NCBI RefSeq assembly: GCF_003667345.1
Contig: NZ_RCWF01000002.1
Span: 1-64,000 of the forward strand
From: Poseidonibacter antarcticus
GTDB taxonomy: Bacteria > Campylobacterota > Campylobacteria > Campylobacterales > Arcobacteraceae
Direction: 5' to 3'
DNA: 64,000 nucleotides
Position 1 is the stretch's first letter. Every line of letters starts with the position of its first letter. A program made the translations under genes and the position numbers. A model generated the notes under the pieces. That model was not told the DNA's origin, did not search any database, and saw nothing but the letters and a program-made list of their open reading frames with translations. Of the stretch, positions 1 through 64,000 are shown one piece after another.

Positions 1-77
1 CTGGTGTAGCTCAGCTTGGCTAGAGCAGCTGATTTGTAATCAGCAGGTCGGGGGTTCAAGTCCCTTCACCAGCTCCA
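1..77 (+). tRNA. tRNA-Thr (anticodon TGT), missing its first base
   Basis: The stretch folds as a complete cloverleaf. The anticodon stem pairs 28-32 with 40-44 around loop 33-39, with anticodon TGT at 35-37, which reads ACA. The T-arm carries GTTCAAG and the 3' end has an encoded CCA at 75-77. The acceptor strand CTGGTG pairs with CACCAG, and the 3' side has one more base (C73) that needs a G just before position 1, so the gene is cut by one base at the window edge. Confidence 0.95.
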
Positions 78-101
78 CTTTCTTAAAAATTAATTATGCT
101 A

Positions 102-299
102 TTATTTAACAACTTCATCAATTTTTTCTTTTGTTCCATTATAAACTTCTGAGGAAGTATCTTTTGTTGTTTCCCAACCTTCTGAAGATAAATTAGTTAT
201 AACTTCCCATCCTGTTGACGCATCTTGTTTTATTCCTGTCCATGTTGCACAAGCTGTAAAAAAGAAAGAACATATAATTAAAAGAATATTTTTTTTCAT
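102..299 (-). CDS. small predicted lipoprotein
   Basis: A 65-residue protein with a short positively charged N-terminus, a hydrophobic run and a lipobox-like FTAC around residue 16, as in exported lipoproteins. The mature part is polar, with repeated Ser/Thr/Gly and Trp. I do not recognise the family; size and composition resemble entericidin-like small lipoproteins, but this is only an analogy. I start it at MKKNILL (299): the upstream in-frame extension has no lipoprotein character and runs into the neighbouring gene. One base separates it from the stop of the lipoprotein gene at 301-642, so the two are probably cotranscribed. Confidence 0.7.
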   Translation of the reverse strand: MKKNILLIICSFFFTACATWTGIKQDASTGWEVITNLSSEGWETTKDTSSEVYNGTKEKIDEVVK

Positions 300-300
300 T

Positions 301-642
301 TTATTGTCCTGGATTTTCAAAAAATACATATGTTGAATAATCAGAAATTTCGAAATATACTTTCTTTTCATTAACATCTTTTTTAAAGTTTAAATTTTCA
401 TCTAATATACCATATCCATATCTATACGTTCTAGATAGTTTTCCTTCTGTTGAAGTAGCAGTTGAAAGTTTATCTATTTTGATAAATCTTTTTACAAGTT
501 TTTCACCAGCATAAACTTCAAGGACACCATTAACTCCTGTCCAGTTTTGTATATATCTATTTATTTTATTTTGTTTTTCTTCACAACCACTTATAAATAA
601 CGTTGCTGTTATTAATGATATTGTTAATAAACTTTTTTTCAC
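301..642 (-). CDS. predicted lipoprotein, unknown function
   Basis: A 113-residue protein. MKKSLLTISLITATLF followed by ISGC is a clear type II signal peptide with the lipidated Cys at about residue 20. The mature domain begins with the charged EEKQNK linker and is rich in beta-type alternation (NGVLEVYAGE, RTYRYGYGIL), suggesting a small periplasm-facing beta domain. I do not recognise the family. It is the first gene of a two-gene lipoprotein unit with the 65-residue gene directly downstream. Confidence 0.75.
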   Translation of the reverse strand: MKKSLLTISLITATLFISGCEEKQNKINRYIQNWTGVNGVLEVYAGEKLVKRFIKIDKLSTATSTEGKLSRTYRYGYGILDENLNFKKDVNEKKVYFEISDYSTYVFFENPGQ

Positions 643-786
643 TCTATATTTCCTTTATATGACGTTTTACGTATAAAAGTGTACAACAAAAGTACTTTAA
701 GGCTTATTTCGAGCTTTCCTTAATTAGTATTACATCATTATATCTTTTATTATGAATTCTATCTTAAGATATTTTTATAAAATTTC

Positions 787-801
787 ATTACATAATGTAA
801 T
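787..801. promoter_or_regulatory. short palindrome upstream of the hypothetical gene at 867
   Basis: ATTACAT and ATGTAAT form a 7-bp inverted repeat around a single base, about 30 bp upstream of a TATAAT box. The position fits a repressor or activator operator, but in DNA this AT-rich a 7-bp repeat is weak evidence. The rest of the 643-866 gap holds only T-rich promoter-like sequence. Confidence 0.3.
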
Positions 802-832
802 TTTTTTATAAAATATATCATAATTAGGGTAT

Positions 833-838
833 TATAAT
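833..838 (+). promoter_or_regulatory. -10 box for the gene at 867
   Basis: TATAAT lies about 30 bp upstream of the ATG, preceded by T-runs with roughly helical spacing. This is the usual form of the housekeeping promoter in Campylobacterota, which often lacks a -35 box. Confidence 0.5.
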
Positions 839-866
839 AAAAATAAGTTAAAAAAAGGGACCCTAA

Positions 867-1196
867 ATGGATGGTAAAATAATGGTAACTTACAAAATAG
901 TGTGTAAAAATGATTTTAATCTTGAACTTACAATCGAAAAATTACTTTCAAATGAGAAGATTTCTAAAGCTATAAAAAATGAATTTGCAAAGGGTATTAG
1001 AAATCTTGAACTTTTTACAAAAGATAATGATTGTAAAATAAAAATAGAGACAGTTAAAGAATTATATCAGTTTGAAGTAAATAAAGATGATTTTGCAGAT
1101 TTAATAACATTAGCAGAAGAAGATGCTAATTCAAGAAAACTCATAAAAAAGGATTGCTCATTTATTGAACTTGTAAATATTGAAACAATTAACTAA
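867..1196 (+). CDS. hypothetical protein
   Basis: A 109-residue soluble, charged protein with no signal peptide, membrane segment or motif that I recognise. Helix-prone stretches with many Lys and Glu dominate. A TATAAT box lies about 30 bp upstream and an AAAGGGA element just before the ATG; a second Met at residue 6 is an alternative start. The gene converges on the HxlR regulator, with only four bases between the stops. The high AT content and lack of recognisable homologues mean that expression rests on promoter, ribosome site and frame length only. Confidence 0.65.
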   Translation: MDGKIMVTYKIVCKNDFNLELTIEKLLSNEKISKAIKNEFAKGIRNLELFTKDNDCKIKIETVKELYQFEVNKDDFADLITLAEEDANSRKLIKKDCSFIELVNIETIN

Positions 1197-1200
1197 TTAA

Positions 1201-1557
1201 TCACTCGTCATTCTTAGAATTTATTTTTATTTTTTTATGAATTTCTCCCCATAAATAAAGTTGTTTTAAAATAGGCTTCAAAGTTATACCATATTCTGTC
1301 ATCGAATATTCAACTTTAGGGGGTACTACAGGATAAACTTCACGATGTACTATTCCATCTTCTTCTAATTCTCTTAGTTTTTGAATTAGCATTTTTTGTG
1401 TTGTATGAGGAAGCATTTTTTGAAGCTCATTGAATCTTTTAGTTTCACTCCTTAAATACCAAAGTATTAATATTTTCCACTTTCCTGCTAATGCATCAAG
1501 AGAAGTTTCCACTGGGCATTTTTCATATACTTCTTTTGTATTGATCTTTTTAGTCAT
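1201..1557 (-). CDS. HxlR-family transcriptional regulator
   Basis: A 118-residue single-domain winged helix-turn-helix protein. The HxlR signature is clear: [18 protein letters not shown] near the N-terminus, then [16 protein letters not shown] for the recognition helix and YSMTEYG in the wing. The Cys in KCPVE sits where family members such as YodB and HypR carry a redox-sensing Cys, so thiol or quinone sensing is plausible. It is divergent from the AcuI-type reductase at 1686, and the space between holds a repeated motif, so that reductase is its probable target. Confidence 0.9.
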
Positions 1558-1570
1558 TATAAGCCTTTAT

Positions 1571-1602
1571 TCTAAGATAGTATACTTTTAGATAGTATAT
1601 AT
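1571..1602. promoter_or_regulatory. probable HxlR operator with direct repeats
   Basis: AGATAGTATA occurs twice, at 1575-1584 and 1590-1599, 15 bp apart. The left copy also lies in an imperfect palindrome (TCTAAGA facing TTTTAGA). The site is directly upstream of the HxlR start and inside the divergent region shared with the reductase gene. That binding occurs here is inference. Confidence 0.45.
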
Positions 1603-1685
1603 CTTTTTAGTTAGTTCTTGTTATTAGATTGTATTTTAGCTAAAATTTCAGCATAAGTAAATAAAACAAAATCAAAAGGATTAAT

Positions 1686-2660
1686 ATGAAAGCATATATA
1701 GTAGAAAAAATAGAAGATAAAAAATTTGAATCAGGAATTCAAGATATTGAAACTCCAATAATTGAAGAAAATGAAGTATTAATAAAAGTAGAGTATTCAT
1801 CATTAAATTTTAAAGATGCACTTAGTTCAGTTGGAAATCCAGGAGTTACAAGAGTTTTTCCTCATGTAACAGGAATTGATGTTGCTGGAATTATTCAAGA
1901 GTCAAATTCAGATGAGTTTACAATTGGAGAAAAAGTTTTAGTAACTGGTTATGATATGGGAATGAATACAAACGGTGGTCATGCTGAATTTGTAAAAGTT
2001 CCAGCTTCATGGGTAGTAAAGATGCCAAAGAATATCACTGAAAAAGAAATTATGACATACGGAACAGCAGGATTAACTGCAGCATTATCTGTAAATGAAC
2101 TTTTAAACAATGGTGTTACAGAAGGTGAAGTATTAGTTACAGGAGCAACAGGTGGTGTTGGTTCAATTGCTGTTTCAATTTTGAGCAAGTTAGGATTTGA
2201 AGTTACTGCAATTTCTGGAAAAGAAGAAAAAATTCCATTCTTAAAAGAACTTGGAGCTAAAGAAGTAATCTTACGAAAAGATTTTGATGTAGAAAACAAA
2301 AGACCAATGGGAAAAGAAAAATACTCAGGAGTAATTGACACTGTTGGTGGAAATATATTAGCAGAAGCACTAAAAGTGATAAAATATGATGGTGTTGCAA
2401 CTTGTTGTGGATTAACATCTTCTCATGAATTATCTACAAATGTATTTCCTTTTATTTTAAGAGGTGTTAGATTAATAGGTATTGATTCAGTTGAAGCTAA
2501 AAGAGAAAAGAAAATCGCTGCATGGGAAAAAGTTGCAGGTGATTTTAAAATTGATACACTTGAAAATCTTACAAATGAAATTTCTTTGGATGGAATAAAA
2601 GAAGCTTATGAAGCATTACTTGCAGGAAAAGCTGTTGGAAGATATTTAGTTAAAATTTAA
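1686..2660 (+). CDS. acuI: YhdH/AcuI-type NADPH oxidoreductase (acrylyl-CoA reductase-like)
   Basis: A 324-residue medium-chain reductase of the zinc-free quinone oxidoreductase type. Residues 1-110 form the GroES-like domain with YSSLNFKDALS and GIDVAGIIQ. The nucleotide fold begins at VLVTGATGGVGSIAVS (about 153-168), a typical NADPH site. Length and motifs match YhdH/AcuI, which reduces acrylyl-CoA in known cases; the physiological substrate here could be another enoyl-CoA or a reactive enone. An AAAAGGA site precedes the ATG. The divergent HxlR gene suggests induction by electrophiles or oxidants. Confidence 0.85.
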   Translation: MKAYIVEKIEDKKFESGIQDIETPIIEENEVLIKVEYSSLNFKDALSSVGNPGVTRVFPHVTGIDVAGIIQESNSDEFTIGEKVLVTGYDMGMNTNGGHAEFVKVPASWVVKMPKNITEKEIMTYGTAGLTAALSVNELLNNGVTEGEVLVTGATGGVGSIAVSILSKLGFEVTAISGKEEKIPFLKELGAKEVILRKDFDVENKRPMGKEKYSGVIDTVGGNILAEALKVIKYDGVATCCGLTSSHELSTNVFPFILRGVRLIGIDSVEAKREKKIAAWEKVAGDFKIDTLENLTNEISLDGIKEAYEALLAGKAVGRYLVKI

Positions 2661-2681
2661 TAACTTTCTAAAAATATACTA

Positions 2682-2722
2682 TAAGCTAGTAAAGATTAAT
2701 TAATTTAAACTTTATTAGCTTA
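2682..2722. terminator. hairpin between convergent genes
   Basis: A 13-bp stem (2682-2694 with 2710-2722, one G-U pair) with a 15-base loop. It sits between the stops of the reductase gene and the hisI-ribA fusion, so it can serve both strands. There is no strong T-run on either side. Confidence 0.55.
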
Positions 2723-2733
2723 GAATAAGAATT

Positions 2734-3633
2734 TTATAAAATATGTCCCATAAAATCTTTTTTAGTTTGTAAATAATTTTTATTAAATTTATTTATTTCT
2801 GTAATCGCAGGTATTCTTTCTGCTATTTTTATACCACAATCTTCAATAAATTTTATTTTTGTAGGATTATTAGTAATTAATTTTATTTCTTTAATATTTA
2901 AATCTTTTAGTATAAACCCAACCGCACCATAATCTCTTTCATCTTCTTTAAACCCTAATTTTAGATTTGCATCTATTGTATTAAATCCTTCATCTTGAAG
3001 TTTATATGCATTTACTTTATTTACTAATCCAATATTTCGTCCTTCTTGTCTATGATAGACAACTAAACCACCTTCTTTTGAAATAAGTTCTAATGCTAAA
3101 TTAAGTTGATTATTACAATCACATTTTAAACTACCCATTGTATCACCTGTTAAACACTCAGAATGTATTCTAACTATAGGTGTATTTATATCAGAAAAAT
3201 TTTTACTCATAATAGCAAGATGCTCTTGTGATCCGTCTTTATATGCTTTAATATCAAAATTACCATATCTTGTAGGTAATTTTGCAACTTCTGATTTAAT
3301 AATATTACTAGTATTGTCTGGGAAATAAGATCTAAAAAAGCAAGATTTTGCTCCTGTATGACAAGCAGAATTACCAATTTGTTCTACAATTACTAAAAGT
3401 GTATCTTCATCACAATCAACTCTTAAATCAATTACTTTTTGAATATGTCCACTACTCTCCCCTTTTTTCCATATTCTGTTTTTACTTCTTGAAAAATAGT
3501 GAACAATTTTAGTTTCAACAGTTAGATTTAAAGCCTCTTCATTCATATATGCTAGCATTAATATTTCATTTGTACCGTATTCTTGTGTAATAACAGGTAC
3601 TAAACCATTAGATTTATCAAAATCAATTTTCAT
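2734..3633 (-). CDS. HisI-RibA fusion: phosphoribosyl-AMP cyclohydrolase / GTP cyclohydrolase II
   Basis: One 299-residue frame joins two enzymes. Residues 1-104 are HisI (histidine step 3), with WKKGESSGH, the metal ligand motif VDCDED and NSACHTGAKSCFF. Residues 110-299 are RibA (first riboflavin step), with the zinc cysteines in HSECLTGD and SLKCDC and the catalytic block YHRQEGRNIGL. All key residues of both enzymes are present. The RibA part aligns without gaps to the separate RibA at 9224-9799, about 131 of 190 residues identical by hand count, and the similarity begins exactly after that protein's start Met. HisE is not attached. It is divergent from pyrC. Confidence 0.93.
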   Translation of the reverse strand: MKIDFDKSNGLVPVITQEYGTNEILMLAYMNEEALNLTVETKIVHYFSRSKNRIWKKGESSGHIQKVIDLRVDCDEDTLLVIVEQIGNSACHTGAKSCFFRSYFPDNTSNIIKSEVAKLPTRYGNFDIKAYKDGSQEHLAIMSKNFSDINTPIVRIHSECLTGDTMGSLKCDCNNQLNLALELISKEGGLVVYHRQEGRNIGLVNKVNAYKLQDEGFNTIDANLKLGFKEDERDYGAVGFILKDLNIKEIKLITNNPTKIKFIEDCGIKIAERIPAITEINKFNKNYLQTKKDFMGHIL

Positions 3634-3656
3634 ATTTTACCTTTTTAATTTCTGGT

Positions 3657-3716
3657 ATTTTAGCAAAGAATATTTAAATGCGACTTAGTTGCATTTAAAT
3701 ATTCTTTAGTTAGAAT
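3657..3716. promoter_or_regulatory. mirror-image promoter pair, hisI-ribA and pyrC
   Basis: A perfect 17-bp inverted repeat (3665-3681 and 3691-3707, 9 bases between) fills the centre of the divergent gap. Each arm runs outward into a -10-like box: TAAAAT at 3662-3657 on the minus strand for hisI-ribA, and TAGAAT at 3711-3716 on the plus strand for pyrC. It cannot be an ordinary terminator because no gene ends here. It is either a shared operator or two inverted copies of one promoter. Confidence 0.6.
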
Positions 3717-3737
3717 GCGTAAAATAAAAGGAATAAA

Positions 3738-4754
3738 ATGAAAAGCTTCATTATAAACTCTGCTTTAGATATGCATCTTCATTTAAGAGATGATGATATG
3801 TTAAAACTAGTAGCTCCACATATGTCAAAAAATTTTGTAGGTGCATTAGTTATGCCTAATCTTATTAGCCCAATCACAACAAAAGATACACTTCTTTCAT
3901 ATAAAAATAGAATCAAAAATGCATGTAAGGAAGATAAATTTACTCCATATCTTACAATATTTTTCCAAGTTGATTATTCATATGAGTTTTTAAAAGATAT
4001 TAAAGATGAAATAATAGCAGTTAAACTATATCCTTTTGGTGTTACAACAAATTCACAAACAGGAGTATCTTCAATGGATATAGAAATTTTAAGACCTACT
4101 CTTGAATCAATGAGTAGATTAGATATTCCTTTATGTGTTCATGGTGAAACAAAAGGTTTTGTTATGGATAGAGAAAAAGAATTTCTCCCTATCTATGAAT
4201 CTTTAGCTATTAATTTTCCAAACTTACGGATAATAATGGAACATATTAGTACAAAAGATGCTGTTGAGTTACTAGATAAATATGATAATTTATACGCAAC
4301 TGTAACTATTCACCATTTACTTCTAACACTAGATGATGTAGCAGGAGGGATGTTAAATCCACATGTTTTCTGTAAACCTATTGTAAAAAGGTATGAAGAT
4401 AGGGATGCTTTATTAAAAGTTGCTTTAGAAGCTCATCCTAAATTAATGTTTGGGTCTGATTCTGCTCCTCATTTAAAAAAGAATAAAGAGACTTCCACTG
4501 GTGGTGCTGCTGGTGTATATACTGCTCCAATTAGCCTTCAAGTATTAACACAACTTTTTGAAAAACATAATAAACTCGCTAATTTAAATGCTTTTATAAG
4601 TTTAAATGCACAAAAGATTTATAATTTAAAACCTGAAAACAAAGTTATTAAATTAATTAAAAAAGATTTTATAGTTCCAAAAGTTTATAATTATAAAAAT
4701 GAAGATGTTGTTCCTATGTTAGCAGGTGAAACTTTACTTTGGAGTATAGAATAA
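3738..4754 (+). CDS. pyrC: dihydroorotase (class II)
   Basis: A 338-residue cytoplasmic amidohydrolase that closes carbamoyl-aspartate to dihydroorotate in pyrimidine synthesis. Metal-binding motifs are in place: DMHLHLRDDDML near residue 12, VKLYPFGVTTN with the carbamylated Lys, CVHGE, MEHISTKDAV, and GSDSAPH with the catalytic Asp. Length matches the E. coli-type class II enzyme. The start has an AAAAGGAA site seven bases upstream. It is divergent from hisI-ribA and followed 19 bases later by queD. Confidence 0.96.
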   Translation: MKSFIINSALDMHLHLRDDDMLKLVAPHMSKNFVGALVMPNLISPITTKDTLLSYKNRIKNACKEDKFTPYLTIFFQVDYSYEFLKDIKDEIIAVKLYPFGVTTNSQTGVSSMDIEILRPTLESMSRLDIPLCVHGETKGFVMDREKEFLPIYESLAINFPNLRIIMEHISTKDAVELLDKYDNLYATVTIHHLLLTLDDVAGGMLNPHVFCKPIVKRYEDRDALLKVALEAHPKLMFGSDSAPHLKKNKETSTGGAAGVYTAPISLQVLTQLFEKHNKLANLNAFISLNAQKIYNLKPENKVIKLIKKDFIVPKVYNYKNEDVVPMLAGETLLWSIE

Positions 4755-4773
4755 TTATGGTAAGGAATATATT

Positions 4774-5328
4774 ATGATAATAAGGAAAAAATTCAAATTT
4801 GAAGGTGCACATATAGTAAGAAATTGTTCAACTATAAGATGTAAAAAGTCAATTCATGGTCATTCTTATATAGTAGAAGTATTTTTTACCTCTAATAAAT
4901 TAGATAATGGATATATGATTTTAGATTTTGGATTAACAAAAAAACATATAAAAAATATTATTGATTCTTTTGATCATGCCTACACTTTATGGGAGAAAGA
5001 GTCAAAAGAATTTAAAAACTTTTTTAAAACAAATTCTCAACGATGGATACAAATACCTATATCACCAAGTGCTGAAGTTTATAGTTTAATGTTTTTAAAG
5101 TTTATTGATCATATTTTAAAACATACAGTATTTTCTAATGGTGAAGGAGAAGTTTTAGTTTCATCAGTAAGAGTTCATGAAACAAAAACAGGATATGCAG
5201 AAGCATTTAGAGAAGATATTAATCTAATTGAATTAGATATAAAAAAAGTTATCTTTTCAAATGAAGTTATCAATGAATGGAAAGATAAAAATGAATTATT
5301 AGAAATATTATCAAAAGACTTTCAATAG
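4774..5328 (+). CDS. queD: 6-carboxy-tetrahydropterin synthase (QueD-like)
   Basis: A 184-residue member of the PTPS/QueD family, which converts 7,8-dihydroneopterin triphosphate to 6-carboxytetrahydropterin in queuosine precursor synthesis. Visible are the zinc histidines (FEGAHIV and HGHSY), the catalytic Cys before HGH (CKKSIHGH), ILDFGL, FDHAY and the substrate-binding HETKTGYA near 147. It is longer than the 120-residue E. coli protein because of an inserted helical region and a C-terminal extension. It follows pyrC closely and probably shares its transcript; queE and queC are not in the window. Confidence 0.88.
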   Translation: MIIRKKFKFEGAHIVRNCSTIRCKKSIHGHSYIVEVFFTSNKLDNGYMILDFGLTKKHIKNIIDSFDHAYTLWEKESKEFKNFFKTNSQRWIQIPISPSAEVYSLMFLKFIDHILKHTVFSNGEGEVLVSSVRVHETKTGYAEAFREDINLIELDIKKVIFSNEVINEWKDKNELLEILSKDFQ

Positions 5329-5358
5329 TGCTTATTAAATTAAACAAAGGAAAAAATA

Positions 5359-5745
5359 ATGATTAAAACTTCAAAAGATATTCTTAATCAATGGATGAGA
5401 GCAGTTAATAATGGAGATATACAAGACCTTTTAGGATTATATGATGATAAGGCTGTAATGATTCCAACATTTTCTAATAGATTACTTGATAGAAAAGAAA
5501 AGATAAAAGATTATTTTGAAAAATTAGCGAATAAAGAAGAACTTAGTATTGCACTTCATGAAAATACTATAATAACTCAGAATTTGGGGAATAATATTTA
5601 TTTATTAAGTGGTATTTATAATTGGCGTTTTGCAGTTGATGGGGAATTGCTTAATTTTGAAGCAAGGTTTAGTTACGTAATTGATTCTACAAAACCTAGT
5701 CCTATTTTACATCATCATTCATCTCAAATACCACGGACATTATGA
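5359..5745 (+). CDS. SnoaL/NTF2-like fold protein (SgcJ/EcaC type)
   Basis: A 128-residue cone-shaped alpha+beta barrel protein. The family pattern is clear: an N-terminal helix ILNQWMRAVNNGDI, then LYDDKAVMIPTFS, a middle IYLLSGIYNWRF strand and the closing FEARFSYVID strand with HHHSS. Such proteins bind or hydrolyse small hydrophobic ligands, or serve as association domains. No specific substrate can be inferred. An AAAGGAAAAA site precedes the ATG, and it follows queD by 30 bases. Confidence 0.75.
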   Translation: MIKTSKDILNQWMRAVNNGDIQDLLGLYDDKAVMIPTFSNRLLDRKEKIKDYFEKLANKEELSIALHENTIITQNLGNNIYLLSGIYNWRFAVDGELLNFEARFSYVIDSTKPSPILHHHSSQIPRTL

Positions 5746-5774
5746 TATTTGATTATCTAAAAATCAAGAAAATT

Positions 5775-5800
5775 CAAAACACCTTGTACAAGGTGTTTTG
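5775..5800. terminator. perfect palindromic terminator between convergent genes
   Basis: A 26-bp perfect palindrome with arms CAAAACACCTTGT/ACAAGGTGTTTTG, followed by ATTTATTT on the plus side. It lies between the NTF2-like gene and the end of glyS and can end transcription from both sides. Confidence 0.8.
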
Positions 5801-5806
5801 ATTTAT

Positions 5807-7822
5807 TTATATTGTAATCTCTTTAATATCAGCAATTTTTCTAAATGCTTGATATACAAGAGCTATTGTATGTTTTCTATTTGTTTTGATATTAATATCT
5901 TCGTGATTTACAAAAACTTTATCAAAGAAATTGTCAAGTTCTGGTTTCATTGCAAATAAAGCGTCTAACTCTTCATCATATGTTTCATACGATTTTGAAG
6001 TAACTTCTTTATATTTATTTATAAGTTCTTTTTCTGCATCATCTTCTAATAATGATTCATCAATTGTTAAAGTTTCATCAAGATTAACATCTTTGATAAT
6101 ATTTGCAACTCTTTTGAATGTACTAGAGTATTCTTTGAAACTATCACTTTGTACTATTGGGTTTAATGCACAAAGTTTTTGAGAAATTTTATAAATATCA
6201 GTTTCACCACTTCCTAATACTGCTTTTAAAACAGAAGGGTTTACATCGAAGATTTTAAATAATCTTTCGTTGAAGAAATCAACCAATTGTTTTTTATCTA
6301 AACCTTTATAGTTAGAAGCTAAGGCATCAATAATTTCTGATAAATCTACTGGTAATTTATGCTCAATTGCAATTTTAACAATACCAGCTGATGCTCGTCT
6401 TAAACCAAATGGATCTTTTGAACCAGTTGGAATTTTACCTACAGAAAATAGTCCCATTAAATTATCTAATTTATAGGCTAATGCAATAGTTGATGAAAAT
6501 TTATTCGATGGAAGTTCTGAATCTTCACCATCTGGTAAATACTGCTCTTTAAGTGCTGTATAAACTAGTTCATCTTCTCCTGCTAATTTTGCGTAGTAAT
6601 ATCCCATTAAACCTTGAAGTTCAGTAAATTCAAATACCATTTCAGACATAAGATCAGCTTTTGAAAGCATTACTGCTTTTTCTATAAGTTCTTCTTTTTC
6701 TACATCAAAAAGTTTTGCTAAGTGCTTAGCTATTTCTACTTCACGTTCACTTTTTTCATACATAGAACCTAAACCTTCTACGAAAGTTAACTTTTTAAGT
6801 CCTTCATTGCTTAAACCATTTGCAATATCATTTTTATAGAAAAACATACCATCTGCAAGTCTTGGTCTTAATACTTTTTCATTTCCTGAAATAATATATC
6901 CAAAATCATCAGTTTTAGAGTTTGAAACTACAATAAAATTATTTGTTAAAACTCCATCTTTATATACTGCAAAATATCTTTGGTGTTCTTTCATAGACGT
7001 AACAATTACTTCTTCTGGTAATTCTAAGAATTCAACATCAAATTTACCAATTAAAGCAGTAGGATATTCTGTTATTGCAACTACTTCTTCAAGTAATTCT
7101 TCATCAATATCAATTTTTACACTATGTCTTGCTTCTATATCTTTCATTTGTGAAAGTATTCTTTCACGTCTTTCATTTGGATATAAAATTACACCATTTT
7201 TATCTAATTTACAGAAATAATCACCTGCAAATGTATAAGAAAATGGCTCATAAGAAACCATTCTATGTGGATATGAAATGTTTGAAGATTGTACACCAAA
7301 AACTTCTGCTTCTACTACTTCTTCACCTAAAAGTATAGATAAAGATCTAATTGGTCTAATAAAACTATCTGTTCTACTCCCCCATCTCATTGACTTTCCA
7401 AAATTAAGAGAATTGATAAATTCATTAATCATATCATTTAATAAATCTTTTGCATGAGTTCCTTTTACTTCTTTTTTAAAATAAAGTACTTTCCCTCTTC
7501 CTTGATCAATTTTATCAAGTTCGCTAACATCAACACCACATTTTTTAGCAAAACCTAAAGCAGCACCAGTTGGTTCACCATCTTTAAAAGCAATCTTAAC
7601 AGGTGCTCCAAATTGTTCAACAACTGAATCTTCTTGTGAAACTTGAAATTCTCTATGCCACAATACTAATCTTCTTGGTGTATAATAAAATTCAAAATCA
7701 CTTAATAATCTATTCTTTTCTAATATATCTGCCCATTTTTTCTCAATATTTGGTAATTCTTTTAAAAATGGAATTGCTGGTAATTCTTCAACACCAATTT
7801 CAATTAGTAATGGCTTATTCAT
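5807..7822 (-). CDS. glyS: glycine--tRNA ligase beta subunit
   Basis: A 671-residue beta chain of the tetrameric alpha2beta2 glycyl-tRNA synthetase. It begins with LLIEIGVEELPA, has the long core with SMRWGSRTDSFIRPIRSL, the VVSNSKTDDFGYIISGNEKVLRPRLADGMFF region cut here to its key parts (SGNEKVLRPRLADG), the HD-like region, and the C-terminal anticodon-binding domain. Length is typical. The alpha subunit glyQ, which carries the catalytic site, is not in this window. The start overlaps by eight bases a small upstream membrane-protein gene, suggesting coupled translation. Confidence 0.96.
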   Translation of the reverse strand: MNKPLLIEIGVEELPAIPFLKELPNIEKKWADILEKNRLLSDFEFYYTPRRLVLWHREFQVSQEDSVVEQFGAPVKIAFKDGEPTGAALGFAKKCGVDVSELDKIDQGRGKVLYFKKEVKGTHAKDLLNDMINEFINSLNFGKSMRWGSRTDSFIRPIRSLSILLGEEVVEAEVFGVQSSNISYPHRMVSYEPFSYTFAGDYFCKLDKNGVILYPNERRERILSQMKDIEARHSVKIDIDEELLEEVVAITEYPTALIGKFDVEFLELPEEVIVTSMKEHQRYFAVYKDGVLTNNFIVVSNSKTDDFGYIISGNEKVLRPRLADGMFFYKNDIANGLSNEGLKKLTFVEGLGSMYEKSEREVEIAKHLAKLFDVEKEELIEKAVMLSKADLMSEMVFEFTELQGLMGYYYAKLAGEDELVYTALKEQYLPDGEDSELPSNKFSSTIALAYKLDNLMGLFSVGKIPTGSKDPFGLRRASAGIVKIAIEHKLPVDLSEIIDALASNYKGLDKKQLVDFFNERLFKIFDVNPSVLKAVLGSGETDIYKISQKLCALNPIVQSDSFKEYSSTFKRVANIIKDVNLDETLTIDESLLEDDAEKELINKYKEVTSKSYETYDEELDALFAMKPELDNFFDKVFVNHEDINIKTNRKHTIALVYQAFRKIADIKEITI

Positions 7823-7970
7823 CTATAGTTCCCTTTTTCTCTATGTTTTTTTCGTTTTTATCAATTTTATCTGTATGTTTTTTTATTTGCTGTCTATTAA
7901 AATTAATAATAAACATTGCTACCATAATTACAAACATTATAAGTATGACTGTATCTAATATATCTTTCAC
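7815..7970 (-). CDS. small single-pass membrane protein, GTG start, overlapping glyS
   Basis: A 51-residue frame read from GTG at 7970, behind an AGGAT ribosome site. Residues 1-22 form one hydrophobic segment (DTVILIMFVIMVAMFII), followed by a highly charged cytoplasmic tail rich in Lys, Asp and Glu. The stop at 7817-7815 lies inside the first codons of glyS. I do not recognise a family. The ribosome site, TM segment with positive-inside tail, and overlap with an essential gene support it being real. Confidence 0.65.
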   Translation of the reverse strand: MKDILDTVILIMFVIMVAMFIINFNRQQIKKHTDKIDKNEKNIEKKGTIDE

Positions 7971-8038
7971 ATTTATCCTAGTATTTTCTTAATAAAGGCA
8001 GACATTTTATCTAAAAATCTCTTAATTATTAAAATATG

Positions 8039-8410
8039 TTAATTTATTACTTCTTTGTATATAATTCCATCTATCTCATTTTGTGCTATTTCTTCTATTT
8101 CTTCACTTGAATTTATAAGAGCTAGTATTTTAGAATCAAACATATAGTTATCTGCTATTTTTTGAATACTACAAGCTAAATCTTTATTACAAATAATATA
8201 CATAGCACTTAAAGAATTTGCATAAATTGCTTCTTTTATTGAGTCAACAATTATTGCATAATTTAAATCATTTTGCGATGCATACGTTAATAACTCTTCG
8301 TTGTAACGAAATGAGATTATACAATTTGCTTTTGTACTTTTAATCTCTTCAATTGAAGAAATATTGTAAATTTTATCAAATGGTATAAGTTTATCCCCTA
8401 TAAGTATCAT
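8039..8410 (-). CDS. conserved-looking hypothetical protein
   Basis: A 123-residue soluble protein with alternating hydrophobic strands and helices (YAIIVDSIKEAIYANSL, AMYIICNKDLA, KILALINSSEEIEEIA), reminiscent of a small Rossmann-like or NAD-binding-type fold without a glycine loop. I cannot name the family. It is the last gene of the minus-strand unit ribA-rsmG-PP0621-like-this gene, with eight bases to its upstream neighbour, so it is likely cotranscribed with them. Confidence 0.7.
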   Translation of the reverse strand: MILIGDKLIPFDKIYNISSIEEIKSTKANCIISFRYNEELLTYASQNDLNYAIIVDSIKEAIYANSLSAMYIICNKDLACSIQKIADNYMFDSKILALINSSEEIEEIAQNEIDGIIYKEVIN

Positions 8411-8418
8411 ACAAATTC

Positions 8419-8637
8419 CTATTTATTTTCTAAACAATCTTTTGAACAGTAATATTTACCATTGCTTAAGATTGATTCTTTTGTTGAGATATACGTTCCA
8501 CAAGTGGGACATTCAACCATTTCATCTTCATATTTTATATCTTTCTTTTTTACAATATCTTTTTCTCTATTTTTTTTAAAAAAAAGTATATATACTATGA
8601 ATAGAACAACTAAAATTGCTATTGTTTTTAAAATCAT
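8419..8637 (-). CDS. PP0621-family small membrane-anchored zinc-ribbon protein
   Basis: A 72-residue protein with an N-terminal transmembrane helix (about 3-19), a Lys-rich linker and a C-terminal zinc ribbon: VECPTCGTYIS and KYYCSKDCLE give four metal-binding Cys. This matches the small PP0621-type family, whose function is unknown. Its start codon shares one base with the end of rsmG, so translation is likely coupled. Confidence 0.8.
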   Translation of the reverse strand: MILKTIAILVVLFIVYILFFKKNREKDIVKKKDIKYEDEMVECPTCGTYISTKESILSNGKYYCSKDCLENK

Positions 8638-9224
8638 TATTTACCTTTAATATATAAATAGTTTCTATCATTTCTATTAACTATTTGATAATTTTGATTT
8701 ACTTTTGCAATATCTAACTCTTCATTTAGCATACTACCTTTATAAAACAAATAAGAAGGATTATCATTCACAATATTTTTTGTTATTTCTAATAAAAGTG
8801 CAGTATTTGTAACTGCTCGTGAAGTAATTAAGTCTGCTTTTAAGTTCTCTACTTTTTCAACCCTATTACAAATTATAGTTAAGTTATCAAGTTTTAATGA
8901 TGCTTTTACAAAATTTAAAAAAGAAACACGTTTTATTCTTGGTTCAATTAAATATGATTTAATATCTCTGTTTGCAATAGCAAGTAAAAGTCCAGGATAA
9001 CCAGCCCCCGTACCAATATCAGCAAAACTATCATACTTATCTATAAATTTTAGAGGATAAATTGAGTCTAAAATATTTTCATTTATATCTTCTGTACTTA
9101 ATCTTCCACTTAAATTATGTACCTTACCCCATTGTTGAAGCAATCCTATAAAAACATTACAATCTTTATAAAATTTACTATCGTAATTAAAATCATTTTT
9201 TTCTAAAAGTTCTTGTAAATTCAT
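8637..9224 (-). CDS. rsmG: 16S rRNA (guanine-527-N7)-methyltransferase
   Basis: A 195-residue RsmG (GidB) that uses S-adenosylmethionine to methylate G527 of 16S rRNA. Motifs include WGKVHNLSG, the SAM-binding FADIGTGAGYPGLLLA, the LIEPRIKRVSFLNF block and ITSRAV. It is slightly shorter than the E. coli protein (207). Start and stop overlap both neighbours by one base (ribA upstream, PP0621-like downstream), the mark of a tightly coupled operon. Loss of this enzyme gives low-level streptomycin resistance in other bacteria. Confidence 0.95.
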   Translation of the reverse strand: MNLQELLEKNDFNYDSKFYKDCNVFIGLLQQWGKVHNLSGRLSTEDINENILDSIYPLKFIDKYDSFADIGTGAGYPGLLLAIANRDIKSYLIEPRIKRVSFLNFVKASLKLDNLTIICNRVEKVENLKADLITSRAVTNTALLLEITKNIVNDNPSYLFYKGSMLNEELDIAKVNQNYQIVNRNDRNYLYIKGK

Positions 9225-9799
9225 TAAAGCATATGTCCCATTTGATCTTTTTTTGTATTTAAATAATCTTCATTATATTTATTAGCTTTAGTAATTGCTG
9301 GAATTCTTTCAACAATATCAACTCCAATACTTTTAATATACTCTATTTTATTTGGATTATTTGTAATTAATTTTACTTTTTTAATATTTAAATCATCAAA
9401 AATATATTTTACTATTCTATAATCTCTTTCATCTTCTTTAAATCCAAGCTCAATATTAGCTTCAATTGTATTTCTACCTTGATCTTGTAAAGCATAAGCA
9501 TTAATTTTATTAAGTAAGCCTATATTTCTTCCTTCTTGTCTATGGTAGATAACTAAGCCACCCATTTTCCCTATAAAGTCTAATGATAAATTTAATTGAT
9601 TTTGACAATCACACTTTAAACTTCCTATTGCGTCACCTGTTAAACACTCAGAATGTACTCTAACATAAGGAATTTCAATATTTTCAAAATCCTCACTCAT
9701 TATTGCTAAATGTTCTTGATTATCGTCTTTATAAGCTTTTATTCTAAATTTTCCATGTTTTGTAGGTAGGTTTGCAATATTAGATTTTATTATATTCAT
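9224..9799 (-). CDS. ribA: GTP cyclohydrolase II
   Basis: A 191-residue stand-alone RibA that opens the imidazole ring of GTP in the first committed riboflavin step. Zinc cysteines are in HSECLTGD and SLKCDC; the active-site block YHRQEGRNIGL and the C-terminal ITNNPNK and TKKDQMGH follow E. coli RibA closely. It is the second RibA in the window; the other is fused to HisI at 2734-3633. Its position beside rsmG and opposite hemB resembles the gene order I recall from Campylobacter, which suggests that this copy is the ancestral one. Confidence 0.96.
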   Translation of the reverse strand: MNIIKSNIANLPTKHGKFRIKAYKDDNQEHLAIMSEDFENIEIPYVRVHSECLTGDAIGSLKCDCQNQLNLSLDFIGKMGGLVIYHRQEGRNIGLLNKINAYALQDQGRNTIEANIELGFKEDERDYRIVKYIFDDLNIKKVKLITNNPNKIEYIKSIGVDIVERIPAITKANKYNEDYLNTKKDQMGHML

Positions 9800-9819
9800 T
9801 GTTTTTAAACCTTATTGTT

Positions 9820-9842
9820 GTTATAATTCGCAAGATTATAAC
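9820..9842. promoter_or_regulatory. divergent promoter with mirrored -10 boxes, ribA and hemB
   Basis: GTTATAAT (9820-9827) and ATTATAAC (9835-9842) form an inverted repeat with seven bases between. In each direction a TATAAT-like box reads toward its gene, so one compact 23-bp element may serve both ribA and hemB. Confidence 0.5.
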
Positions 9843-9859
9843 CAAAAGAGGTAAATAGA

Positions 9860-10834
9860 ATGTTTAAACGATTTAGAAGATTAAGAATAAATGAGACTTT
9901 AAGAAACTTAGTTCAAGAAACTAAAATAGCACCTGATGATTTTATATATCCATTATTTGTAAGAGAAGGTAAAAGTATTAAAACTGAAGTATCTTCAATG
10001 CCAGGTGTTTATCAAATGAGTATTGATGAAATATTAAAAGAGTGTGAATATTTAATAAGTATTGATTTAAAATCAATTATTCTTTTTGCAATTCCTGATG
10101 TAAAAGATTCAGTTGGTAGTGAGTGTTTATGTGATGAAAGTATTATTTCAAGAACAATTAGAGCTATAAAAGAAAAGTTCCCTCAAATGTTTATTGTAAC
10201 TGATTTATGTTTTTGTGAATACACAGACCACGGTCATTGTGGAATTATGGATCCAAAAACTCAAACTGTTGATAATGATAAAACATTAGAAATTTCAGCA
10301 CAACAAGCATTAGTTCATGCAAGAGCAGGAGTTGATATGATTGCACCTTCTGGAATGATGGATGGAATTATTACAACTTTAAGAACAGCATTAGATGAAA
10401 ACGGATTCAAAGACTTACCAATTATGGCATATTCTACTAAATTTGCTAGTGCTTATTATGGACCATTTAGAGATGTAGCAGAATCAACTCCATCATTTGG
10501 AGATAGAAGAACATACCAAATGAACCCTGCAAATAGACTTGAAGCTATTGAAGAATCATTAGAAGATGAAAAAGAAGGTGCAGATATTTTAATGGTTAAA
10601 CCAGCACTTGCATTTTTGGATATTGTAAGAGATATTAGAAATGAAACAAGATTACCTTTATGCGTATATAATGTAAGTGGTGAATATGCAATGCTTAAAA
10701 ATGCAGGAGCTGCAGGACTTATTGATTATGAAAGAGTAATGATGGAAACATTAATAGGCTTTAAGCGAGCTGGTGCAGATATTATCATTTCTTATCATGC
10801 AAAAGAAGCTTGTGAATTACTAAGAAAAAAATAA
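9860..10834 (+). CDS. hemB: porphobilinogen synthase (ALA dehydratase)
   Basis: A 324-residue enzyme joining two 5-aminolevulinate molecules to porphobilinogen in heme synthesis. The metal-site Cys cluster is visible in [14 protein letters not shown] (about 115-128), the first Schiff-base Lys in [14 protein letters not shown] and the second in [12 protein letters not shown]. Length is typical. An AGAGGTAA site precedes the ATG. It heads a plus-strand run with argF and hemN, and hemN acts later in the same heme pathway. Confidence 0.96.
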
Positions 10835-10854
10835 AATAAAGAATTTATTCTCAA

Positions 10855-10892
10855 ATAACTTAGAATATTTATAGACAAATATTCTAAGTTAT
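10855..10892. terminator. strong hairpin after hemB
   Basis: A perfect 16-bp stem (10855-10870 with 10877-10892) with a 6-base loop, 20 bases after the hemB stop. It has no T-run, but a second weaker stem at 10909-10934 (AAAAGTG with CGCTTTT, one wobble pair) ends in TTTTTTT. Together they probably end hemB transcription and separate it from argF. Confidence 0.6.
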
Positions 10893-11007
10893 AAACTCCT
10901 AATCTTACAAAAGTGTGATTTTATCGCTTTTTTTAAACAATAATAACTCAATAAATTTTAAATTATTTATTTAAATAAAGTCAAATTTAAGTTAGTAATA
11001 ATAGTAA

Positions 11008-11019
11008 ATTCTATAGAAT
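11008..11019. promoter_or_regulatory. 12-bp palindrome upstream of argF
   Basis: ATTCTATAGAAT is a perfect palindrome 33 bp before the argF start. It has the ATTC/GAAT half-site spacing seen in arginine-repressor boxes of other bacteria, but the surrounding bases do not extend the match. Treat it as a candidate operator only. Confidence 0.3.
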
Positions 11020-11051
11020 ATCTGCTTTTATTAATTACAGAGGAAATAATT

Positions 11052-11978
11052 ATGAGACATTTCTTAACATTAGCAGACTATACAAAAGAAGAAATTCTAG
11101 AAATATTAGATTTAGCTAAACAAATCAAGAAAGAAACTAAAAACAAAGAATTTAAAGAGTATTTAAAAAAACAAACTCTTGGAATGATTTTTGAAAAAAG
11201 TTCAACAAGAACAAGAGTTTCTTTTGAAACAGGTATTTACCAATTAGGTGGAATAGGATTATTCCTTTCTTCAAATGATATTCAACTTGGACGTGGTGAA
11301 CCGTTAAGTGATACATCTAGAGTAATATCGAGTATGGTAGATATGGTTATGATTAGAACTTTTGGACATGAGAAAATTGAAGAATTTGCAAAATACTCAA
11401 AAGTTCCTGTAATAAATGGTTTAACAACTGAATATCATCCTGTTCAATTAATGGCTGATTATTTAACAATCCAAGAAAAAGGATTAGATAAAGATTTAGT
11501 TGTAGCATATGTAGGAGATGGTAATAATATGGCTCATTCATGGCTTAATCTAGCTGCAAAATTAGGTTTTGAACTTAGAATTGCAACACCAAAAGGCTAT
11601 GAAGTAAATGCTGATATACTTGAACGTGCTTTAGAAATGGCAAAAATTTCAGGTGCAAAAATTTTCATTAGTAATGACCCTAAAGTTGCTGTAAAAGATG
11701 TAAGTGTAGTAACTACAGATACTTGGGTTTCTATGGGGCAAGAAGATGAGAAAGAACAAAGACTTAAAGACTTCAATGGTTATATAGTTGATTCTTCTAT
11801 GATGAGTTTAGCTCAAAATAAAGCTATCTTCTTACATTGTTTACCCGCTTATAGAGGTTATGAAGTTAGTGAAGAAGTAATAGAAGGAAGTCAAAGTTTG
11901 ATTTTTCAAGAAGCTGAAAATAGATTACATGCACAAAAAGGTGTAATGGTTTGGTTAGATAAAAAGAGAAATTCATAA
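11052..11978 (+). CDS. argF: ornithine carbamoyltransferase
   Basis: A 308-residue enzyme making citrulline from ornithine and carbamoyl phosphate. The carbamoyl-phosphate loop [13 protein letters not shown] (about 49-61), the FGHEK and [11 protein letters not shown] motifs, the ornithine-binding DTWVSMGQE and the catalytic HCLPAYRG are all present. Length is normal for the anabolic trimer. An AGAGGAAA site precedes the ATG. Only two bases separate it from hemN. argG, the next arginine gene, lies about 14 kb away in the same window. Confidence 0.97.
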
Positions 11979-11980
11979 TT

Positions 11981-13348
11981 ATGATAGATTTCAAGAAATT
12001 TGAAAAATATTCAAGACCAGGTCCTAGATATACATCATATCCAACTGCTCCTGAGTTTAGTACGGAATTTACTCAAGATGATTTAAAGGCATATTATAAG
12101 AATCAAAGTGATGATAGGTGCATATCTATTTATATTCATATGCCTTTTTGTAGAAGTGCTTGCTATTTTTGTGGATGTAATACAATTTTTACTTCAAAAG
12201 AAGAAAAAAAAGTTGAATACATTGAATACTTAAAAAAAGAATTAAGCATATTAAAAAATCATTTAAATACAAAAAGAGAAGTTACACAAATGCATTTTGG
12301 AGGAGGAACACCTACATTTTTTTCTCCAGAGCAACTTGATGATGTAATAAATGCAGTAAAAGAAGTATTTCCAAACTTTAGAACTGATGCTGAGGTTTCA
12401 TGTGAAGTTGACCCAAGATTTTTCACAAAAGAGCATATGGATGTTTTAAAAAAAGGTGGATGTAATAGATTAAGTTTTGGAGTACAAGATTTAGATGAAC
12501 AAGTACAAAAAACAATTCATAGAATTCAACCTTTCGAATTAACTCAAAATGTAATTAAAATAGCGCGTGATGCAGGAATTTATTCTGTAAATACTGATTT
12601 AATATATGGACTTCCTCATCAAACAAGAAAAAGTTTCAAGAAAACATTAGAAAAAATGATTACGTTAGATACAGATAGATTTGCTGTATTTAATTATGCT
12701 CATGTACCTTGGCTTATGAAAACTATGAGAAAATTTGATGAATCAACTTTCCCAAAACCAGAAGAAAAACTAGCAATGTTAAAAGATACAATTGATTTCT
12801 TTACATCTAATGGCTATAAAATGGTCGGAATGGATCACTTTGCTAAACCTGAAGATGAGCTTTTCAAAGCTATTGAAAAAGGCGAGTTACATAGAAATTT
12901 CCAAGGTTATACTACAAAAGGTGGAGCTGATTTAATCGGTATTGGTTTAACTTCTATTGGTAATGGAGTAGATTATTATGCTCAAAACTTTAAAGATATA
13001 CCATCTTATGAAGCAGCTTTAGATAATGGCGATTTACCTGTATTTAAAGGTTATAGATTAAGTGATGATGATCAATTAAGACAGTTTGTTATTATGGAAC
13101 TTATGAGTAACTTCTCTTTAAATATAACAAGAGTTGAAGAAAAATTTAATGTAAACTTTAAAGAATATTTTGCAGACGCTATTGAAGCATTACAAGAGTT
13201 CGAAAAAGCAGAACTACTAAAAATTTCTGATGAAAATATTCATGTGTCACAAACAGGAACAATGCTAATTAGAAATATTTGTATGCCTTTTGATGCATAT
13301 TTAAATAAAATACCTGAAGATAAAAGAAGATTTTCTAAGACTATTTAG
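11981..13348 (+). CDS. hemN: oxygen-independent coproporphyrinogen III oxidase
   Basis: A 455-residue radical-SAM enzyme that decarboxylates coproporphyrinogen III without oxygen. The cluster motif CRSACYFCGCN (about 51-61) includes the extra Cys typical of true HemN, followed by MHFGGGTPTFF and the GVQDLDEQVQKTIHR block; the C-terminal HemN domain with GMDHFA and GLTSIG is complete. It follows argF by two bases. Its presence fits a microaerobic or anaerobic lifestyle. Confidence 0.96.
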   Translation: MIDFKKFEKYSRPGPRYTSYPTAPEFSTEFTQDDLKAYYKNQSDDRCISIYIHMPFCRSACYFCGCNTIFTSKEEKKVEYIEYLKKELSILKNHLNTKREVTQMHFGGGTPTFFSPEQLDDVINAVKEVFPNFRTDAEVSCEVDPRFFTKEHMDVLKKGGCNRLSFGVQDLDEQVQKTIHRIQPFELTQNVIKIARDAGIYSVNTDLIYGLPHQTRKSFKKTLEKMITLDTDRFAVFNYAHVPWLMKTMRKFDESTFPKPEEKLAMLKDTIDFFTSNGYKMVGMDHFAKPEDELFKAIEKGELHRNFQGYTTKGGADLIGIGLTSIGNGVDYYAQNFKDIPSYEAALDNGDLPVFKGYRLSDDDQLRQFVIMELMSNFSLNITRVEEKFNVNFKEYFADAIEALQEFEKAELLKISDENIHVSQTGTMLIRNICMPFDAYLNKIPEDKRRFSKTI

Positions 13349-13361
13349 TCTTAGCTTCTTT
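13335..13361 (+). terminator. hemN terminator overlapping the stop codon
   Basis: CTAAGACTA and TAGTCTTAG form a perfect 9-bp stem with two bases between, and the outer GAAG/CTTC can extend it. CTTCTTTTT follows. The hemN stop lies in the right arm. Confidence 0.75.
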
Positions 13362-13480
13362 TTATAAAACTCCCCTATTCTCCTTTAATATAAGCCCTTT
13401 TTATCAACTATTAACCAATTTTCTAGTATATTTCTTTTTATTATAAATATTAAAAATTTTTAAACAAAAGGTTATTTAAA

Positions 13481-14776
13481 GTGTCAATAAATAAATTTAA
13501 TTACACAGCTGTATCTGATGCCTGTGTTAAATGTGGAAAATGTAAACCTGTATGTACAATCTTTAATATAAACCAAGATGAAACAACAAGTCCAAGAGGA
13601 TTTATTGATTTATTAGGTGCTTATGAAAGAGATGAATTAGAACTAGATAAAAATGCAAAAGATATTTTTGAATCATGTTTTTTATGTACAAACTGTGTTG
13701 AAGAATGTCCTATTGATTTACCAACTGATATGGTAATAGAACAAGTAAGAGCAGATATTGCAAAAAAATATGGTATTGCTTGGTATAAAAGATTGTTTTT
13801 CTTTCTATTAAGACATAGAAAAACTATGGATATGCTTTCACGAATGGGTTGGATGTTCCAAACTTGTGCTTTAAAACTTGATAAAACTAAACAATCAGGT
13901 AAACCTAGATTTTCTCTTCCTATTGTTAAAAAAGATAGAGTCTTACCTTTTGCTGATATGAGAAGTTTTTTAAATAAATATCCTCAAAATATTCTTGCAA
14001 AAAATAAAAAAGTTAAAGAGAATAAAAAGAATAAAGTTGCAATTTTTATTGGATGTATGAGTAATTATACATATACAAATACTGGTGATTCACTTGTTAA
14101 AATTCTTAAAAAACTTGAACTTGATATTATGATTCCTAAAAAACAGCTATGTTGTGGAGCACCTGCTTATTTTACAGGAGCTTTTGATACAGTTGATTAT
14201 TTAACTAAAAAAAATATTGAATATTTTGAAACATGGATTGATGATGTTGATGCTGTAATTATTCCAGAAGCTACTTGTAGTGCTATGATAAATAAAGATT
14301 GGGAACATTTCTTACATGATCAACCAGATTGGCAAGCACGAGCAGTAAAATTATCTAAAAAAATCTTTATGGCTACAAAATGGCTTGATGATAATACAAA
14401 ATTAAGAGAAATGTTAGCACAAAGTAAAAAGAAAATTGATACAACAGTAACATATCATGACCCTTGTCATGCTAAAAAAATGCAAGGTATTTGGGAAGAA
14501 CCAAGAAATCTATTAAAACAAAATTATGTATTAACAGAAATGAGTGATTCAAATAGATGTTGTGGTTTTGGTGGTGTAACAATGCAAACTGAAAAATATG
14601 AATTTGCAAAAGCAGCAGGTCTTCCAAAAGCTGCAATGATTAAAGAAACAAAAGCACAAGTTGTAAGTGCCGAGTGTTCAGCTTGTAGAATGCAAATTAC
14701 AAACTCTTTACATTTAGCTGATGTTGATGTTCAATTTAAGAACCCAATTGAATTAATTGCAGAGGCATTAGATTAA
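13481..14776 (+). CDS. (Fe-S)-binding oxidoreductase subunit with two CCG domains
   Basis: A 431-residue soluble protein of the GlcF/GlpC/LutA kind. Two 4Fe-4S motifs stand near the N-terminus (CVKCGKCKPVC at about 12-22, CFLCTNCVEECP at about 67-78). Two Cys-rich CCG domains follow: QLCCGAPAYF and, near the C-terminus, HDPCHAKK with NRCCGFGG. Such subunits pass electrons from a flavin dehydrogenase or heterodisulfide-type enzyme, but the partner is not adjacent, so the substrate is unknown. The start is GTG. Only one base separates it from lgt. Confidence 0.85.
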   Translation: MSINKFNYTAVSDACVKCGKCKPVCTIFNINQDETTSPRGFIDLLGAYERDELELDKNAKDIFESCFLCTNCVEECPIDLPTDMVIEQVRADIAKKYGIAWYKRLFFFLLRHRKTMDMLSRMGWMFQTCALKLDKTKQSGKPRFSLPIVKKDRVLPFADMRSFLNKYPQNILAKNKKVKENKKNKVAIFIGCMSNYTYTNTGDSLVKILKKLELDIMIPKKQLCCGAPAYFTGAFDTVDYLTKKNIEYFETWIDDVDAVIIPEATCSAMINKDWEHFLHDQPDWQARAVKLSKKIFMATKWLDDNTKLREMLAQSKKKIDTTVTYHDPCHAKKMQGIWEEPRNLLKQNYVLTEMSDSNRCCGFGGVTMQTEKYEFAKAAGLPKAAMIKETKAQVVSAECSACRMQITNSLHLADVDVQFKNPIELIAEALD

Positions 14777-14777
14777 A

Positions 14778-15611
14778 ATGCAAGAATATTGGCAAAATAT
14801 ATATTCAAATTTTGACCCAGTTGCTATTACACTTGGTCCCGTACCTGTTCATTGGTATGGGATTATGTATGCGTTAGCATTAATTTCAGCAATATTTATT
14901 GCAAAATGGTTTATTAAGAATGATAAATTAAATATTTCAAATGATTTATTTGATTCGTATATTTGGTGGGCAGAAATAGGTGTTATTTTAGGTGCACGAT
15001 TAGGTTATGTTCTTTTTTATGATACAAATACAATGTATTATTTAAAAAACCCTTGGCAAATATTTAACCCTTATATTGATGGTGTTTATACAGGAATTGC
15101 TGGGATGAGTTATCATGGAGCACTTATTGGTTTTATAATAGCTTCAATTTTATTTTGTAAAAAGAATAAAGTTTCATTTTGGTTTATTACAGATATATCA
15201 GTTTTAGGTATTTCAGCAGCTTATGTATTTGGTAGAATTGGTAACTTTTTCAATCAAGAACTAGTTGGTCGTACTACTGATGTTCCATGGGGAATTTATG
15301 TAGGTGAAACATTAAGACATCCATCACAACTTTATGAAGCATTTTTAGAAGGTTTAGTTGTATTTGCTATATTAGTTTATATAAGAAAGAAAAAGACATT
15401 TGATGGTCAATTAGCTCTTATGTATGGGATCTTATATTCTATTATGAGAATAGTAGCCGAATTTTTCCGACAACCGGATATACAATTAGGATTTATTTAT
15501 AGTAATTGGCTTACAATGGGAATTTTACAATCGAGTATAGTCTTATTAATTTGTATGATATTTTATTTTTCTATAAAAAAGAAAACAAGTACAAGTAAAC
15601 AGAATAGTTAA
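14778..15611 (+). CDS. lgt: prolipoprotein diacylglyceryl transferase
   Basis: A 277-residue inner-membrane enzyme that moves diacylglycerol from phosphatidylglycerol to the lipobox Cys. It has about seven membrane segments and the family motifs VHWYGIMYALAL, GVILGARLGYVLFYD, GMSYHGALIGF and GRIGNFFNQELVGR (the Lgt signature). Length is typical. It follows the Fe-S subunit with one base between. Substrates in this window include the two small lipoproteins at 102-642. Confidence 0.96.
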   Translation: MQEYWQNIYSNFDPVAITLGPVPVHWYGIMYALALISAIFIAKWFIKNDKLNISNDLFDSYIWWAEIGVILGARLGYVLFYDTNTMYYLKNPWQIFNPYIDGVYTGIAGMSYHGALIGFIIASILFCKKNKVSFWFITDISVLGISAAYVFGRIGNFFNQELVGRTTDVPWGIYVGETLRHPSQLYEAFLEGLVVFAILVYIRKKKTFDGQLALMYGILYSIMRIVAEFFRQPDIQLGFIYSNWLTMGILQSSIVLLICMIFYFSIKKKTSTSKQNS

Positions 15612-15630
15612 CATTAAAGTTAACTATTCT
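15601..15630. terminator. shared hairpin between lgt and the small zinc-binding gene
   Basis: AGAATAGTTAAC and GTTAACTATTCT form a perfect 12-bp stem with a 6-base loop. The stops of both convergent genes lie within it, so it probably terminates both strands. Confidence 0.7.
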
Positions 15631-15883
15631 CTTCTATAAATCCAGCTTCAATAGCTAATTCATTAATTTTATTTTTTAATAAATCTAATCTCCAACCATG
15701 TCTGCTAGCAAAATTATCAATTTCAATTTCTCTTTGTTCTGGAGTACAAAAGACAAAGATTCTTTTTAAGAATGGTTTTGGTACTTGAATTGCGATTAAT
15801 TGAAAATAGTTTTCTTTACAACTTCTTGAGCAAAAAGCTTTACTCATAGCTATCTTCTTTTTACAAAAAGGACAATGGGACAT
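15620..15883 (-). CDS. small zinc-binding protein, unknown function
   Basis: An 87-residue protein starting with a four-Cys zinc site (HCPFCKKKI and FCSRSCKENY) like those in small accessory and zinc-ribbon proteins. The rest is helical and ends in Glu-rich residues, without a motif I can name. It shares one base with the 64-residue gene upstream (15883), so the two are coupled, and it converges on lgt through a common hairpin. Confidence 0.75.
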   Translation of the reverse strand: MSHCPFCKKKIAMSKAFCSRSCKENYFQLIAIQVPKPFLKRIFVFCTPEQREIEIDNFASRHGWRLDLLKNKINELAIEAGFIEENS

Positions 15884-16077
15884 TATTTATTACCTTTTAA
15901 TACTAATTTGTAGAATTTAGAATTTGTTATATCTTGAAGAAATCTTGGATCTACATCATGTAAAGCTATAATATCTACTTCTTTACCGTCCATAATCCAA
16001 GCTTTTCCACTGTCTGTTAACTCTTCAGATTCAAACATTTGAATAAGTTCTTCTTTAGAAACGATCAATTCTTCCAT
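15883..16077 (-). CDS. small acidic hypothetical protein
   Basis: A 64-residue soluble protein, acidic in the first half, ending in KLVLKGNK. No motif, signal peptide or membrane segment is visible. It overlaps the following zinc-site gene by one base; this coupling and the clean frame are the reason to accept it. Confidence 0.65.
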   Translation of the reverse strand: MEELIVSKEELIQMFESEELTDSGKAWIMDGKEVDIIALHDVDPRFLQDITNSKFYKLVLKGNK

Positions 16078-16116
16078 ATTATAACTTTTTTATTAATATT
16101 TTGCAAATGAGTAAGA

Positions 16117-16821
16117 TTAAGAATTCTTAATCTTATCAATTGTGTATCCCTTATTAGAATGATTTCTAATAATTTCATAATAAGTTTTTTGTCTAATTTT
16201 ATTTACAATATTTCTCATTGTATAAATTGACATATCCTTACCTTTCCATACTACCTCTTTGATTAAATCATAATCAACTATTTCTGTTCGTTTAGAAATT
16301 AACAACTTTAGGAAAGATTTTTCTAATCTTGTAAAGTCAACTAATACTCCACCTGTTTTAAAGAATTGATCTCTATACTCATCAAAATAAATTCCACCTT
16401 GGAATTCAATTTTATCACCTCTTTTTGTTTGATTAAGACACATAATAACAGATAACTTAATATCTTTTGGTCTTAAAGGTTTTGAAAGAAAAGTATATGC
16501 ACTATAATTAATTGCTGTAACGATATTTTCATTATCATCAGAATCTGAAATAATAATTTTTGGTAACGTTGGAGTCAAGTGTGCTAATTCTGAACATAAT
16601 TCAGAAAAACTAATTCCCTTAACATTTGTATCAATAATTACCATATCATATATATTTGAACATGCTAATTCAATAGCATTGTTAATATCACTTGCAATTT
16701 TTAGTTCTTTAAAATAATCATCAAACTCATTTTCTATTGTTTCGTGAATTGTTTCATCACTACTAATAAAAAGTAATTTTGCATTGTATAACTTTCTTAT
16801 ATTTCTTACTGTTTTTAACAT
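16117..16821 (-). CDS. orphan OmpR-type response regulator
   Basis: A 234-residue two-domain protein. The receiver domain (about 12-130) has the phosphorylatable Asp64 in MVIIDTN and the conserved Lys in FLSKPL, but the acidic pair at the N-terminus is reduced (FISSDE instead of DD), so phosphorylation may be weak. The C-terminal half is a winged-helix DNA-binding domain with LEKSFLKLLIS and IYTMRNIVNKIRQK. No histidine kinase is adjacent. A 103-base gap separates it from polA. Confidence 0.85.
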   Translation of the reverse strand: MLKTVRNIRKLYNAKLLFISSDETIHETIENEFDDYFKELKIASDINNAIELACSNIYDMVIIDTNVKGISFSELCSELAHLTPTLPKIIISDSDDNENIVTAINYSAYTFLSKPLRPKDIKLSVIMCLNQTKRGDKIEFQGGIYFDEYRDQFFKTGGVLVDFTRLEKSFLKLLISKRTEIVDYDLIKEVVWKGKDMSIYTMRNIVNKIRQKTYYEIIRNHSNKGYTIDKIKNS

Positions 16822-16924
16822 TATTTTACTCTTTAAATATTGATTTAAGACATAATAATAACAAAATAAACTTAATATGTCAAAATAAATATGGGATATT
16901 TTACAATATATCCCACTATTAAAG

Positions 16925-19603
16925 CTATTTTAAATCTTGCCAAGAATTTCCAATGCAGCTAGACACCTTCAATGGGACGTTTAGAGTAAAAATGTTCTCC
17001 ATTATTTCTTCAAGCTCTTTCGTTATTTTTTTTACTTCTTTTTCCTCAATTTCAAAAATTAATTCATCATGAATTTGCAATAACATGCTAATTTTGTCAT
17101 TTTTCTTATATTTTTCATATATTTCTATCATTGATAACTTAATTAAATCTGCTGCACTTCCTTGAAATAATGTGTTTACTGATTCTCTTAAATAAGCAGC
17201 TTTTTGCATACCATTTGCTGAGTCAAAATCGAATAATCTTTTTCTTTTTAATAGTGTTTCAACATAACCATTTTCATAAGCAAACTCTTCAATTGATTTT
17301 AAATAATCTTTTATACTTACAAAAGCTTCAAAATATGAATCAATATATGTTTTTGCTTCTTTTGTTGTAATCCCTAAAGTATCAGCTAATTTTTTACTTC
17401 CCATTCCATATAATAATCCAAAATTAATAGATTTAGCAACACCTCTTTTTTCTTTAGCATTTTCTTCACCAAATATTTTAACAGATGTTTGATAGTGAAT
17501 ATCTTCACCTGATTTAAATGCATCAACTAAAGCTGGGTCTTCACTAAAATGAGCAAGAAGTCTTAATTCAATTTGTGAGTAATCAATTCCGACAAGTTTA
17601 TAACCATCTTTTGGTATAAATGCAGATCTAATTAAAGCTCCAGCTTCACTTCTTACAGGAATATTTTGTAGGTTAGGGTTTTTTGAACTTAATCTTCCTG
17701 TTGCAGTTCCTGTTTGAAGAAATGATGTATATATTCTGTTTTCATCATTTGATAGTCCTAATTCTAGTAATGGTTCAATATAAGTAGATTGTAATTTAAA
17801 AGCTTCTCTATATTTAAGTAATAAAGGAATAATCTCATGAGCATCATATAATTTATTTAAAACTACCTCATTTGTACTATATCCAGTTTTCGTTTTCTTT
17901 GATGGTGGTAATTTTAATGTTTCAAATAAAATTGAACCTAATTGTTTAGGTGAATTTATATTAAACTCTGTTCCTGCTGCTTGATATATTCGTGAAATTA
18001 AATTCTGTATTGTTTTAGTATTTTTTACTTTTAAATCTTCCAATACTTTAACATCAACTTTTATACCATTTTCAAACATATTTGCTAAAACATAAGTAAA
18101 TTTAAATTCTACATCCCTTGCTAGGTCTAATAAAATCTTATTATCTTCTTTTTCGAATTCTTCTAGTTGTCTGTTATAAAGTTTTAATGTCATAAGTGCA
18201 TCTTCAGCTGCATATTCACAAGCTTTTGAAACTTCAACATTTGAAAAGTTTTCACCTTTTTTTACTACATCTTTAAATGCAATCATTTTATGATCAAAAT
18301 ACTTTTCAATCTGAAAATCAAGACCTACTCTTTGAGCTGTATTTAAAAGCCATGCCATAATCATAGTATCTGCATATAGTTTTAGTTCTATTGCTAAATT
18401 AAACTTTACAACTTCATAATCATATTTAAAATTTTGTAATACTAATTTATATTCATTTAATAAGTTTATAGCTTTTTTAGCCGTTTCAATTGATACTTGT
18501 TCAGGAGCTCCTAGATAAAAGTGAGCAATAGGTACATAATATGCTTTTGTATCTTCATAGGAAAATGAAAAACCAACTATTTGGGCATTTTTTGTATCAA
18601 TATCTGTAGTTTCAGTATCAAAAGCAACTATTGAATTCTTTGGAATTGAATTAATTACTTTAAATAACTCTTTTTCATTATCTAATAAAATATATTCTGT
18701 TTTTAATTCTTCTTTAGGTTTTGGTATTTCCGTTTTATAATTTAAACCTTCTTTATTAACTCTTTCAACAACTCTATTTAAACCATATTCAATTAATGTA
18801 TCTTGAATTCTTAATATTGGATTTTCAATAGGTAAATTAAATTCTTCTAAATTATCAATACAATGACAATCTTTTGATAAAGTTACTAATTGTTTTGAAA
18901 TGTAAGCCAGTTCTTTACCTTCTGTTAAAAGTGTTTTCCATCTTTTCTTTTCAATATTTTCTAAATTATCATAGATATTATCTAAGTCATTAAATTGTTC
19001 AATTAATGCTTGAGCAGTTTTAGCACCAACTCCTTTAACTCCAGGAACATTATCAGCACTATCTCCTAATAAAGATTGATAATCAGTAAACTGCTTTGGA
19101 TAAACACCATATTTATCAAAACAAGTCTTTTCATCGATGATACTTTTTTTGATTGGATCAAATAAATAAATATCTTCTTCAATTAATTGATATAAATCTT
19201 TATCATGAGAAACAACTCTAACTTTTAAACCTTTTGCTTTTGCATCTTTTGCAATTGATGCAACAATATCATCTGCCTCAAAACCAGTTCTAATTGCAGT
19301 TTTAAAATCCATTTTTTCAATCCAATCAATCGCAATTGGAAGTTGTCTTAATAAATCTTCAGGAACATCAGGTCTATGTGCTTTGTATGCAGTATAAATA
19401 TCACTTCTAAATGTAGGTCCTTTTGCATCAAGTGCAAAAACAATATAGTCTGTTTGAAAATCTTTTCCAACATTTGAAATAAAATTCATAAATCCTGTTA
19501 ATAATCCTGTGGGAAAGCCATCTTTTGATTTTAGCGGTGGTAGAGCATAAAAACTTCTAAATAAAAATCCAAATGTATCTATAACTGTAATAGTTTTCTT
19601 CAT
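16925..19603 (-). CDS. polA: DNA polymerase I
   Basis: An 892-residue three-domain polymerase. Residues 1-290 are the 5' nuclease (GFLFRSFYALPP, DADDIV-like EADDIV, GDSADNVPGVKGVG). The 3'-5' proofreading domain keeps its catalytic residues: AFDTETTD, NFKYDYEVV and YAAEDALMTLK, so it is likely active, unlike in some polymerases I of this type. The polymerase domain shows TGRLSSKNPNLQNIP, IDYSQIELR, the KSINFGLLYGMG helix and LQIHDELIFE. It is divergent from kdsB. Confidence 0.97.
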   Translation of the reverse strand: MKKTITVIDTFGFLFRSFYALPPLKSKDGFPTGLLTGFMNFISNVGKDFQTDYIVFALDAKGPTFRSDIYTAYKAHRPDVPEDLLRQLPIAIDWIEKMDFKTAIRTGFEADDIVASIAKDAKAKGLKVRVVSHDKDLYQLIEEDIYLFDPIKKSIIDEKTCFDKYGVYPKQFTDYQSLLGDSADNVPGVKGVGAKTAQALIEQFNDLDNIYDNLENIEKKRWKTLLTEGKELAYISKQLVTLSKDCHCIDNLEEFNLPIENPILRIQDTLIEYGLNRVVERVNKEGLNYKTEIPKPKEELKTEYILLDNEKELFKVINSIPKNSIVAFDTETTDIDTKNAQIVGFSFSYEDTKAYYVPIAHFYLGAPEQVSIETAKKAINLLNEYKLVLQNFKYDYEVVKFNLAIELKLYADTMIMAWLLNTAQRVGLDFQIEKYFDHKMIAFKDVVKKGENFSNVEVSKACEYAAEDALMTLKLYNRQLEEFEKEDNKILLDLARDVEFKFTYVLANMFENGIKVDVKVLEDLKVKNTKTIQNLISRIYQAAGTEFNINSPKQLGSILFETLKLPPSKKTKTGYSTNEVVLNKLYDAHEIIPLLLKYREAFKLQSTYIEPLLELGLSNDENRIYTSFLQTGTATGRLSSKNPNLQNIPVRSEAGALIRSAFIPKDGYKLVGIDYSQIELRLLAHFSEDPALVDAFKSGEDIHYQTSVKIFGEENAKEKRGVAKSINFGLLYGMGSKKLADTLGITTKEAKTYIDSYFEAFVSIKDYLKSIEEFAYENGYVETLLKRKRLFDFDSANGMQKAAYLRESVNTLFQGSAADLIKLSMIEIYEKYKKNDKISMLLQIHDELIFEIEEKEVKKITKELEEIMENIFTLNVPLKVSSCIGNSWQDLK

Positions 19604-19639
19604 AAATTTCTTCTTTCATATTCTTCTTTAAAGATTTTA

Positions 19640-19649
19640 TATTATAATA
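19640..19649. promoter_or_regulatory. palindromic -10 shared by polA and kdsB
   Basis: TATTATAATA is a palindrome in the divergent gap, so the same base pairs read as a TATAAT box in both directions. It is the only good -10 candidate for either gene. Confidence 0.45.
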
Positions 19650-19691
19650 ATATCACTAAAAATAAGGTTTTATAAAACTTAAGGAATACAA

Positions 19692-20417
19692 ATGATTATC
19701 ATACCAGCAAGATTAAATTCAAGTCGATTTACAAATAAGATATTAGTAGATATTTTAGGTTTACCAATGGTGATTAGAACAGCTAAAAGAGTTGAATCAT
19801 TAGACAAAGTAGTAATTGCTACAGATTCACAAGAAGTGATTGATATTGCAAAAGAATATGGCTTTGATGCTGTAATGACTTCAAGTGAGCATCAAAGTGG
19901 AACAGATAGAATAAATGAAGCAGTAAACAAGTTAAATTTAAATGAAAATGAAATAATTGTAAATGTTCAAGCAGATGAACCTTTTATAGAACAAGAAGTT
20001 GTACAAGCTGTAATAAATAGAGTATCAAAAATAAAAGAAAATAATGAAGATATTATGATTGTTTCATGTCACAAAGAAATTTCTTCAGAATTTGCAGATG
20101 ATCCAAATCTTGTAAAAGTTGTAGTTGATGAGAAATCTAATGCTATATACTTCTCACGAGCAAAAGTACCATATAATAGAGATCACTATGAAAATTCTTT
20201 ATATAATGGACATTTAGGAATTTATGGTTTTACAAAGAAATCATTAAATAAATTTTGTTCACTAGAGTCATCAAAGTTAGAAAACATTGAAAAACTTGAA
20301 CAATTAAGAGCTATTGATAATGGATATAAAATTGCAATGGTAAAAGTTGAATCAAAATCTTTTGGTATTGATACACAAGAAGACCTAGATAATGCACTAA
20401 GTATTTTTAAAAAATAA
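19692..20417 (+). CDS. kdsB: 3-deoxy-manno-octulosonate cytidylyltransferase
   Basis: A 241-residue enzyme that activates Kdo as CMP-Kdo for lipid A core assembly. The nucleotide site IIPARLNSSRF at the N-terminus, VVIATDS, NVQADEPFI and YFSRAKVPYNRD are family marks. It indicates a Gram-negative envelope, in agreement with lptB in the window. AAGGAATAC precedes the ATG. Confidence 0.95.
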   Translation: MIIIPARLNSSRFTNKILVDILGLPMVIRTAKRVESLDKVVIATDSQEVIDIAKEYGFDAVMTSSEHQSGTDRINEAVNKLNLNENEIIVNVQADEPFIEQEVVQAVINRVSKIKENNEDIMIVSCHKEISSEFADDPNLVKVVVDEKSNAIYFSRAKVPYNRDHYENSLYNGHLGIYGFTKKSLNKFCSLESSKLENIEKLEQLRAIDNGYKIAMVKVESKSFGIDTQEDLDNALSIFKK

Positions 20418-20481
20418 ATTCATTATTATATATGATATAATAATGTAATAAGCATATTAAAAAAGAAAGTCAAGGGCATAA

Positions 20482-22464
20482 ATGCGTTTTAATGTATTAA
20501 TAGCAGATAAGGAGTTTACTTATCTAGATAATTTTGAAAACTATATAAAAAAAGAATTAAGAAATACAACTGTAACTCTTTCTTCTAAAAATAAAGAAAT
20601 ATTAAACTATATTAAACATTTTGACTTAGTCTTTTTAAGTATTGAATTAGATAATTATAAAGAATTATTTGATATATGTATTGAAAATAAAATATTTATT
20701 GTATTATTAATTAATAAGCAAATAAAATTAAATAAAGAATCTAATTATGTAGATTCTTTATTTAAACCAATTACTAATGATGATTTAATTTATAAAATTA
20801 AACAATATTTTAATGTTTTAAAGCAAGATATATTATTTAAACAAGAAGAAGAAATATCTAATTCAATAATTAATAATATAACAAATCCTATATTTTTTAC
20901 TGATGGTAAAAAAGTACTTTTTGCAAATGATTATTTTTATAAATTAACAAATTGTAAGTCAATAAAAGCTATAAATAAGAAATATCTTGAAATATCTGAT
21001 ATATTTATTGAGTATGAAAATTATTTCACTAATTTAAATTCTAATTGGCTAGAGAAATCTTCACAAGAAACTTTAAATGTATGTATTAAAGACGCAGAAA
21101 ATAAGAATAAATTCTTTACTTTACAAAAAGTTCCTCTATCTTATAATAATAGCAATCTTATTTTATTAAATGATATTAGTCATCAAATTAATCATAAAAA
21201 GGAATTATTTAAACTTTTATATACTGATAATTTGACAAATCTTCCTAATAGGTCAAAATTAATAAAAAAACTACAAGATAATCAAAATTTATTTTTAAAA
21301 TCTATTTGTATACTTGACATTAATTCATTTAAAGAAATAAATGATTTCTATGGTCATTATGCTGGAGATTTTATATTAAAAGAACTAGGTAATTTAATAA
21401 AGAAAAATATTGATAAATTTCCCAATTTAAAATTATATAAGTTTCCTTCTGATACATATTGTATAACAAATAGTGAAAATAATAAAGAAAAATTTTTTAA
21501 AAAAATAAAGAAAATATTAGAATTAGCATATAAAACCGTTTTCATTTTTGATCAATATGAAATTGATATTAGATTAACAGCAGGTATATCTTTTTCTAAT
21601 AAAAACAATAAACTCATTACTGCTGATATTGCACTACAATCAGCAAAAAAAGATCATAAAGATTATATGATTTTTTATGATGAGTTAGATAGATTAGAAG
21701 AGTATGAAAATAATATGTTATGGACTAAAAAATTAAAATCTGCATTTATAAAAGATAATATTGAAGTATATTTTCAACCTTTAATTAATAATTTAAACTT
21801 AAAAGTTGAAAAATATGAATGTTTAGTTAGATTAATTGAAGAAGATGGAAAAGTAATTACTCCTTTTTTCTTCTTAGATATATCAAAAAAATCTAATCAG
21901 TATACAAAATTAACTAAGATTGTTATAGAAAAATCTTTTAAAAAATTTGTTAAATTACCATTTGAATTTTCAGTAAATATTTCGTATGAAGATATTGAAA
22001 ATCCAGATTTTTTAATTTTTATAAAAGAAATGCTAGGAATATATAATGTAGCAGAAAAAGTTGTTTTTGAAATACTAGAAGATGAAAATATAAAAAATTA
22101 TAATCTTTTAAGTACATTTATTGATGAAGTAAAAATTTTAGGATGTAAAGTAGCAATTGATGATTTTGGTTCAGGATACTCTAATTTTGAGCACTTATTA
22201 AAAATGAATGTTGATTATTTAAAAATTGATGCATCATTAATTAAAAATATTGCTACAGATGAAAACTCATATAAAATAACGAAAACAATAATTGAATTTG
22301 CAAAAAGTTTAAATCTAAAAACTATTGCTGAATATGTAGAGAATAAAGAAATATTTGAATTAACAAAAGAGTTAGGAGTTGATTATTCTCAAGGATATTA
22401 TTTTTCAGAACCAATTGCACACCCTGAAATAGTTGATTTTAACAATGGAAATTTTAGTGAATAA
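20482..22464 (+). CDS. EAL-domain c-di-GMP phosphodiesterase with pseudo-receiver and degenerate GGDEF
   Basis: A 660-residue cytoplasmic protein. Residues 1-115 resemble a receiver domain, but the phosphoacceptor Asp is Ser53 (LVFLSIEL). A PAS-like region follows (about 125-240). The GGDEF domain (about 245-400) begins with DNLTNLPNR but has PSDTY in the active loop, so it should not make c-di-GMP. The EAL domain (about 415-650) has ECL for EAL and keeps the expected acidic and metal residues: NISYEDI, FEILED, AIDDFGSGYSN, LKIDASL, TIAEYVE and YSQGYYFSEP. Net phosphodiesterase activity is likely. It overlaps the next cyclase gene by a few bases. Confidence 0.85.
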   Translation: MRFNVLIADKEFTYLDNFENYIKKELRNTTVTLSSKNKEILNYIKHFDLVFLSIELDNYKELFDICIENKIFIVLLINKQIKLNKESNYVDSLFKPITNDDLIYKIKQYFNVLKQDILFKQEEEISNSIINNITNPIFFTDGKKVLFANDYFYKLTNCKSIKAINKKYLEISDIFIEYENYFTNLNSNWLEKSSQETLNVCIKDAENKNKFFTLQKVPLSYNNSNLILLNDISHQINHKKELFKLLYTDNLTNLPNRSKLIKKLQDNQNLFLKSICILDINSFKEINDFYGHYAGDFILKELGNLIKKNIDKFPNLKLYKFPSDTYCITNSENNKEKFFKKIKKILELAYKTVFIFDQYEIDIRLTAGISFSNKNNKLITADIALQSAKKDHKDYMIFYDELDRLEEYENNMLWTKKLKSAFIKDNIEVYFQPLINNLNLKVEKYECLVRLIEEDGKVITPFFFLDISKKSNQYTKLTKIVIEKSFKKFVKLPFEFSVNISYEDIENPDFLIFIKEMLGIYNVAEKVVFEILEDENIKNYNLLSTFIDEVKILGCKVAIDDFGSGYSNFEHLLKMNVDYLKIDASLIKNIATDENSYKITKTIIEFAKSLNLKTIAEYVENKEIFELTKELGVDYSQGYYFSEPIAHPEIVDFNNGNFSE

Positions 22465-23776
22465 AGATATAGTAAAAAATATAACAGTTTTATATGTTGA
22501 AGATGAAAAAGATGTACGTGAATTTACAGCTAAACTTTTGGGTTCATTAGTTAAAAAAGTTTATTCAGCAGAAGATGGACTTGATGGATTAAAACAATTT
22601 AAAGAAAATATTAATGATATAGATTTAATTGTTTCAGATATAAATATGCCTAAAATGGATGGTCTTAAAATGTGTTCTTTAATAAAAGATATAAATAAAA
22701 ATATTCCTATTGTAATAACAAGTGCACATAATGATCCTCATTTCCTTAATAAGGCTATACAAATAGGGATTAGTACATACGCTATGAAACCAATTGATTT
22801 ATACCAGCTTGTTGAAAGTATGATAAAAGCAATTGAACCAATTTATTTAAAAAATCAATTAGCTCAATTAAAAATATCTTTAGAAAGCCGAGTAGATACT
22901 GAAATACAAAAAATTAAATCAATACTTGATGCTCAAGATAATATTATTATACTGTCAAATAAAGAAACTATTAATATAGTAAATAAAAGATTCCTAGAGT
23001 TCTTTAAAGTAGATTCTATAGAAGAATTTATAAATTCTTATAATAGTATTTTTGATCTTTTTATCAAAGAGTATGGATTTATTTCAAAAGATATTCTATC
23101 AAAAAATGATTCATATTATGAGTTTATAAAAAATTTAGCAGAAGTTGATAGTGTAATAAAAATTAAGAATTCACAAAATGAAGATAGAATATTTACTATA
23201 AATATAGATAATTATGATGAATCAAATGATTTTTATGTTGTATCACTAACTGATATTACAGAAATAAAAGAAAAATCAAACTTATTAGAATATCAAGCAT
23301 CTCATGATACTTTAACAGGATTATTTAATAGAAACAAATTTAATTCATTATTAGGGAAAGAGATTAGAAGATCAAGTAGATACCGAAACAACTTATCTTT
23401 AATATTATTTGATATTGATTTTTTTAAAATAGTCAATGATGAATATGGTCATCAAATTGGAGATGAGGTATTAAAAGAAATTGCAAAGCTTATAACTCAA
23501 AATGTAAGAGAACATGATACTATAGTTAGATGGGGAGGAGAAGAATTTTTACTACTACTACCTGAAACAGATTTAAAAGGGGCTAGTATTGTTGCAGAAA
23601 AAATCAGAATTACTATTTATAAACAACCTTTAACAAAATTTAAATTAAACATAACAGCTAGCTTTGGAGTATCAATTTTAAAAGATGATGATACAGAAGA
23701 AAGTTTTATTTCTAGAAGTGATGAGGCATTATATGAAGCAAAAGAAACAGGACGAAATAAAGTAGTAACAAAATAA
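22457..23776 (+). CDS. response-regulator diguanylate cyclase (REC-PAS-GGDEF)
   Basis: About 439 residues. The receiver domain is complete (VEDEKD, Asp in LIVSDINMP, MKPID). A PAS-like domain (about 150-270) leads to a GGDEF domain with DTLTGLFNR, RWGGEEF and the inhibitory site RxxD (REHD) five residues before GGEEF, so it is probably an active, product-inhibited cyclase. I prefer the GTG at 22457, which has a GGA site at the usual distance; ATGs at 22433 and 22445 are alternatives. The start lies inside the end of the phosphodiesterase gene, which couples synthesis and breakdown of c-di-GMP. Confidence 0.9.
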   Translation: MNKDIVKNITVLYVEDEKDVREFTAKLLGSLVKKVYSAEDGLDGLKQFKENINDIDLIVSDINMPKMDGLKMCSLIKDINKNIPIVITSAHNDPHFLNKAIQIGISTYAMKPIDLYQLVESMIKAIEPIYLKNQLAQLKISLESRVDTEIQKIKSILDAQDNIIILSNKETINIVNKRFLEFFKVDSIEEFINSYNSIFDLFIKEYGFISKDILSKNDSYYEFIKNLAEVDSVIKIKNSQNEDRIFTINIDNYDESNDFYVVSLTDITEIKEKSNLLEYQASHDTLTGLFNRNKFNSLLGKEIRRSSRYRNNLSLILFDIDFFKIVNDEYGHQIGDEVLKEIAKLITQNVREHDTIVRWGGEEFLLLLPETDLKGASIVAEKIRITIYKQPLTKFKLNITASFGVSILKDDDTEESFISRSDEALYEAKETGRNKVVTK

Positions 23777-23800
23777 CCGTTTCTACTTTAATAGACATTA

Positions 23801-24523
23801 TTAAAAGTTAAAATCTTCTCCTAAATAATGTTCTCGTACTTTTTTATCATTCTTAATTTCATTACTTGTACCACTAGCAAGTAATGCCCCTGCTTTCATT
23901 ACATAAGCTCTATCACAAATTTCTAATGTTTCTCTTACATTATGGTCTGTTATTAAAACTCCAATATTGATTTTTGTTAATTGTGCAATAATTTCTTGAA
24001 TATCTTTTACTGCAATTGGATCAACACCAGCAAAAGGTTCATCAAGTAAAAGAAATTTAGGATGAGAAACTAAAGCTCTTGCTATTTCAGTTCTTCTTCG
24101 CTCACCTCCAGATAAAGAAACACCTTTTCTTTGTCTAATTGGTTCGATATTAAAAACTTCTAATAATTCTTCAACTCTTTTATGTTGTTCTTCCTTATCT
24201 TTTGTAATAATTTGTGCAGCTAACATAAGATTATCTTCAACAGATAAATCCTTAAAAATAGAAGACTCTTGTGGTAAATACCCTATTCCTTTTAAAGCTC
24301 TTTTGTGTAAAGGTAAAGAGGTAATATCTTTATCATCAAAATAGACTTCTCCACTAGTTGGTTTTACTAAGCCACAAACTGTATAAAATGTTGTTGTTTT
24401 ACCTGCCCCATTAGGTCCTAATAAACCAACAATCTCTCCTGAATTTACTTCAAGAGAAATACCATGTAATATCTGTGTTTTTTTTATACTTTTTGTTATT
24501 TTATTAATATGTAATTTATGCAT
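23801..24523 (-). CDS. lptB: LPS export ABC transporter ATP-binding protein
   Basis: A 240-residue ATPase that powers the LptFG extraction of lipopolysaccharide. Walker A GPNGAGKTTT, signature SLSGGERRRTEIARAL, Walker B LLLDEPFAGVDP and the H-loop ITDHNVRETL are complete; FAGVDPIAV and GERRRTE are typical of LptB. It overlaps the end of tsaE by eight bases. LptA, C, F and G are not in the window. Confidence 0.95.
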   Translation of the reverse strand: MHKLHINKITKSIKKTQILHGISLEVNSGEIVGLLGPNGAGKTTTFYTVCGLVKPTSGEVYFDDKDITSLPLHKRALKGIGYLPQESSIFKDLSVEDNLMLAAQIITKDKEEQHKRVEELLEVFNIEPIRQRKGVSLSGGERRRTEIARALVSHPKFLLLDEPFAGVDPIAVKDIQEIIAQLTKINIGVLITDHNVRETLEICDRAYVMKAGALLASGTSNEIKNDKKVREHYLGEDFNF

Positions 24524-24932
24524 TTATTTTATATAACCTCTTATTCTCTAACTTATCTATTTCAAGTAAAATTACTCTATAACCATAATCTTTAAGTAAA
24601 TCTTCTAATCTTTCATCGCCCCACTCAACAAAGTGAAGACCATTTTTCTCAAATTCTTCAAGCATACCTAAAGATATAAATTCATTTAATGTTTTATTAT
24701 AGACATCATAATGATAAATTTTATCTGAATAAACAGCTTGCAAGCTAAACGTTGGAGATGTTACTAAATCATCTAATTCTAAATATTTCACAAAGTTTTT
24801 AACAAAAGTAGTTTTTCCACTTGCTAAATCACCTCTTAATATAATAATAGTATCTTCGTTATTTATTAAATTAGCTAAATATTTAACAGCTATATCTATT
24901 TGATTTAATTCTAGTTCAAATTTTTCTAACAA
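24516..24932 (-). CDS. tsaE: tRNA threonylcarbamoyladenosine biosynthesis ATPase
   Basis: A 138-residue P-loop protein needed with TsaB and TsaD for the t6A modification of ANN-decoding tRNAs. The Walker A is RGDLASGKTTFVKNF (about 34-48), with SPTFSLQAVY and the family motif HYDVYN, then EWGDE near the C-terminus. Size is normal. It overlaps lptB and sits eight bases after trpD. Confidence 0.94.
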   Translation of the reverse strand: MLEKFELELNQIDIAVKYLANLINNEDTIIILRGDLASGKTTFVKNFVKYLELDDLVTSPTFSLQAVYSDKIYHYDVYNKTLNEFISLGMLEEFEKNGLHFVEWGDERLEDLLKDYGYRVILLEIDKLENKRLYKINA

Positions 24933-24940
24933 AATAATTC

Positions 24941-25924
24941 TTATGATAACTGATTAGATATTTTAATTAATTCATCAAGCTTTCTTTCTGCTCTTTGACT
25001 TAAGATAGCATCTTTAGCAATTTCTATACCATCTTGAAAATCTCTTGCTTTTTCATCAACAATTAAAGCTGCGGCTGTATTTAATAAGACAACATCAAGT
25101 TTTGGACCCGATATTTTATTTGTTAATATATCTCTTGTTAATTTTGCATTAAATTCCGGTCCTTGGCCTACTATATCATCCATATTTGATAAAGTAATTC
25201 CATAATGTTCGGGATTAATCTCTATATCTTTTATTTTACCACTAATTAATAATGTGGCTTGTGTTATATCAGAAACTGAAATTTCATCCATTCCGTCATT
25301 TGATGATAAAATCATAGCTCTTTTTGTATCTAACATATCAAGAGCTGCAGCTATTCTATTAATATAATTTTTATCAAAAACACCAACTACTTCTTTTTTT
25401 ACACCAGCTGGATTACATAGAGGTCCTAAAATATTCATTATAGTTCTATGTGGAATTGATTTTCTAATTGGTGTGATATATTTCATTGCAGGATGATGAT
25501 TTGCTGCAAACATAAATGCAAAACCAGTTTCTTCTAGCATTTTTGCATTATTCTCTAATGATAAGTTTAAATTCATTCCCAAAGCTTCAAGCATATCAGC
25601 ACTTCCAGATTTACTTGTTACACTTCTATTTCCATGCTTAGCTACGATAGAACCTGTTGCTGCTAAAAGTAGCGAAACTGTTGATGAAATATTAAAACTA
25701 TAACTTTTATCTCCACCTGTTCCTACTACATCTATTGCTTTATTTCTTAAGTCTTCATGAATAGGAAGAGGAATAAGATGATCTCTCATTGCACTAGCAG
25801 CTCCTGCAATTTCAGCTGCTGTTTCACCTCTTTCATAAAGTTCTAATAAATACTCTTTTACTTCTTCATGAGGTAATCTATCTTCAAATATATCATCAAA
25901 CTTTAATTTGGTTGCATTAAACAT
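24941..25924 (-). CDS. trpD: anthranilate phosphoribosyltransferase
   Basis: A 327-residue enzyme that joins anthranilate to PRPP in tryptophan synthesis. The PRPP loop DVVGTGGDKSYSFNISST (about 66-83), KHGNRSVTSKSGSADMLE, and the RTIMNILGPLCNPAG block are the family marks. It has no glutamine amidotransferase domain. It is apart from other trp genes, in a unit S4 gene-trpD-tsaE-lptB, with an 8-base overlap to the S4 gene upstream. Confidence 0.95.
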   Translation of the reverse strand: MFNATKLKFDDIFEDRLPHEEVKEYLLELYERGETAAEIAGAASAMRDHLIPLPIHEDLRNKAIDVVGTGGDKSYSFNISSTVSLLLAATGSIVAKHGNRSVTSKSGSADMLEALGMNLNLSLENNAKMLEETGFAFMFAANHHPAMKYITPIRKSIPHRTIMNILGPLCNPAGVKKEVVGVFDKNYINRIAAALDMLDTKRAMILSSNDGMDEISVSDITQATLLISGKIKDIEINPEHYGITLSNMDDIVGQGPEFNAKLTRDILTNKISGPKLDVVLLNTAAALIVDEKARDFQDGIEIAKDAILSQRAERKLDELIKISNQLS

Positions 25925-26171
25925 TATCTATCCTTTCTACATACTCATCCATTTTTGATTTAGGTGTTGATTTAACTGTTGGTATTTGTAATACCTTAAA
26001 TTTTTCACTTCTTTCAAGATATTTTATCTCTATAATATCTCCAACTTTTACTTCTTTTGCTTTTTTCACAGGTACATCATTTATAAAAACAACTTTATGT
26101 TCAAGCATATCTTCAGCTACTGCTCTTCGTTTTGTAATATTAACGGCATTTAAAAATTTATCTATTCTCAT
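25917..26171 (-). CDS. S4-domain RNA-binding protein
   Basis: An 84-residue protein that is one S4 domain: MRIDKFLNAVNITKRR, the VFINDVPVKKAKEVKVGD core and IEIKYLERSEKF. It resembles RqcP/Hsp15-type proteins, which bind the large ribosomal subunit or nascent-chain-tRNA complexes in stalled-ribosome rescue. Which of these roles holds here is open. It is the first gene of the minus-strand unit and is divergent from argG. Confidence 0.88.
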   Translation of the reverse strand: MRIDKFLNAVNITKRRAVAEDMLEHKVVFINDVPVKKAKEVKVGDIIEIKYLERSEKFKVLQIPTVKSTPKSKMDEYVERIDNV

Positions 26172-26239
26172 AAAGAAGATTATAGCAAAAATTAGTTAAA
26201 ATAACACTCAAAAAATAATGATAATCATAGGATAAATTT

Positions 26240-27481
26240 ATGAGCAAAAAAGATGTTAAAAAAGTAGTATTAGCTTACAGTGGTGGGCTTGATACTTCAG
26301 TTATTTTAAAATGGCTACAAGATGAGTATAATGCAGAAGTTATTACATTTACAGCAGACTTAGGTCAAGGTGAAGAAGTTGAACCAGCAAGAGAAAAAGC
26401 ACTGGCAATGGGAATTAAACCTGAAAATATCTTTATATTAGATATTAGAGAAGAATTTGTAAAAGATTATGTTTTCCCAATGTTTAGAGCAAATGCTATT
26501 TATGAAGGTGAATATTTATTAGGTACTTCAATAGCTCGTCCTTTAATTTCAAAAAAACAAATTGAAATTGCACATAAAATGGGAGCAGATGCTGTTTCTC
26601 ATGGAGCAACAGGAAAAGGAAATGATCAAGTTAGATTTGAACTAGGTTACTTAGGATTAGATTCTGAAATTACTGTTATTGCACCTTGGAGAGAATGGGA
26701 TTTAAATTCTAGAGAAAAATTACTTGCGTATGCAGCTAAAAATGGAATTAAAATTGATAAAAAACATTTAGATGAAAATGGTAATCCAGCAGTTAGTCCA
26801 TACTCTATGGATGCTAATCTTTTACATATTTCATATGAAGGTTTAAGCTTAGAAGATCCAAATGCAGAACCTGAAGAAGCAATGTGGTTATGGTCAGTTT
26901 CACCTGAAAATGCACCTGATAAAGCTGAATATATTACAATTGGATATAAAAATGGTGATCCAATTTCAATTAATGGTGAAGAAATGTCACCTGCTACAAT
27001 TTTAAAAACATTAAATGAATATGGTAATAAACATGGTATTGGAAGAATTGATATTGTTGAAAATAGATATGTTGGTATGAAAGCTCGTGGTTGTTATGAA
27101 ACTCCAGGTGGGACTATTATGTTAAAAGGACATAGAGCAATTGAATCTATTACATTAGATAGAGAAGCTGCACATTTAAAAGATGAATTAATGCCTAAAT
27201 ATGCAAAATTAATTTATCAAGGGTATTGGTATTCACCTGAGAGAGAAATGCTTCAAGCTGCAATTGATGCAACTCAAAAAGATGTTGAAGGTACTGTAAA
27301 ACTTAAACTTTATAAAGGTAATGTAATTGTTGTAGGAAGAGAATCTGAAAAATCTTTATTCTCTCAAGCACACTCTACTTTTGAAGAAGATGAAGTATAT
27401 AATCAAAAAGATGCAGAAGGATTTATTAGACTTAATGCATTAAGATTTATAATTGCAGGACAAATGAAAAACAAAAAATAA
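26240..27481 (+). CDS. argG: argininosuccinate synthase
   Basis: A 413-residue enzyme that joins citrulline and aspartate with ATP. The PP-loop [15 protein letters not shown] near the N-terminus, [43 protein letters not shown] and the [13 protein letters not shown] block are all present. Length is normal. An AGGATAAATTT site precedes the ATG; the stop lies within a terminator stem. Confidence 0.97.
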
Positions 27482-27508
27482 CCACCTTTAAGAAAAATGG
27501 TTATTTTT
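27474..27508 (+). terminator. argG terminator overlapping the stop codon
   Basis: AAAAATAACCA and TGGTTATTTTT form a perfect 11-bp stem with a 13-base loop, and the right arm ends in a T-run. It separates argG from the ATP-grasp/peptidase operon. Confidence 0.8.
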
Positions 27509-27541
27509 TAACCATTCTTCACTCTCTTTATAACTTAATTT

Positions 27542-27614
27542 ACAGTATAATTTTACGTTGAAGATATGTAATTTTATACTGTGCTTTCATAATGCTACTA
27601 ATCTTATATATAAT
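27542..27614 (+). promoter_or_regulatory. promoter and inverted repeat of the ATP-grasp/peptidase operon
   Basis: An imperfect inverted repeat (27542-27556 and 27568-27582, 13 of 15 bases paired, both arms ending in ACAGTATAA or its complement) lies upstream of a TATAAT box at 27609-27614. That places the repeat at about -39 to -79 from the expected start, a usual site for an activator or a distal repressor. The rest of the 154-base gap shows no gene. Confidence 0.45.
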
Positions 27615-27647
27615 TTTGACTAAATATATTTTAATATGGAAATGTTC

Positions 27648-28745
27648 ATGAACTACTTGAATGACTTAAAAAAGATTATTAATATCAACTCATTTACAAA
27701 GAATAAAGAAGGTGTTGATAAAGTTGGCCATATAATGTCTCAATGGCTTAAGGATATTAGTTTTGAAGAAACAATCTATAAAAGAAAAGAAATTGGAAAC
27801 CATCAATTATTTACCTCCAGAAGAAAAAATCATTTAAAAAATATATTGTTATTAGGTCATAACGATACTGTATTCCCTCCAAATACATTTGAAGGTTTTA
27901 CTGAAGATGAAACTTGGGTTTATGGTCCAGGTGTTTGTGATATGAAAGGTGGAAATATAGTTGCACTTGAATCATTAAGAAATATATATAAAGAAAATAA
28001 AGAAATCTCAAATATTGACTTTTTATTAGTTTCGGATGAAGAAAGTGGTAGTGATGATTCAAAATTCGTAACTTTGGATATTGCAAAGAATTATGATTAT
28101 TGTTTTGTTTTTGAAGCTGCAGGTAAAAATTTAGAAGTTGTAACAGGAAGAAAAGGTGTTGGAACTTATACTATTAATATTGAAGGTATTCCAGCACATG
28201 CAGGAACATCGTATACAAAAGGTGTAGATGCGAATCTTGAAGCCTCATATAAATTACAAAAATTATCAGCTTTAACAAATTTAGAACTTGGAACGACAGT
28301 TAATGTTGGAAAGATAGAAGGTGGAATTGGAGCAAATACTATTTCTCCAAAATGTGAAATGATTGTTGAAATTAGATATACAACTAATAAAGAACGAGAT
28401 AGATTATTATCATCTTTAAATGAAATTGTAAAAACTTCATATGTAAAAGGTACTAAATCTAAACTTGATGGTTTAATTCAAAGAGATGTTATGGAAGCAA
28501 ATGAGAATCAGAACATTTTGATAACTCAACTTGAAAAAATAACTAATACAAAAATACCAACTGAAAAAAGAGGTGGCGTTAGTGATGCAAATCATGTATC
28601 AAGTTGTGGCGTAACTACTCTTGATGGTTTTGGTCCTTTTGGAGATGGCGATCATACAAAAAAAGAAAGAGCCTTAAAAGAAACATTTGAAAAAAGAATT
28701 AAGATGATGACAAGTATCTTAAATTTTTTCCAAAAACAAAATTAA
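27648..28745 (+). CDS. M20-family carboxypeptidase (glutamate carboxypeptidase-like)
   Basis: About 365 residues, cytoplasmic, two zinc ions expected. The ligands are visible: LLGHNDTVFPP, GPGVCDMKGG (bridging Asp), SDEESGSD (catalytic Glu pair), FEAAG, and FGDGDHTKKER with the last His. The dimerisation lid (about 170-285) contains GIPAHAG. It is closest to the CPG2-like carboxypeptidases that remove C-terminal Glu from peptides or folates. I choose ATG 27648 because TGGA lies at the right distance; ATGs at 27636 and 27642 are alternatives. It is the first gene of a five-gene unit with two ATP-grasp ligases. Confidence 0.85.
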   Translation: MNYLNDLKKIININSFTKNKEGVDKVGHIMSQWLKDISFEETIYKRKEIGNHQLFTSRRKNHLKNILLLGHNDTVFPPNTFEGFTEDETWVYGPGVCDMKGGNIVALESLRNIYKENKEISNIDFLLVSDEESGSDDSKFVTLDIAKNYDYCFVFEAAGKNLEVVTGRKGVGTYTINIEGIPAHAGTSYTKGVDANLEASYKLQKLSALTNLELGTTVNVGKIEGGIGANTISPKCEMIVEIRYTTNKERDRLLSSLNEIVKTSYVKGTKSKLDGLIQRDVMEANENQNILITQLEKITNTKIPTEKRGGVSDANHVSSCGVTTLDGFGPFGDGDHTKKERALKETFEKRIKMMTSILNFFQKQN

Positions 28746-28762
28746 TTTTATAAGAGGATATT

Positions 28763-29671
28763 ATGAGAAATAGAAAAATTGGGATGTGGTTATATCAAAA
28801 TGGTGGTGGAGATAAAATCCAAAAGAAAATTATCAAGAAATTAAATGAAAGAAATATTGATGTTATTTCGGGTATTAATTTAAGAGATGCTGTCGCAAAA
28901 AATAGTCATATTCTTTGGAATGACATAAAACTTGATAAGTTAGACCTATTCTTTTCATATAATGCTGGTGAACAAACACAATACCAAATGTATTTAGCAA
29001 AAGCATTAAATAATGTTCTTCCTATGATTAATCCATTTGAAGCCTTTGAGTTAACAGAAGATAAATTCCAAACTTCTTTTTTATTAAGAAAACATGGTGT
29101 TGCAACTGCAGATTATAAATTATGTCATAGAGATGATAATCATCATCTACATGCTGTTATGAAAAAATGGGATAAAATGGTATACAAACCAACTGATGGT
29201 TGGGGTGGTGTTGGTCTTACAAAAATTGAAAATCAAGAAACACTTGATATGTTAATGCCATTTTTAAACCAAATGGACTTAAGATATTTTTATGTTGAGA
29301 AATTTGTAGATTACGATAATACAGATTTTAGAATTGATATTGTTGATGGTCAATATCTCTCTTGTTACGGTAGAAAGGCATCTGGAACTGATTGGAGAAC
29401 AAATGTTACAAGCGGTGGTAGTGTATTTTTAAGAGAACCAGATAAAGAAGTAATCGAATTGGCACTAAATGCTACTAAAGTTTCAGGATTAGATATAGCA
29501 GGTGTTGATATAATATATGATAGAAAAAAAGAGGAGTATGTAGTTTTAGAAGTAAATGGTATTCCAGCATTTGCAACACCAGAGCAAGAGAAAATGGGGT
29601 TAAATTTTAATGACAAGAAAATTGATTTAATAGTTGATTTAATTGACAGAAAAACAAAAAAAACAAAATAA
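28763..29671 (+). CDS. RimK-like ATP-grasp ligase
   Basis: A 302-residue ligase. The ATP-grasp core runs from about 100 to 290: glycine loop KPTDGWGGVGL, hinge VEKFVD, NTDFRIDIVDG, the substrate/phosphate motif TNVTSGGS, GVDII and the metal ligands LEVNG (Glu263, Asn265). All the parts for forming an amide or peptide bond through an acyl phosphate are there. Family members include RimK, LysX and MptN, which add Glu or other amino acids to a protein or small molecule. The acceptor cannot be read. It is 17 bases after the M20 gene and 26 before the second ATP-grasp gene. Confidence 0.85.
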   Translation: MRNRKIGMWLYQNGGGDKIQKKIIKKLNERNIDVISGINLRDAVAKNSHILWNDIKLDKLDLFFSYNAGEQTQYQMYLAKALNNVLPMINPFEAFELTEDKFQTSFLLRKHGVATADYKLCHRDDNHHLHAVMKKWDKMVYKPTDGWGGVGLTKIENQETLDMLMPFLNQMDLRYFYVEKFVDYDNTDFRIDIVDGQYLSCYGRKASGTDWRTNVTSGGSVFLREPDKEVIELALNATKVSGLDIAGVDIIYDRKKEEYVVLEVNGIPAFATPEQEKMGLNFNDKKIDLIVDLIDRKTKKTK

Positions 29672-29697
29672 TAAATCACAAATATAAAAGGAAAAAC

Positions 29698-31209
29698 ATG
29701 AGTAAATTACCAAAATTAGGATTTCTATACCTTGATTACGTTTTAAGATTCTTTGATCATTCAAACTTCAAAGGTTGGCCAGATAAAATTGAAACTGTTA
29801 CTTATCACTGGGGAAAAGATAAACAAAGATTTATCAATGAAGTAAGAGCTAAAAAAATTGATGTATTAATTGGTAATATTCCTGCAACAGCATATGAAAC
29901 ATTTAGAGAAATTGCTAAAGAAATGCCACATATTAGATTTGTTCCTTCTTTAGAGACACAGTTTCCAAATAAATCTAAAGAGAATGTTACATTATTTTGT
30001 GAAAAACATGATATTGCAATTCCTAAAACTAAAATTTTTCATAATGAAAAGCAAAAGGCTTATGATTATTTAAAAAATGAAGCTAAATATCCTCAAATTA
30101 TTAAAAAAAGTTATGGTCCTTCAAATTATGGTGGATATTATGTTCATAAAGCTGATAATTTTAAAGAAGCATACGATTTACTTGAAAAAGAAAAATATGA
30201 CCCAATTTATACTCAAAATGGAATTGATTTAAAATATTCTGGTGACTTAAGAGTAATGTTAATTGGACATAAACCAGTTTGTGCATTCTGGAGATTCTCA
30301 GGTGATGGAGAATGGATTACAAATACATCTCAAGGTGGAACAATGTCTTATGAAAATGTTCCAATGAATGCACTTGAGCTTGCTGTAAAAGCTTCAAAAG
30401 CTGCAAAAGCTGAGTACTGGGCTTGTGATATTGCAATTGATAAAAATGATGATAAACCATATATTTTAGAATGTGCTACAGCCTTTGCTGCCTTCCCTTA
30501 TATTAGAGATTGGATTTGTGAATACTTAATGTGGGACTTCTCTAATGGTAAATACAAAATGCCTTATGTACCTTTATATTCATGGGTTGAATTAGGTAAA
30601 ATTGATCCATCATTATTAAGAACAATGAGACATATTGGATTTAGTAAATATACTCCATCTTGCGATGGAGCATATTTTATAAATGAAAAAGACAGTTCTT
30701 TTGATATGGAGAAAACAATTTTAAATGATCCTAGTGATTATCCAGAAGAGTATTCATATGAAAAACTTCCAGCTTATGTACAACTTGAAGATATCCAAAC
30801 AGAAAATAGTAATGGTTTAGAACTTACTAAAATTAATTTTAATACTGCAACCTTAACAGATATTATGACTTTACATGGTATGGAAGAAGAATTAGCCTTA
30901 GATATTCAAGAATTTATTGGTGAAAATATAATTACTGATCCAAGTGATTTACTTGACTTAGAATCAATAGATGAACAGATGATTAAAACTTGGGATAACA
31001 ATATTGCTGATATGAGAATTAATATAAATAATACTGATCAAGATACATTAAAGAAAATCAAAGGTATTGGTGCAAAACTTGCAAAAATAATTTTAGATTT
31101 CAAAGAAGAGATTGAACATTTTACAGATTTAGACCAATTAAAAGAGATTGAAGGTATTGGTAAAAATAAGTTAGCTCAATTGAAATCTAGACTAAAAATA
31201 GGAGAATAG
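29698..31209 (+). CDS. ATP-grasp protein with two C-terminal ComEA-like HhH repeats
   Basis: A 503-residue protein. Residues 1-300 are a RimK-like ATP-grasp (YWACDIAID, TNTSQGGT), but the metal motif ExN reads ECA (Glu258, Ala260), so catalysis may be lost or altered. A linker follows, then two tandem helix-hairpin-helix repeats of about 60 residues: KINFNTATL with LHGMEEELA (from about 378) and ININNTDQD with IKGIGAKLA and IEGIGKNKLAQL (from about 440). These repeats resemble those of ComEA and usually bind the DNA backbone or other proteins. The first repeat has lost its glycines. Cytoplasmic. It follows the active-looking ATP-grasp gene. Confidence 0.82.
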   Translation: MSKLPKLGFLYLDYVLRFFDHSNFKGWPDKIETVTYHWGKDKQRFINEVRAKKIDVLIGNIPATAYETFREIAKEMPHIRFVPSLETQFPNKSKENVTLFCEKHDIAIPKTKIFHNEKQKAYDYLKNEAKYPQIIKKSYGPSNYGGYYVHKADNFKEAYDLLEKEKYDPIYTQNGIDLKYSGDLRVMLIGHKPVCAFWRFSGDGEWITNTSQGGTMSYENVPMNALELAVKASKAAKAEYWACDIAIDKNDDKPYILECATAFAAFPYIRDWICEYLMWDFSNGKYKMPYVPLYSWVELGKIDPSLLRTMRHIGFSKYTPSCDGAYFINEKDSSFDMEKTILNDPSDYPEEYSYEKLPAYVQLEDIQTENSNGLELTKINFNTATLTDIMTLHGMEEELALDIQEFIGENIITDPSDLLDLESIDEQMIKTWDNNIADMRININNTDQDTLKKIKGIGAKLAKIILDFKEEIEHFTDLDQLKEIEGIGKNKLAQLKSRLKIGE

Positions 31210-31212
31210 TTT

Positions 31213-33798
31213 TTGAAACAACTTTATAGATCATATGATGAATCTACTCATATTTTCAAAGATTTAGAAAATAGATATCCTAATTATATTAAATTAGAGT
31301 CAATTGGAAAGACTTGGGAAGAAAGAGATATTAATTTAATCACAATCTCAAAAGATGTAAAAACAGCGCATACTAGACCTGCGTTGTTTTTTACAGGAAC
31401 TATTCATGCAAGAGAATGGGTTGGTCATGAATTAGCAATTGATTTTACTAAATATGTATTAGAAAATTATGAAAGTGATCCCACACTACAAGCATATTTA
31501 GAATATGCTACTATTTATATGGTTCCTTGTGCAAATCCAGATGGATATGAATATTCAAGAAATCATTTTTCTTTTTGGAGAAAAAATAGAAGAGTAAATG
31601 CTGATGGTTCACATGGTGTTGATTTAAATAGAAACTTTCCTATAGGTTATGTAAAGTCTACAATGACAACTTCAAATGTTTATGGTGGTCCTGAACCTTT
31701 TTCTGAACCAGAAACTAGAGCTTTAAGAGATTTTGTAGAAGTACATCCAAATATTTCTATAGCTTTAGATTATCACTCACAAGGAAATGTATTTTTCCCT
31801 GCACATGATTTTAGACATGAAGATACTATTGATACAACTGATATGAATACTTTATGTGCAAATATGGCTGAAGAAATTAGAAAAATTTCTGGTCGTGAAT
31901 ATGGAATACATCAAGGTAAGCCACCTACTAAACTAATATCAGGTTCGGGTAGAGAATTTTATCACTCAAAAGGAATAATTTCAAGTGTTGTAGAAGTTGG
32001 TACAAGAAACATTTCTGATTATATGGGTGATATGGATGAACACTTAAGAGAACATATTCCAGCATTACTTGCAGCTGTTAAAGAAGTACCAAATTATGAT
32101 AAAAATAATTCTACAAAAAGAGTAGATTCTTTTGAAGTAACAGAAATTGGATCGAACCATGTAAATCTTGAATGGAAATATAATATAGAAGATGACGTAT
32201 TTTTCGAAATTTATAGAAGTTTAAAAGATAAATCATTTTGTAATAGTTCAAACTTAATCGCAAGAACACAAAAATTAGAGTTTAATGATATAAACCTTCA
32301 AAGCAATAGAGATTATTATTATAATATTAGAGTTGTTAATAAAAAAACTGGAATAAAATCACCATTTTATCCTCAAATTATATTAAGAACAGATCCTGAA
32401 TATGATGAATTTAGTAAAACTTATTATTCAGCACCAAGTACTACAGGATATGTTGCAGAACTTTTAAATAATAATAGTAAACATTTTGGGAATAACTCTT
32501 TATTTGTAGGAATTGATGAAAATAAAGGTATTTCTTATGCAATTATTACTATAAATCTTGGCTCTTTACCTGATGATGCAATTATTAAATCAGCATCATT
32601 TAATCTATATCCAATTAATAGAGTCTCAACTACTATTGAAAAGTATGGTGAATGGAATGTAGGTATTGTTAATCAAGAAACTATGGGAGATATAACAGAT
32701 TTTGATGATGTTAATAATATGGAAATCATTGAATATATTGGTCGACCAACAGCATCTCATCAACTAACACAAGGTATATGGAGAACATGGGAACTTTCAG
32801 GAATTGAGTGTGCCTGTCTTCAAGAAGTTGCTAAAAATAAACAAGTAGTATTAAGAATAGAAGGTCCTAAAGAGTTAGTAATAGGCAGAACTAGACAAAT
32901 GATGCAATGGGATATTGGTTATGGTAAATATGGTTATGGACTTCCTTATAGACCAAGATTAGAACTTACTTATACTCTTAAACCTACTGTTACAACAATA
33001 TATCCTAAATCTGTACATACAATAAGTGAACATGGGATAAAAAATGATGAAGTTACTTCAGGATTTGATGAAAAAGGTAAAAAAATTTATTCTACATTTG
33101 AATTTAATACTTCTTCTCTCCCTCCATATGATGAAACATTTATAACAAGTGGATTCTTTGAACTAAATTCTACAAAAAATTATATTAAAGACGATATACG
33201 ATTTCATTTAGAATTTGTTGATGAAAATATTGACCAAGATTATGAAAGTATTACAAATAGAGAGATAATTCAGAATATTGGTTATGATGTAAGTGCAAAT
33301 GAGCTTAAAAATAATCAAACACAATATTTTGCATTTGATACTTTTTCTGAAATTACTTTAAATGAAAAACTTAAGAATAAAGATGATTTAGCTTTTGTTT
33401 TAAAACCAACATCATCAAAAAAAGCTATAAAAGACAAAACTGTATCATGGGAAACAAAAAAACAGTCTTTAAGCCCAAAATTAATTCTTGAACATATACC
33501 AAAAAGAAGAAAAGCACTTGAACAAGTTAAAAATGCACAATTAATAATGGAAAATGGGAAAATTAAGATAACTTGGGAAAATCCTAAACACCATGATTTA
33601 AAAGGTGTAAAAGTTATTAAAAATGCATATAGAAAACCATACTCAACACATGATGGTCAAAAACTTTTTGCTGGAATGGATAATTATACATTTGATGATT
33701 TTGGTGCTACTGATATTGATAAATATTATGCAATATTTACTTATGATGAAGTTCCAAATTATTCAAAACCTATAATATTAAAATATAAAGCAAGATAG
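31213..33798 (+). CDS. M14 zinc carboxypeptidase fused to FN3-like and DNRLRE-like domains
   Basis: An 861-residue protein. The M14 domain (about 1-295) keeps zinc ligands in THAREW-type HAREW and DYHSQ, the substrate Arg/Asn in GVDLNRNF and the catalytic Glu in SVVEVG. Then come an FN3-like domain (about 300-395), two beta-rich DNRLRE-like units (about 400-590 and 590-755; the first has LFVGIDENKG and LGSLPDDAIIKSASF), and a final FN3-like domain. Such appendages are usual in secreted enzymes, yet there is no signal peptide: TTG starts the protein directly in the peptidase fold, behind GGAG in the end of the upstream gene. It is the fourth gene of the operon. Confidence 0.85.
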   Translation: MKQLYRSYDESTHIFKDLENRYPNYIKLESIGKTWEERDINLITISKDVKTAHTRPALFFTGTIHAREWVGHELAIDFTKYVLENYESDPTLQAYLEYATIYMVPCANPDGYEYSRNHFSFWRKNRRVNADGSHGVDLNRNFPIGYVKSTMTTSNVYGGPEPFSEPETRALRDFVEVHPNISIALDYHSQGNVFFPAHDFRHEDTIDTTDMNTLCANMAEEIRKISGREYGIHQGKPPTKLISGSGREFYHSKGIISSVVEVGTRNISDYMGDMDEHLREHIPALLAAVKEVPNYDKNNSTKRVDSFEVTEIGSNHVNLEWKYNIEDDVFFEIYRSLKDKSFCNSSNLIARTQKLEFNDINLQSNRDYYYNIRVVNKKTGIKSPFYPQIILRTDPEYDEFSKTYYSAPSTTGYVAELLNNNSKHFGNNSLFVGIDENKGISYAIITINLGSLPDDAIIKSASFNLYPINRVSTTIEKYGEWNVGIVNQETMGDITDFDDVNNMEIIEYIGRPTASHQLTQGIWRTWELSGIECACLQEVAKNKQVVLRIEGPKELVIGRTRQMMQWDIGYGKYGYGLPYRPRLELTYTLKPTVTTIYPKSVHTISEHGIKNDEVTSGFDEKGKKIYSTFEFNTSSLPPYDETFITSGFFELNSTKNYIKDDIRFHLEFVDENIDQDYESITNREIIQNIGYDVSANELKNNQTQYFAFDTFSEITLNEKLKNKDDLAFVLKPTSSKKAIKDKTVSWETKKQSLSPKLILEHIPKRRKALEQVKNAQLIMENGKIKITWENPKHHDLKGVKVIKNAYRKPYSTHDGQKLFAGMDNYTFDDFGATDIDKYYAIFTYDEVPNYSKPIILKYKAR

Positions 33799-33805
33799 GA
33801 GAATT

Positions 33806-34306
33806 ATGATTTTAAAGTTTAAAGAATATTATCCATCAATTGCACCTAGTGCTTGGGTTGCTCCAAGTGCAGATGTAATTGGTCAAGTTACTATTGGTGA
33901 AAATTCATCAGTATGGTTTCAATGTGTTTTAAGATCAGATGTAAATAAAACTATAATTGGTAAAAATACAAATATTCAAGATTTATCAATGATTCATACA
34001 GATGTTGATTCACAAACAATTATTGGAGACAATGTAACAATTGGTCATAAAGTTATGCTTCATGGTTGCAAGATTGAAGATAATTGTTTAATTGGAATGA
34101 GTGCAACTATTTTGGATAATGCAGTAATAGGTAAAGGCTCTATTGTTGGAGCTAATTCATTAGTAACTTCAGGAAAAGTATTCCCTCCTAATTCATTAAT
34201 TATGGGAAGTCCTGCAAAAGTTGTTAAACAACTAAACGATGAAGATGAACAAAAATTAATAAAACATGCTGCTCATTATGTTGATTATAAAAATGATTAT
34301 TCATAA
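33806..34306 (+). CDS. gamma-carbonic-anhydrase-like hexapeptide-repeat protein
   Basis: A 166-residue left-handed beta-helix of the YrdA/PaaY/CaiE group. The hexapeptide pattern runs from about 15 to 130 and the three zinc histidines are in SMIHTD and IGHKVMLHGC. The catalytic glutamates of the classic Cam enzyme are not evident, so a carbonic anhydrase activity is possible but not certain; related proteins act as thioesterases or as accessory subunits. It is the last gene of the operon, seven bases after the M14 gene, and may be a housekeeping passenger. Confidence 0.85.
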   Translation: MILKFKEYYPSIAPSAWVAPSADVIGQVTIGENSSVWFQCVLRSDVNKTIIGKNTNIQDLSMIHTDVDSQTIIGDNVTIGHKVMLHGCKIEDNCLIGMSATILDNAVIGKGSIVGANSLVTSGKVFPPNSLIMGSPAKVVKQLNDEDEQKLIKHAAHYVDYKNDYS

Positions 34307-34320
34307 AAACTAAATAGCTA

Positions 34321-34360
34321 AAATTAGCTTAGTAAAATTTTATTTCTACTAAGCTGATTT
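34321..34360. terminator. terminator at the end of the peptidase operon
   Basis: A 14-bp stem (34321-34334 with 34347-34360, one wobble pair) with a 12-base loop, followed on the plus side by TTATTATTTA. It is shared with the convergent dUTPase gene. Confidence 0.7.
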
Positions 34361-34363
34361 TTA

Positions 34364-35287
34364 TTATTTACACTTATTATATGCCTTAGTTAGTTCACCA
34401 TATAAAATATCAAAACTAACATTTTCCATAGTATCAATAATTTCAATCATAACAACATTATCTTCTCTACCATTCCACTCTTTTATATAAGATCCCTCTT
34501 TATACCCATTATCTTGTCTAAATTTATTTAAGCAATTTTTACCAATATAAAGTTTTTGTAACCATGTAAATGAAAGACCAGAAATCTTACATGTTCTGAA
34601 AAATTGATCAATAAATCTTTCTATTCCACTAAATATTGGCATATTTCCTGTTTCAATTGCTAATGCAATATAAGATAATTTCTCAGACTCTTTGATCATT
34701 AATTTAACATCAACATTCTCTACTGCTTCATATATGCAATGAGTATTTACTAAAGATACACCTTTAGGTACATTTGTTTCTTGTAAAATATAAGACATTA
34801 AGAAATGCCAGATATCAACTAATTCAACATGTACATTTTTCATATCAGCATCTGCTGTTATATTCTTCCAATGTTTCCAAGGTGCAGAATCAATTAATTC
34901 TGCAACTTCCATATGAATACATCTAAGCCAATTGATCTCTTTCCCAAATTTATTACTACCTAGTTCCCAGTTTTTGCCATTTGTTGAGTCATTTAACTCT
35001 TTTTGTAATAAAAACATTTCTTCTAGCTTATATGGAAAAGACGATGCTTCTTCTAAAAATGAAGCCAAAGGTAAACACTCTTCAACAACATTATCTAATG
35101 CTGTATTATTTGGAAGCTCATTTTCACCTTTTAATAAATGAACAATCAAAGATACTGTATATGGAACTTCATCTTTTTCTTCCCATTCTAAAACATCTAA
35201 TGATCTAACTCCTATGTATTTCATAAAATCTTCAATTGATAAAAACCCCAATGATTTAATACTAATTTTAAAATCTTTATATAACAA
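34364..35287 (-). CDS. dimeric dUTPase with an HTH-like N-terminal domain
   Basis: A 307-residue protein. From about residue 88 it matches the all-alpha dimeric dUTPase of Campylobacter: LLQKELNDSTNGKNW, HMEVAELIDSAPWKHWK and VELVDIWHF supply the metal-binding acidic residues, and YIGKNCLNKFRQDNGYK, WNGREDN close it. It removes pyrophosphate from dUTP (and dUDP), keeping uracil out of DNA. The first 85 residues are extra; residues 1-55 (SLGFLSIEDFMKYIGV, LEWEEKDEVPY, SLIVHLL) look like a Cro/XRE helix-turn-helix. The start is TTG behind AGGAGAG. It follows the histidine kinase by 11 bases. Confidence 0.85.
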   Translation of the reverse strand: MLYKDFKISIKSLGFLSIEDFMKYIGVRSLDVLEWEEKDEVPYTVSLIVHLLKGENELPNNTALDNVVEECLPLASFLEEASSFPYKLEEMFLLQKELNDSTNGKNWELGSNKFGKEINWLRCIHMEVAELIDSAPWKHWKNITADADMKNVHVELVDIWHFLMSYILQETNVPKGVSLVNTHCIYEAVENVDVKLMIKESEKLSYIALAIETGNMPIFSGIERFIDQFFRTCKISGLSFTWLQKLYIGKNCLNKFRQDNGYKEGSYIKEWNGREDNVVMIEIIDTMENVSFDILYGELTKAYNKCK

Positions 35288-35298
35288 ACTTAACTCTC

Positions 35299-36786
35299 CT
35301 ATTTTAATGGTAATTTTATTGTGAATTTTGCACCTATATTTGTATTCTCAACTCCAATAGTACCATTACTATGATCTTCTATTATTGTTTTACACATATA
35401 TAAACCTAAACCCGTTCCATTTTTATTTGTTTTAGTTGAAAAATATGGTTCAAATATTTTTCCTATTACATTATCAGGTATACCACCTGCGTTATCTTCA
35501 ATAATAATATAAATATAGTCTATTTCTTTTATTGTACTAATATTTATAATTTTATTTTCAATTCCTTTTTCATTTAAGGCATCACATGAATTTTTTATTA
35601 TGTTTATAATTACTTGTACTATTTCATTTAAATATACAAAAATTTTAACTTGAATATTATTCTTAATATTTAATTTTACTGCATTAGCTTTTAATAAATA
35701 TCCTAAAAAATCTGCAGACTTATTTATAATTATAGATAAATCAATAAATTCTTTCTTACGATTTGGTTTAAAAAAATCCCTAAAGTCATCAATAGTTTTT
35801 GACATATACTGAAGTTGAACTCCAACATCATGAACTACACTATTTACTAATTCATCAGTAATCTGCCCTCCTGACATTTTAGTAAGAGGTATTTTTTGAA
35901 CTAAAATTGAAACTGCTTGTAAAGGTTGTCTCCATTGATGAGCAATCATAGAAATCATTTCACCCATTGCCACATGTTTTGATTGTTCAATTAATAAATT
36001 CTGTTGACTATCTATTACTTTTCGTGATGTTATATCTTGAGAAATTGCATCATAAGTGATGATTCGTCCCATATTATCAAAGTTTGGATAAATTGTTGTT
36101 TCAACCCAATAAAAATCTCCATTCTTTTTAATATTTTTTAATTCACCAGACCAAACTTTACCAGCTTTTATCGTTTCCCATAAATTATCAATTGTCTCTT
36201 TTGCTGTATCCTTATGTTTCAATAAAGCATGAGTTCTACCAACTAATTCTGAACTCGTATAACCATTAATCTTACAAAATGCTGAAGATACTTTTAATAT
36301 TATACCATTTGAATCTGTTCTAGATAAAATAACTTGTTTATCAACAATACTAGCTGATTTATTTAATGCCTCTTGAATGTATTTTGCAGTTTTACTATAT
36401 ACTTCAAGAAAATTCTCAAGTATAATTTCTGAAAGTTTATTGATTTGTGTTGATATTTCTAAAGAATTAACATTTAATTCACTTAGATATTCAATTAATG
36501 CATTCTTAAAACCTATACATAAAATAAAAAGTTCTTCTGATTTAATATCTTGTTTGTTTAAATAGTTAAGAAAATCATTTATTGTCGATGATTGCCCTAT
36601 TTCTACCTTTTGTGTTATTAAATCAATATAATAATCTAATAAACAAAAAGCATACCTTTTAATAAATAGTTCTTTATCGATTTTATGAGCATTTAATATA
36701 GATATTATTTTTTCATTATTAATCCAATATCTAATTATTACTAATTTATTCTTTTTTAAATTACTAACTAGCTCTTTTAATTGCAT
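35299..36786 (-). CDS. cytoplasmic PAS sensor histidine kinase
   Basis: A 495-residue kinase with no membrane segment. Residues 1-150 are an all-helical sensor region I cannot name. A PAS domain follows (about 150-265; ISQDITSRK at its end) of the Aer-like kind with NGYTSSELVG. The H-box is MIAHQWRQPLQ (about 285), and the ATPase has IKNSCDAL, EDNAGGIPDN, FEPYFSTK and GTGLGLYMC. No response regulator is adjacent; the orphan regulator at 16117 is a possible partner but nothing links them. It lies in a tight minus-strand unit with recR. Confidence 0.88.
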   Translation of the reverse strand: MQLKELVSNLKKNKLVIIRYWINNEKIISILNAHKIDKELFIKRYAFCLLDYYIDLITQKVEIGQSSTINDFLNYLNKQDIKSEELFILCIGFKNALIEYLSELNVNSLEISTQINKLSEIILENFLEVYSKTAKYIQEALNKSASIVDKQVILSRTDSNGIILKVSSAFCKINGYTSSELVGRTHALLKHKDTAKETIDNLWETIKAGKVWSGELKNIKKNGDFYWVETTIYPNFDNMGRIITYDAISQDITSRKVIDSQQNLLIEQSKHVAMGEMISMIAHQWRQPLQAVSILVQKIPLTKMSGGQITDELVNSVVHDVGVQLQYMSKTIDDFRDFFKPNRKKEFIDLSIIINKSADFLGYLLKANAVKLNIKNNIQVKIFVYLNEIVQVIINIIKNSCDALNEKGIENKIINISTIKEIDYIYIIIEDNAGGIPDNVIGKIFEPYFSTKTNKNGTGLGLYMCKTIIEDHSNGTIGVENTNIGAKFTIKLPLK

Positions 36787-36795
36787 GTATTTTAA

Positions 36796-36969
36796 TTACC
36801 TTTGTTTTTGTTTATAAAAATTACAATCCATTTTACTTGATCTTTTAACAACTAAAGAAGGTATTTGCTGTGATTTAAAGCCATAAGCATTACAACCATG
36901 AGGTTTATTTTTTTCCCATGTTACATAATAATAAATACACTTTTGACAAATTATTCTTTCCATACTCAT
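36796..36969 (-). CDS. small Cys-containing conserved protein
   Basis: A 57-residue protein beginning MSMERIICQKC. The pattern CQKCIYYYVTWE, then KPHGCNAYGFKSQ, IPSLVV and a late MDCNF is that of a small family found in many proteobacteria, sometimes labelled uracil-DNA glycosylase-like without basis that I know. Four Cys could bind a metal. One base after the recR stop and nine before the kinase, it is in the same transcript. Function unknown. Confidence 0.75.
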   Translation of the reverse strand: MSMERIICQKCIYYYVTWEKNKPHGCNAYGFKSQQIPSLVVKRSSKMDCNFYKQKQR

Positions 36970-36970
36970 A

Positions 36971-37543
36971 TTAAACTTCTACCTTACTTTGAATTGCTTT
37001 TGATAATGATAAAATATCAACATTTTCTAAACTAACACCAGTTGGAACTCCCTGTGCTATTTTACTAAATCTTATATCTCTATTTTTTAGTTTATCTTCA
37101 ATATATAAGATAAATGCATCATTTGCAATTGAAGGAGTTATAGCAAATAGAATAGTTTCTACTTCATTTTCATCAACAAACTGTGTTAATCTATCAATAG
37201 CATCTTGATCTAATTCTTCAATTACGAAATATTTTCCATCAAATTGTTTTGAATCTTCAATAATAAAAATATCCTTAGCACTTTGTACTATGCACATTTT
37301 TGTATTATCTCTTGAATCGTCTAAACAAACTTCACATATTTCATGTTCACTCATAGAACCACATTTAACACACTTAGTGATATTTTTTAACGCATTTTCA
37401 ATACTATGAGCAATTTTTATTCCACAATAATTATCATTCATAACAATATGATATGCCAGTCTTAAAGCAGATTTTTTACCAATTGTTGGTAAAGATTCAA
37501 ATGCTTCAACTAAATCATAAAATTTTTCTAGGCCTTTTTTCAT
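36971..37543 (-). CDS. recR: recombination protein RecR
   Basis: About 190 residues; works with RecF/RecO to load RecA at gaps. It has the N-terminal HhH (SLPTIGKKSALRLAYH), the zinc finger CVKCGSMSEHEICEVC, and a Toprim domain with IVQSAKDIFIIED and AQGVPTG. I prefer ATG 37543, which matches the N-terminus of other RecR proteins. The longer TTG-started frame (37585, 204 residues) would run into the inverted promoter repeat. A TATAAT box ends only six bases before this ATG, so the mRNA may be leaderless. Confidence 0.93.
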   Translation of the reverse strand: MKKGLEKFYDLVEAFESLPTIGKKSALRLAYHIVMNDNYCGIKIAHSIENALKNITKCVKCGSMSEHEICEVCLDDSRDNTKMCIVQSAKDIFIIEDSKQFDGKYFVIEELDQDAIDRLTQFVDENEVETILFAITPSIANDAFILYIEDKLKNRDIRFSKIAQGVPTGVSLENVDILSLSKAIQSKVEV

Positions 37544-37549
37544 GGCAGG

Positions 37550-37609
37550 ATTATATCTAAAAGTATCTAAAACTAATTCATTCAATTTTTAGATACTTTT
37601 AGATAAAAT
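37550..37609. promoter_or_regulatory. mirror-image promoter pair, recR and dnaJ
   Basis: A perfect 19-bp inverted repeat (37554-37572 and 37587-37605, 14 bases between). Each arm read outward is TTTT, six bases, TTTT, then a -10 box: TATAAT at 37555-37550 toward recR and TAAAAT at 37604-37609 toward dnaJ. The T-runs with about ten-base spacing are typical Campylobacterota promoter upstream elements, so this is one promoter present in two inverted copies. Confidence 0.7.
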
Positions 37610-37643
37610 CGCGACTTAAATATAACTATATAGGAGTTAATAA

Positions 37644-38771
37644 TTGACTGAAATAGATTATTATGAATTATTAGAAGTAAGCAAAGATGCTGAACAAGGT
37701 ACAATTAAAAAAGCTTATAGAAAAATGGCTATGAAGTATCATCCTGATAAAAACCCAGGGGATAATGAAGCTGAAGAGAGATTTAAAGCAGTTAACGAAG
37801 CATATCAAGTATTAAGTGATCAAGAAAAAAGAGCAATTTATGATAGACATGGAAAGGCTGGTCTTGAAGGTCATGGTCAACAAAGAGGTGGTTTCTCTGG
37901 TGGATTTGATGACTTAGGTTCAGTATTTGAAGAAATGTTTGGTTCTGCTTTTGGTGGTGGAGGAAGAAATTCTAGAAGACAAAGAAAATCATACAATTAT
38001 AACTTAGATGTAGTAATTGAAGTAAAATTAGAATTTAATGAAGCTATTTTTGGTTGTAATAAAAATATAAAATATAAATATAAAACAGCTTGTAAATCTT
38101 GTAAAGGTACAGGAGCAAAAGATGGTAAATTATCAACTTGTCCAACATGTGGTGGACAAGGTCAAGTTCATGCAAGACAAGGATTTATGACATTTGCCCA
38201 AACATGTCCAACATGTCAAGGTTCAGGTCAAGCTGCTAGTTCACCTTGTAAATCTTGTAATGGAACAGGTTATGACGAAGTAAAAGATAATTTTAAAGTA
38301 GATATTCCTGAAGGTGTAAATGATGGAATGAGAATTAGAGTATCTAATAAAGGTAATATTGCACCAGATGGAACAAGAGGTGATTTATACTTAGAAGTTT
38401 CAGTAAAAGAAGATTCTCATTTTGTAAGACATGATGATGATATTTATTATGAAGCTCCTATTTTCTTTACTCAAGTTGCACTTGGTGGGAAAATTAAAAT
38501 TCCTGGATTAAGAGGTGAATTAGAACTTGATATCCCTGTTGGAGTAAAAGATAAACAACAACTTACATTTAAAAATGAAGGTGTAAAATCTGTTCAAGGA
38601 TATGGGAAAGGTAATCTAATAGTACAAATTAAAATTGAATATCCTAAAAAGATAAATGAAGAACAAAAAGAATTACTTGAAAAATTACAAGAAAGTTTTG
38701 GAATAGAGAGTAAACCACATGAAAAAAGTTTTGAAAATATGTTTGACAAAGTTAAAAAGTGGTTTTCATAA
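37644..38771 (+). CDS. dnaJ: chaperone DnaJ
   Basis: A 375-residue type I Hsp40, co-chaperone of DnaK. The J domain (1-70) contains the HPD motif in YHPDKNPGDNE. A Gly/Phe region follows (GGFSGGFDDLG), then the zinc domain with four CxxCxGxG repeats (CKSCKGTG, CPTCGGQG, CPTCQGSG, CKSCNGTG) and the C-terminal substrate domains. The start is TTG, 8 bases after TAGGAG; no ATG gives the conserved N-terminus, so TTG is firm. dnaK and grpE are not in the window, and it is divergent from recR. Confidence 0.97.
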   Translation: MTEIDYYELLEVSKDAEQGTIKKAYRKMAMKYHPDKNPGDNEAEERFKAVNEAYQVLSDQEKRAIYDRHGKAGLEGHGQQRGGFSGGFDDLGSVFEEMFGSAFGGGGRNSRRQRKSYNYNLDVVIEVKLEFNEAIFGCNKNIKYKYKTACKSCKGTGAKDGKLSTCPTCGGQGQVHARQGFMTFAQTCPTCQGSGQAASSPCKSCNGTGYDEVKDNFKVDIPEGVNDGMRIRVSNKGNIAPDGTRGDLYLEVSVKEDSHFVRHDDDIYYEAPIFFTQVALGGKIKIPGLRGELELDIPVGVKDKQQLTFKNEGVKSVQGYGKGNLIVQIKIEYPKKINEEQKELLEKLQESFGIESKPHEKSFENMFDKVKKWFS

Positions 38772-38825
38772 TATAATTTTTATATATAAAAGATAGTTAT
38801 ATTACTGTAAAAATTATTTAACTAA

Positions 38826-38861
38826 AGTATTAAGATAAAAATAAACTTTTATCTTAATACT
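38826..38861. terminator. dnaJ terminator hairpin
   Basis: A perfect 15-bp stem (38826-38840 with 38847-38861), 6-base loop, followed by ATTTTGTAATTTTT. It lies between dnaJ and the convergent minus-strand genes and includes the stop codon of a small minus-strand frame. Confidence 0.8.
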
Positions 38862-38961
38862 ATTTTGTAATTTTTCTACTATAAATATCTATTTCTTTGT
38901 ATTTATACACTAATTCTTGATACTTTAATGCATAATCATTATATAAATTGGAACTAATCAT
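38860..38961 (-). CDS. 33-residue open frame, possible remnant
   Basis: A short frame beginning MISSNLYNDYALKY, with a good AAAAAGGA site, 19 bases after the DUF455 gene. The N-terminus resembles that of class I SAM methyltransferases, where NLYNDYALKY-like sequence precedes the first helix, so this may be the start of a lost gene. It ends in the dnaJ terminator stem. It could equally be a functional small protein. Evidence is ribosome site and frame only. Confidence 0.35.
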   Translation of the reverse strand: MISSNLYNDYALKYQELVYKYKEIDIYSRKITK

Positions 38962-38980
38962 AATAAATCCTTTTTATTGA

Positions 38981-39799
38981 TTATACACAATCTGTTTTTT
39001 TTGATAATACTTTTAAAACAGCACAAGAAAAACCTGCTTGTTTTCTAGCTTCAAAATTTAAATCCATTTTTCTTTTTGTAGAACCAGGGAAAACATCTTC
39101 AATAATTTCTAAATATGTTGAATCATAAGGTACATTTTCTAAATCACAAGCATATTTGTACCAAACATCACCTTTTGTTACATGGTCAACTTCCTCTTCT
39201 AAAATTATTTCTAAAACTTTTAATATTTTTCTATTAAAAGGATCATTATTAGATTTTAATTTTTGCATAATTTTTGGATTTTGGTCTAAACCATTTGCTT
39301 CTAAATATCTAGGAACTGCCGCCATTCTTCGTAAAAATGTTGGTGTAGCTTGTAAGGCTTCAAATAAATTTTTATGTACAGGAAAATCTCCATACTTACC
39401 ATTTAATTCTTTTAATAATTCTTCTAACATTAAAAAATGTCTAATTTCATCCGAAGCAACACTTAACCAATCTTCATAATATTTTTTTGGCATATTTTTA
39501 AATCTCACAGCTGCATCAAGTGCTAAATCAATTGCAGAATATTCAATATGTAAAATAGTATGTATTAAATATCTTTTACCCTCTTCTGTATTAAAGTTTT
39601 TAATTTTTGGTAACATTGTTGGTTTAACAATTTCTAAAAAAGATACATATGACGGTTCTTTTAACTCATATGGTTCATATGAATCATTAAACTCAAAATC
39701 ATTATTTAAAAACTTCTCATAAAACTTATTAAACTTTTCTATTTTATTTTTAGGTTCACTTGCTAATAAAATTTCTTCAAGTGTAAAAAAATAATCCAT
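38981..39799 (-). CDS. DUF455-family ferritin-like protein
   Basis: A 272-residue helical protein with the metal-binding motifs of a ferritin-like four-helix bundle: IEYSAIDLALD, DEIRHFLMLEELL and EEEVDHVTKGD. The family is widespread and often lies near tRNA- or redox-related genes, but its reaction is not established to my knowledge; a diiron oxygenase is plausible. Cytoplasmic. Divergent from the metallo-hydrolase gene. Confidence 0.82.
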   Translation of the reverse strand: MDYFFTLEEILLASEPKNKIEKFNKFYEKFLNNDFEFNDSYEPYELKEPSYVSFLEIVKPTMLPKIKNFNTEEGKRYLIHTILHIEYSAIDLALDAAVRFKNMPKKYYEDWLSVASDEIRHFLMLEELLKELNGKYGDFPVHKNLFEALQATPTFLRRMAAVPRYLEANGLDQNPKIMQKLKSNNDPFNRKILKVLEIILEEEVDHVTKGDVWYKYACDLENVPYDSTYLEIIEDVFPGSTKRKMDLNFEARKQAGFSCAVLKVLSKKTDCV

Positions 39800-39852
39800 T
39801 CATAACCTCTTTCTTGATATAATTACCCAATTTTAGCGAACTAAGGTTTAAA

Positions 39853-40446
39853 ATGGATATAAAAGTACAACCAATGGGTGATTATCAAACAAATTGTTAT
39901 GTCGTAACAATAGATAATAAAGATTTAATAATTGATCCAGGTGTAGATGCATTAAGATGGATAAAAACACAAGTTACTAATCCAATTGCAATATTAAATA
40001 CGCATGGACATTTTGATCATGTTTGGTCAAATGCAGAAGTTAAAAAAACTTATGATATAAAAATATACACACCTAAAGATGATAACTTTATGTTAGAAAA
40101 AGATCCATATGGACTAGGTATGCCACCATCATGTGCTGATGTGCTAGTAGAACACGATGAAGAGATTGAGATTCAAGGAATCAAAATAAAATTCCATTAT
40201 TTTCCAGGTCATACTCCAGGATGTTCAGCAATTCAAATAGGTAAGCATTTATTTACAGGTGATTTTATATTTAAAGGCACAATTGGAAGATTTGATTTTC
40301 CTTATTCTAATGCATCTTCAATGAAAGAAAGTATTAAAAAAATTTTGACATGGAATGATGATTTCCATATCTATCCAGGACATGGAGATAAAACAACATT
40401 AAAAAGCGAAATTCATACATTAAAACAGTGGGAATCTTGCATATAA
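39853..40446 (+). CDS. MBL-fold metallo-hydrolase (glyoxalase II-like)
   Basis: A 197-residue cytoplasmic metallo-beta-lactamase-fold protein. Metal ligands: NTHGHFDHVW, GHTPGCS, FTGDFIF and YPGHGDKT. It has the length and the end of the YcbL group, small glyoxalase II-like hydrolases acting on thioesters such as S-lactoylglutathione or other thiol esters. The true substrate is unknown; Campylobacterota lack glutathione, in general, as far as I recall. The next GGDEF gene begins 11 bases after its stop. Confidence 0.9.
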   Translation: MDIKVQPMGDYQTNCYVVTIDNKDLIIDPGVDALRWIKTQVTNPIAILNTHGHFDHVWSNAEVKKTYDIKIYTPKDDNFMLEKDPYGLGMPPSCADVLVEHDEEIEIQGIKIKFHYFPGHTPGCSAIQIGKHLFTGDFIFKGTIGRFDFPYSNASSMKESIKKILTWNDDFHIYPGHGDKTTLKSEIHTLKQWESCI

Positions 40447-40457
40447 AAGGGTTTAGT

Positions 40458-41363
40458 TTGGATAGAACTTGTGAAAATATTATTAAAAAGAATGAAGAGT
40501 TAAAGTTATTAAATACTTTAAATCATATTTACTTATCTATATTTAATCATTTAAAAAAAGAATATAATATAAGCCAATTAGAAATATTATTAAAAACTAT
40601 AGATAAAACTAATTCTCTTTTTAAATCAGAAGATATTATTACTGATAAATATTTAACTAATTTAAAATATATAGAAAATGATAGTACTCAAATATATTTT
40701 TTAATTTATTCTAAAACTTCTGAAGATAATGAACTGATTAGTAAAAATTTACCGAAATTAAAACTCTCATTAGAATTCTTTTCGTCAACTTTATATAATA
40801 AATATCTAGAAAAATCAATTCATGAATTATCCATTGTAGATTCACTAACTGGTGCATTTAATAGGTCTTATTTAGATGCTTATATTGATAATATACTTAA
40901 TATATCAAATAGAGAACAAAAAAAAGTTGGTTTTCTAAAAATTGGTATTGATCAATTTAAAGCCGTAGTTGATGAATTTGATTATGCAATTGCAGATAAA
41001 GTATTAATTGAGTTAACAAATACATTAAAACAGAGTATACGAATATCAGATATTGTTATTAAAATGTCTGAAGATGAATTTTTAGTTATTTTACTAAATG
41101 TTATTAATGAGAATAATGCTACAATAGTCTCAGAGAAATTAATTAATAATTTTTCCAAAAGAAAAGTTTTAGTTAATAAAAGTTTAAAACATACACTCAA
41201 AAAAACAATTTGTATAGGTATGTCTATATATCCTGATGATGCAACAAATATTGATGATGCAATTAAAAGAGCAGATATTGCTTTATATGAAGCAAGAAAT
41301 ATGGGAAGAAATAGACATTATAAATATAGTGAAGAGAGTATAAATTCAATAGATTTCTTTTAG
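40458..41363 (+). CDS. degenerate GGDEF-domain protein, copy 1
   Basis: About 301 residues. The N-terminal half (1-130) is a helical/GAF-like region. The C-terminal half is a GGDEF domain: DSLTGAFNRSYLDAY, IGIDQFKAVVDEFDY, and ADIALYEARNMGRNR, but the active loop reads SEDEF, losing both glycines, so cyclase activity is doubtful. I choose TTG 40458, which has AAAAGGG at the proper distance; the ATG at 40428 lies within the upstream gene. It is the first of a tandem pair of related proteins. Confidence 0.8.
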   Translation: MDRTCENIIKKNEELKLLNTLNHIYLSIFNHLKKEYNISQLEILLKTIDKTNSLFKSEDIITDKYLTNLKYIENDSTQIYFLIYSKTSEDNELISKNLPKLKLSLEFFSSTLYNKYLEKSIHELSIVDSLTGAFNRSYLDAYIDNILNISNREQKKVGFLKIGIDQFKAVVDEFDYAIADKVLIELTNTLKQSIRISDIVIKMSEDEFLVILLNVINENNATIVSEKLINNFSKRKVLVNKSLKHTLKKTICIGMSIYPDDATNIDDAIKRADIALYEARNMGRNRHYKYSEESINSIDFF

Positions 41364-41372
41364 GCGGTAATT

Positions 41373-42350
41373 TTGAAAAATAAGATTTTAGAGTTAATTA
41401 AATCATCTGGAAATGAGAAAAAAGATTTTGATGCTTTAACTAGTATATTTAGTCTGTATGAACAATTACAATACGCTACAAATATACATCAAATTGCAGA
41501 AGATTTATATGCTTGGTTAAATAAAGAGTTTAATATTGATAATGTTGTTTTTGCATTATTTGATATTAATACAAATTCTAAAGAAGAAATCTTAGTCAAA
41601 GGTGATGATTTTTACTTAGATGATGATTTTTCTAGTTTTTTTATAATTAACACACATACAAATTTAAACGCAACAATATCTTTTAGTACAACATCAAATG
41701 TACACTATCAGGTTATACAATCAAAATATTCAATAATTGAAGCTGCTTTTTTTCTAATTTCTCCAATAATCCAAAATGGAATTACAAAAAAGAACTTTAT
41801 AGAATCTTCATCTTTAGATTCTGTAACAAAAGTTTATAATAGAAATTATTTAATAAAGAACTTAACTAAACATCTTAATCTTAGTAAAAATAAAGAGAGT
41901 GAAATCTATTTTTTAATGATTGGAGTTGATCACTTTAAAGCTGTTATAGACGAGTTTGATTATGATACTGGTGATAAAATATTAATAGAGTTAGCAAAAG
42001 TAATTCACTCTAATATTAATGAATTTGATATGGTTGCAAGATTAAATGCAGATGAATTTCTTGTTACAATTTTAAGTAACTCTTCTGAATTTGAAGCTAC
42101 ACAAACTGCAAAAAGAATTATAAATGAGTTTTCAAAGAAAAAAATATTAGTTAATGAACAAACATGCCAAACACTATTAAAAACCGCGTGTATTGGATTT
42201 GAAACTTTAGATGTAGATGAGACTAGTGGTAGTATTACAGACTCTATAAAGAATGCCGATATTGCATTATATGAAGCAAAGAATGCTGGTAGAAGTCAGT
42301 TATTCAAGTTTCGTGATTTAAAAGATGAAGATACAATAGATTTATTTTAA
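41373..42350 (+). CDS. degenerate GGDEF-domain protein, copy 2
   Basis: A 325-residue paralogue of the preceding protein. A GAF-like N-terminal part (about 25-140) leads to a GGDEF domain with DSVTKVYNRNYL, IGVDHFKAVIDEFDY, and active loop NADEF in place of GGDEF. The shared IDEFDY and KKILVNEQTC/RKVLVNKSLK blocks show that the two arose by duplication. Neither should make c-di-GMP by the standard reaction; they may bind it or GTP. TTG start at 41373, ten bases after copy 1. Confidence 0.8.
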   Translation: MKNKILELIKSSGNEKKDFDALTSIFSLYEQLQYATNIHQIAEDLYAWLNKEFNIDNVVFALFDINTNSKEEILVKGDDFYLDDDFSSFFIINTHTNLNATISFSTTSNVHYQVIQSKYSIIEAAFFLISPIIQNGITKKNFIESSSLDSVTKVYNRNYLIKNLTKHLNLSKNKESEIYFLMIGVDHFKAVIDEFDYDTGDKILIELAKVIHSNINEFDMVARLNADEFLVTILSNSSEFEATQTAKRIINEFSKKKILVNEQTCQTLLKTACIGFETLDVDETSGSITDSIKNADIALYEAKNAGRSQLFKFRDLKDEDTIDLF

Positions 42351-42365
42351 ATCTATTGTATCTTT
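42329..42365. terminator. hairpin built from the last codons of two convergent genes
   Basis: A perfect 17-bp inverted repeat (42329-42345 and 42349-42365) with three bases between. It encodes the last residues of the GGDEF protein on one strand and of CmoB on the other; only two bases separate the stops. Terminator for both. Confidence 0.75.
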
Positions 42366-43285
42366 CTAGCTTTCATATAAACTCTTTTAGGAGCTGGATA
42401 ACCTTCAATTGTTTTTGTGTTATCATTTGGGTCCAAAAAGTCTTCTAAACTTTGATCAAAAGACCAAGGTGTTTTTCTTTGTTCTTCACTAGATGTTACA
42501 GTTGTAGCAATTACTTCAATATTTTCAAACCCTGCTCTACTTAGCCAGTTTGTTAAAGCTGAAATTGTTGGTATAAAATAGATATTTGGTATTTTTGAAT
42601 ATCTTTTATTTGGAGTTAAACAAATTTCATCTTCACCATCAATCATAAAAGTATCAATTAAAATTTCACCTTTAGAATTTAAACCACGTGCAAGTGATTT
42701 TAAAGTTCCAACAGGATCTGCTCTATGATATAAAACACCTAACATAAATATAAAATCAAATTTATGATTATAAAACTCTAAGTGTTCAACACCTAACATT
42801 TCATATGTAATATCAGATTTTACAAAATGATTAACAAACTCAAATTGATGTAATGTCAAAGGTGCCGGATCAAAACCAATTAATTTTTTTGGTTTATCTT
42901 CAAGCATTCTAAACATATAATATCCATTATTACAGCCAATATCTGCAACAACTTTATCTTTTAAATCAAAATGAGGACGTATTAAATTATATTTAATATT
43001 ACTTTGCCACTCACTATCAATCTCTAATCCAAATAAATTAAAAGGTCCTTTTCTCCAAGGAATTAGTCTTTTTGCTGTTTCTTCTAATAATTTAAACTCT
43101 TCATCATTTAAATCTTCTCTTTTCCCAACACTAAACCAATCACCATAATCAAGACATAAATTGTCCTTATTAATTTTTTCTGAAACTTCTTGAATCTTAG
43201 TATACCAAGGTTCTACGTTTTTCCAAGCTCTACAATCGTCTTTCTTTTTTTGTAATGTTATTAAATCCATAGCGTGATTATACAT
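42353..43285 (-). CDS. cmoB: tRNA U34 carboxymethyltransferase
   Basis: A 310-residue enzyme that uses carboxy-S-adenosylmethionine to form cmo5U34 in tRNAs that read wobble G and U. The SAM site VADIGCNNGYYMFRML (about 123-138), MLGVLYHRADP and FDQSLEDFLDPND are as in E. coli CmoB, and length is similar (323). CmoA, which makes the cofactor, is not in the window. It has a clear promoter region of 190 bases upstream, shared with ccsBA. Confidence 0.95.
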   Translation of the reverse strand: MYNHAMDLITLQKKKDDCRAWKNVEPWYTKIQEVSEKINKDNLCLDYGDWFSVGKREDLNDEEFKLLEETAKRLIPWRKGPFNLFGLEIDSEWQSNIKYNLIRPHFDLKDKVVADIGCNNGYYMFRMLEDKPKKLIGFDPAPLTLHQFEFVNHFVKSDITYEMLGVEHLEFYNHKFDFIFMLGVLYHRADPVGTLKSLARGLNSKGEILIDTFMIDGEDEICLTPNKRYSKIPNIYFIPTISALTNWLSRAGFENIEVIATTVTSSEEQRKTPWSFDQSLEDFLDPNDNTKTIEGYPAPKRVYMKARKIQ

Positions 43286-43419
43286 ACTTTTACATAAAAC
43301 ATTGTCTTAATTCAATTAGAAATAAACTCTTCTTTAGTTATAATCACATCTTTCAACGCTTATGTATTATATATGCTATAAACATTGAGTAATATACACA
43401 ATACTTATTTCTTGTTAAC

Positions 43420-43446
43420 CATAAGTTAATTACTTATGCATATAAT
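43420..43446 (+). promoter_or_regulatory. ccsBA promoter with adjacent inverted repeat
   Basis: TATAAT at 43441-43446 lies about 30 bases before the TTG start. Immediately upstream is a 7-bp inverted repeat, CATAAGT (43420-43426) and ACTTATG (43432-43438), a possible operator. The remainder of the 43286-43475 gap shows only AT-rich sequence and a TATAAT box toward cmoB at about 43351 (reverse strand). Confidence 0.45.
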
Positions 43447-43475
43447 TAGAAGAATATTTTTAAAAAGGATTTTTA

Positions 43476-46250
43476 TTGAAAGTTTTTAATGTCTTATTTT
43501 CCTTCAAGACAACACTAATTTTACTTGCTATATTAGCAATTGGAGCTGGAGTAGCCACATTTATTGAAAATGATTTTGGTACATCTACAGCTAGGGTTTT
43601 AGTTTATAACAATATTTGGTATGAAACTATACTAGTACTAACTACTGTTAATTTAGCAGCAATTATATATAAATTTAAAATGTGGAAAAATACTCCAAGA
43701 TTTTTATTTCATTCAGCTTTTGTAATTATACTTATCGGTGCTGGTGTTACACGATATGCAGGGTATGAAGGTATTATGCAAATTAAAGAAGGTACAACTG
43801 AAAATAGAATGACATCTTTAGACCCATATTTACAAATTACAATTAAAGATGGTGATAAAACATATTATAAAGAATACAAAAAAGAATTTACTACATTAAT
43901 GAAATCAATTAATGAGTTTAAACATACCATCTCATATGGAGATAAAAAAGTTGACGTAACGTATAAAAACTATATGTTAGCTAAAAAAGGTACTGCGAAA
44001 ATGGGTCTATTAACAGTTGATGTAACTGCTAATGGTGAAACAAAAGAGATTAAATTGCCAGGTCGTCGAAGTCAAAAAGGACTTAAAAGAGATTTACAAT
44101 TTGGAGATACAACAGTTTCTTTAGAATATGGTTCTAAAATACTTTTATTACCTTTTGCAATTAAACTAAATGACTTCCAACTTGATAGATATCCAGGAAG
44201 TATGGCTCCATCATCATATGCTTCTGAAGTTACAGTATTAGAAAAAGATAATACTGCTTATAATTATAGGATTTTTATGAATAGAACACTACATCAAGGT
44301 AACTTTTTATTTTTCCAAAGTTCATATTTTCCTGATGAAACAGGAACAGTATTATCAGTAAATAATGACCCTGGGAAATGGCCTACATATTTCGGATATT
44401 TTCTTTTAACATTAGGTCTTTTATTAAACTTCTTTGATAAAAAGTCAAGATTTGCGAAACTAACAAAATTTTTAGCATCTAAAAATATTGCATCTCTTAC
44501 TATTGCATGTTTATTAGCATTTGCAAGTACAAGTGCAAATGCAGCAGATACCAATACACAGTTTCAAGAAAAAGCTAAAAGTACTGTTGAATATTTAAAA
44601 ACATTTAAAGAAAACTCAGATGTTACAGCTAAGAAATTTGCAAGATTAGTAACACAAAGTTCTACAGGAAGAATGAAACCTATTTCTTCATTAAATAGAG
44701 AAATCATATTAAAAGTAAGTGGTAAAAAATCATTATTTGGAATGAATGCTGACCAAATTGTTCTTGGTATTTTATCTCGTCCTGAAGTATGGCGTGATTT
44801 AAAAATTATTAAAATCAAAACTCCAAAACTTAAAAAATATTTAGGAATTGATCCATCAAGAAAGCTTATTGCTTTTTCAGAAGTATTTAAAGATGGTAAT
44901 TATATTTTAGCAAAAGAAGCAGAAAAAGCCTCATTATCTAAAGTTGATGAAAGAGGTACGTACGAAAAAGATATTATTAAACTAGATGAAAAATTAAATA
45001 TCGTTTATTCAGTATTTAATGGAAGTTTATTTAATATTTTTCCTAAAGTAGTTCCAACTTCAGATACAAAAGAAAATAATAAATGGTACACACCAATGGA
45101 TGCGATGAATGGCTTTGAAGGTAAAAACAAACTTGCTGTTGAACAAATGACAAGAGGTTTTATAAATGCAGTAATTCAAAGTAACTGGACTGAAGCAGAT
45201 AAATATATTTCATTAATATCAACATATCAAGAAAAAGTTGGAGCAGAAGTTACTTTAAGTCAAACACAAATTGATAATGAAATTATGTTTAACGAAATAG
45301 ATATCTTCCCAAAAGTTATGATTGCTTATCTTATTTTAGGTATTTTTATATTAATAGCAGCATTTATCGTAGTATTTAATCCTACAATAAAACCTAAAAA
45401 AACAACATTCTTTTTCTTTGTAATCTTAGCTATTATTTTTGCTATACATACATTTGGAATGGGATTTAGATGGATTATTTCAGGTCATGCTCCATGGTCA
45501 GATACATATGAAACATTATTATATATTTCATGGTCAGCAGTTTTTGCAGGTGTTATGTTCTTTAGAAAACATTTATTAGCATTAAGTGCAGCTGTTATTG
45601 TTGCTGGTATATTTATGTTTACAGCTCATTTAACAGGAATTGATCCTCAAATTACAAACCTTGTTCCTGTATTAAAATCATACTGGTTAACTATTCACGT
45701 ATCAATTTTAACAGCGTCTTATGGATTCTTTGCACTTGGAGCTGTTTTAGGTTATATGACATTAATTATGTTTATATTTAGAAAAAATCGACCTCATGTT
45801 GATGATACGATCAAACATATAAATGCGATTAATGAATTAGCCTTAATTATTGGACTTGCAGCTATTACTATAGGAAACTTCCTTGGTGGTATTTGGGCAA
45901 ATGAATCTTGGGGTAGATACTGGGGATGGGATCCAAAAGAAACTTGGGCTTATGTATCAATTGTAATGTATGCAATAGTTGTTCACTTAAGATTTATTAA
46001 ATCTTTAGCAACACCATTTGTATTTGCAGTTGCTTCATTATTAACATTCTCTTCAATTTTAATGACATACTTTGGAGTTAACTTCTATTTAGCAGGAATG
46101 CACTCATATGCAACAGGTGATCCTGTTCCAATTCCTACATGGGTTTATTACCTTGTAACATTAGTATTTGTTACAATTGCATTAGCTTATAAAAATAGAG
46201 ATTTAAAACCACAAATATCACAAGAGGAAAATATGAGAAATAAGAAGTAA
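43476..46250 (+). CDS. ccsBA: fused cytochrome c synthetase CcsBA (ResB-ResC)
   Basis: A 924-residue inner-membrane protein that carries heme to the periplasm and attaches it to CxxCH of apocytochromes c (system II). The N-terminal ResB part has membrane helices (LFSFKTTLILLAILAIG, LVYNNIWYETILVL) and a large periplasmic domain; a middle helix resembles a signal sequence (IACLLAFASTSANA); the ResC part carries GHAPWSDTYETLLYISW and the WWD heme motif in WGRYWGWDPKETWAY. The single-chain form is usual in Campylobacterota. TTG start behind AAAAAGGA. Confidence 0.96.
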   Translation: MKVFNVLFSFKTTLILLAILAIGAGVATFIENDFGTSTARVLVYNNIWYETILVLTTVNLAAIIYKFKMWKNTPRFLFHSAFVIILIGAGVTRYAGYEGIMQIKEGTTENRMTSLDPYLQITIKDGDKTYYKEYKKEFTTLMKSINEFKHTISYGDKKVDVTYKNYMLAKKGTAKMGLLTVDVTANGETKEIKLPGRRSQKGLKRDLQFGDTTVSLEYGSKILLLPFAIKLNDFQLDRYPGSMAPSSYASEVTVLEKDNTAYNYRIFMNRTLHQGNFLFFQSSYFPDETGTVLSVNNDPGKWPTYFGYFLLTLGLLLNFFDKKSRFAKLTKFLASKNIASLTIACLLAFASTSANAADTNTQFQEKAKSTVEYLKTFKENSDVTAKKFARLVTQSSTGRMKPISSLNREIILKVSGKKSLFGMNADQIVLGILSRPEVWRDLKIIKIKTPKLKKYLGIDPSRKLIAFSEVFKDGNYILAKEAEKASLSKVDERGTYEKDIIKLDEKLNIVYSVFNGSLFNIFPKVVPTSDTKENNKWYTPMDAMNGFEGKNKLAVEQMTRGFINAVIQSNWTEADKYISLISTYQEKVGAEVTLSQTQIDNEIMFNEIDIFPKVMIAYLILGIFILIAAFIVVFNPTIKPKKTTFFFFVILAIIFAIHTFGMGFRWIISGHAPWSDTYETLLYISWSAVFAGVMFFRKHLLALSAAVIVAGIFMFTAHLTGIDPQITNLVPVLKSYWLTIHVSILTASYGFFALGAVLGYMTLIMFIFRKNRPHVDDTIKHINAINELALIIGLAAITIGNFLGGIWANESWGRYWGWDPKETWAYVSIVMYAIVVHLRFIKSLATPFVFAVASLLTFSSILMTYFGVNFYLAGMHSYATGDPVPIPTWVYYLVTLVFVTIALAYKNRDLKPQISQEENMRNKK

Positions 46251-46329
46251 TTCTTATTTCCACCTCTTAATACTTTACTTTATCCTTTAATCTTTTTTGA
46301 TATAATCAGAAAAAATTAAAGGACACTTT

Positions 46330-47619
46330 TTGAGCCAAATAATAAATATATTTAAAGAAATCACTTCAATTCCTAGATGTTCAGGAACTCACACACCATT
46401 TATAAACTATATGAAAGAAATATCTTCAAAAGCTGGATTTATCTGTCTAACAGATTCACATAATAATATTTTAGTAAAAAAGCAAAACTCAAAAGCAAAA
46501 CTAGCTTTTCAATCACACTATGATATTGTTTGTTTAAGTGATAATTGTGTTCCAGTTATTGTAGAAAATGGCGATATTATATCTGCACAAAACTCAACAC
46601 TTGGGAGTGATAATGGAATTGGTTGTTCTTATATGATACAACTAATCTTAGATGGAGTTGATGGAGAATTCCTTTTTACATCTGATGAAGAAATAGGACT
46701 AATTGGTACAAATAATTTAGACATAGAAATCAAAGCTCCTTATATGTTAAATCTTGATAGTGAAGAAGAAGCAGGAATTTGTATTGGTTGTGCAGGTGGC
46801 GTTGATATTTTTGCTACAAATTCAAATAAAAAAATTATTGTAAATGATGAAAATCTTGATTTATATGAAATAAGTATTTCAAAACTCCAAGGTGGACACT
46901 CAGGAGTTGATATTGATAAAAATATACCAAATGCAATAAAACTAATAGCAAAAACAATAAAAGAAGCAAATGCAAAACTATTAGATATAAATGGGGGGGA
47001 GAGAATAAACTCTATTCCAGTAAAAGTAAAAGCAATAGTTGCATCAAAAACTACACCAATTGCATCTCATGAAAATATGACAATAGAAAAAATAGATACA
47101 AAAAGTGAACACTTAAATATATTTGATGATAAAATTATTGACTTTTTATATAACTTTGAAAATGGCGTTAGATCTTTAAATGTGGAGTTAGGAGTTGTTC
47201 AAAATTCTATAAATCTAGCAATTATCTCAACAAATCAAGATAATATAAAAATCGAATTATCAGCAAGATCAATGGCGAATGATGAATTAGCAAATTTAAA
47301 AGATGAAACAATAAAAATGCTAGAAGCACATAACTTTACAGTTACAACAGATGGAAAATATCCAGCATGGAAGCCAGATGTAAATGAGTTTACAAATAAA
47401 GTATTAGAAATATACAAAGAAGTAAATCCAAAAGCATCACTTGAAGCAATTCATGCAGGATTAGAGTGTGCAATTTTTAAAGATAAATATCCACATATAA
47501 AAGTAGCTTCAATTGGACCAACAATTGATTTTCCACATTCAAAGAAAGAACAAGTTTCAATAAAATCTGTTGAGCATGTTTTTGAAGTTGTTCAAAAGAT
47601 AGTTAAAGAGATTTGCTAA
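46330..47619 (+). CDS. M20 dipeptidase (PepD-like)
   Basis: A 429-residue cytoplasmic beta-Ala-His/aminoacyl-histidine dipeptidase type. Metal and catalytic residues: QSHYDIV, LGSDNGIG, TSDEEIGLIG, LDSEE, the lid with LQGGHSG, HAGLECAIF and DFPHSKKEQVS. It is shorter than the E. coli enzyme (485). TTG start with GGACAC upstream. Not related closely to the M20 protein at 27648, which lacks the PepD lid motifs. Confidence 0.88.
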   Translation: MSQIINIFKEITSIPRCSGTHTPFINYMKEISSKAGFICLTDSHNNILVKKQNSKAKLAFQSHYDIVCLSDNCVPVIVENGDIISAQNSTLGSDNGIGCSYMIQLILDGVDGEFLFTSDEEIGLIGTNNLDIEIKAPYMLNLDSEEEAGICIGCAGGVDIFATNSNKKIIVNDENLDLYEISISKLQGGHSGVDIDKNIPNAIKLIAKTIKEANAKLLDINGGERINSIPVKVKAIVASKTTPIASHENMTIEKIDTKSEHLNIFDDKIIDFLYNFENGVRSLNVELGVVQNSINLAIISTNQDNIKIELSARSMANDELANLKDETIKMLEAHNFTVTTDGKYPAWKPDVNEFTNKVLEIYKEVNPKASLEAIHAGLECAIFKDKYPHIKVASIGPTIDFPHSKKEQVSIKSVEHVFEVVQKIVKEIC

Positions 47620-47636
47620 TATTTTAGCATCTCTTT
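47605..47636. terminator. hairpin at the pepD end
   Basis: AAAGAGAT (47605-47612) pairs with ATCTCTTT (47629-47636), with inner GCTAA/TTAGC pairs and a small bulge. It contains the pepD stop and touches the end of the DUF1853 gene. Confidence 0.6.
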
Positions 47637-48472
47637 TACCACCAAGTTACAAAAAATCTTTCAATAACCGTTTCGCCATTTATTATTTCTTTTGACCAAA
47701 TAAGTGGTGAAGCTTTTATATTTGCAAAAAATTCTATTTCTTTTTTTGCTTCATCATAACTTTTCCAGTTTTCATTTGATTTAGGGTCACTTAACCAATC
47801 AAATCTATGAGGAACAAATAAAGACATTTGTTTAAATGAATCATCTTCCATAAACTGCTTAAAACTTAAATAATATCCACTTATACAAGAGTTATTTACA
47901 AGGGTAAGTTTTTCATCTCTTAAATGCCTAGGAAGAAAGATATTACCTTTAAAAAGAATCTTTTGCTCAATATTATCTAAATCAATATCATCTAAATACA
48001 GTTTTGTTTCTTCTTTAAAAAGCAAAGGGAATTGTTTATTTTTAAGTTTTTGTAACTTTAATAACAATGTATCACTTCTATTTGGACCTATATATCTATC
48101 AATCTCATTTTCAAAGCTATCATCATAAACATAAAACTTATACTGCATCTCAATATGAATATATTTTTCTTTTTTTTTATCAAAAAGAATAAAATCTATT
48201 TCGCCAAATGTGTGTTTATTATGAATAATTTGTTTATTTTTTATTATTCTTTCATATCTAGAAGATTGTTGAATAATCTCATCAAAAAAGAACTCTACCC
48301 TCTTCCCTAATGGAAGTTGTTGAAGTATTTGAATATTATTAATATTAAAACTATCAATATTTATATTTTCTATTTCAAATATTTCTAAATCATAAAATGT
48401 GTCTTCAAATAAAGATGGAGTTTGGCAAAAGCCTTTGAATTGGTTGTGCATTGGAGTATCTATTTTAAACAC
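47636..48472 (-). CDS. DUF1853-family PD-(D/E)XK nuclease-like protein
   Basis: A 278-residue protein of the DUF1853 family. LPLGKRVEFFFDEII, then TFGEIDFILFD and HIEMQYKFYVYD give a D-(x)n-ExK-like nuclease core, followed by YIGPNRSDTLLLKLQKLKNKQ. The family has no proven role. The acidic residues appear in place, with Gln before Lys in the second motif. Cytoplasmic. It has its own promoter region and no obvious partner. Confidence 0.8.
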   Translation of the reverse strand: MFKIDTPMHNQFKGFCQTPSLFEDTFYDLEIFEIENINIDSFNINNIQILQQLPLGKRVEFFFDEIIQQSSRYERIIKNKQIIHNKHTFGEIDFILFDKKKEKYIHIEMQYKFYVYDDSFENEIDRYIGPNRSDTLLLKLQKLKNKQFPLLFKEETKLYLDDIDLDNIEQKILFKGNIFLPRHLRDEKLTLVNNSCISGYYLSFKQFMEDDSFKQMSLFVPHRFDWLSDPKSNENWKSYDEAKKEIEFFANIKASPLIWSKEIINGETVIERFFVTWW

Positions 48473-48589
48473 CTTTTATATTTCAATTTTAAGAATAGTA
48501 TAACATAAAATATTATATAAAAACTATACAAAAAACTCTAAATTAATTAACTATGATGTAGAATATGAAAAAATTTAAATAGGTCGAAA

Positions 48590-49447
48590 ATGAAAAACAA
48601 AGTTATTTCTTATCAAGGTATACAAGGTGCTTATTCTCATCTTGCTTATAAACATGTGTTTCCAAGCTCTCTTGCAATTGCTTGTGAAACTTTTCAAGAT
48701 GCAATGGAATTAGTTGAAAATGGTAAAGCCGATTTTGCAATGATACCTATTGAAAACTCATCTGCTGGTAGAGTTGAAGAGATATATAGATTGATTCCTA
48801 AAATGAAGTTACATATTCTAGATGAACATTTTGAACCTGTAAATCATTGTCTTCTTGCTTTAAAAGGAAGTACAATAAAAGATATAAAAAATGTATCATC
48901 TCATCCTCAAGCACTTGCTCAATGTAGTAAAAAACTAAATAATTACCATTTTCATACAATCGCAAAATTTGATACAGCAGGAGCTGCGCAAGAATTAGTA
49001 GAACAAAATGATAAAACACACGCAGCAGTAGCCTCTGCTTTAGCTGCAGAACTTTATGATTTAGAAATATTAGATGATGATTTTGGAGATTTTAAAGGTA
49101 ATACTACTAGATTTTTGATTCTCTCAAAAGAAACAAGTATTCCAAAAAAAGATAAAAATACTTCATATATCACATCATTAGTTTTTAACGTAAGAAATAT
49201 ACCATCAGCATTATACAAAGCCTTAGGTGGATTTGCTACAAATGGAATAAACTTAATTAAATTAGAAAGTTATTCAATGGCAGGAAGTATGAAAGCAAGT
49301 CAATTTCATGTAGATATAGATGCACATATAGAAGAAAAAAATCTACAACTAGCACTAGAAGAATTACACTTTTTTGCCAATGAAGTTAAAGTTTTAGGTG
49401 TTTATAAAAGAAATAGTTATCGTGATGTTATGAAAGATTTATCTTAA
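48590..49447 (+). CDS. pheA: prephenate dehydratase
   Basis: A 285-residue enzyme converting prephenate to phenylpyruvate. The dehydratase domain (about 5-185) has YQGIQGAYSHLA, MIPIENSSAGRV, VSSHPQALAQC and the active-site NTTRFLIL. The ACT domain (about 198-275, ALYKALGGFATNGINL, LESYSM) is the phenylalanine-sensing part. There is no chorismate mutase domain, unlike E. coli PheA; the mutase must be elsewhere. Confidence 0.95.
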   Translation: MKNKVISYQGIQGAYSHLAYKHVFPSSLAIACETFQDAMELVENGKADFAMIPIENSSAGRVEEIYRLIPKMKLHILDEHFEPVNHCLLALKGSTIKDIKNVSSHPQALAQCSKKLNNYHFHTIAKFDTAGAAQELVEQNDKTHAAVASALAAELYDLEILDDDFGDFKGNTTRFLILSKETSIPKKDKNTSYITSLVFNVRNIPSALYKALGGFATNGINLIKLESYSMAGSMKASQFHVDIDAHIEEKNLQLALEELHFFANEVKVLGVYKRNSYRDVMKDLS

Positions 49448-49451
49448 TCTA

Positions 49452-49483
49452 ATAAGAATATTGAAAGTATTCAATATTCTTAT
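49452..49483. terminator. pheA terminator, perfect hairpin
   Basis: ATAAGAATATTGAA and TTCAATATTCTTAT form a 14-bp stem with a 4-base loop, followed by ATTTTATTT. It is five bases after pheA and just before the end of the convergent nuclease gene. Confidence 0.8.
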
Positions 49484-49486
49484 ATT

Positions 49487-50128
49487 TTATTTAAAATCAA
49501 ATATTTCATATTGTAAAATTTGATTTTCTTCTAAATATTTTTTTGCACTATCATCTATTACATAATTTGAAGTGATAAATTTTAATTTAATTCGTTTATC
49601 TAACAAATTATTATCATTTACATATACAGTACAATTACCTATAAATTCTTTTAAATGTGTATGTTTTATTTTGTACTTACTATTTTCTTTCCAATTTTTA
49701 CATTGTATTAAGATTAACTCTTCATCTTTTGTACATACAATGTCAATTCCCTTATCCTTTTTACCTCTTTTTATTCCATTTAAAATAGTTTTATATCCAT
49801 CTAATTTAAAGTGGTTTGCTACAAATTCTTCAAATTTCTTGCCTTTTTCTTTTTGTTCCTTCATTCTCAATGAATAAGCTTTCTTTTGTTCAAGAGTGTA
49901 TTCTTTTTTTACTTTACCTGATGGCTTTTTTTTTATTTCTTCACTTTTTTTTACATTTTCTTTTTCTTTAGATTTCTTTATTTCAGCAGTAAAATTAAAA
50001 TTTTCTTTCTTTAGATTTATTTCTCTATCTTTTAACTCAAGTTCTTTCTCTTTTAAAGCTAATTCTTTCTCTTTTAGTTCAATCTCTTTATTTTTATTAC
50101 TAAATATATTTTTAATTGTTGAAAACAT
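49487..50128 (-). CDS. solo Mrr-like restriction nuclease with coiled coil
   Basis: A 213-residue protein. Residues 13-75 are a Lys/Glu-rich coiled coil with a repeated KEKEL motif. The C-terminal half (about 92-205) is an Mrr-type endonuclease domain: KGKKFEEFVANHF, GIDIVC and ILIQCKNW supply the D-QxK active site. No methylase or specificity gene is adjacent, so it may act alone on modified or foreign DNA. No membrane segment. Confidence 0.82.
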   Translation of the reverse strand: MFSTIKNIFSNKNKEIELKEKELALKEKELELKDREINLKKENFNFTAEIKKSKEKENVKKSEEIKKKPSGKVKKEYTLEQKKAYSLRMKEQKEKGKKFEEFVANHFKLDGYKTILNGIKRGKKDKGIDIVCTKDEELILIQCKNWKENSKYKIKHTHLKEFIGNCTVYVNDNNLLDKRIKLKFITSNYVIDDSAKKYLEENQILQYEIFDFK

Positions 50129-50309
50129 TTTAATCCTTTTCCCATATCTTTACATAATTTATAATATCATTTTTACTTTTACAAGAACTATAGTTCAGAG
50201 AAATAAATTAAATGTTTTATGTAATAATAAGCTTATTATTACAATATATGTAGATAAAATGTTAGCATATTTAAGAAGAAATATTTATTGATGAATTAGA
50301 CTTAGTTTT

Positions 50310-50342
50310 AGTTAAGAACCCTACTCTCTAGAGTTCTTAACT
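50310..50342. terminator. hairpin at the end of the small membrane-protein gene
   Basis: AGTTAAGAAC and GTTCTTAACT form a perfect 10-bp stem with a 13-base loop around the stop codon at 50321. There is no T-run on the minus side. The 50129-50309 gap otherwise shows no gene. Confidence 0.45.
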
Positions 50343-50668
50343 TTATTAATCTCATTTGTATATTTATACACCATAAAATCAAACATTTTAGTATTTTGAT
50401 TTTTTTGAAAGAAAAAAAACATTTCTATTAATCTAACTGACATTCTAAAAAATCCTGTAAAAGGTACCATATATGTAAGCATTGTAGAATATGTTCTATA
50501 TGGATAATAGTTATCTAGCTTTTCTTTTAGTTCTTTTAAAACTAGGCTTTCTTCTTGTAGTGTGCTTCTATCTTGTGTTGATATAACTTTTATTGCTAAA
50601 AGAAAGTTTATTACAAACATTAGGGCATTTAAATTCCATCCAATTATACATATATCTAAGTAAGTCAT
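50321..50668 (-). CDS. small two-helix membrane protein, unknown function
   Basis: A 115-residue protein with a first hydrophobic segment at about 5-27 (WNLNALMFVINFLLAI) and a second at about 60-88 (TMLTYMVPFTGFF, IEMFFFF), joined by a charged loop that begins STQDRS. The C-terminus is polar. I do not recognise the family. A GGAGAATAA site precedes the ATG. It is divergent from the DUF2461 gene. Confidence 0.7.
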   Translation of the reverse strand: MTYLDICIIGWNLNALMFVINFLLAIKVISTQDRSTLQEESLVLKELKEKLDNYYPYRTYSTMLTYMVPFTGFFRMSVRLIEMFFFFQKNQNTKMFDFMVYKYTNEINKVKNSRE

Positions 50669-50748
50669 TTATTCTCCATTTTTTAATTGATGAAATTATA
50701 TCAAATTGTTTTTGATATAATTTGAAAAATATAACAAAATGGAAAATT

Positions 50749-51441
50749 ATGAACTTTAATGGATTTAAAAAAGAAGGTATTAACTTCTTAAAAGAGCTTG
50801 AAATGAACAATACAAAAGTTTGGTTTGAAAATAATCGACATATTTGGGAAGAGCATATTTTAAGACCAAATGTTGCTTTTGTAGAAGAAATGGGTGAAAC
50901 ACTAGAAATGCTAGTCCCGACTATAAAAGCCAAACCTAAGGTATCGGGTTCATTATTTAAAATATATAGAGATACGAGATTTTCAAAAGATAAAACACCA
51001 ATGAAAGATAAAATTGGAATTTTATTTTGGCAAGGTCAAGCACATAGAATGCAAAGTTCTAGCTATTATCTTTTTTATGATGTAAATCAATACTTTATTG
51101 CAACAGGAATTAGAACATTTAAACCACCATTATTAAAAGCTTATAGAAAATATATCCAAAATAAAACAAATGCAAGAAACTTACATAATATTCTAGAAGA
51201 TATAAAGAAAAAAGGTTATCAACTTCCAGAACCTAAATACAAAAGATTGCCTCAAGGTTTTGATAAAGATAATGAATATGCTTATCTTTCAAAATATAAT
51301 GCAATTTTTGGTTTTCAGACATATAAGTTAGACGAGACTTTTTATAGTGAAAAAATCATTGATAAAGCTTTTAATGTATTTCAAGATATGGATAGTTTGA
51401 GAGAATGGTTATATGAGCTTACTTTAACAGTTGAAGATTAG
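50749..51441 (+). CDS. DUF2461-family protein
   Basis: A 230-residue protein of the DUF2461 (TIGR02453-like) family: FLKELEMNNTKVWFENNR, the SLFKIYRDTRFSKDKTPMK block, and KRLPQGFDKDNE, YLSKYN. The family is common and its role is unknown to me. I start it at ATG 50749, whose residues (MNFNGFKKEG) match the family's N-terminus, with GGA upstream; an in-frame TTG at 50722 would add an unlikely extension. Confidence 0.88.
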   Translation: MNFNGFKKEGINFLKELEMNNTKVWFENNRHIWEEHILRPNVAFVEEMGETLEMLVPTIKAKPKVSGSLFKIYRDTRFSKDKTPMKDKIGILFWQGQAHRMQSSSYYLFYDVNQYFIATGIRTFKPPLLKAYRKYIQNKTNARNLHNILEDIKKKGYQLPEPKYKRLPQGFDKDNEYAYLSKYNAIFGFQTYKLDETFYSEKIIDKAFNVFQDMDSLREWLYELTLTVED

Positions 51442-51477
51442 GAACAAATTAGTATAATAAATTTTTAAAGGAAAGCT

Positions 51478-52179
51478 ATGAAATTAATTGAAGAAAATAT
51501 TACACAAACTTTAGAAGAGATTTATTTAATTGAAACATTAAACTTAGATAATAAAACAATTTTAGAACTAGGATGTGGAAGTGCATCAATGACAAAACAA
51601 TTAGCTATGAATGGTTCAAATAGAAAAATAATCGCTTGTGAAGTTGATGAAGAACAACATAAAAAGAACTTAAACCTAGATATTGAAAATATTGAATTTA
51701 AATTAAATGGTGCTCAAAATATTGAACTAGAAGATAAGAGTGTTGATATGATTTTTATGTTTAAATCATTTCATCATATTCCATACGATTTAATGAAAAA
51801 AGCATTAAGTGAAATAAAAAGAGTTTTGAAACCAAATGGTTTAGCTTATATTTCTGAACCACTTTTTAAAGGTGGACAAAATGAATTAATTGCAATGTTT
51901 CATAATGAACAACAAGTTAGAATTGATGCATTTGAACATATTAAAGAAGCAGTTGAAGAAGAGCAATTTAAACTTTTTAGAGAAATATTTTTTCAAACAG
52001 AACTCATATATGAAGACTTTGAAGATTTTAAAACTCGTCAAATGAATTTATCATACAATGACAATAATATTACAAAAGAATTAGAAGAAGAGATCAAAAA
52101 CAAATTCAATAGTTTTAATGATGGAAAAAAAACTTCATTTATGAAACCTTTTAGAGTTGATATTCTACAAAATATATAA
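51478..52179 (+). CDS. class I SAM-dependent methyltransferase
   Basis: A 233-residue methyltransferase. Motif I is ILELGCGSASMTKQLA (about 24-39), followed by acidic VDEEQ, the IELEDKSVDMIFMFKSFHHI block and a VLKPNGLAYISEP motif. The substrate is not evident; the C-terminal half is acidic and Phe-rich. An AAAGGAAAG site precedes the ATG. It lies between the DUF2461 gene and ligA. Confidence 0.85.
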   Translation: MKLIEENITQTLEEIYLIETLNLDNKTILELGCGSASMTKQLAMNGSNRKIIACEVDEEQHKKNLNLDIENIEFKLNGAQNIELEDKSVDMIFMFKSFHHIPYDLMKKALSEIKRVLKPNGLAYISEPLFKGGQNELIAMFHNEQQVRIDAFEHIKEAVEEEQFKLFREIFFQTELIYEDFEDFKTRQMNLSYNDNNITKELEEEIKNKFNSFNDGKKTSFMKPFRVDILQNI

Positions 52180-52192
52180 AAATACATATTAA

Positions 52193-54154
<1,962 letters not shown>

Positions 54155-54281
54155 ATATGTTACTTTTTTATATAGTTCTATAAACAATAGCAAAAATTTA
54201 TAAAATTGCTATGTTTTTGATACGCTTTTGTTTTATAATAGGTCAAATTTTAAATATATATAGAAATAAGGCAATTAAAAA

Positions 54282-54761
54282 ATGAGTGAAGATATAAAAA
54301 GAGAAAAATCGTTAACTATGACAATGTTAATGACACCTGATAAAGCAAACTTTTCTGGTAAAAATGTGCATGGTGGTGAAATATTAAAAATGCTTGACCA
54401 TGTTGCATATGCTTGTGCAGCAAGATATACAGGATTATACGCAGTTACATTATCAGTTGATATGGTATTATTTGAAAATCCTATTAAAATTGGTTCATTA
54501 GTTACATTTCATGCATCTGTAAACTATACAGGTAGAACTTCAATGGAAATTGGTATTAAAGTAATTTCAGAAGATATTAAAGATCATACTATCAAAAATA
54601 CAAATGTATGTTATTTTACAATGATTGCTGTTGATGAAGAAGGTAAACCAACACCTGTTCCTAAATTAGCTCTTGTAACAGAAGATGATAAAAGAAGATA
54701 TGAAGATGCAATTAGAAGAAGAGAATCTAGAATGATTGCAAGAAACCAAAAAAATAGTTAA
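54282..54761 (+). CDS. acyl-CoA thioesterase (hotdog fold)
   Basis: A 159-residue YciA/BACH-type thioesterase. The family pattern: MTPDKANFSGKNVHGGEILKMLD (truncated to its key parts here: NVHGGEILKMLD with catalytic Asp), AYACAARYTG, and FENPIKIGSLV. It hydrolyses acyl-CoA, probably of medium or long chain. It has its own promoter region (TATAAT at about 54234) and a strong terminator. Confidence 0.88.
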   Translation: MSEDIKREKSLTMTMLMTPDKANFSGKNVHGGEILKMLDHVAYACAARYTGLYAVTLSVDMVLFENPIKIGSLVTFHASVNYTGRTSMEIGIKVISEDIKDHTIKNTNVCYFTMIAVDEEGKPTPVPKLALVTEDDKRRYEDAIRRRESRMIARNQKNS

Positions 54762-54782
54762 TTTTTTCTAATTATTTCATTA

Positions 54783-54820
54783 AAAAAAAGGGGGATGAAT
54801 TAAATCATCCCCCTTTTTTT
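54783..54820. terminator. very strong bidirectional terminator
   Basis: A perfect 16-bp stem with five G-C pairs (54783-54798 with 54805-54820), 6-base loop, flanked by A-runs and T-runs on both sides. It separates the thioesterase gene from the convergent ABC-F gene. Confidence 0.92.
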
Positions 54821-54841
54821 ATATCTAAGATAAATAATATA

Positions 54842-56431
54842 TTAAGATTTCTTTTGCTCAATATATTCTTCATAACTTCCTTTGAAATCTAAAATAGTTC
54901 CATCATTTTGAATTTCAATAATTCTATTTGCATAAACATCTAATAATTCCCTATCATGTGATACACAAATAACAGAACCAGGATATGAAAGTAAACCTTC
55001 TCCTAATGCAATAATAGCTTCTAAATCAAGATGATTCGTAGGCTCATCTAAAACCATAAAATTTGGTTGTTCTAACATAATTTTAGAAAGCATCATTCTA
55101 TGTTTTTCACCACCTGAACAAGATTTAACAGATTTTTCTTGCTCAGTTCCATTAAATAGCATTCTTCCAAGACAATTTCTAATTTCAGAAATATCAGCAT
55201 CTCTATCAAAACCTCTTAACCAATCATATAAAGTCATATCACCAGCAATTAAATCTGTTGCATTTTGTGGGAAATATCCATTTTGAATAGTAGCCCCCCA
55301 ATGTACAATTCCTGAATCTGGTTTAATATTTTCAACAATTATTTCACACATTGTAGTTTTACCAATACCATTTGGTCCAATTAATGCAATTTTATCATCT
55401 TTTTCAACAGTAAAAGAAATATCATTTAATACTACTTTCCCATCAAATGATTTTGTAATATTCTTAAGGCTTAATAACTCTTTACCAACTTCTCTTTTTT
55501 GTTTAAAGATAATTGATGGATCACGTCTTGAAGAAACTTGAATTGAACCAACGTCTAATTTATCAAGTTGTTTTTGTCTAGAAGTTGCTTGTCTAGCTTT
55601 TGATGCATTTGCAGAGAATCTAGCAATGAATTTTTCAAGTTCTTCTTTTTCTTTAAGTTTTTTATTAACATCTGTTTCATTTTGTTTTGCAATTAATGTA
55701 GAAGCGATATACCAATCATCATAAGTTCCTGAGAACTCTCTAATTTGTTTATAATCAACATCTAAAATATTTGTACAAACAGCATTTAAAAAGTGTCTAT
55801 CATGAGAAATAACAACCATAGTACCATCATGATGTTGTAATTGGTTTTCTAACCAACCAATAGTAGCAATATCAAGATTATTCGTAGGCTCATCTAAAAA
55901 TAAAACATCTGGTCTTGGATATAAAACTTGAGCAAGTAAAACTTTAAATTTATCTCCACCTGTAAGAGTAGACATTAAATCACTTTGTTGAGAAGCAGGG
56001 AAACCTAAATCTTCAAGGATTTTAGTAATTTTCACATCATATTCGTAAGTTGGATCTTCTTCACAACATACCATTTCTAGTTCACCTAGTCTATCACCAA
56101 TAGCATCTGTATACTCTTCTAAATAAAGTTTTTCTTTTTCTTTAATAGCATCATATAATCTTTTATTTCCTAAAAGTACAGTATCGAAAATTGAATACTC
56201 TTCATATGCAAATTGATTTTGTCCTAAAGTCCCAACTTTTTTACCATTTTGAACTTGAACTTCACCTTCTGTTGCATCTTCAACACCTGACAAGATTTTT
56301 AAAAAAGTTGTTTTACCAGCACCATTTGCACCAATAAGACCATATCTTTTCCCTGAATCTAATTTTATATTTATATCTTGAAATAAAACTCTTGAACCAA
56401 AAGCTTTTTTAAGGTTTACAGTTTGAACCAT
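54842..56431 (-). CDS. ABC-F family ATPase (YbiT-like)
   Basis: A 529-residue soluble protein with two ABC ATPase domains: GLIGANGAGKTTFLKIL, LTGGDKFKVLLAQVL, LFLDEPTNNLD; then ALIGPNGIGKTTMCEII, CSGGEKHRMMLSKIM, and MVLDEPTNHLD. The linker with SANASKARQATSR is characteristic of YbiT. ABC-F proteins bind the ribosomal E site; YbiT relieves particular stalls in E. coli. It resembles YbiT more than the EttA or Uup types. Its promoter -10 is TATAAT with a CGCGAC element. Confidence 0.93.
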   Translation of the reverse strand: MVQTVNLKKAFGSRVLFQDINIKLDSGKRYGLIGANGAGKTTFLKILSGVEDATEGEVQVQNGKKVGTLGQNQFAYEEYSIFDTVLLGNKRLYDAIKEKEKLYLEEYTDAIGDRLGELEMVCCEEDPTYEYDVKITKILEDLGFPASQQSDLMSTLTGGDKFKVLLAQVLYPRPDVLFLDEPTNNLDIATIGWLENQLQHHDGTMVVISHDRHFLNAVCTNILDVDYKQIREFSGTYDDWYIASTLIAKQNETDVNKKLKEKEELEKFIARFSANASKARQATSRQKQLDKLDVGSIQVSSRRDPSIIFKQKREVGKELLSLKNITKSFDGKVVLNDISFTVEKDDKIALIGPNGIGKTTMCEIIVENIKPDSGIVHWGATIQNGYFPQNATDLIAGDMTLYDWLRGFDRDADISEIRNCLGRMLFNGTEQEKSVKSCSGGEKHRMMLSKIMLEQPNFMVLDEPTNHLDLEAIIALGEGLLSYPGSVICVSHDRELLDVYANRIIEIQNDGTILDFKGSYEEYIEQKKS

Positions 56432-56476
56432 ATTATATTATTCTCCCTATTTGTATTCTTTTCTAATTATGTCGCG

Positions 56477-56482
56477 ATTATA
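56477..56482 (-). promoter_or_regulatory. -10 box of the ABC-F gene
   Basis: On the minus strand TATAAT is followed by CGCGAC. The dnaJ promoter has the same layout, TAAAAT then CGCGAC, so this discriminator occurs twice in the window. The GC-rich stretch after the -10 box is of the kind linked to growth-rate control. Confidence 0.5.
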
Positions 56483-56504
56483 TCCAAAAAGAATTATTAT
56501 AAAG

Positions 56505-58001
56505 TTAAAGCTCACTTTCAAATGCTAATGTTATTAAATCTTCTTCTGTTAACTCTTTTTTCACTTTTTTCTTAGGTGGATTCTTAATTCTTAACACTTT
56601 TTCTTTTAAATCATTTAAATGATATTTAGTTAGATTTAGGATTAATGTATCATTGATTTTTTCTTTTTTTAATGTACCATTTCTAATCATTTTAGTAATA
56701 GCTCTACTTAAATTAATTTTAGTATTCTCAAATTTTTGTTCTTCATCAGTCAAAGATATAAATGCCTTATCTAAATAGGCCATTACAGCACTTCCTGGAT
56801 ATTTATACGTAACTACAGATTTATAAATATATTTTTGAGATTTTATAGTTTTTAATTCTATACCTGTAAAAACAGCTCCAAATACTGTTTTTAAACCTTC
56901 CAAATCGTCAAGAGGATTATGTGAACATATATAGTCTTCTTTTACAATTGAAGGCGAATATTTTAAAGAAGATATATTGTTTTTTAAAACAATAAAACTA
57001 CCTCCAACTTCTTTAGGAGATCCTTTTAGAGAAGATATTTCATTATTAAAACAATGAAAATTACCACTAACTTTTGAAGGTGAACCTTCTAATGATATAA
57101 GTTCATTATTACTAATATCAAAATTTCCATCTACATTATTAAATTTAAGAGGAAGTTTCAATAAATTATCTAATTTATTGGATAATCTAACATCTTCATT
57201 TACATCAACTGAATGGTCTTTTAGAATAGAAAAGTTAGTTATTCCATGTTTTCTTAACCATCTATTAATATCATCAATATTTGATAATTCAACAAGAGGT
57301 TTATAAATATGATTGACTACTTCATTACCTTTATATCTCCATACATTCTGTGCTTCATCTCGTGAACATGTTACATGATTTAATCTTATATCAGTAATTA
57401 AATCCCAACCAATTTCATCTGCAATATTTTCTAAGTCTCTTAATTTATTACCATTACAAATATAATCATGTCCTACAGTAATAGGTCCTCCTGCTAATTC
57501 TTCTAAAAGGTTAGTAGAACAGTCAAAAGAAGTTTCAACATATTTTGACCCACCTTTTAATGTACTAATTTTATTATTCGAACAATTAAAATATCCCTTT
57601 ACTGTACGAGGACTTCCTTTTATTGATGTAAGTTGATTTCCATTACAATCAAAAGATCCATAAACTTCTTTTGGACAATAAGATAGAGAATTTAATCTAT
57701 TATTTGAACAATCAAAATCACCTACTTTATAAGGTCCTCCTATAAGAGATTCTAAATCATTAAAAGAACAATTAAAATCTTTTAATACACTTTCAGGAGA
57801 GCCTTCTAAGGATTCTAAAGAATTATTACTTATATCAAAATATCCATCTACTTTTTTAAATTTTATAGGTAATTTCTTACTCTTTAATTTTCCATTTAAA
57901 TTTACACTACCAAAAACAGTAACATACAAATCATCTGTTATTATGTAATTATTTATTGAAAACTTATTTAACCATTCCTCAATTTCGGGAACACTCTTCA
58001 T
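56505..58001 (-). CDS. leucine-rich-repeat-like protein with two repeat modules
   Basis: A 498-residue cytoplasmic protein without signal peptide. Two homologous modules: residues 1-190 and 255-385. Each starts with a short DINRWL/EIEEWL helix and a beta segment, then about 20-residue LRR-like units of the form SLEGSP, V, G-F-C-N (for example SLEGSPSKVSGNFHC; SIKGSPRTVKGYFNC) with regularly spaced Cys and Asn. Residues 400-498 are helical and basic, with a winged-helix-like NLSRAITKMIRNG. Similar repeats occur in large phages and some bacteria. Function unknown; protein binding is the usual LRR role. Confidence 0.8.
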   Translation of the reverse strand: MKSVPEIEEWLNKFSINNYIITDDLYVTVFGSVNLNGKLKSKKLPIKFKKVDGYFDISNNSLESLEGSPESVLKDFNCSFNDLESLIGGPYKVGDFDCSNNRLNSLSYCPKEVYGSFDCNGNQLTSIKGSPRTVKGYFNCSNNKISTLKGGSKYVETSFDCSTNLLEELAGGPITVGHDYICNGNKLRDLENIADEIGWDLITDIRLNHVTCSRDEAQNVWRYKGNEVVNHIYKPLVELSNIDDINRWLRKHGITNFSILKDHSVDVNEDVRLSNKLDNLLKLPLKFNNVDGNFDISNNELISLEGSPSKVSGNFHCFNNEISSLKGSPKEVGGSFIVLKNNISSLKYSPSIVKEDYICSHNPLDDLEGLKTVFGAVFTGIELKTIKSQKYIYKSVVTYKYPGSAVMAYLDKAFISLTDEEQKFENTKINLSRAITKMIRNGTLKKEKINDTLILNLTKYHLNDLKEKVLRIKNPPKKKVKKELTEEDLITLAFESEL

Positions 58002-58112
58002 ATTTTACCTTTAATGAACTATTATTTTTAGCATTCTATCATCTTATTTCTTATAGCTTTTTACAAAAAGTCGATTCATTTAAATTTAAGTAAGCAGAAG
58101 ATAGAATTTGAC

Positions 58113-58136
58113 CGTTATATACTTAAGTATATAAGG
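58113..58136 (+). promoter_or_regulatory. ModE operator upstream of modE
   Basis: Half-sites CGTTATATA (58113-58121) and TATATAAGG (58128-58136) are separated by 6 bp and the 20 bp at the core are a perfect palindrome. This matches the E. coli ModE consensus as I recall it (CGnTATATA, 6 bp, TATATAACG) with one mismatch. The right half includes the modE ribosome site AAGGAG, so bound ModE should also shut translation initiation or the promoter. Molybdate-dependent self-repression is the likely role. Confidence 0.8.
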
Positions 58137-58143
58137 AGTAAAT

Positions 58144-58926
58144 ATGGAATTTGTATCATCATTAACACTGTTAAATGCTAAAACACCTTTTTTATTAGAA
58201 AAAAGAATTTTATTATTAAAAGCAATTTTAGAATATGGATCAATAAGTAAGGCAGCAAAAAGTGTACCAATGAGTTATAAAAGTGCATGGGATGCTATTA
58301 ATAGTATTAATAATCTTTGCTCACAAGTTGTTGTTACAAAAGAAACAGGTGGAATTGGTGGTGGTGGGGCAAGTGTTACAGAATATGGAAAAAACTTGAT
58401 TAAAAGTTATTCTATTTTACAAAAAGAACATGAAAAGTTTTTAGAAAAACTTACAAAAATCACTGATTTTAATTCAGGTAATTTAAAATCATTACAAAGG
58501 TTTAGCATGCAAATAAGTGCAAGAAATCAATTATTAGCAAGAATTGAAGAGATTAATATTGATAAGGTAAATGCAAATATTATTTTAAGAACAAAAAGTA
58601 ATAAAAGATTAGTTTCTTCAATTTCAAGAAATTCTGTTGATAACTTATTACTCGAAGTAGGAAAAGAAGTTATCGCAGTTTTCAAATCAAATAATGTAAT
58701 GATTGCAACAAATGAATTAAAAGGTTTTAGTGCAAGAAATAAAATAAAAGGACATATCACTAAACTAACTTTTAGTGAAGTTAATTGTGAAGTTAATGTC
58801 TTAGTAAATGATGCAGATGTAATAACTTCTGTAATCACAAGTGAATCAGCAAAACAGTTGGATCTTAAAATAGATCAAGAAATATATGCAATTATAAAAT
58901 CTTCTGATATTATGATTGGTAACTAA
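58144..58926 (+). CDS. modE: molybdate-responsive regulator ModE
   Basis: A 260-residue two-part regulator. The N-terminal winged helix (about 10-110) carries YGSISKAAKSVPMSYKSAWD and GGIGGGGASVTEYG, as in ModE. The C-terminal half has two TOBE (Mop) domains (about 125-190 and 198-260; RNQLLARIEEI and RNKIKGHITKL) that bind molybdate at the dimer interface. It represses the transport operon when molybdate is bound, and its own start lies behind a ModE operator. Confidence 0.95.
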   Translation: MEFVSSLTLLNAKTPFLLEKRILLLKAILEYGSISKAAKSVPMSYKSAWDAINSINNLCSQVVVTKETGGIGGGGASVTEYGKNLIKSYSILQKEHEKFLEKLTKITDFNSGNLKSLQRFSMQISARNQLLARIEEINIDKVNANIILRTKSNKRLVSSISRNSVDNLLLEVGKEVIAVFKSNNVMIATNELKGFSARNKIKGHITKLTFSEVNCEVNVLVNDADVITSVITSESAKQLDLKIDQEIYAIIKSSDIMIGN

Positions 58927-58940
58927 TTAAAGGTATTTAA

Positions 58941-59693
58941 ATGATTAACAAACTAATAATTGTTATGGTTTTACTAGGATTAAACCTTAACGCAAAAACT
59001 ATTACTGTTGCAGTTGCAGCTAATGTATCTTACGCAATAGAAGAACTAATAAAAGAGTTTAATGTAAAAAATCCTGATACAAAAGTAAATGTAACTTTAG
59101 GAAGTAGCGGAAAACTAACTGCACAAATAACACATGGTGCACCATATGATTTATTTATGGCTGCAAATATGAAATATCCACAAAGTTTATATGATAATGC
59201 TTATGCAATAAATAAACCAGTAATTTATGCAAAAGGTTCATTAGCATTTTTTAGTAGTAAAAATTTAGATTATTCAAAAGATATAAAAACACTCTTAGAA
59301 GATGAAGGTATAAAACAAATTGCAATTGCAAATCCTAAAACAGCTCCTTATGGAAAAGCAAGTTTTGAAGCATTAAAAAATGCAAAAGTTTTTAATAATA
59401 TTAAATCTAAGTTTGTATTTGCAGAATCAATATCTCAAACAATTTCTTATGCAGTTACAGCAACTGATATTGGAATGGTTGCAAAATCATCTTTGTATTC
59501 AAGTAAAATGACACAATACAAAGAAAATATAAATTGGAAAGAAGTAGATGCAAAACTATATACTCCAATAAATCAAGGTATAGTAATATTGAAAAAAGCA
59601 AAGAATGATAAAGAAGCCTTAGCTTTTTATGATTTTATTTTAGGTAAAAAAGCAAAAGCAATTTTTGAAAAGTATGGATATTTAGTAAAATGA
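58941..59693 (+). CDS. modA: molybdate-binding periplasmic protein
   Basis: A 250-residue ABC solute-binding protein with a signal peptide (MINKLIIVMVLLGLNLNAKT, cleavage near NAK). Molybdate is held by residues in AAANVSYAIEE-like VAANVSYAIEELI, LGSSGKLTAQI and GAPYDLFMAAN, then the PYGKASFEAL and SISQTISYAV motifs. It feeds ModB/ModC. Its last codons overlap the start of the Mop gene by 4 bases. Confidence 0.95.
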   Translation: MINKLIIVMVLLGLNLNAKTITVAVAANVSYAIEELIKEFNVKNPDTKVNVTLGSSGKLTAQITHGAPYDLFMAANMKYPQSLYDNAYAINKPVIYAKGSLAFFSSKNLDYSKDIKTLLEDEGIKQIAIANPKTAPYGKASFEALKNAKVFNNIKSKFVFAESISQTISYAVTATDIGMVAKSSLYSSKMTQYKENINWKEVDAKLYTPINQGIVILKKAKNDKEALAFYDFILGKKAKAIFEKYGYLVK

Positions 59694-60085
59694 ATAAATT
59701 AGAAGCAATAGTAAGCAAAATAGATAGTTTAGATAATCTTACTATTGCTCAATTTGATTTCAAAGGAATAAACTTATCAATGATGAGTTTAGAACTTTCA
59801 GATATATATGTTGGGAAAAGTGTAATATTAAAAGTAAATGCATCTCATATTTCAATAGCAAAGAATTTTATAGGAGATATTAGCTTATCGAACAAACTAG
59901 ATTGTATAATAGATAAACTAGATAAAGGTGTACTGTTATCTTCTCTTAAATTAGATGTAAAAGGTACTATAATCACAAGTATTATTACAACAAACTCTGT
60001 AAACAGAATGAACCTAGAAGAAAAAGACAAAGTAACTGCTTTTGTAAAAGCAAGTGATTTATCAATACAAAAGGTTATAACATAA
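59690..60085 (+). CDS. molybdopterin-binding (Mop) protein with two TOBE domains
   Basis: A 131-residue protein of two TOBE domains (about 1-65 and 66-131; KSVILKVNASHISIA and KVTAFVKASDLSIQ). Such proteins bind molybdate as an intracellular store or buffer, as ModG and Mop do. Its start overlaps modA and its stop shares bases with the modB start, so it is translated coupled with both. The TOBE sequence is closer to the ModE ones in this operon than expected for an unrelated gene, but this was judged by eye. Confidence 0.82.
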   Translation: MNKLEAIVSKIDSLDNLTIAQFDFKGINLSMMSLELSDIYVGKSVILKVNASHISIAKNFIGDISLSNKLDCIIDKLDKGVLLSSLKLDVKGTIITSIITTNSVNRMNLEEKDKVTAFVKASDLSIQKVIT

Positions 60086-60771
60086 TGAACTATTTAACAA
60101 ACCTAAATCTAGAACCTTTTATATTATCTCTTAAATTAGCACTTTCTACAACAATCATATTATTTATAATTGCACTTCCCCTAGCTTGGTATTTATCTCA
60201 AACAAAATCAAAGTCAAAACCATTTATTGAAGCTCTAACAGCACTTCCTATTGTATTGCCACCTTCTGTTTTAGGGTTTTATATACTTTATGTATTATCT
60301 TTAAATTCACCAATTGGAAGTTTTTTTAATGAATACTTTGGAATAAAATTAGTTTTTAATTTTACAGGTTTGGTCGTTGCTTCTTGTTTTTATAGCTTAC
60401 CTTTTATGGTTCAACCAATGCAAAGTGGCTTTGAAGCTCTAAATAAAAATATGATTGAAGCTAGTTATATTAGTGGTAAAAGCCAATTTACAACACTATT
60501 TAATGTTGCCCTACCAAATATCAAACCTGCCCTTCTAACTGCAATTATCATAACATTTGCACATACAGTTGGAGAATTTGGAGTTGTTTTAATGGTTGGA
60601 GGAAGTATTCCAGAAGAAACAAAAGTTGCATCAGTAGCCATATATGAATATGTTGAAGTTTTAGATTATGCTAATGCTCATATTTACAGTGCTATTATGT
60701 TAGTTATGAGTTTTATGGTTTTATTTGCAGTATATATTTTTAATGCAAAACAAAAGAAAACATTTATTTAG
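60085..60771 (+). CDS. modB: molybdate ABC transporter permease
   Basis: A 228-residue inner-membrane permease with about five to six membrane helices (LALSTTIILFIIALPLAWYL, FTGLVVASCFYSLPF). The ABC coupling loop is EASYISGKSQFTTLFNVALP. Binds ModC and takes molybdate from ModA. Start overlaps the Mop gene stop; nine bases before the DsrE-like gene. Confidence 0.95.
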   Translation: MNYLTNLNLEPFILSLKLALSTTIILFIIALPLAWYLSQTKSKSKPFIEALTALPIVLPPSVLGFYILYVLSLNSPIGSFFNEYFGIKLVFNFTGLVVASCFYSLPFMVQPMQSGFEALNKNMIEASYISGKSQFTTLFNVALPNIKPALLTAIIITFAHTVGEFGVVLMVGGSIPEETKVASVAIYEYVEVLDYANAHIYSAIMLVMSFMVLFAVYIFNAKQKKTFI

Positions 60772-60780
60772 GAGAAAAAG

Positions 60781-61128
60781 ATGAAAAAAGAAAATTTATT
60801 AATAGTTATATCAACAGGAAATATTGACAGTATTTTAAAGTTCCCCCTACTTTATGGCGGAGTTTCAATACCAAGAGGATATTGGAAAAGAGTACATATT
60901 ATGTTTTGGGGTGCTTCAATAAAATCAGTTATAAAAAGTAAAAAAATCAGAAAAAAAGTAAAAGAAATCCAAAAAGATGGCGTTGAATTTAGTGCATGCA
61001 TCGTTTGTGCGCAAGAATATGGAGTAGTTAAAAAGCTAGAAAAAAGAGGAATTATTTGTAATCATACAGGTGATTTACTAAACCAAGCCCTACAAAATGA
61101 TAAAAAATGGTCAACACTTACGGTTTAG
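60781..61128 (+). CDS. DsrE-family protein inside the molybdate operon
   Basis: A 115-residue DsrE/YchN-type small protein: a Rossmann-like core, HIMFWGASIKSV, and the Cys-containing loop SACIVCAQEYGV (two Cys at about 75 and 78) followed by a Cys at about 92. DsrE-type proteins carry persulfides or transfer sulfur. Located between modB and modC in a tight unit, it may help sulfur insertion for molybdenum cofactor or tungstate/molybdate enzymes. A ribosome site GGAG lies upstream. That role is inference. Confidence 0.75.
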   Translation: MKKENLLIVISTGNIDSILKFPLLYGGVSIPRGYWKRVHIMFWGASIKSVIKSKKIRKKVKEIQKDGVEFSACIVCAQEYGVVKKLEKRGIICNHTGDLLNQALQNDKKWSTLTV

Positions 61129-61129
61129 T

Positions 61130-61984
61130 ATGATTAAAATAAAAATAAACAAACAACTACACGGTTCAAATGGTTCAATGCCTTTGGATGTAAATTTAAA
61201 GATAAAAAAAGGTGATTTTATTGCTCTTTCAGGGCTAAGTGGAAGTGGAAAAACTACACTTCTTCGTATTCTTGCTGGATTAGAAGAGGCTAAGGGAACA
61301 ATTAGTGTTGAGGATAAAATTTGGCTTGATGAAAAAACTTTTTTACCTGTTCAAATGCGAAAAATCGGTTTTGTTTTTCAAGATTATGCTTTATTTGACA
61401 ATATGAGTGTTGAACAAAATCTTTTATATGTAAATAAAGATAAGGCTCTTGCAAAGAAGCTTTTGGATATTACAGAATTAACACAATTATCAAAAAGGTT
61501 TACAAATACACTAAGTGGTGGACAAAAGCAAAGAGTTTCTCTTTGTCGAGCTATGATGAATAATCCCAAAGTTTTACTAATGGATGAACCACTTTCAGCC
61601 TTAGACCCAAATATGAGAATAAAACTCCAAAATGAAATACTAACTTTACATAAAGAGTTTGAAACAACTACAATAATGGTAAGCCATGACCCTAGTGAAA
61701 TTTATCATTTAGCTAATCGTGTTATAGTTTTAAATCAAGGGAAAGTTATAAATGATGGTAGTGCAACGCAAGTATTATTAAAAACATCTGGTTCTCAAAA
61801 GTTTTCTTTTGAAGGTGAAATTTTAGATATTATTAAAACTGATGTAATTTATATTGCTATTATTGCAATTGGTCAGCAATTAGTTGAAGTTGTATTATGC
61901 GAAGATGAAGCTAGTGATTATAAGGTAGGAGATAAAGTAAGAGTTGGAACAAAAGCCTTTGCCCCAACTCTTTGTAAAATATAG
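61130..61984 (+). CDS. modC: molybdate ABC transporter ATPase
   Basis: A 284-residue ATPase. Walker A ALSGLSGSGKTTLLRILAGLE, signature LSGGQKQRVSLCRAM, Walker B VLLMDEPLSALDP and H-loop MVSHDPSEIY are complete. The C-terminal part (about 220-284) resembles a short TOBE domain. I start at ATG 61130, one base after the upstream stop; the in-frame ATG at 61097 would overlap the DsrE-like gene by 32 bases. It is the last gene of the operon. Confidence 0.95.
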   Translation: MIKIKINKQLHGSNGSMPLDVNLKIKKGDFIALSGLSGSGKTTLLRILAGLEEAKGTISVEDKIWLDEKTFLPVQMRKIGFVFQDYALFDNMSVEQNLLYVNKDKALAKKLLDITELTQLSKRFTNTLSGGQKQRVSLCRAMMNNPKVLLMDEPLSALDPNMRIKLQNEILTLHKEFETTTIMVSHDPSEIYHLANRVIVLNQGKVINDGSATQVLLKTSGSQKFSFEGEILDIIKTDVIYIAIIAIGQQLVEVVLCEDEASDYKVGDKVRVGTKAFAPTLCKI

Positions 61985-62014
61985 TTGATTATTTTATAAA
62001 CTCAACTATATTTT
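61976..62014. terminator. modC terminator shared with the nitroreductase gene
   Basis: AAAATATAGTTGA and TCAACTATATTTT form a perfect 13-bp stem with a 13-base loop that contains the nitroreductase stop; the modC stop lies in the left arm. Confidence 0.7.
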
Positions 62015-62618
62015 CAAAAGGTTCACGAACTTGTGGTGATTGTTCGTTTAATCTATATCCAAAAGGAAGTACACAAGAAACTTGGAATTTAGATGTATCA
62101 AGTCCTAAAACTTTTTCTACATTTTCTTTTTCAAAACCTTCAATAGGACAAGAATCAATACCTTTTGAAGCAGCACCTGTCATCATATTTCCAATAGCAA
62201 TATAAGTTTGTCTTGCAGTCCAAGAATAAATATTTTCATCACTATTTAAAACATCTTTTAAATGTGAACCATAAATTCCAACATAAAATTCTAATTTATC
62301 ATCAGGGAAACCTTTTCTTCCTAATTTAGTTCTAACTAAACCTGATTCAACTTTAACACTATCAATTGCTGCTAAAACGATTACTAAATGTGAACAAGAA
62401 GTAATTTGAACTTGATCCCAACAAAATGGTCTTATTTTTGCTTTTAACTCTTCATTTGTTATAACTAAAAATTTCCAAGGTTCCATACCAAAAGATGAAG
62501 GTGATTTAATTCCTGCTTCTAAAATAAAATTCATATCCTCATCAGATATTTTTTTTGTATCATCAAATGCCTTACACGCATGTCTGAAATCCATTGCTTC
62601 CATAAATGTCTTGTTCAT
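61989..62618 (-). CDS. nitroreductase-family oxidoreductase (NfsB/RdxA-like)
   Basis: A 209-residue FMN-dependent NAD(P)H oxidoreductase. FRHACKAFDD is the FMN phosphate-binding start, followed by SPSSFGMEPWKF, and the C-terminal SCVLPFGYRL. It may reduce quinones or nitroaromatic compounds, as NfsB does. It is the last of four adjacent redox genes on the minus strand. Confidence 0.87.
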   Translation of the reverse strand: MNKTFMEAMDFRHACKAFDDTKKISDEDMNFILEAGIKSPSSFGMEPWKFLVITNEELKAKIRPFCWDQVQITSCSHLVIVLAAIDSVKVESGLVRTKLGRKGFPDDKLEFYVGIYGSHLKDVLNSDENIYSWTARQTYIAIGNMMTGAASKGIDSCPIEGFEKENVEKVLGLDTSKFQVSCVLPFGYRLNEQSPQVREPFENIVEFIK

Positions 62619-62630
62619 ATTCTCATCCTT

Positions 62631-62927
62631 TTATATATTTTGTTTTATTAATTTATTTACTTCTAGACTTTCAATTTTGCCTTCAATATTCTTAACAAAA
62701 TCTAAAAAATGCTCTTTTTTAGAGTGTTCTTCTAAATCTTCAATACTTGCCCATGTTTCAATAAAAGTGAAAACATTTTCATCTTCAATATTTTTATGTG
62801 CATCATATTGGATACAACCTTTATCATTTGCATGTGTAGCTTTATGTAATTTCTGAATTTCTAAATATACTTCATTTATAAACTCTTTTTTTACTTTAGC
62901 ATTTGCAACAACTATAATTTGACTCAT
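62631..62927 (-). CDS. antibiotic-biosynthesis-monooxygenase-type (YgiN-like) protein
   Basis: A 98-residue ferredoxin-like ABM domain: VVANAKVKKEFINEVY, the core HKATHANDKGCIQYDAH, FTFIETWASIEDLEEHSKKEH. Such small dimers act on quinones or heme without a cofactor; E. coli YgiN is a quinol monooxygenase paired with MdaB. Here a MdaB-like gene lies two genes upstream, which supports that role. Confidence 0.87.
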   Translation of the reverse strand: MSQIIVVANAKVKKEFINEVYLEIQKLHKATHANDKGCIQYDAHKNIEDENVFTFIETWASIEDLEEHSKKEHFLDFVKNIEGKIESLEVNKLIKQNI

Positions 62928-62960
62928 TTTTATCCTTTATATTAATTTTATTATTTAAAT

Positions 62961-63710
62961 CTAATCTTTAAATTCAAAACCTTGATTTTTATAATTTGCA
63001 GCAATTTTTCTAAAATAAATATTTTTATAATAATTTGCAGTTTGTTCGCAATATGATTGAAGATAATTCATATTATTATCTTCTCTATATTGTTTCATTT
63101 GTTTTTCATACTTTAATACACCATCTTTTACTGCTTTATCATTATATGTATCTTCAAAAGCAAATCCTTCTATTGGAATTCTAGGTTTAAGTGGTGCTTC
63201 CTTCGCTTCTTTTGTACTAACACCAATTGTTGTACCAACTATTGGAAATGTTTTTGCTGGAAGATTTAATAGTTTAATCATAGCATCAGGTTCATTTCTA
63301 ACAGCACCAATTGCAGTTGTTCCATAACCTAAACTTTCAGCTGATACTTGAATTGCATTTAACATAATCCCAGCATCAACAGCTCCAACTAAAACACCTT
63401 CTGCTGATTGGTCAATTAAATGTTTTTCTCCTACTTGTTCAACTGCAAAAATTGTTCTATTAAAATCTACTACAATAGTTATAAAAACATCTGCTGAGGC
63501 AACTTGCTCTTGTCCGCCACATAATTTTGCTATTTCTTTTATTTTTTCTTTATCTCTTGTATACACAAGTGATATTTGTTGACCATTTATAGAAGTAGGA
63601 CATCTTTGTGCTGTTTTTATAATAAGCTCTAAATCTTCTACACTAACACTTTGTCCTGTAAATTGTCTAATAGATTTTCTATTTGCTAATTGTCTAATAA
63701 CTTCATTCAT
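62961..63710 (-). CDS. NfsA/FRP-type nitroreductase
   Basis: A 249-residue FMN oxidoreductase of the NADPH-dependent NfsA type. RKSIRQFTG, RCPTSINGQQ, AVDAGIMLNAIQVSAESLGYG (shown in parts: MLNAIQVSAESLGYG) and GAVRNEP are the family marks, and the long C-terminal part with ENYKN-type sequence is typical. It would reduce quinones, flavins or nitro compounds. Eight bases after the MdaB-like gene. Confidence 0.88.
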   Translation of the reverse strand: MNEVIRQLANRKSIRQFTGQSVSVEDLELIIKTAQRCPTSINGQQISLVYTRDKEKIKEIAKLCGGQEQVASADVFITIVVDFNRTIFAVEQVGEKHLIDQSAEGVLVGAVDAGIMLNAIQVSAESLGYGTTAIGAVRNEPDAMIKLLNLPAKTFPIVGTTIGVSTKEAKEAPLKPRIPIEGFAFEDTYNDKAVKDGVLKYEKQMKQYREDNNMNYLQSYCEQTANYYKNIYFRKIAANYKNQGFEFKD

Positions 63711-63718
63711 AATTTTTC

Positions 63719-64000
63719 CTATTTTTGTAAAAAGTTTTTACTTAATACTTTTTCAAATCTATTTAACTCAAGTTCTAAATCTAAATCACCTTTAAAAATA
63801 TCGTGAACCGAATAAGTTTCAAGAGCTTCTAATCCACAAAATTGAAAAGTTTTATGAGTTGCAATATGTGCTTCATCAATTGTTAAACCATCAAAAAAAC
63901 CATCTTTATTATTAAACTCTGAACTTGGACAATTGTAAGTTAAAGATAACATATATTTTGAACCTTGTAATAAACCACCACTTCCATAAGCTTTAGAAGC
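63719..64000 (-). CDS. mdaB: MdaB-like NADPH quinone reductase, C-terminal part
   Basis: The frame runs off the window at 64000; about 93 residues are visible. They match the C-terminus of MdaB: YGSGGLLQGSKYM and LSLTYNCPSSEFNN, then THKTFQFCGLEALETYSVHD, as in the E. coli protein's LVQGKKYMLSLTWNAP. MdaB is a flavodoxin-fold FAD enzyme that reduces menaquinone or drug quinones. The catalytic half is missing from view. It is the first visible gene of the redox cluster. Confidence 0.88.
   Translation of the reverse strand, partial: ASKAYGSGGLLQGSKYMLSLTYNCPSSEFNNKDGFFDGLTIDEAHIATHKTFQFCGLEALETYSVHDIFKGDLDLELELNRFEKVLSKNFLQK

Follow-up and report, generated by a model that had tools for sequence, protein, structure and literature searches.

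A RimK-like ATP-grasp protein lacking the ExN asparagine and bearing helix-hairpin-helix repeats in a conserved ligase and peptidase module of Poseidonibacter antarcticus

Analysis of the window, a 64,000-nucleotide stretch of DNA from the marine Campylobacterota member Poseidonibacter antarcticus, indicates that the gene at positions 29698-31209 encodes a real and conserved variant of the RimK-like ATP-grasp kind, which has lost the asparagine of the ExN motif, carries a C-terminal helix-hairpin-helix (HhH) tail, and resides in a module of ligases and peptidases. Rather than encoding a broken enzyme, this ligase-HhH gene probably belongs to an undescribed module for adding and removing amino-acid tags. 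Support for the module comes from the co-occurrence of its genes, their conserved order, the retention of the partner genes in two genomes (G051 and G180) where the ligase-HhH gene has moved, the invariance of active-site residues, and residue R247 of the M14 carboxypeptidase. The fusion protein, its parts, and the neighboring gene products are encoded as follows.

27636..28745, + strand: M20 metallopeptidase, carboxypeptidase-G2-like, 369 aa (PF01546, PF07687)
28763..29671, + strand: canonical RimK-like ATP-grasp ligase with LEVN, 302 aa (PF08443, E 5.4e-19)
29698-31209, + strand: ATP-grasp/HhH fusion ORF, 503 aa
29698..30474, + strand: N-terminal domain and RimK-type ATP-grasp domain of the fusion protein, residues 1-259 (PF08443 at 102-259)
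30469..30516, + strand: signature ECATAFAAFPYxRDWI replacing ExN, residues 258-273 (96-sequence alignment)
30598..30669, + strand: conserved linker, candidate docking segment, residues 301-324 (invariant positions, low pLDDT)
30829..31005, + strand: HhH1, acidic, without GhG hairpins, residues 378-436 (23 bits to PF12836, predicted HhH)
31006..31206, + strand: HhH2, ComEA-like, with two GIG hairpins, residues 437-503 (PF12836 at 55.7 bits, Foldseek)
31213..33798, + strand: M14 zinc carboxypeptidase, 861 aa (PF00246, E 1.4e-58)

A preliminary description had read the fusion protein as an ATP-grasp domain followed by C-terminal HhH repeats, and the Pfam matches and structure prediction agree with this architecture. 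PF08443 matched residues 102-259 (E 2.3e-15; 57.2 bits, cut-off 21), and the score for the NCBIfam model rimK_fam, 66.5 bits, fell below the cut-off of 143.4. The nearest folds of the ATP-grasp part in a fold search were RimK, LysX, and ArgX, the latter two of which were also among the best PDB profile matches, and the first graspetide ligase appeared only at rank 47. HHH_3 (PF12836) matched two stretches of the protein (E 7.5e-20), the best of which spanned residues 440-499. HhH1 (approximately residues 378-436) was weak by sequence, scoring 23 bits against a PF12836 cut-off of 27. When modeled in isolation, the C-terminus was nonetheless predicted to form two HhH units with a mean pLDDT of 94, and Foldseek matched HhH2 to ComEA 8dss (rmsd 1.4 over 64 columns, probability 1.00, E 4.8e-3). 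The INxNTA start originally ascribed to both repeats is present in the first (INFNTA), but the second begins with ININNTD. Seven residues of the linker (K301, L307, R308, R311, F315, S321, and D323) were invariant in the family alignment, and segment 302-334 had a pLDDT of <50 in the single-chain prediction of the fusion protein. It is possible that linker 301-324 serves in docking, as it is conserved yet lacks a confident predicted structure in the single-chain model, as a docking segment would look.

At the position where the canonical neighbor (28763) has E263-V264-N265 (LEVN), the fusion protein has E258-C259-A260, located at the end of a strand spanning residues 254-260; this difference had been noted previously. 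Homologues were drawn from 80 loci of a species-genome scan, plus further ones from searches of relatives, and the resulting alignment of 96 sequences covered Campylobacterota, Gammaproteobacteria (Thiomicrorhabdus, Cycloclasticus, and Paraglaciecola), and Desulfuromonadales. Ala260 was identical in 96 of 96 sequences, as were E258 to F266, Y268, and R270 to I273, with P267 present in 95. The suggestion that the other copies might retain the asparagine, pointing to a sequencing error here, is contradicted by its absence from every copy, and both sequencing error and single-strain decay are ruled out by the invariance of Ala260, which reflects neither error nor chance. The presence of the same residue across three groups implies that loss of the asparagine is a fixed family trait of the ligase-HhH proteins. 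In contrast, ExN was present in all 68 co-encoded RimK partner ligases, and it was kept in the 10 nearest outside proteins that were checked, of which nine belonged to the same phylum as the Desulfuromusa locus and the tenth to Gammaproteobacteria. The edge of the family within Campylobacterota was sharp, with intact matches at ~1e-190 or better and no continuum below. Profile-profile alignment placed a two-residue gap after Glu-Cys (LEC--ATAFAA versus LEVNGIPAFAT), and the asparagine may have been deleted together with a neighboring residue rather than substituted, although it is absent either way. The geometry of the metal site was judged from alignment and secondary structure only.

At most loci, the genes are ordered M20 peptidase, RimK-like ligase, ligase-HhH gene, and M14 carboxypeptidase, and this order is kept across Campylobacterota, Gammaproteobacteria, and Desulfuromonadales, with the M20 gene inverted in Cycloclasticus, Paraglaciecola, and some other loci. 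Among 298 Campylobacterota genomes, the ligase-HhH gene was found in 32, the RimK partner in 31, and the M14 gene in 32; all three were present in 30 genomes and none in 264, giving hypergeometric co-occurrence values of ~1e-37 when genomes are treated as unrelated. The two ligase genes were adjacent in 28 of the 30 genomes holding both. Their shared occurrence and adjacency support the earlier proposal that the fusion protein is a partner of the 28763 ligase, and indicate a dedicated one. In G051 and G180, the ligase-HhH gene has moved beside efp, with the RimK partner and M14 genes still in the genome. Two metallopeptidases in one set could also indicate a loose peptide-scavenging neighborhood without a joint pathway, but this is highly improbable, as the near-perfect co-occurrence largely excludes it, the order is kept, no transporter was recognized in the conserved set, and neither peptidase has a visible signal peptide. 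A promoter and terminator scan identified 52 promoter-like sites compared to 49.7 in shuffles, and thus not above shuffles.

Several loci depart from the usual arrangement. Six Sulfurimonas-type genomes have the ligase-HhH gene immediately downstream of efp, which encodes elongation factor P, and outside the cassette (L105:7364-9398, L108, L112, L114, L127 in G051, and L130 in G180). Two other cassettes (L053:5355-8531 and L071:6714-8615) each contain two RimK-like ligases upstream of the ligase-HhH gene. One genome without the RimK partner and M14 genes harbors a ligase-HhH remnant with four stops (G095:C1:157122-157472), which looks like joint loss of all three genes.

The preliminary description had also suggested that the fusion protein, a ligase-like scaffold, may be inactive. 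This view is at odds with the conservation of its active site, as seven ATP- and substrate-site residues (Lys136, Asp183, Arg185, Arg199, Asn209, Asp244, and Glu258) were invariant in ~95 homologues that share about 55 to 88% identity, and drift would be expected if the site had decayed. The retained ATP-grasp residues aligned with those of the canonical partner by profile-profile alignment (region 104-264). In the RimK of Pseudomonas, K141, E178, I180, F210, S212, and N213 contact the nucleotide, while N262 and R189 contact the terminal glutamate of a bound chain (PMC10092738). On a motif-based mapping that involved no structure superposition, N262 would correspond to the asparagine of ExN and R189 to the retained R185. 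Loss of the asparagine would therefore be predicted to affect the substrate-carboxylate and metal side while sparing the ATP pocket, from which we infer an altered substrate or metal arrangement and not a dead site. Alternatively, the protein might bind ATP without performing ligation, acting as a regulatory or scaffold subunit that places the canonical ligase on its substrate via the HhH tail. This would fit with an ExN asparagine that is missing in every copy but always kept in the partner, with the adjacency of the two genes (28 of 30 genomes), and with the adapter-like nature of the tail. We nevertheless consider it unlikely, given that the other catalytic residues, with metal ligands D244 and E258 among them, are more strictly conserved, being invariant, than nucleotide binding alone would be expected to require.

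The partner enzymes provide an indication of what might be ligated and removed. The best solved relative of the M20 protein is carboxypeptidase G2 (1cg2; full-length match, E 1e-40), with which it shares the M20 fold and a complete metal site, and its metal-site and catalytic residues were invariant in 65 of 65 sequences. The 28763 ligase is closest to MptN (2.5e-40) and RimK-family Glu ligases, although below curated cut-offs. The M14 protein aligns with carboxypeptidases A and T, and R247 falls on carboxypeptidase A residue 255, a specificity position occupied by Arg in 60 of 61 sequences and Lys in the other. Unlike carboxypeptidases O and G2, neither the M14 nor the M20 protein has a visible signal peptide, and despite this the long C-terminal region of the M14 protein (window 32400-33798) resembles DNRLRE domains, which usually belong to surface proteins. 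Carboxypeptidase O likewise carries a basic residue at position 255, where Arg255 confers specificity for acidic C-termini (PMC9925722). Collectively, the similarity of the M20 protein to carboxypeptidase G2, the arginine at position 255 of the M14 protein, and the similarity of the ligase to MptN and RimK point to the addition and removal of glutamate.

We tentatively propose, with a confidence that falls a little short of even, that the four-gene module extends a substrate at its carboxyl end with glutamate, or with a different acidic amino acid, and then removes the added unit. The canonical RimK-like ligase (28763) would act on the adding side together with the ligase-HhH protein as a second ligase, and the M20 and M14 metallopeptidases would act on the removing side. 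The ligase-HhH protein would bind ATP and probably ligate with a metal and carboxylate site that lacks the ExN asparagine, while its tail and conserved linker may dock it to the substrate or to partners. Glutamate as the added unit is suggested by the relatives of these enzymes and by one M14 pocket residue in the alignment. However, because the lost asparagine matches, by motif, the N262 that contacts the terminal glutamate, the ligase-HhH protein may act on some other substrate or on none.

There is precedent for a ligase and a trimming protease in one operon in RimK and RimB (PMC10092738). The module resembles Pseudomonas RimABK in its RimK-type ATP-grasp fold and in the pairing of ligase and peptidase in one operon, but differs in having two ligases, of which one lacks ExN and bears an HhH tail, in employing M20 and M14 metalloenzymes where RimABK has the RimB protease, and in co-existing with an S6 that has no acidic tail. 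Ribosomal S6 C-termini from 16 genomes, with and without the cassette, displayed no E. coli-type Glu-Glu end and no cassette-linked difference, and S6 is a poor candidate for the substrate for lack of both an acidic tail and a tie to cassette presence. The LysW amino-group carrier pathway also employs a ligase and an M20-type peptidase, and its LysX and ArgX ligases are among the closest folds and best profile matches of the ligase-HhH protein; in contrast with that pathway, no LysW-like carrier, kinase, or reductase was seen in the conserved set. A further possibility, which we judge to be rather unlikely, is that the ligases act in sequence to make a small soluble peptide or cofactor side chain that the peptidases degrade and recycle, with no protein being tagged. 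RimK relatives do act on cofactors, MptN on tetrahydromethanopterin and MyfB on methylofuran (PMC8141765), and the lack of a visible signal peptide on either peptidase fits a cytoplasmic metabolite. However, an HhH tail would be unusual on an enzyme of small metabolites, and no biosynthetic gene beyond the ligases and peptidases was recognized in the conserved set.

The tail itself is variable. On a maximum-likelihood tree of the core, tails sort largely by clade, with two HhH domains in clade A, only the first, acidic HhH in clade B (proteins of ~440 aa), and a different, HHH_5-type tail at the same place in clade C. A few exceptions on this tree, such as L026 and L094, look like truncations within the A group. 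In one member from Sulfurimonadaceae, the second HhH domain alone is present, preceded by a Lys-rich linker, and in a Cycloclasticus genome (L110:7986-9632) DUF1643 (E 1e-39) stands in place of the HhH tail. An HHH_3 domain with GhG hairpins was found in HhH2 only. HhH1 has a mean net charge of -12 in clade A, and the sole HhH of clade B is degenerate, without GhG hairpins, and has a mean net charge of -6. While HhH2 resembles the ComEA HhH domain in fold and hairpins, the tail differs from ComEA in being fused to a ligase, in having no membrane segment, in its acidic, degenerate HhH1, and in not being conserved across the family. A separate arrangement was observed in one Arcobacter genome (L043:12226-13589), where the M14 gene is followed by a second RimK-like ligase and then a 145-aa protein consisting of the two HhH domains, with no ATP-grasp domain.

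These observations bear on the earlier proposal that the tail serves as a DNA adapter. The tail is exchangeable, and a single strict nucleic-acid function for it cannot hold; given the tails of clade B and of the DUF1643 protein in Cycloclasticus, DNA tethering is rejected as a family-wide role. What stands of the proposal concerns the clade of the window, where nucleic-acid contact is possible, HhH2 being ComEA-like. A role of the tail in recruiting the ligase to nucleic acid (DNA or RNA), for instance so that a protein bound there is modified, is on the whole quite improbable. The two GIG hairpins of HhH2, its basic mean net charge (+6), and the presence of another HhH type in clade C would be consistent with such recruitment, but HhH2 in the window is nearly neutral (+1), clade B has no HhH2, Cycloclasticus has DUF1643, and ComEA-like HhH folds also function in protein contacts, as in PsbU of photosystem II. 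Returning to the proposed module, a more specific version, in which two RimK-type ligases that differ from each other write C-terminal glutamate tags and two carboxypeptidases dedicated to glutamate erase them, with the ligase lacking the asparagine active and steered by exchangeable HhH tails, is one that we regard as doubtful.

Papers on graspetides and on CDC123 ATP-grasp proteins do not mention the ligase-HhH architecture, and a viral fold library yielded only generic ATP-grasp matches and one ComEA-like protein. No description of the module was found in the open-licence literature, and judged on that literature the module is apparently undescribed. If the proposed function is correct, the module would constitute a bacterial system for reversible glutamylation, with a logic like that of RimK and RimB and of tubulin glutamylation and with all of its parts in one operon, in hosts that are culturable, such as Poseidonibacter. 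It would also imply that an entire family can do without the ExN asparagine, a residue regarded as a hallmark of activity in ATP-grasp ligases.
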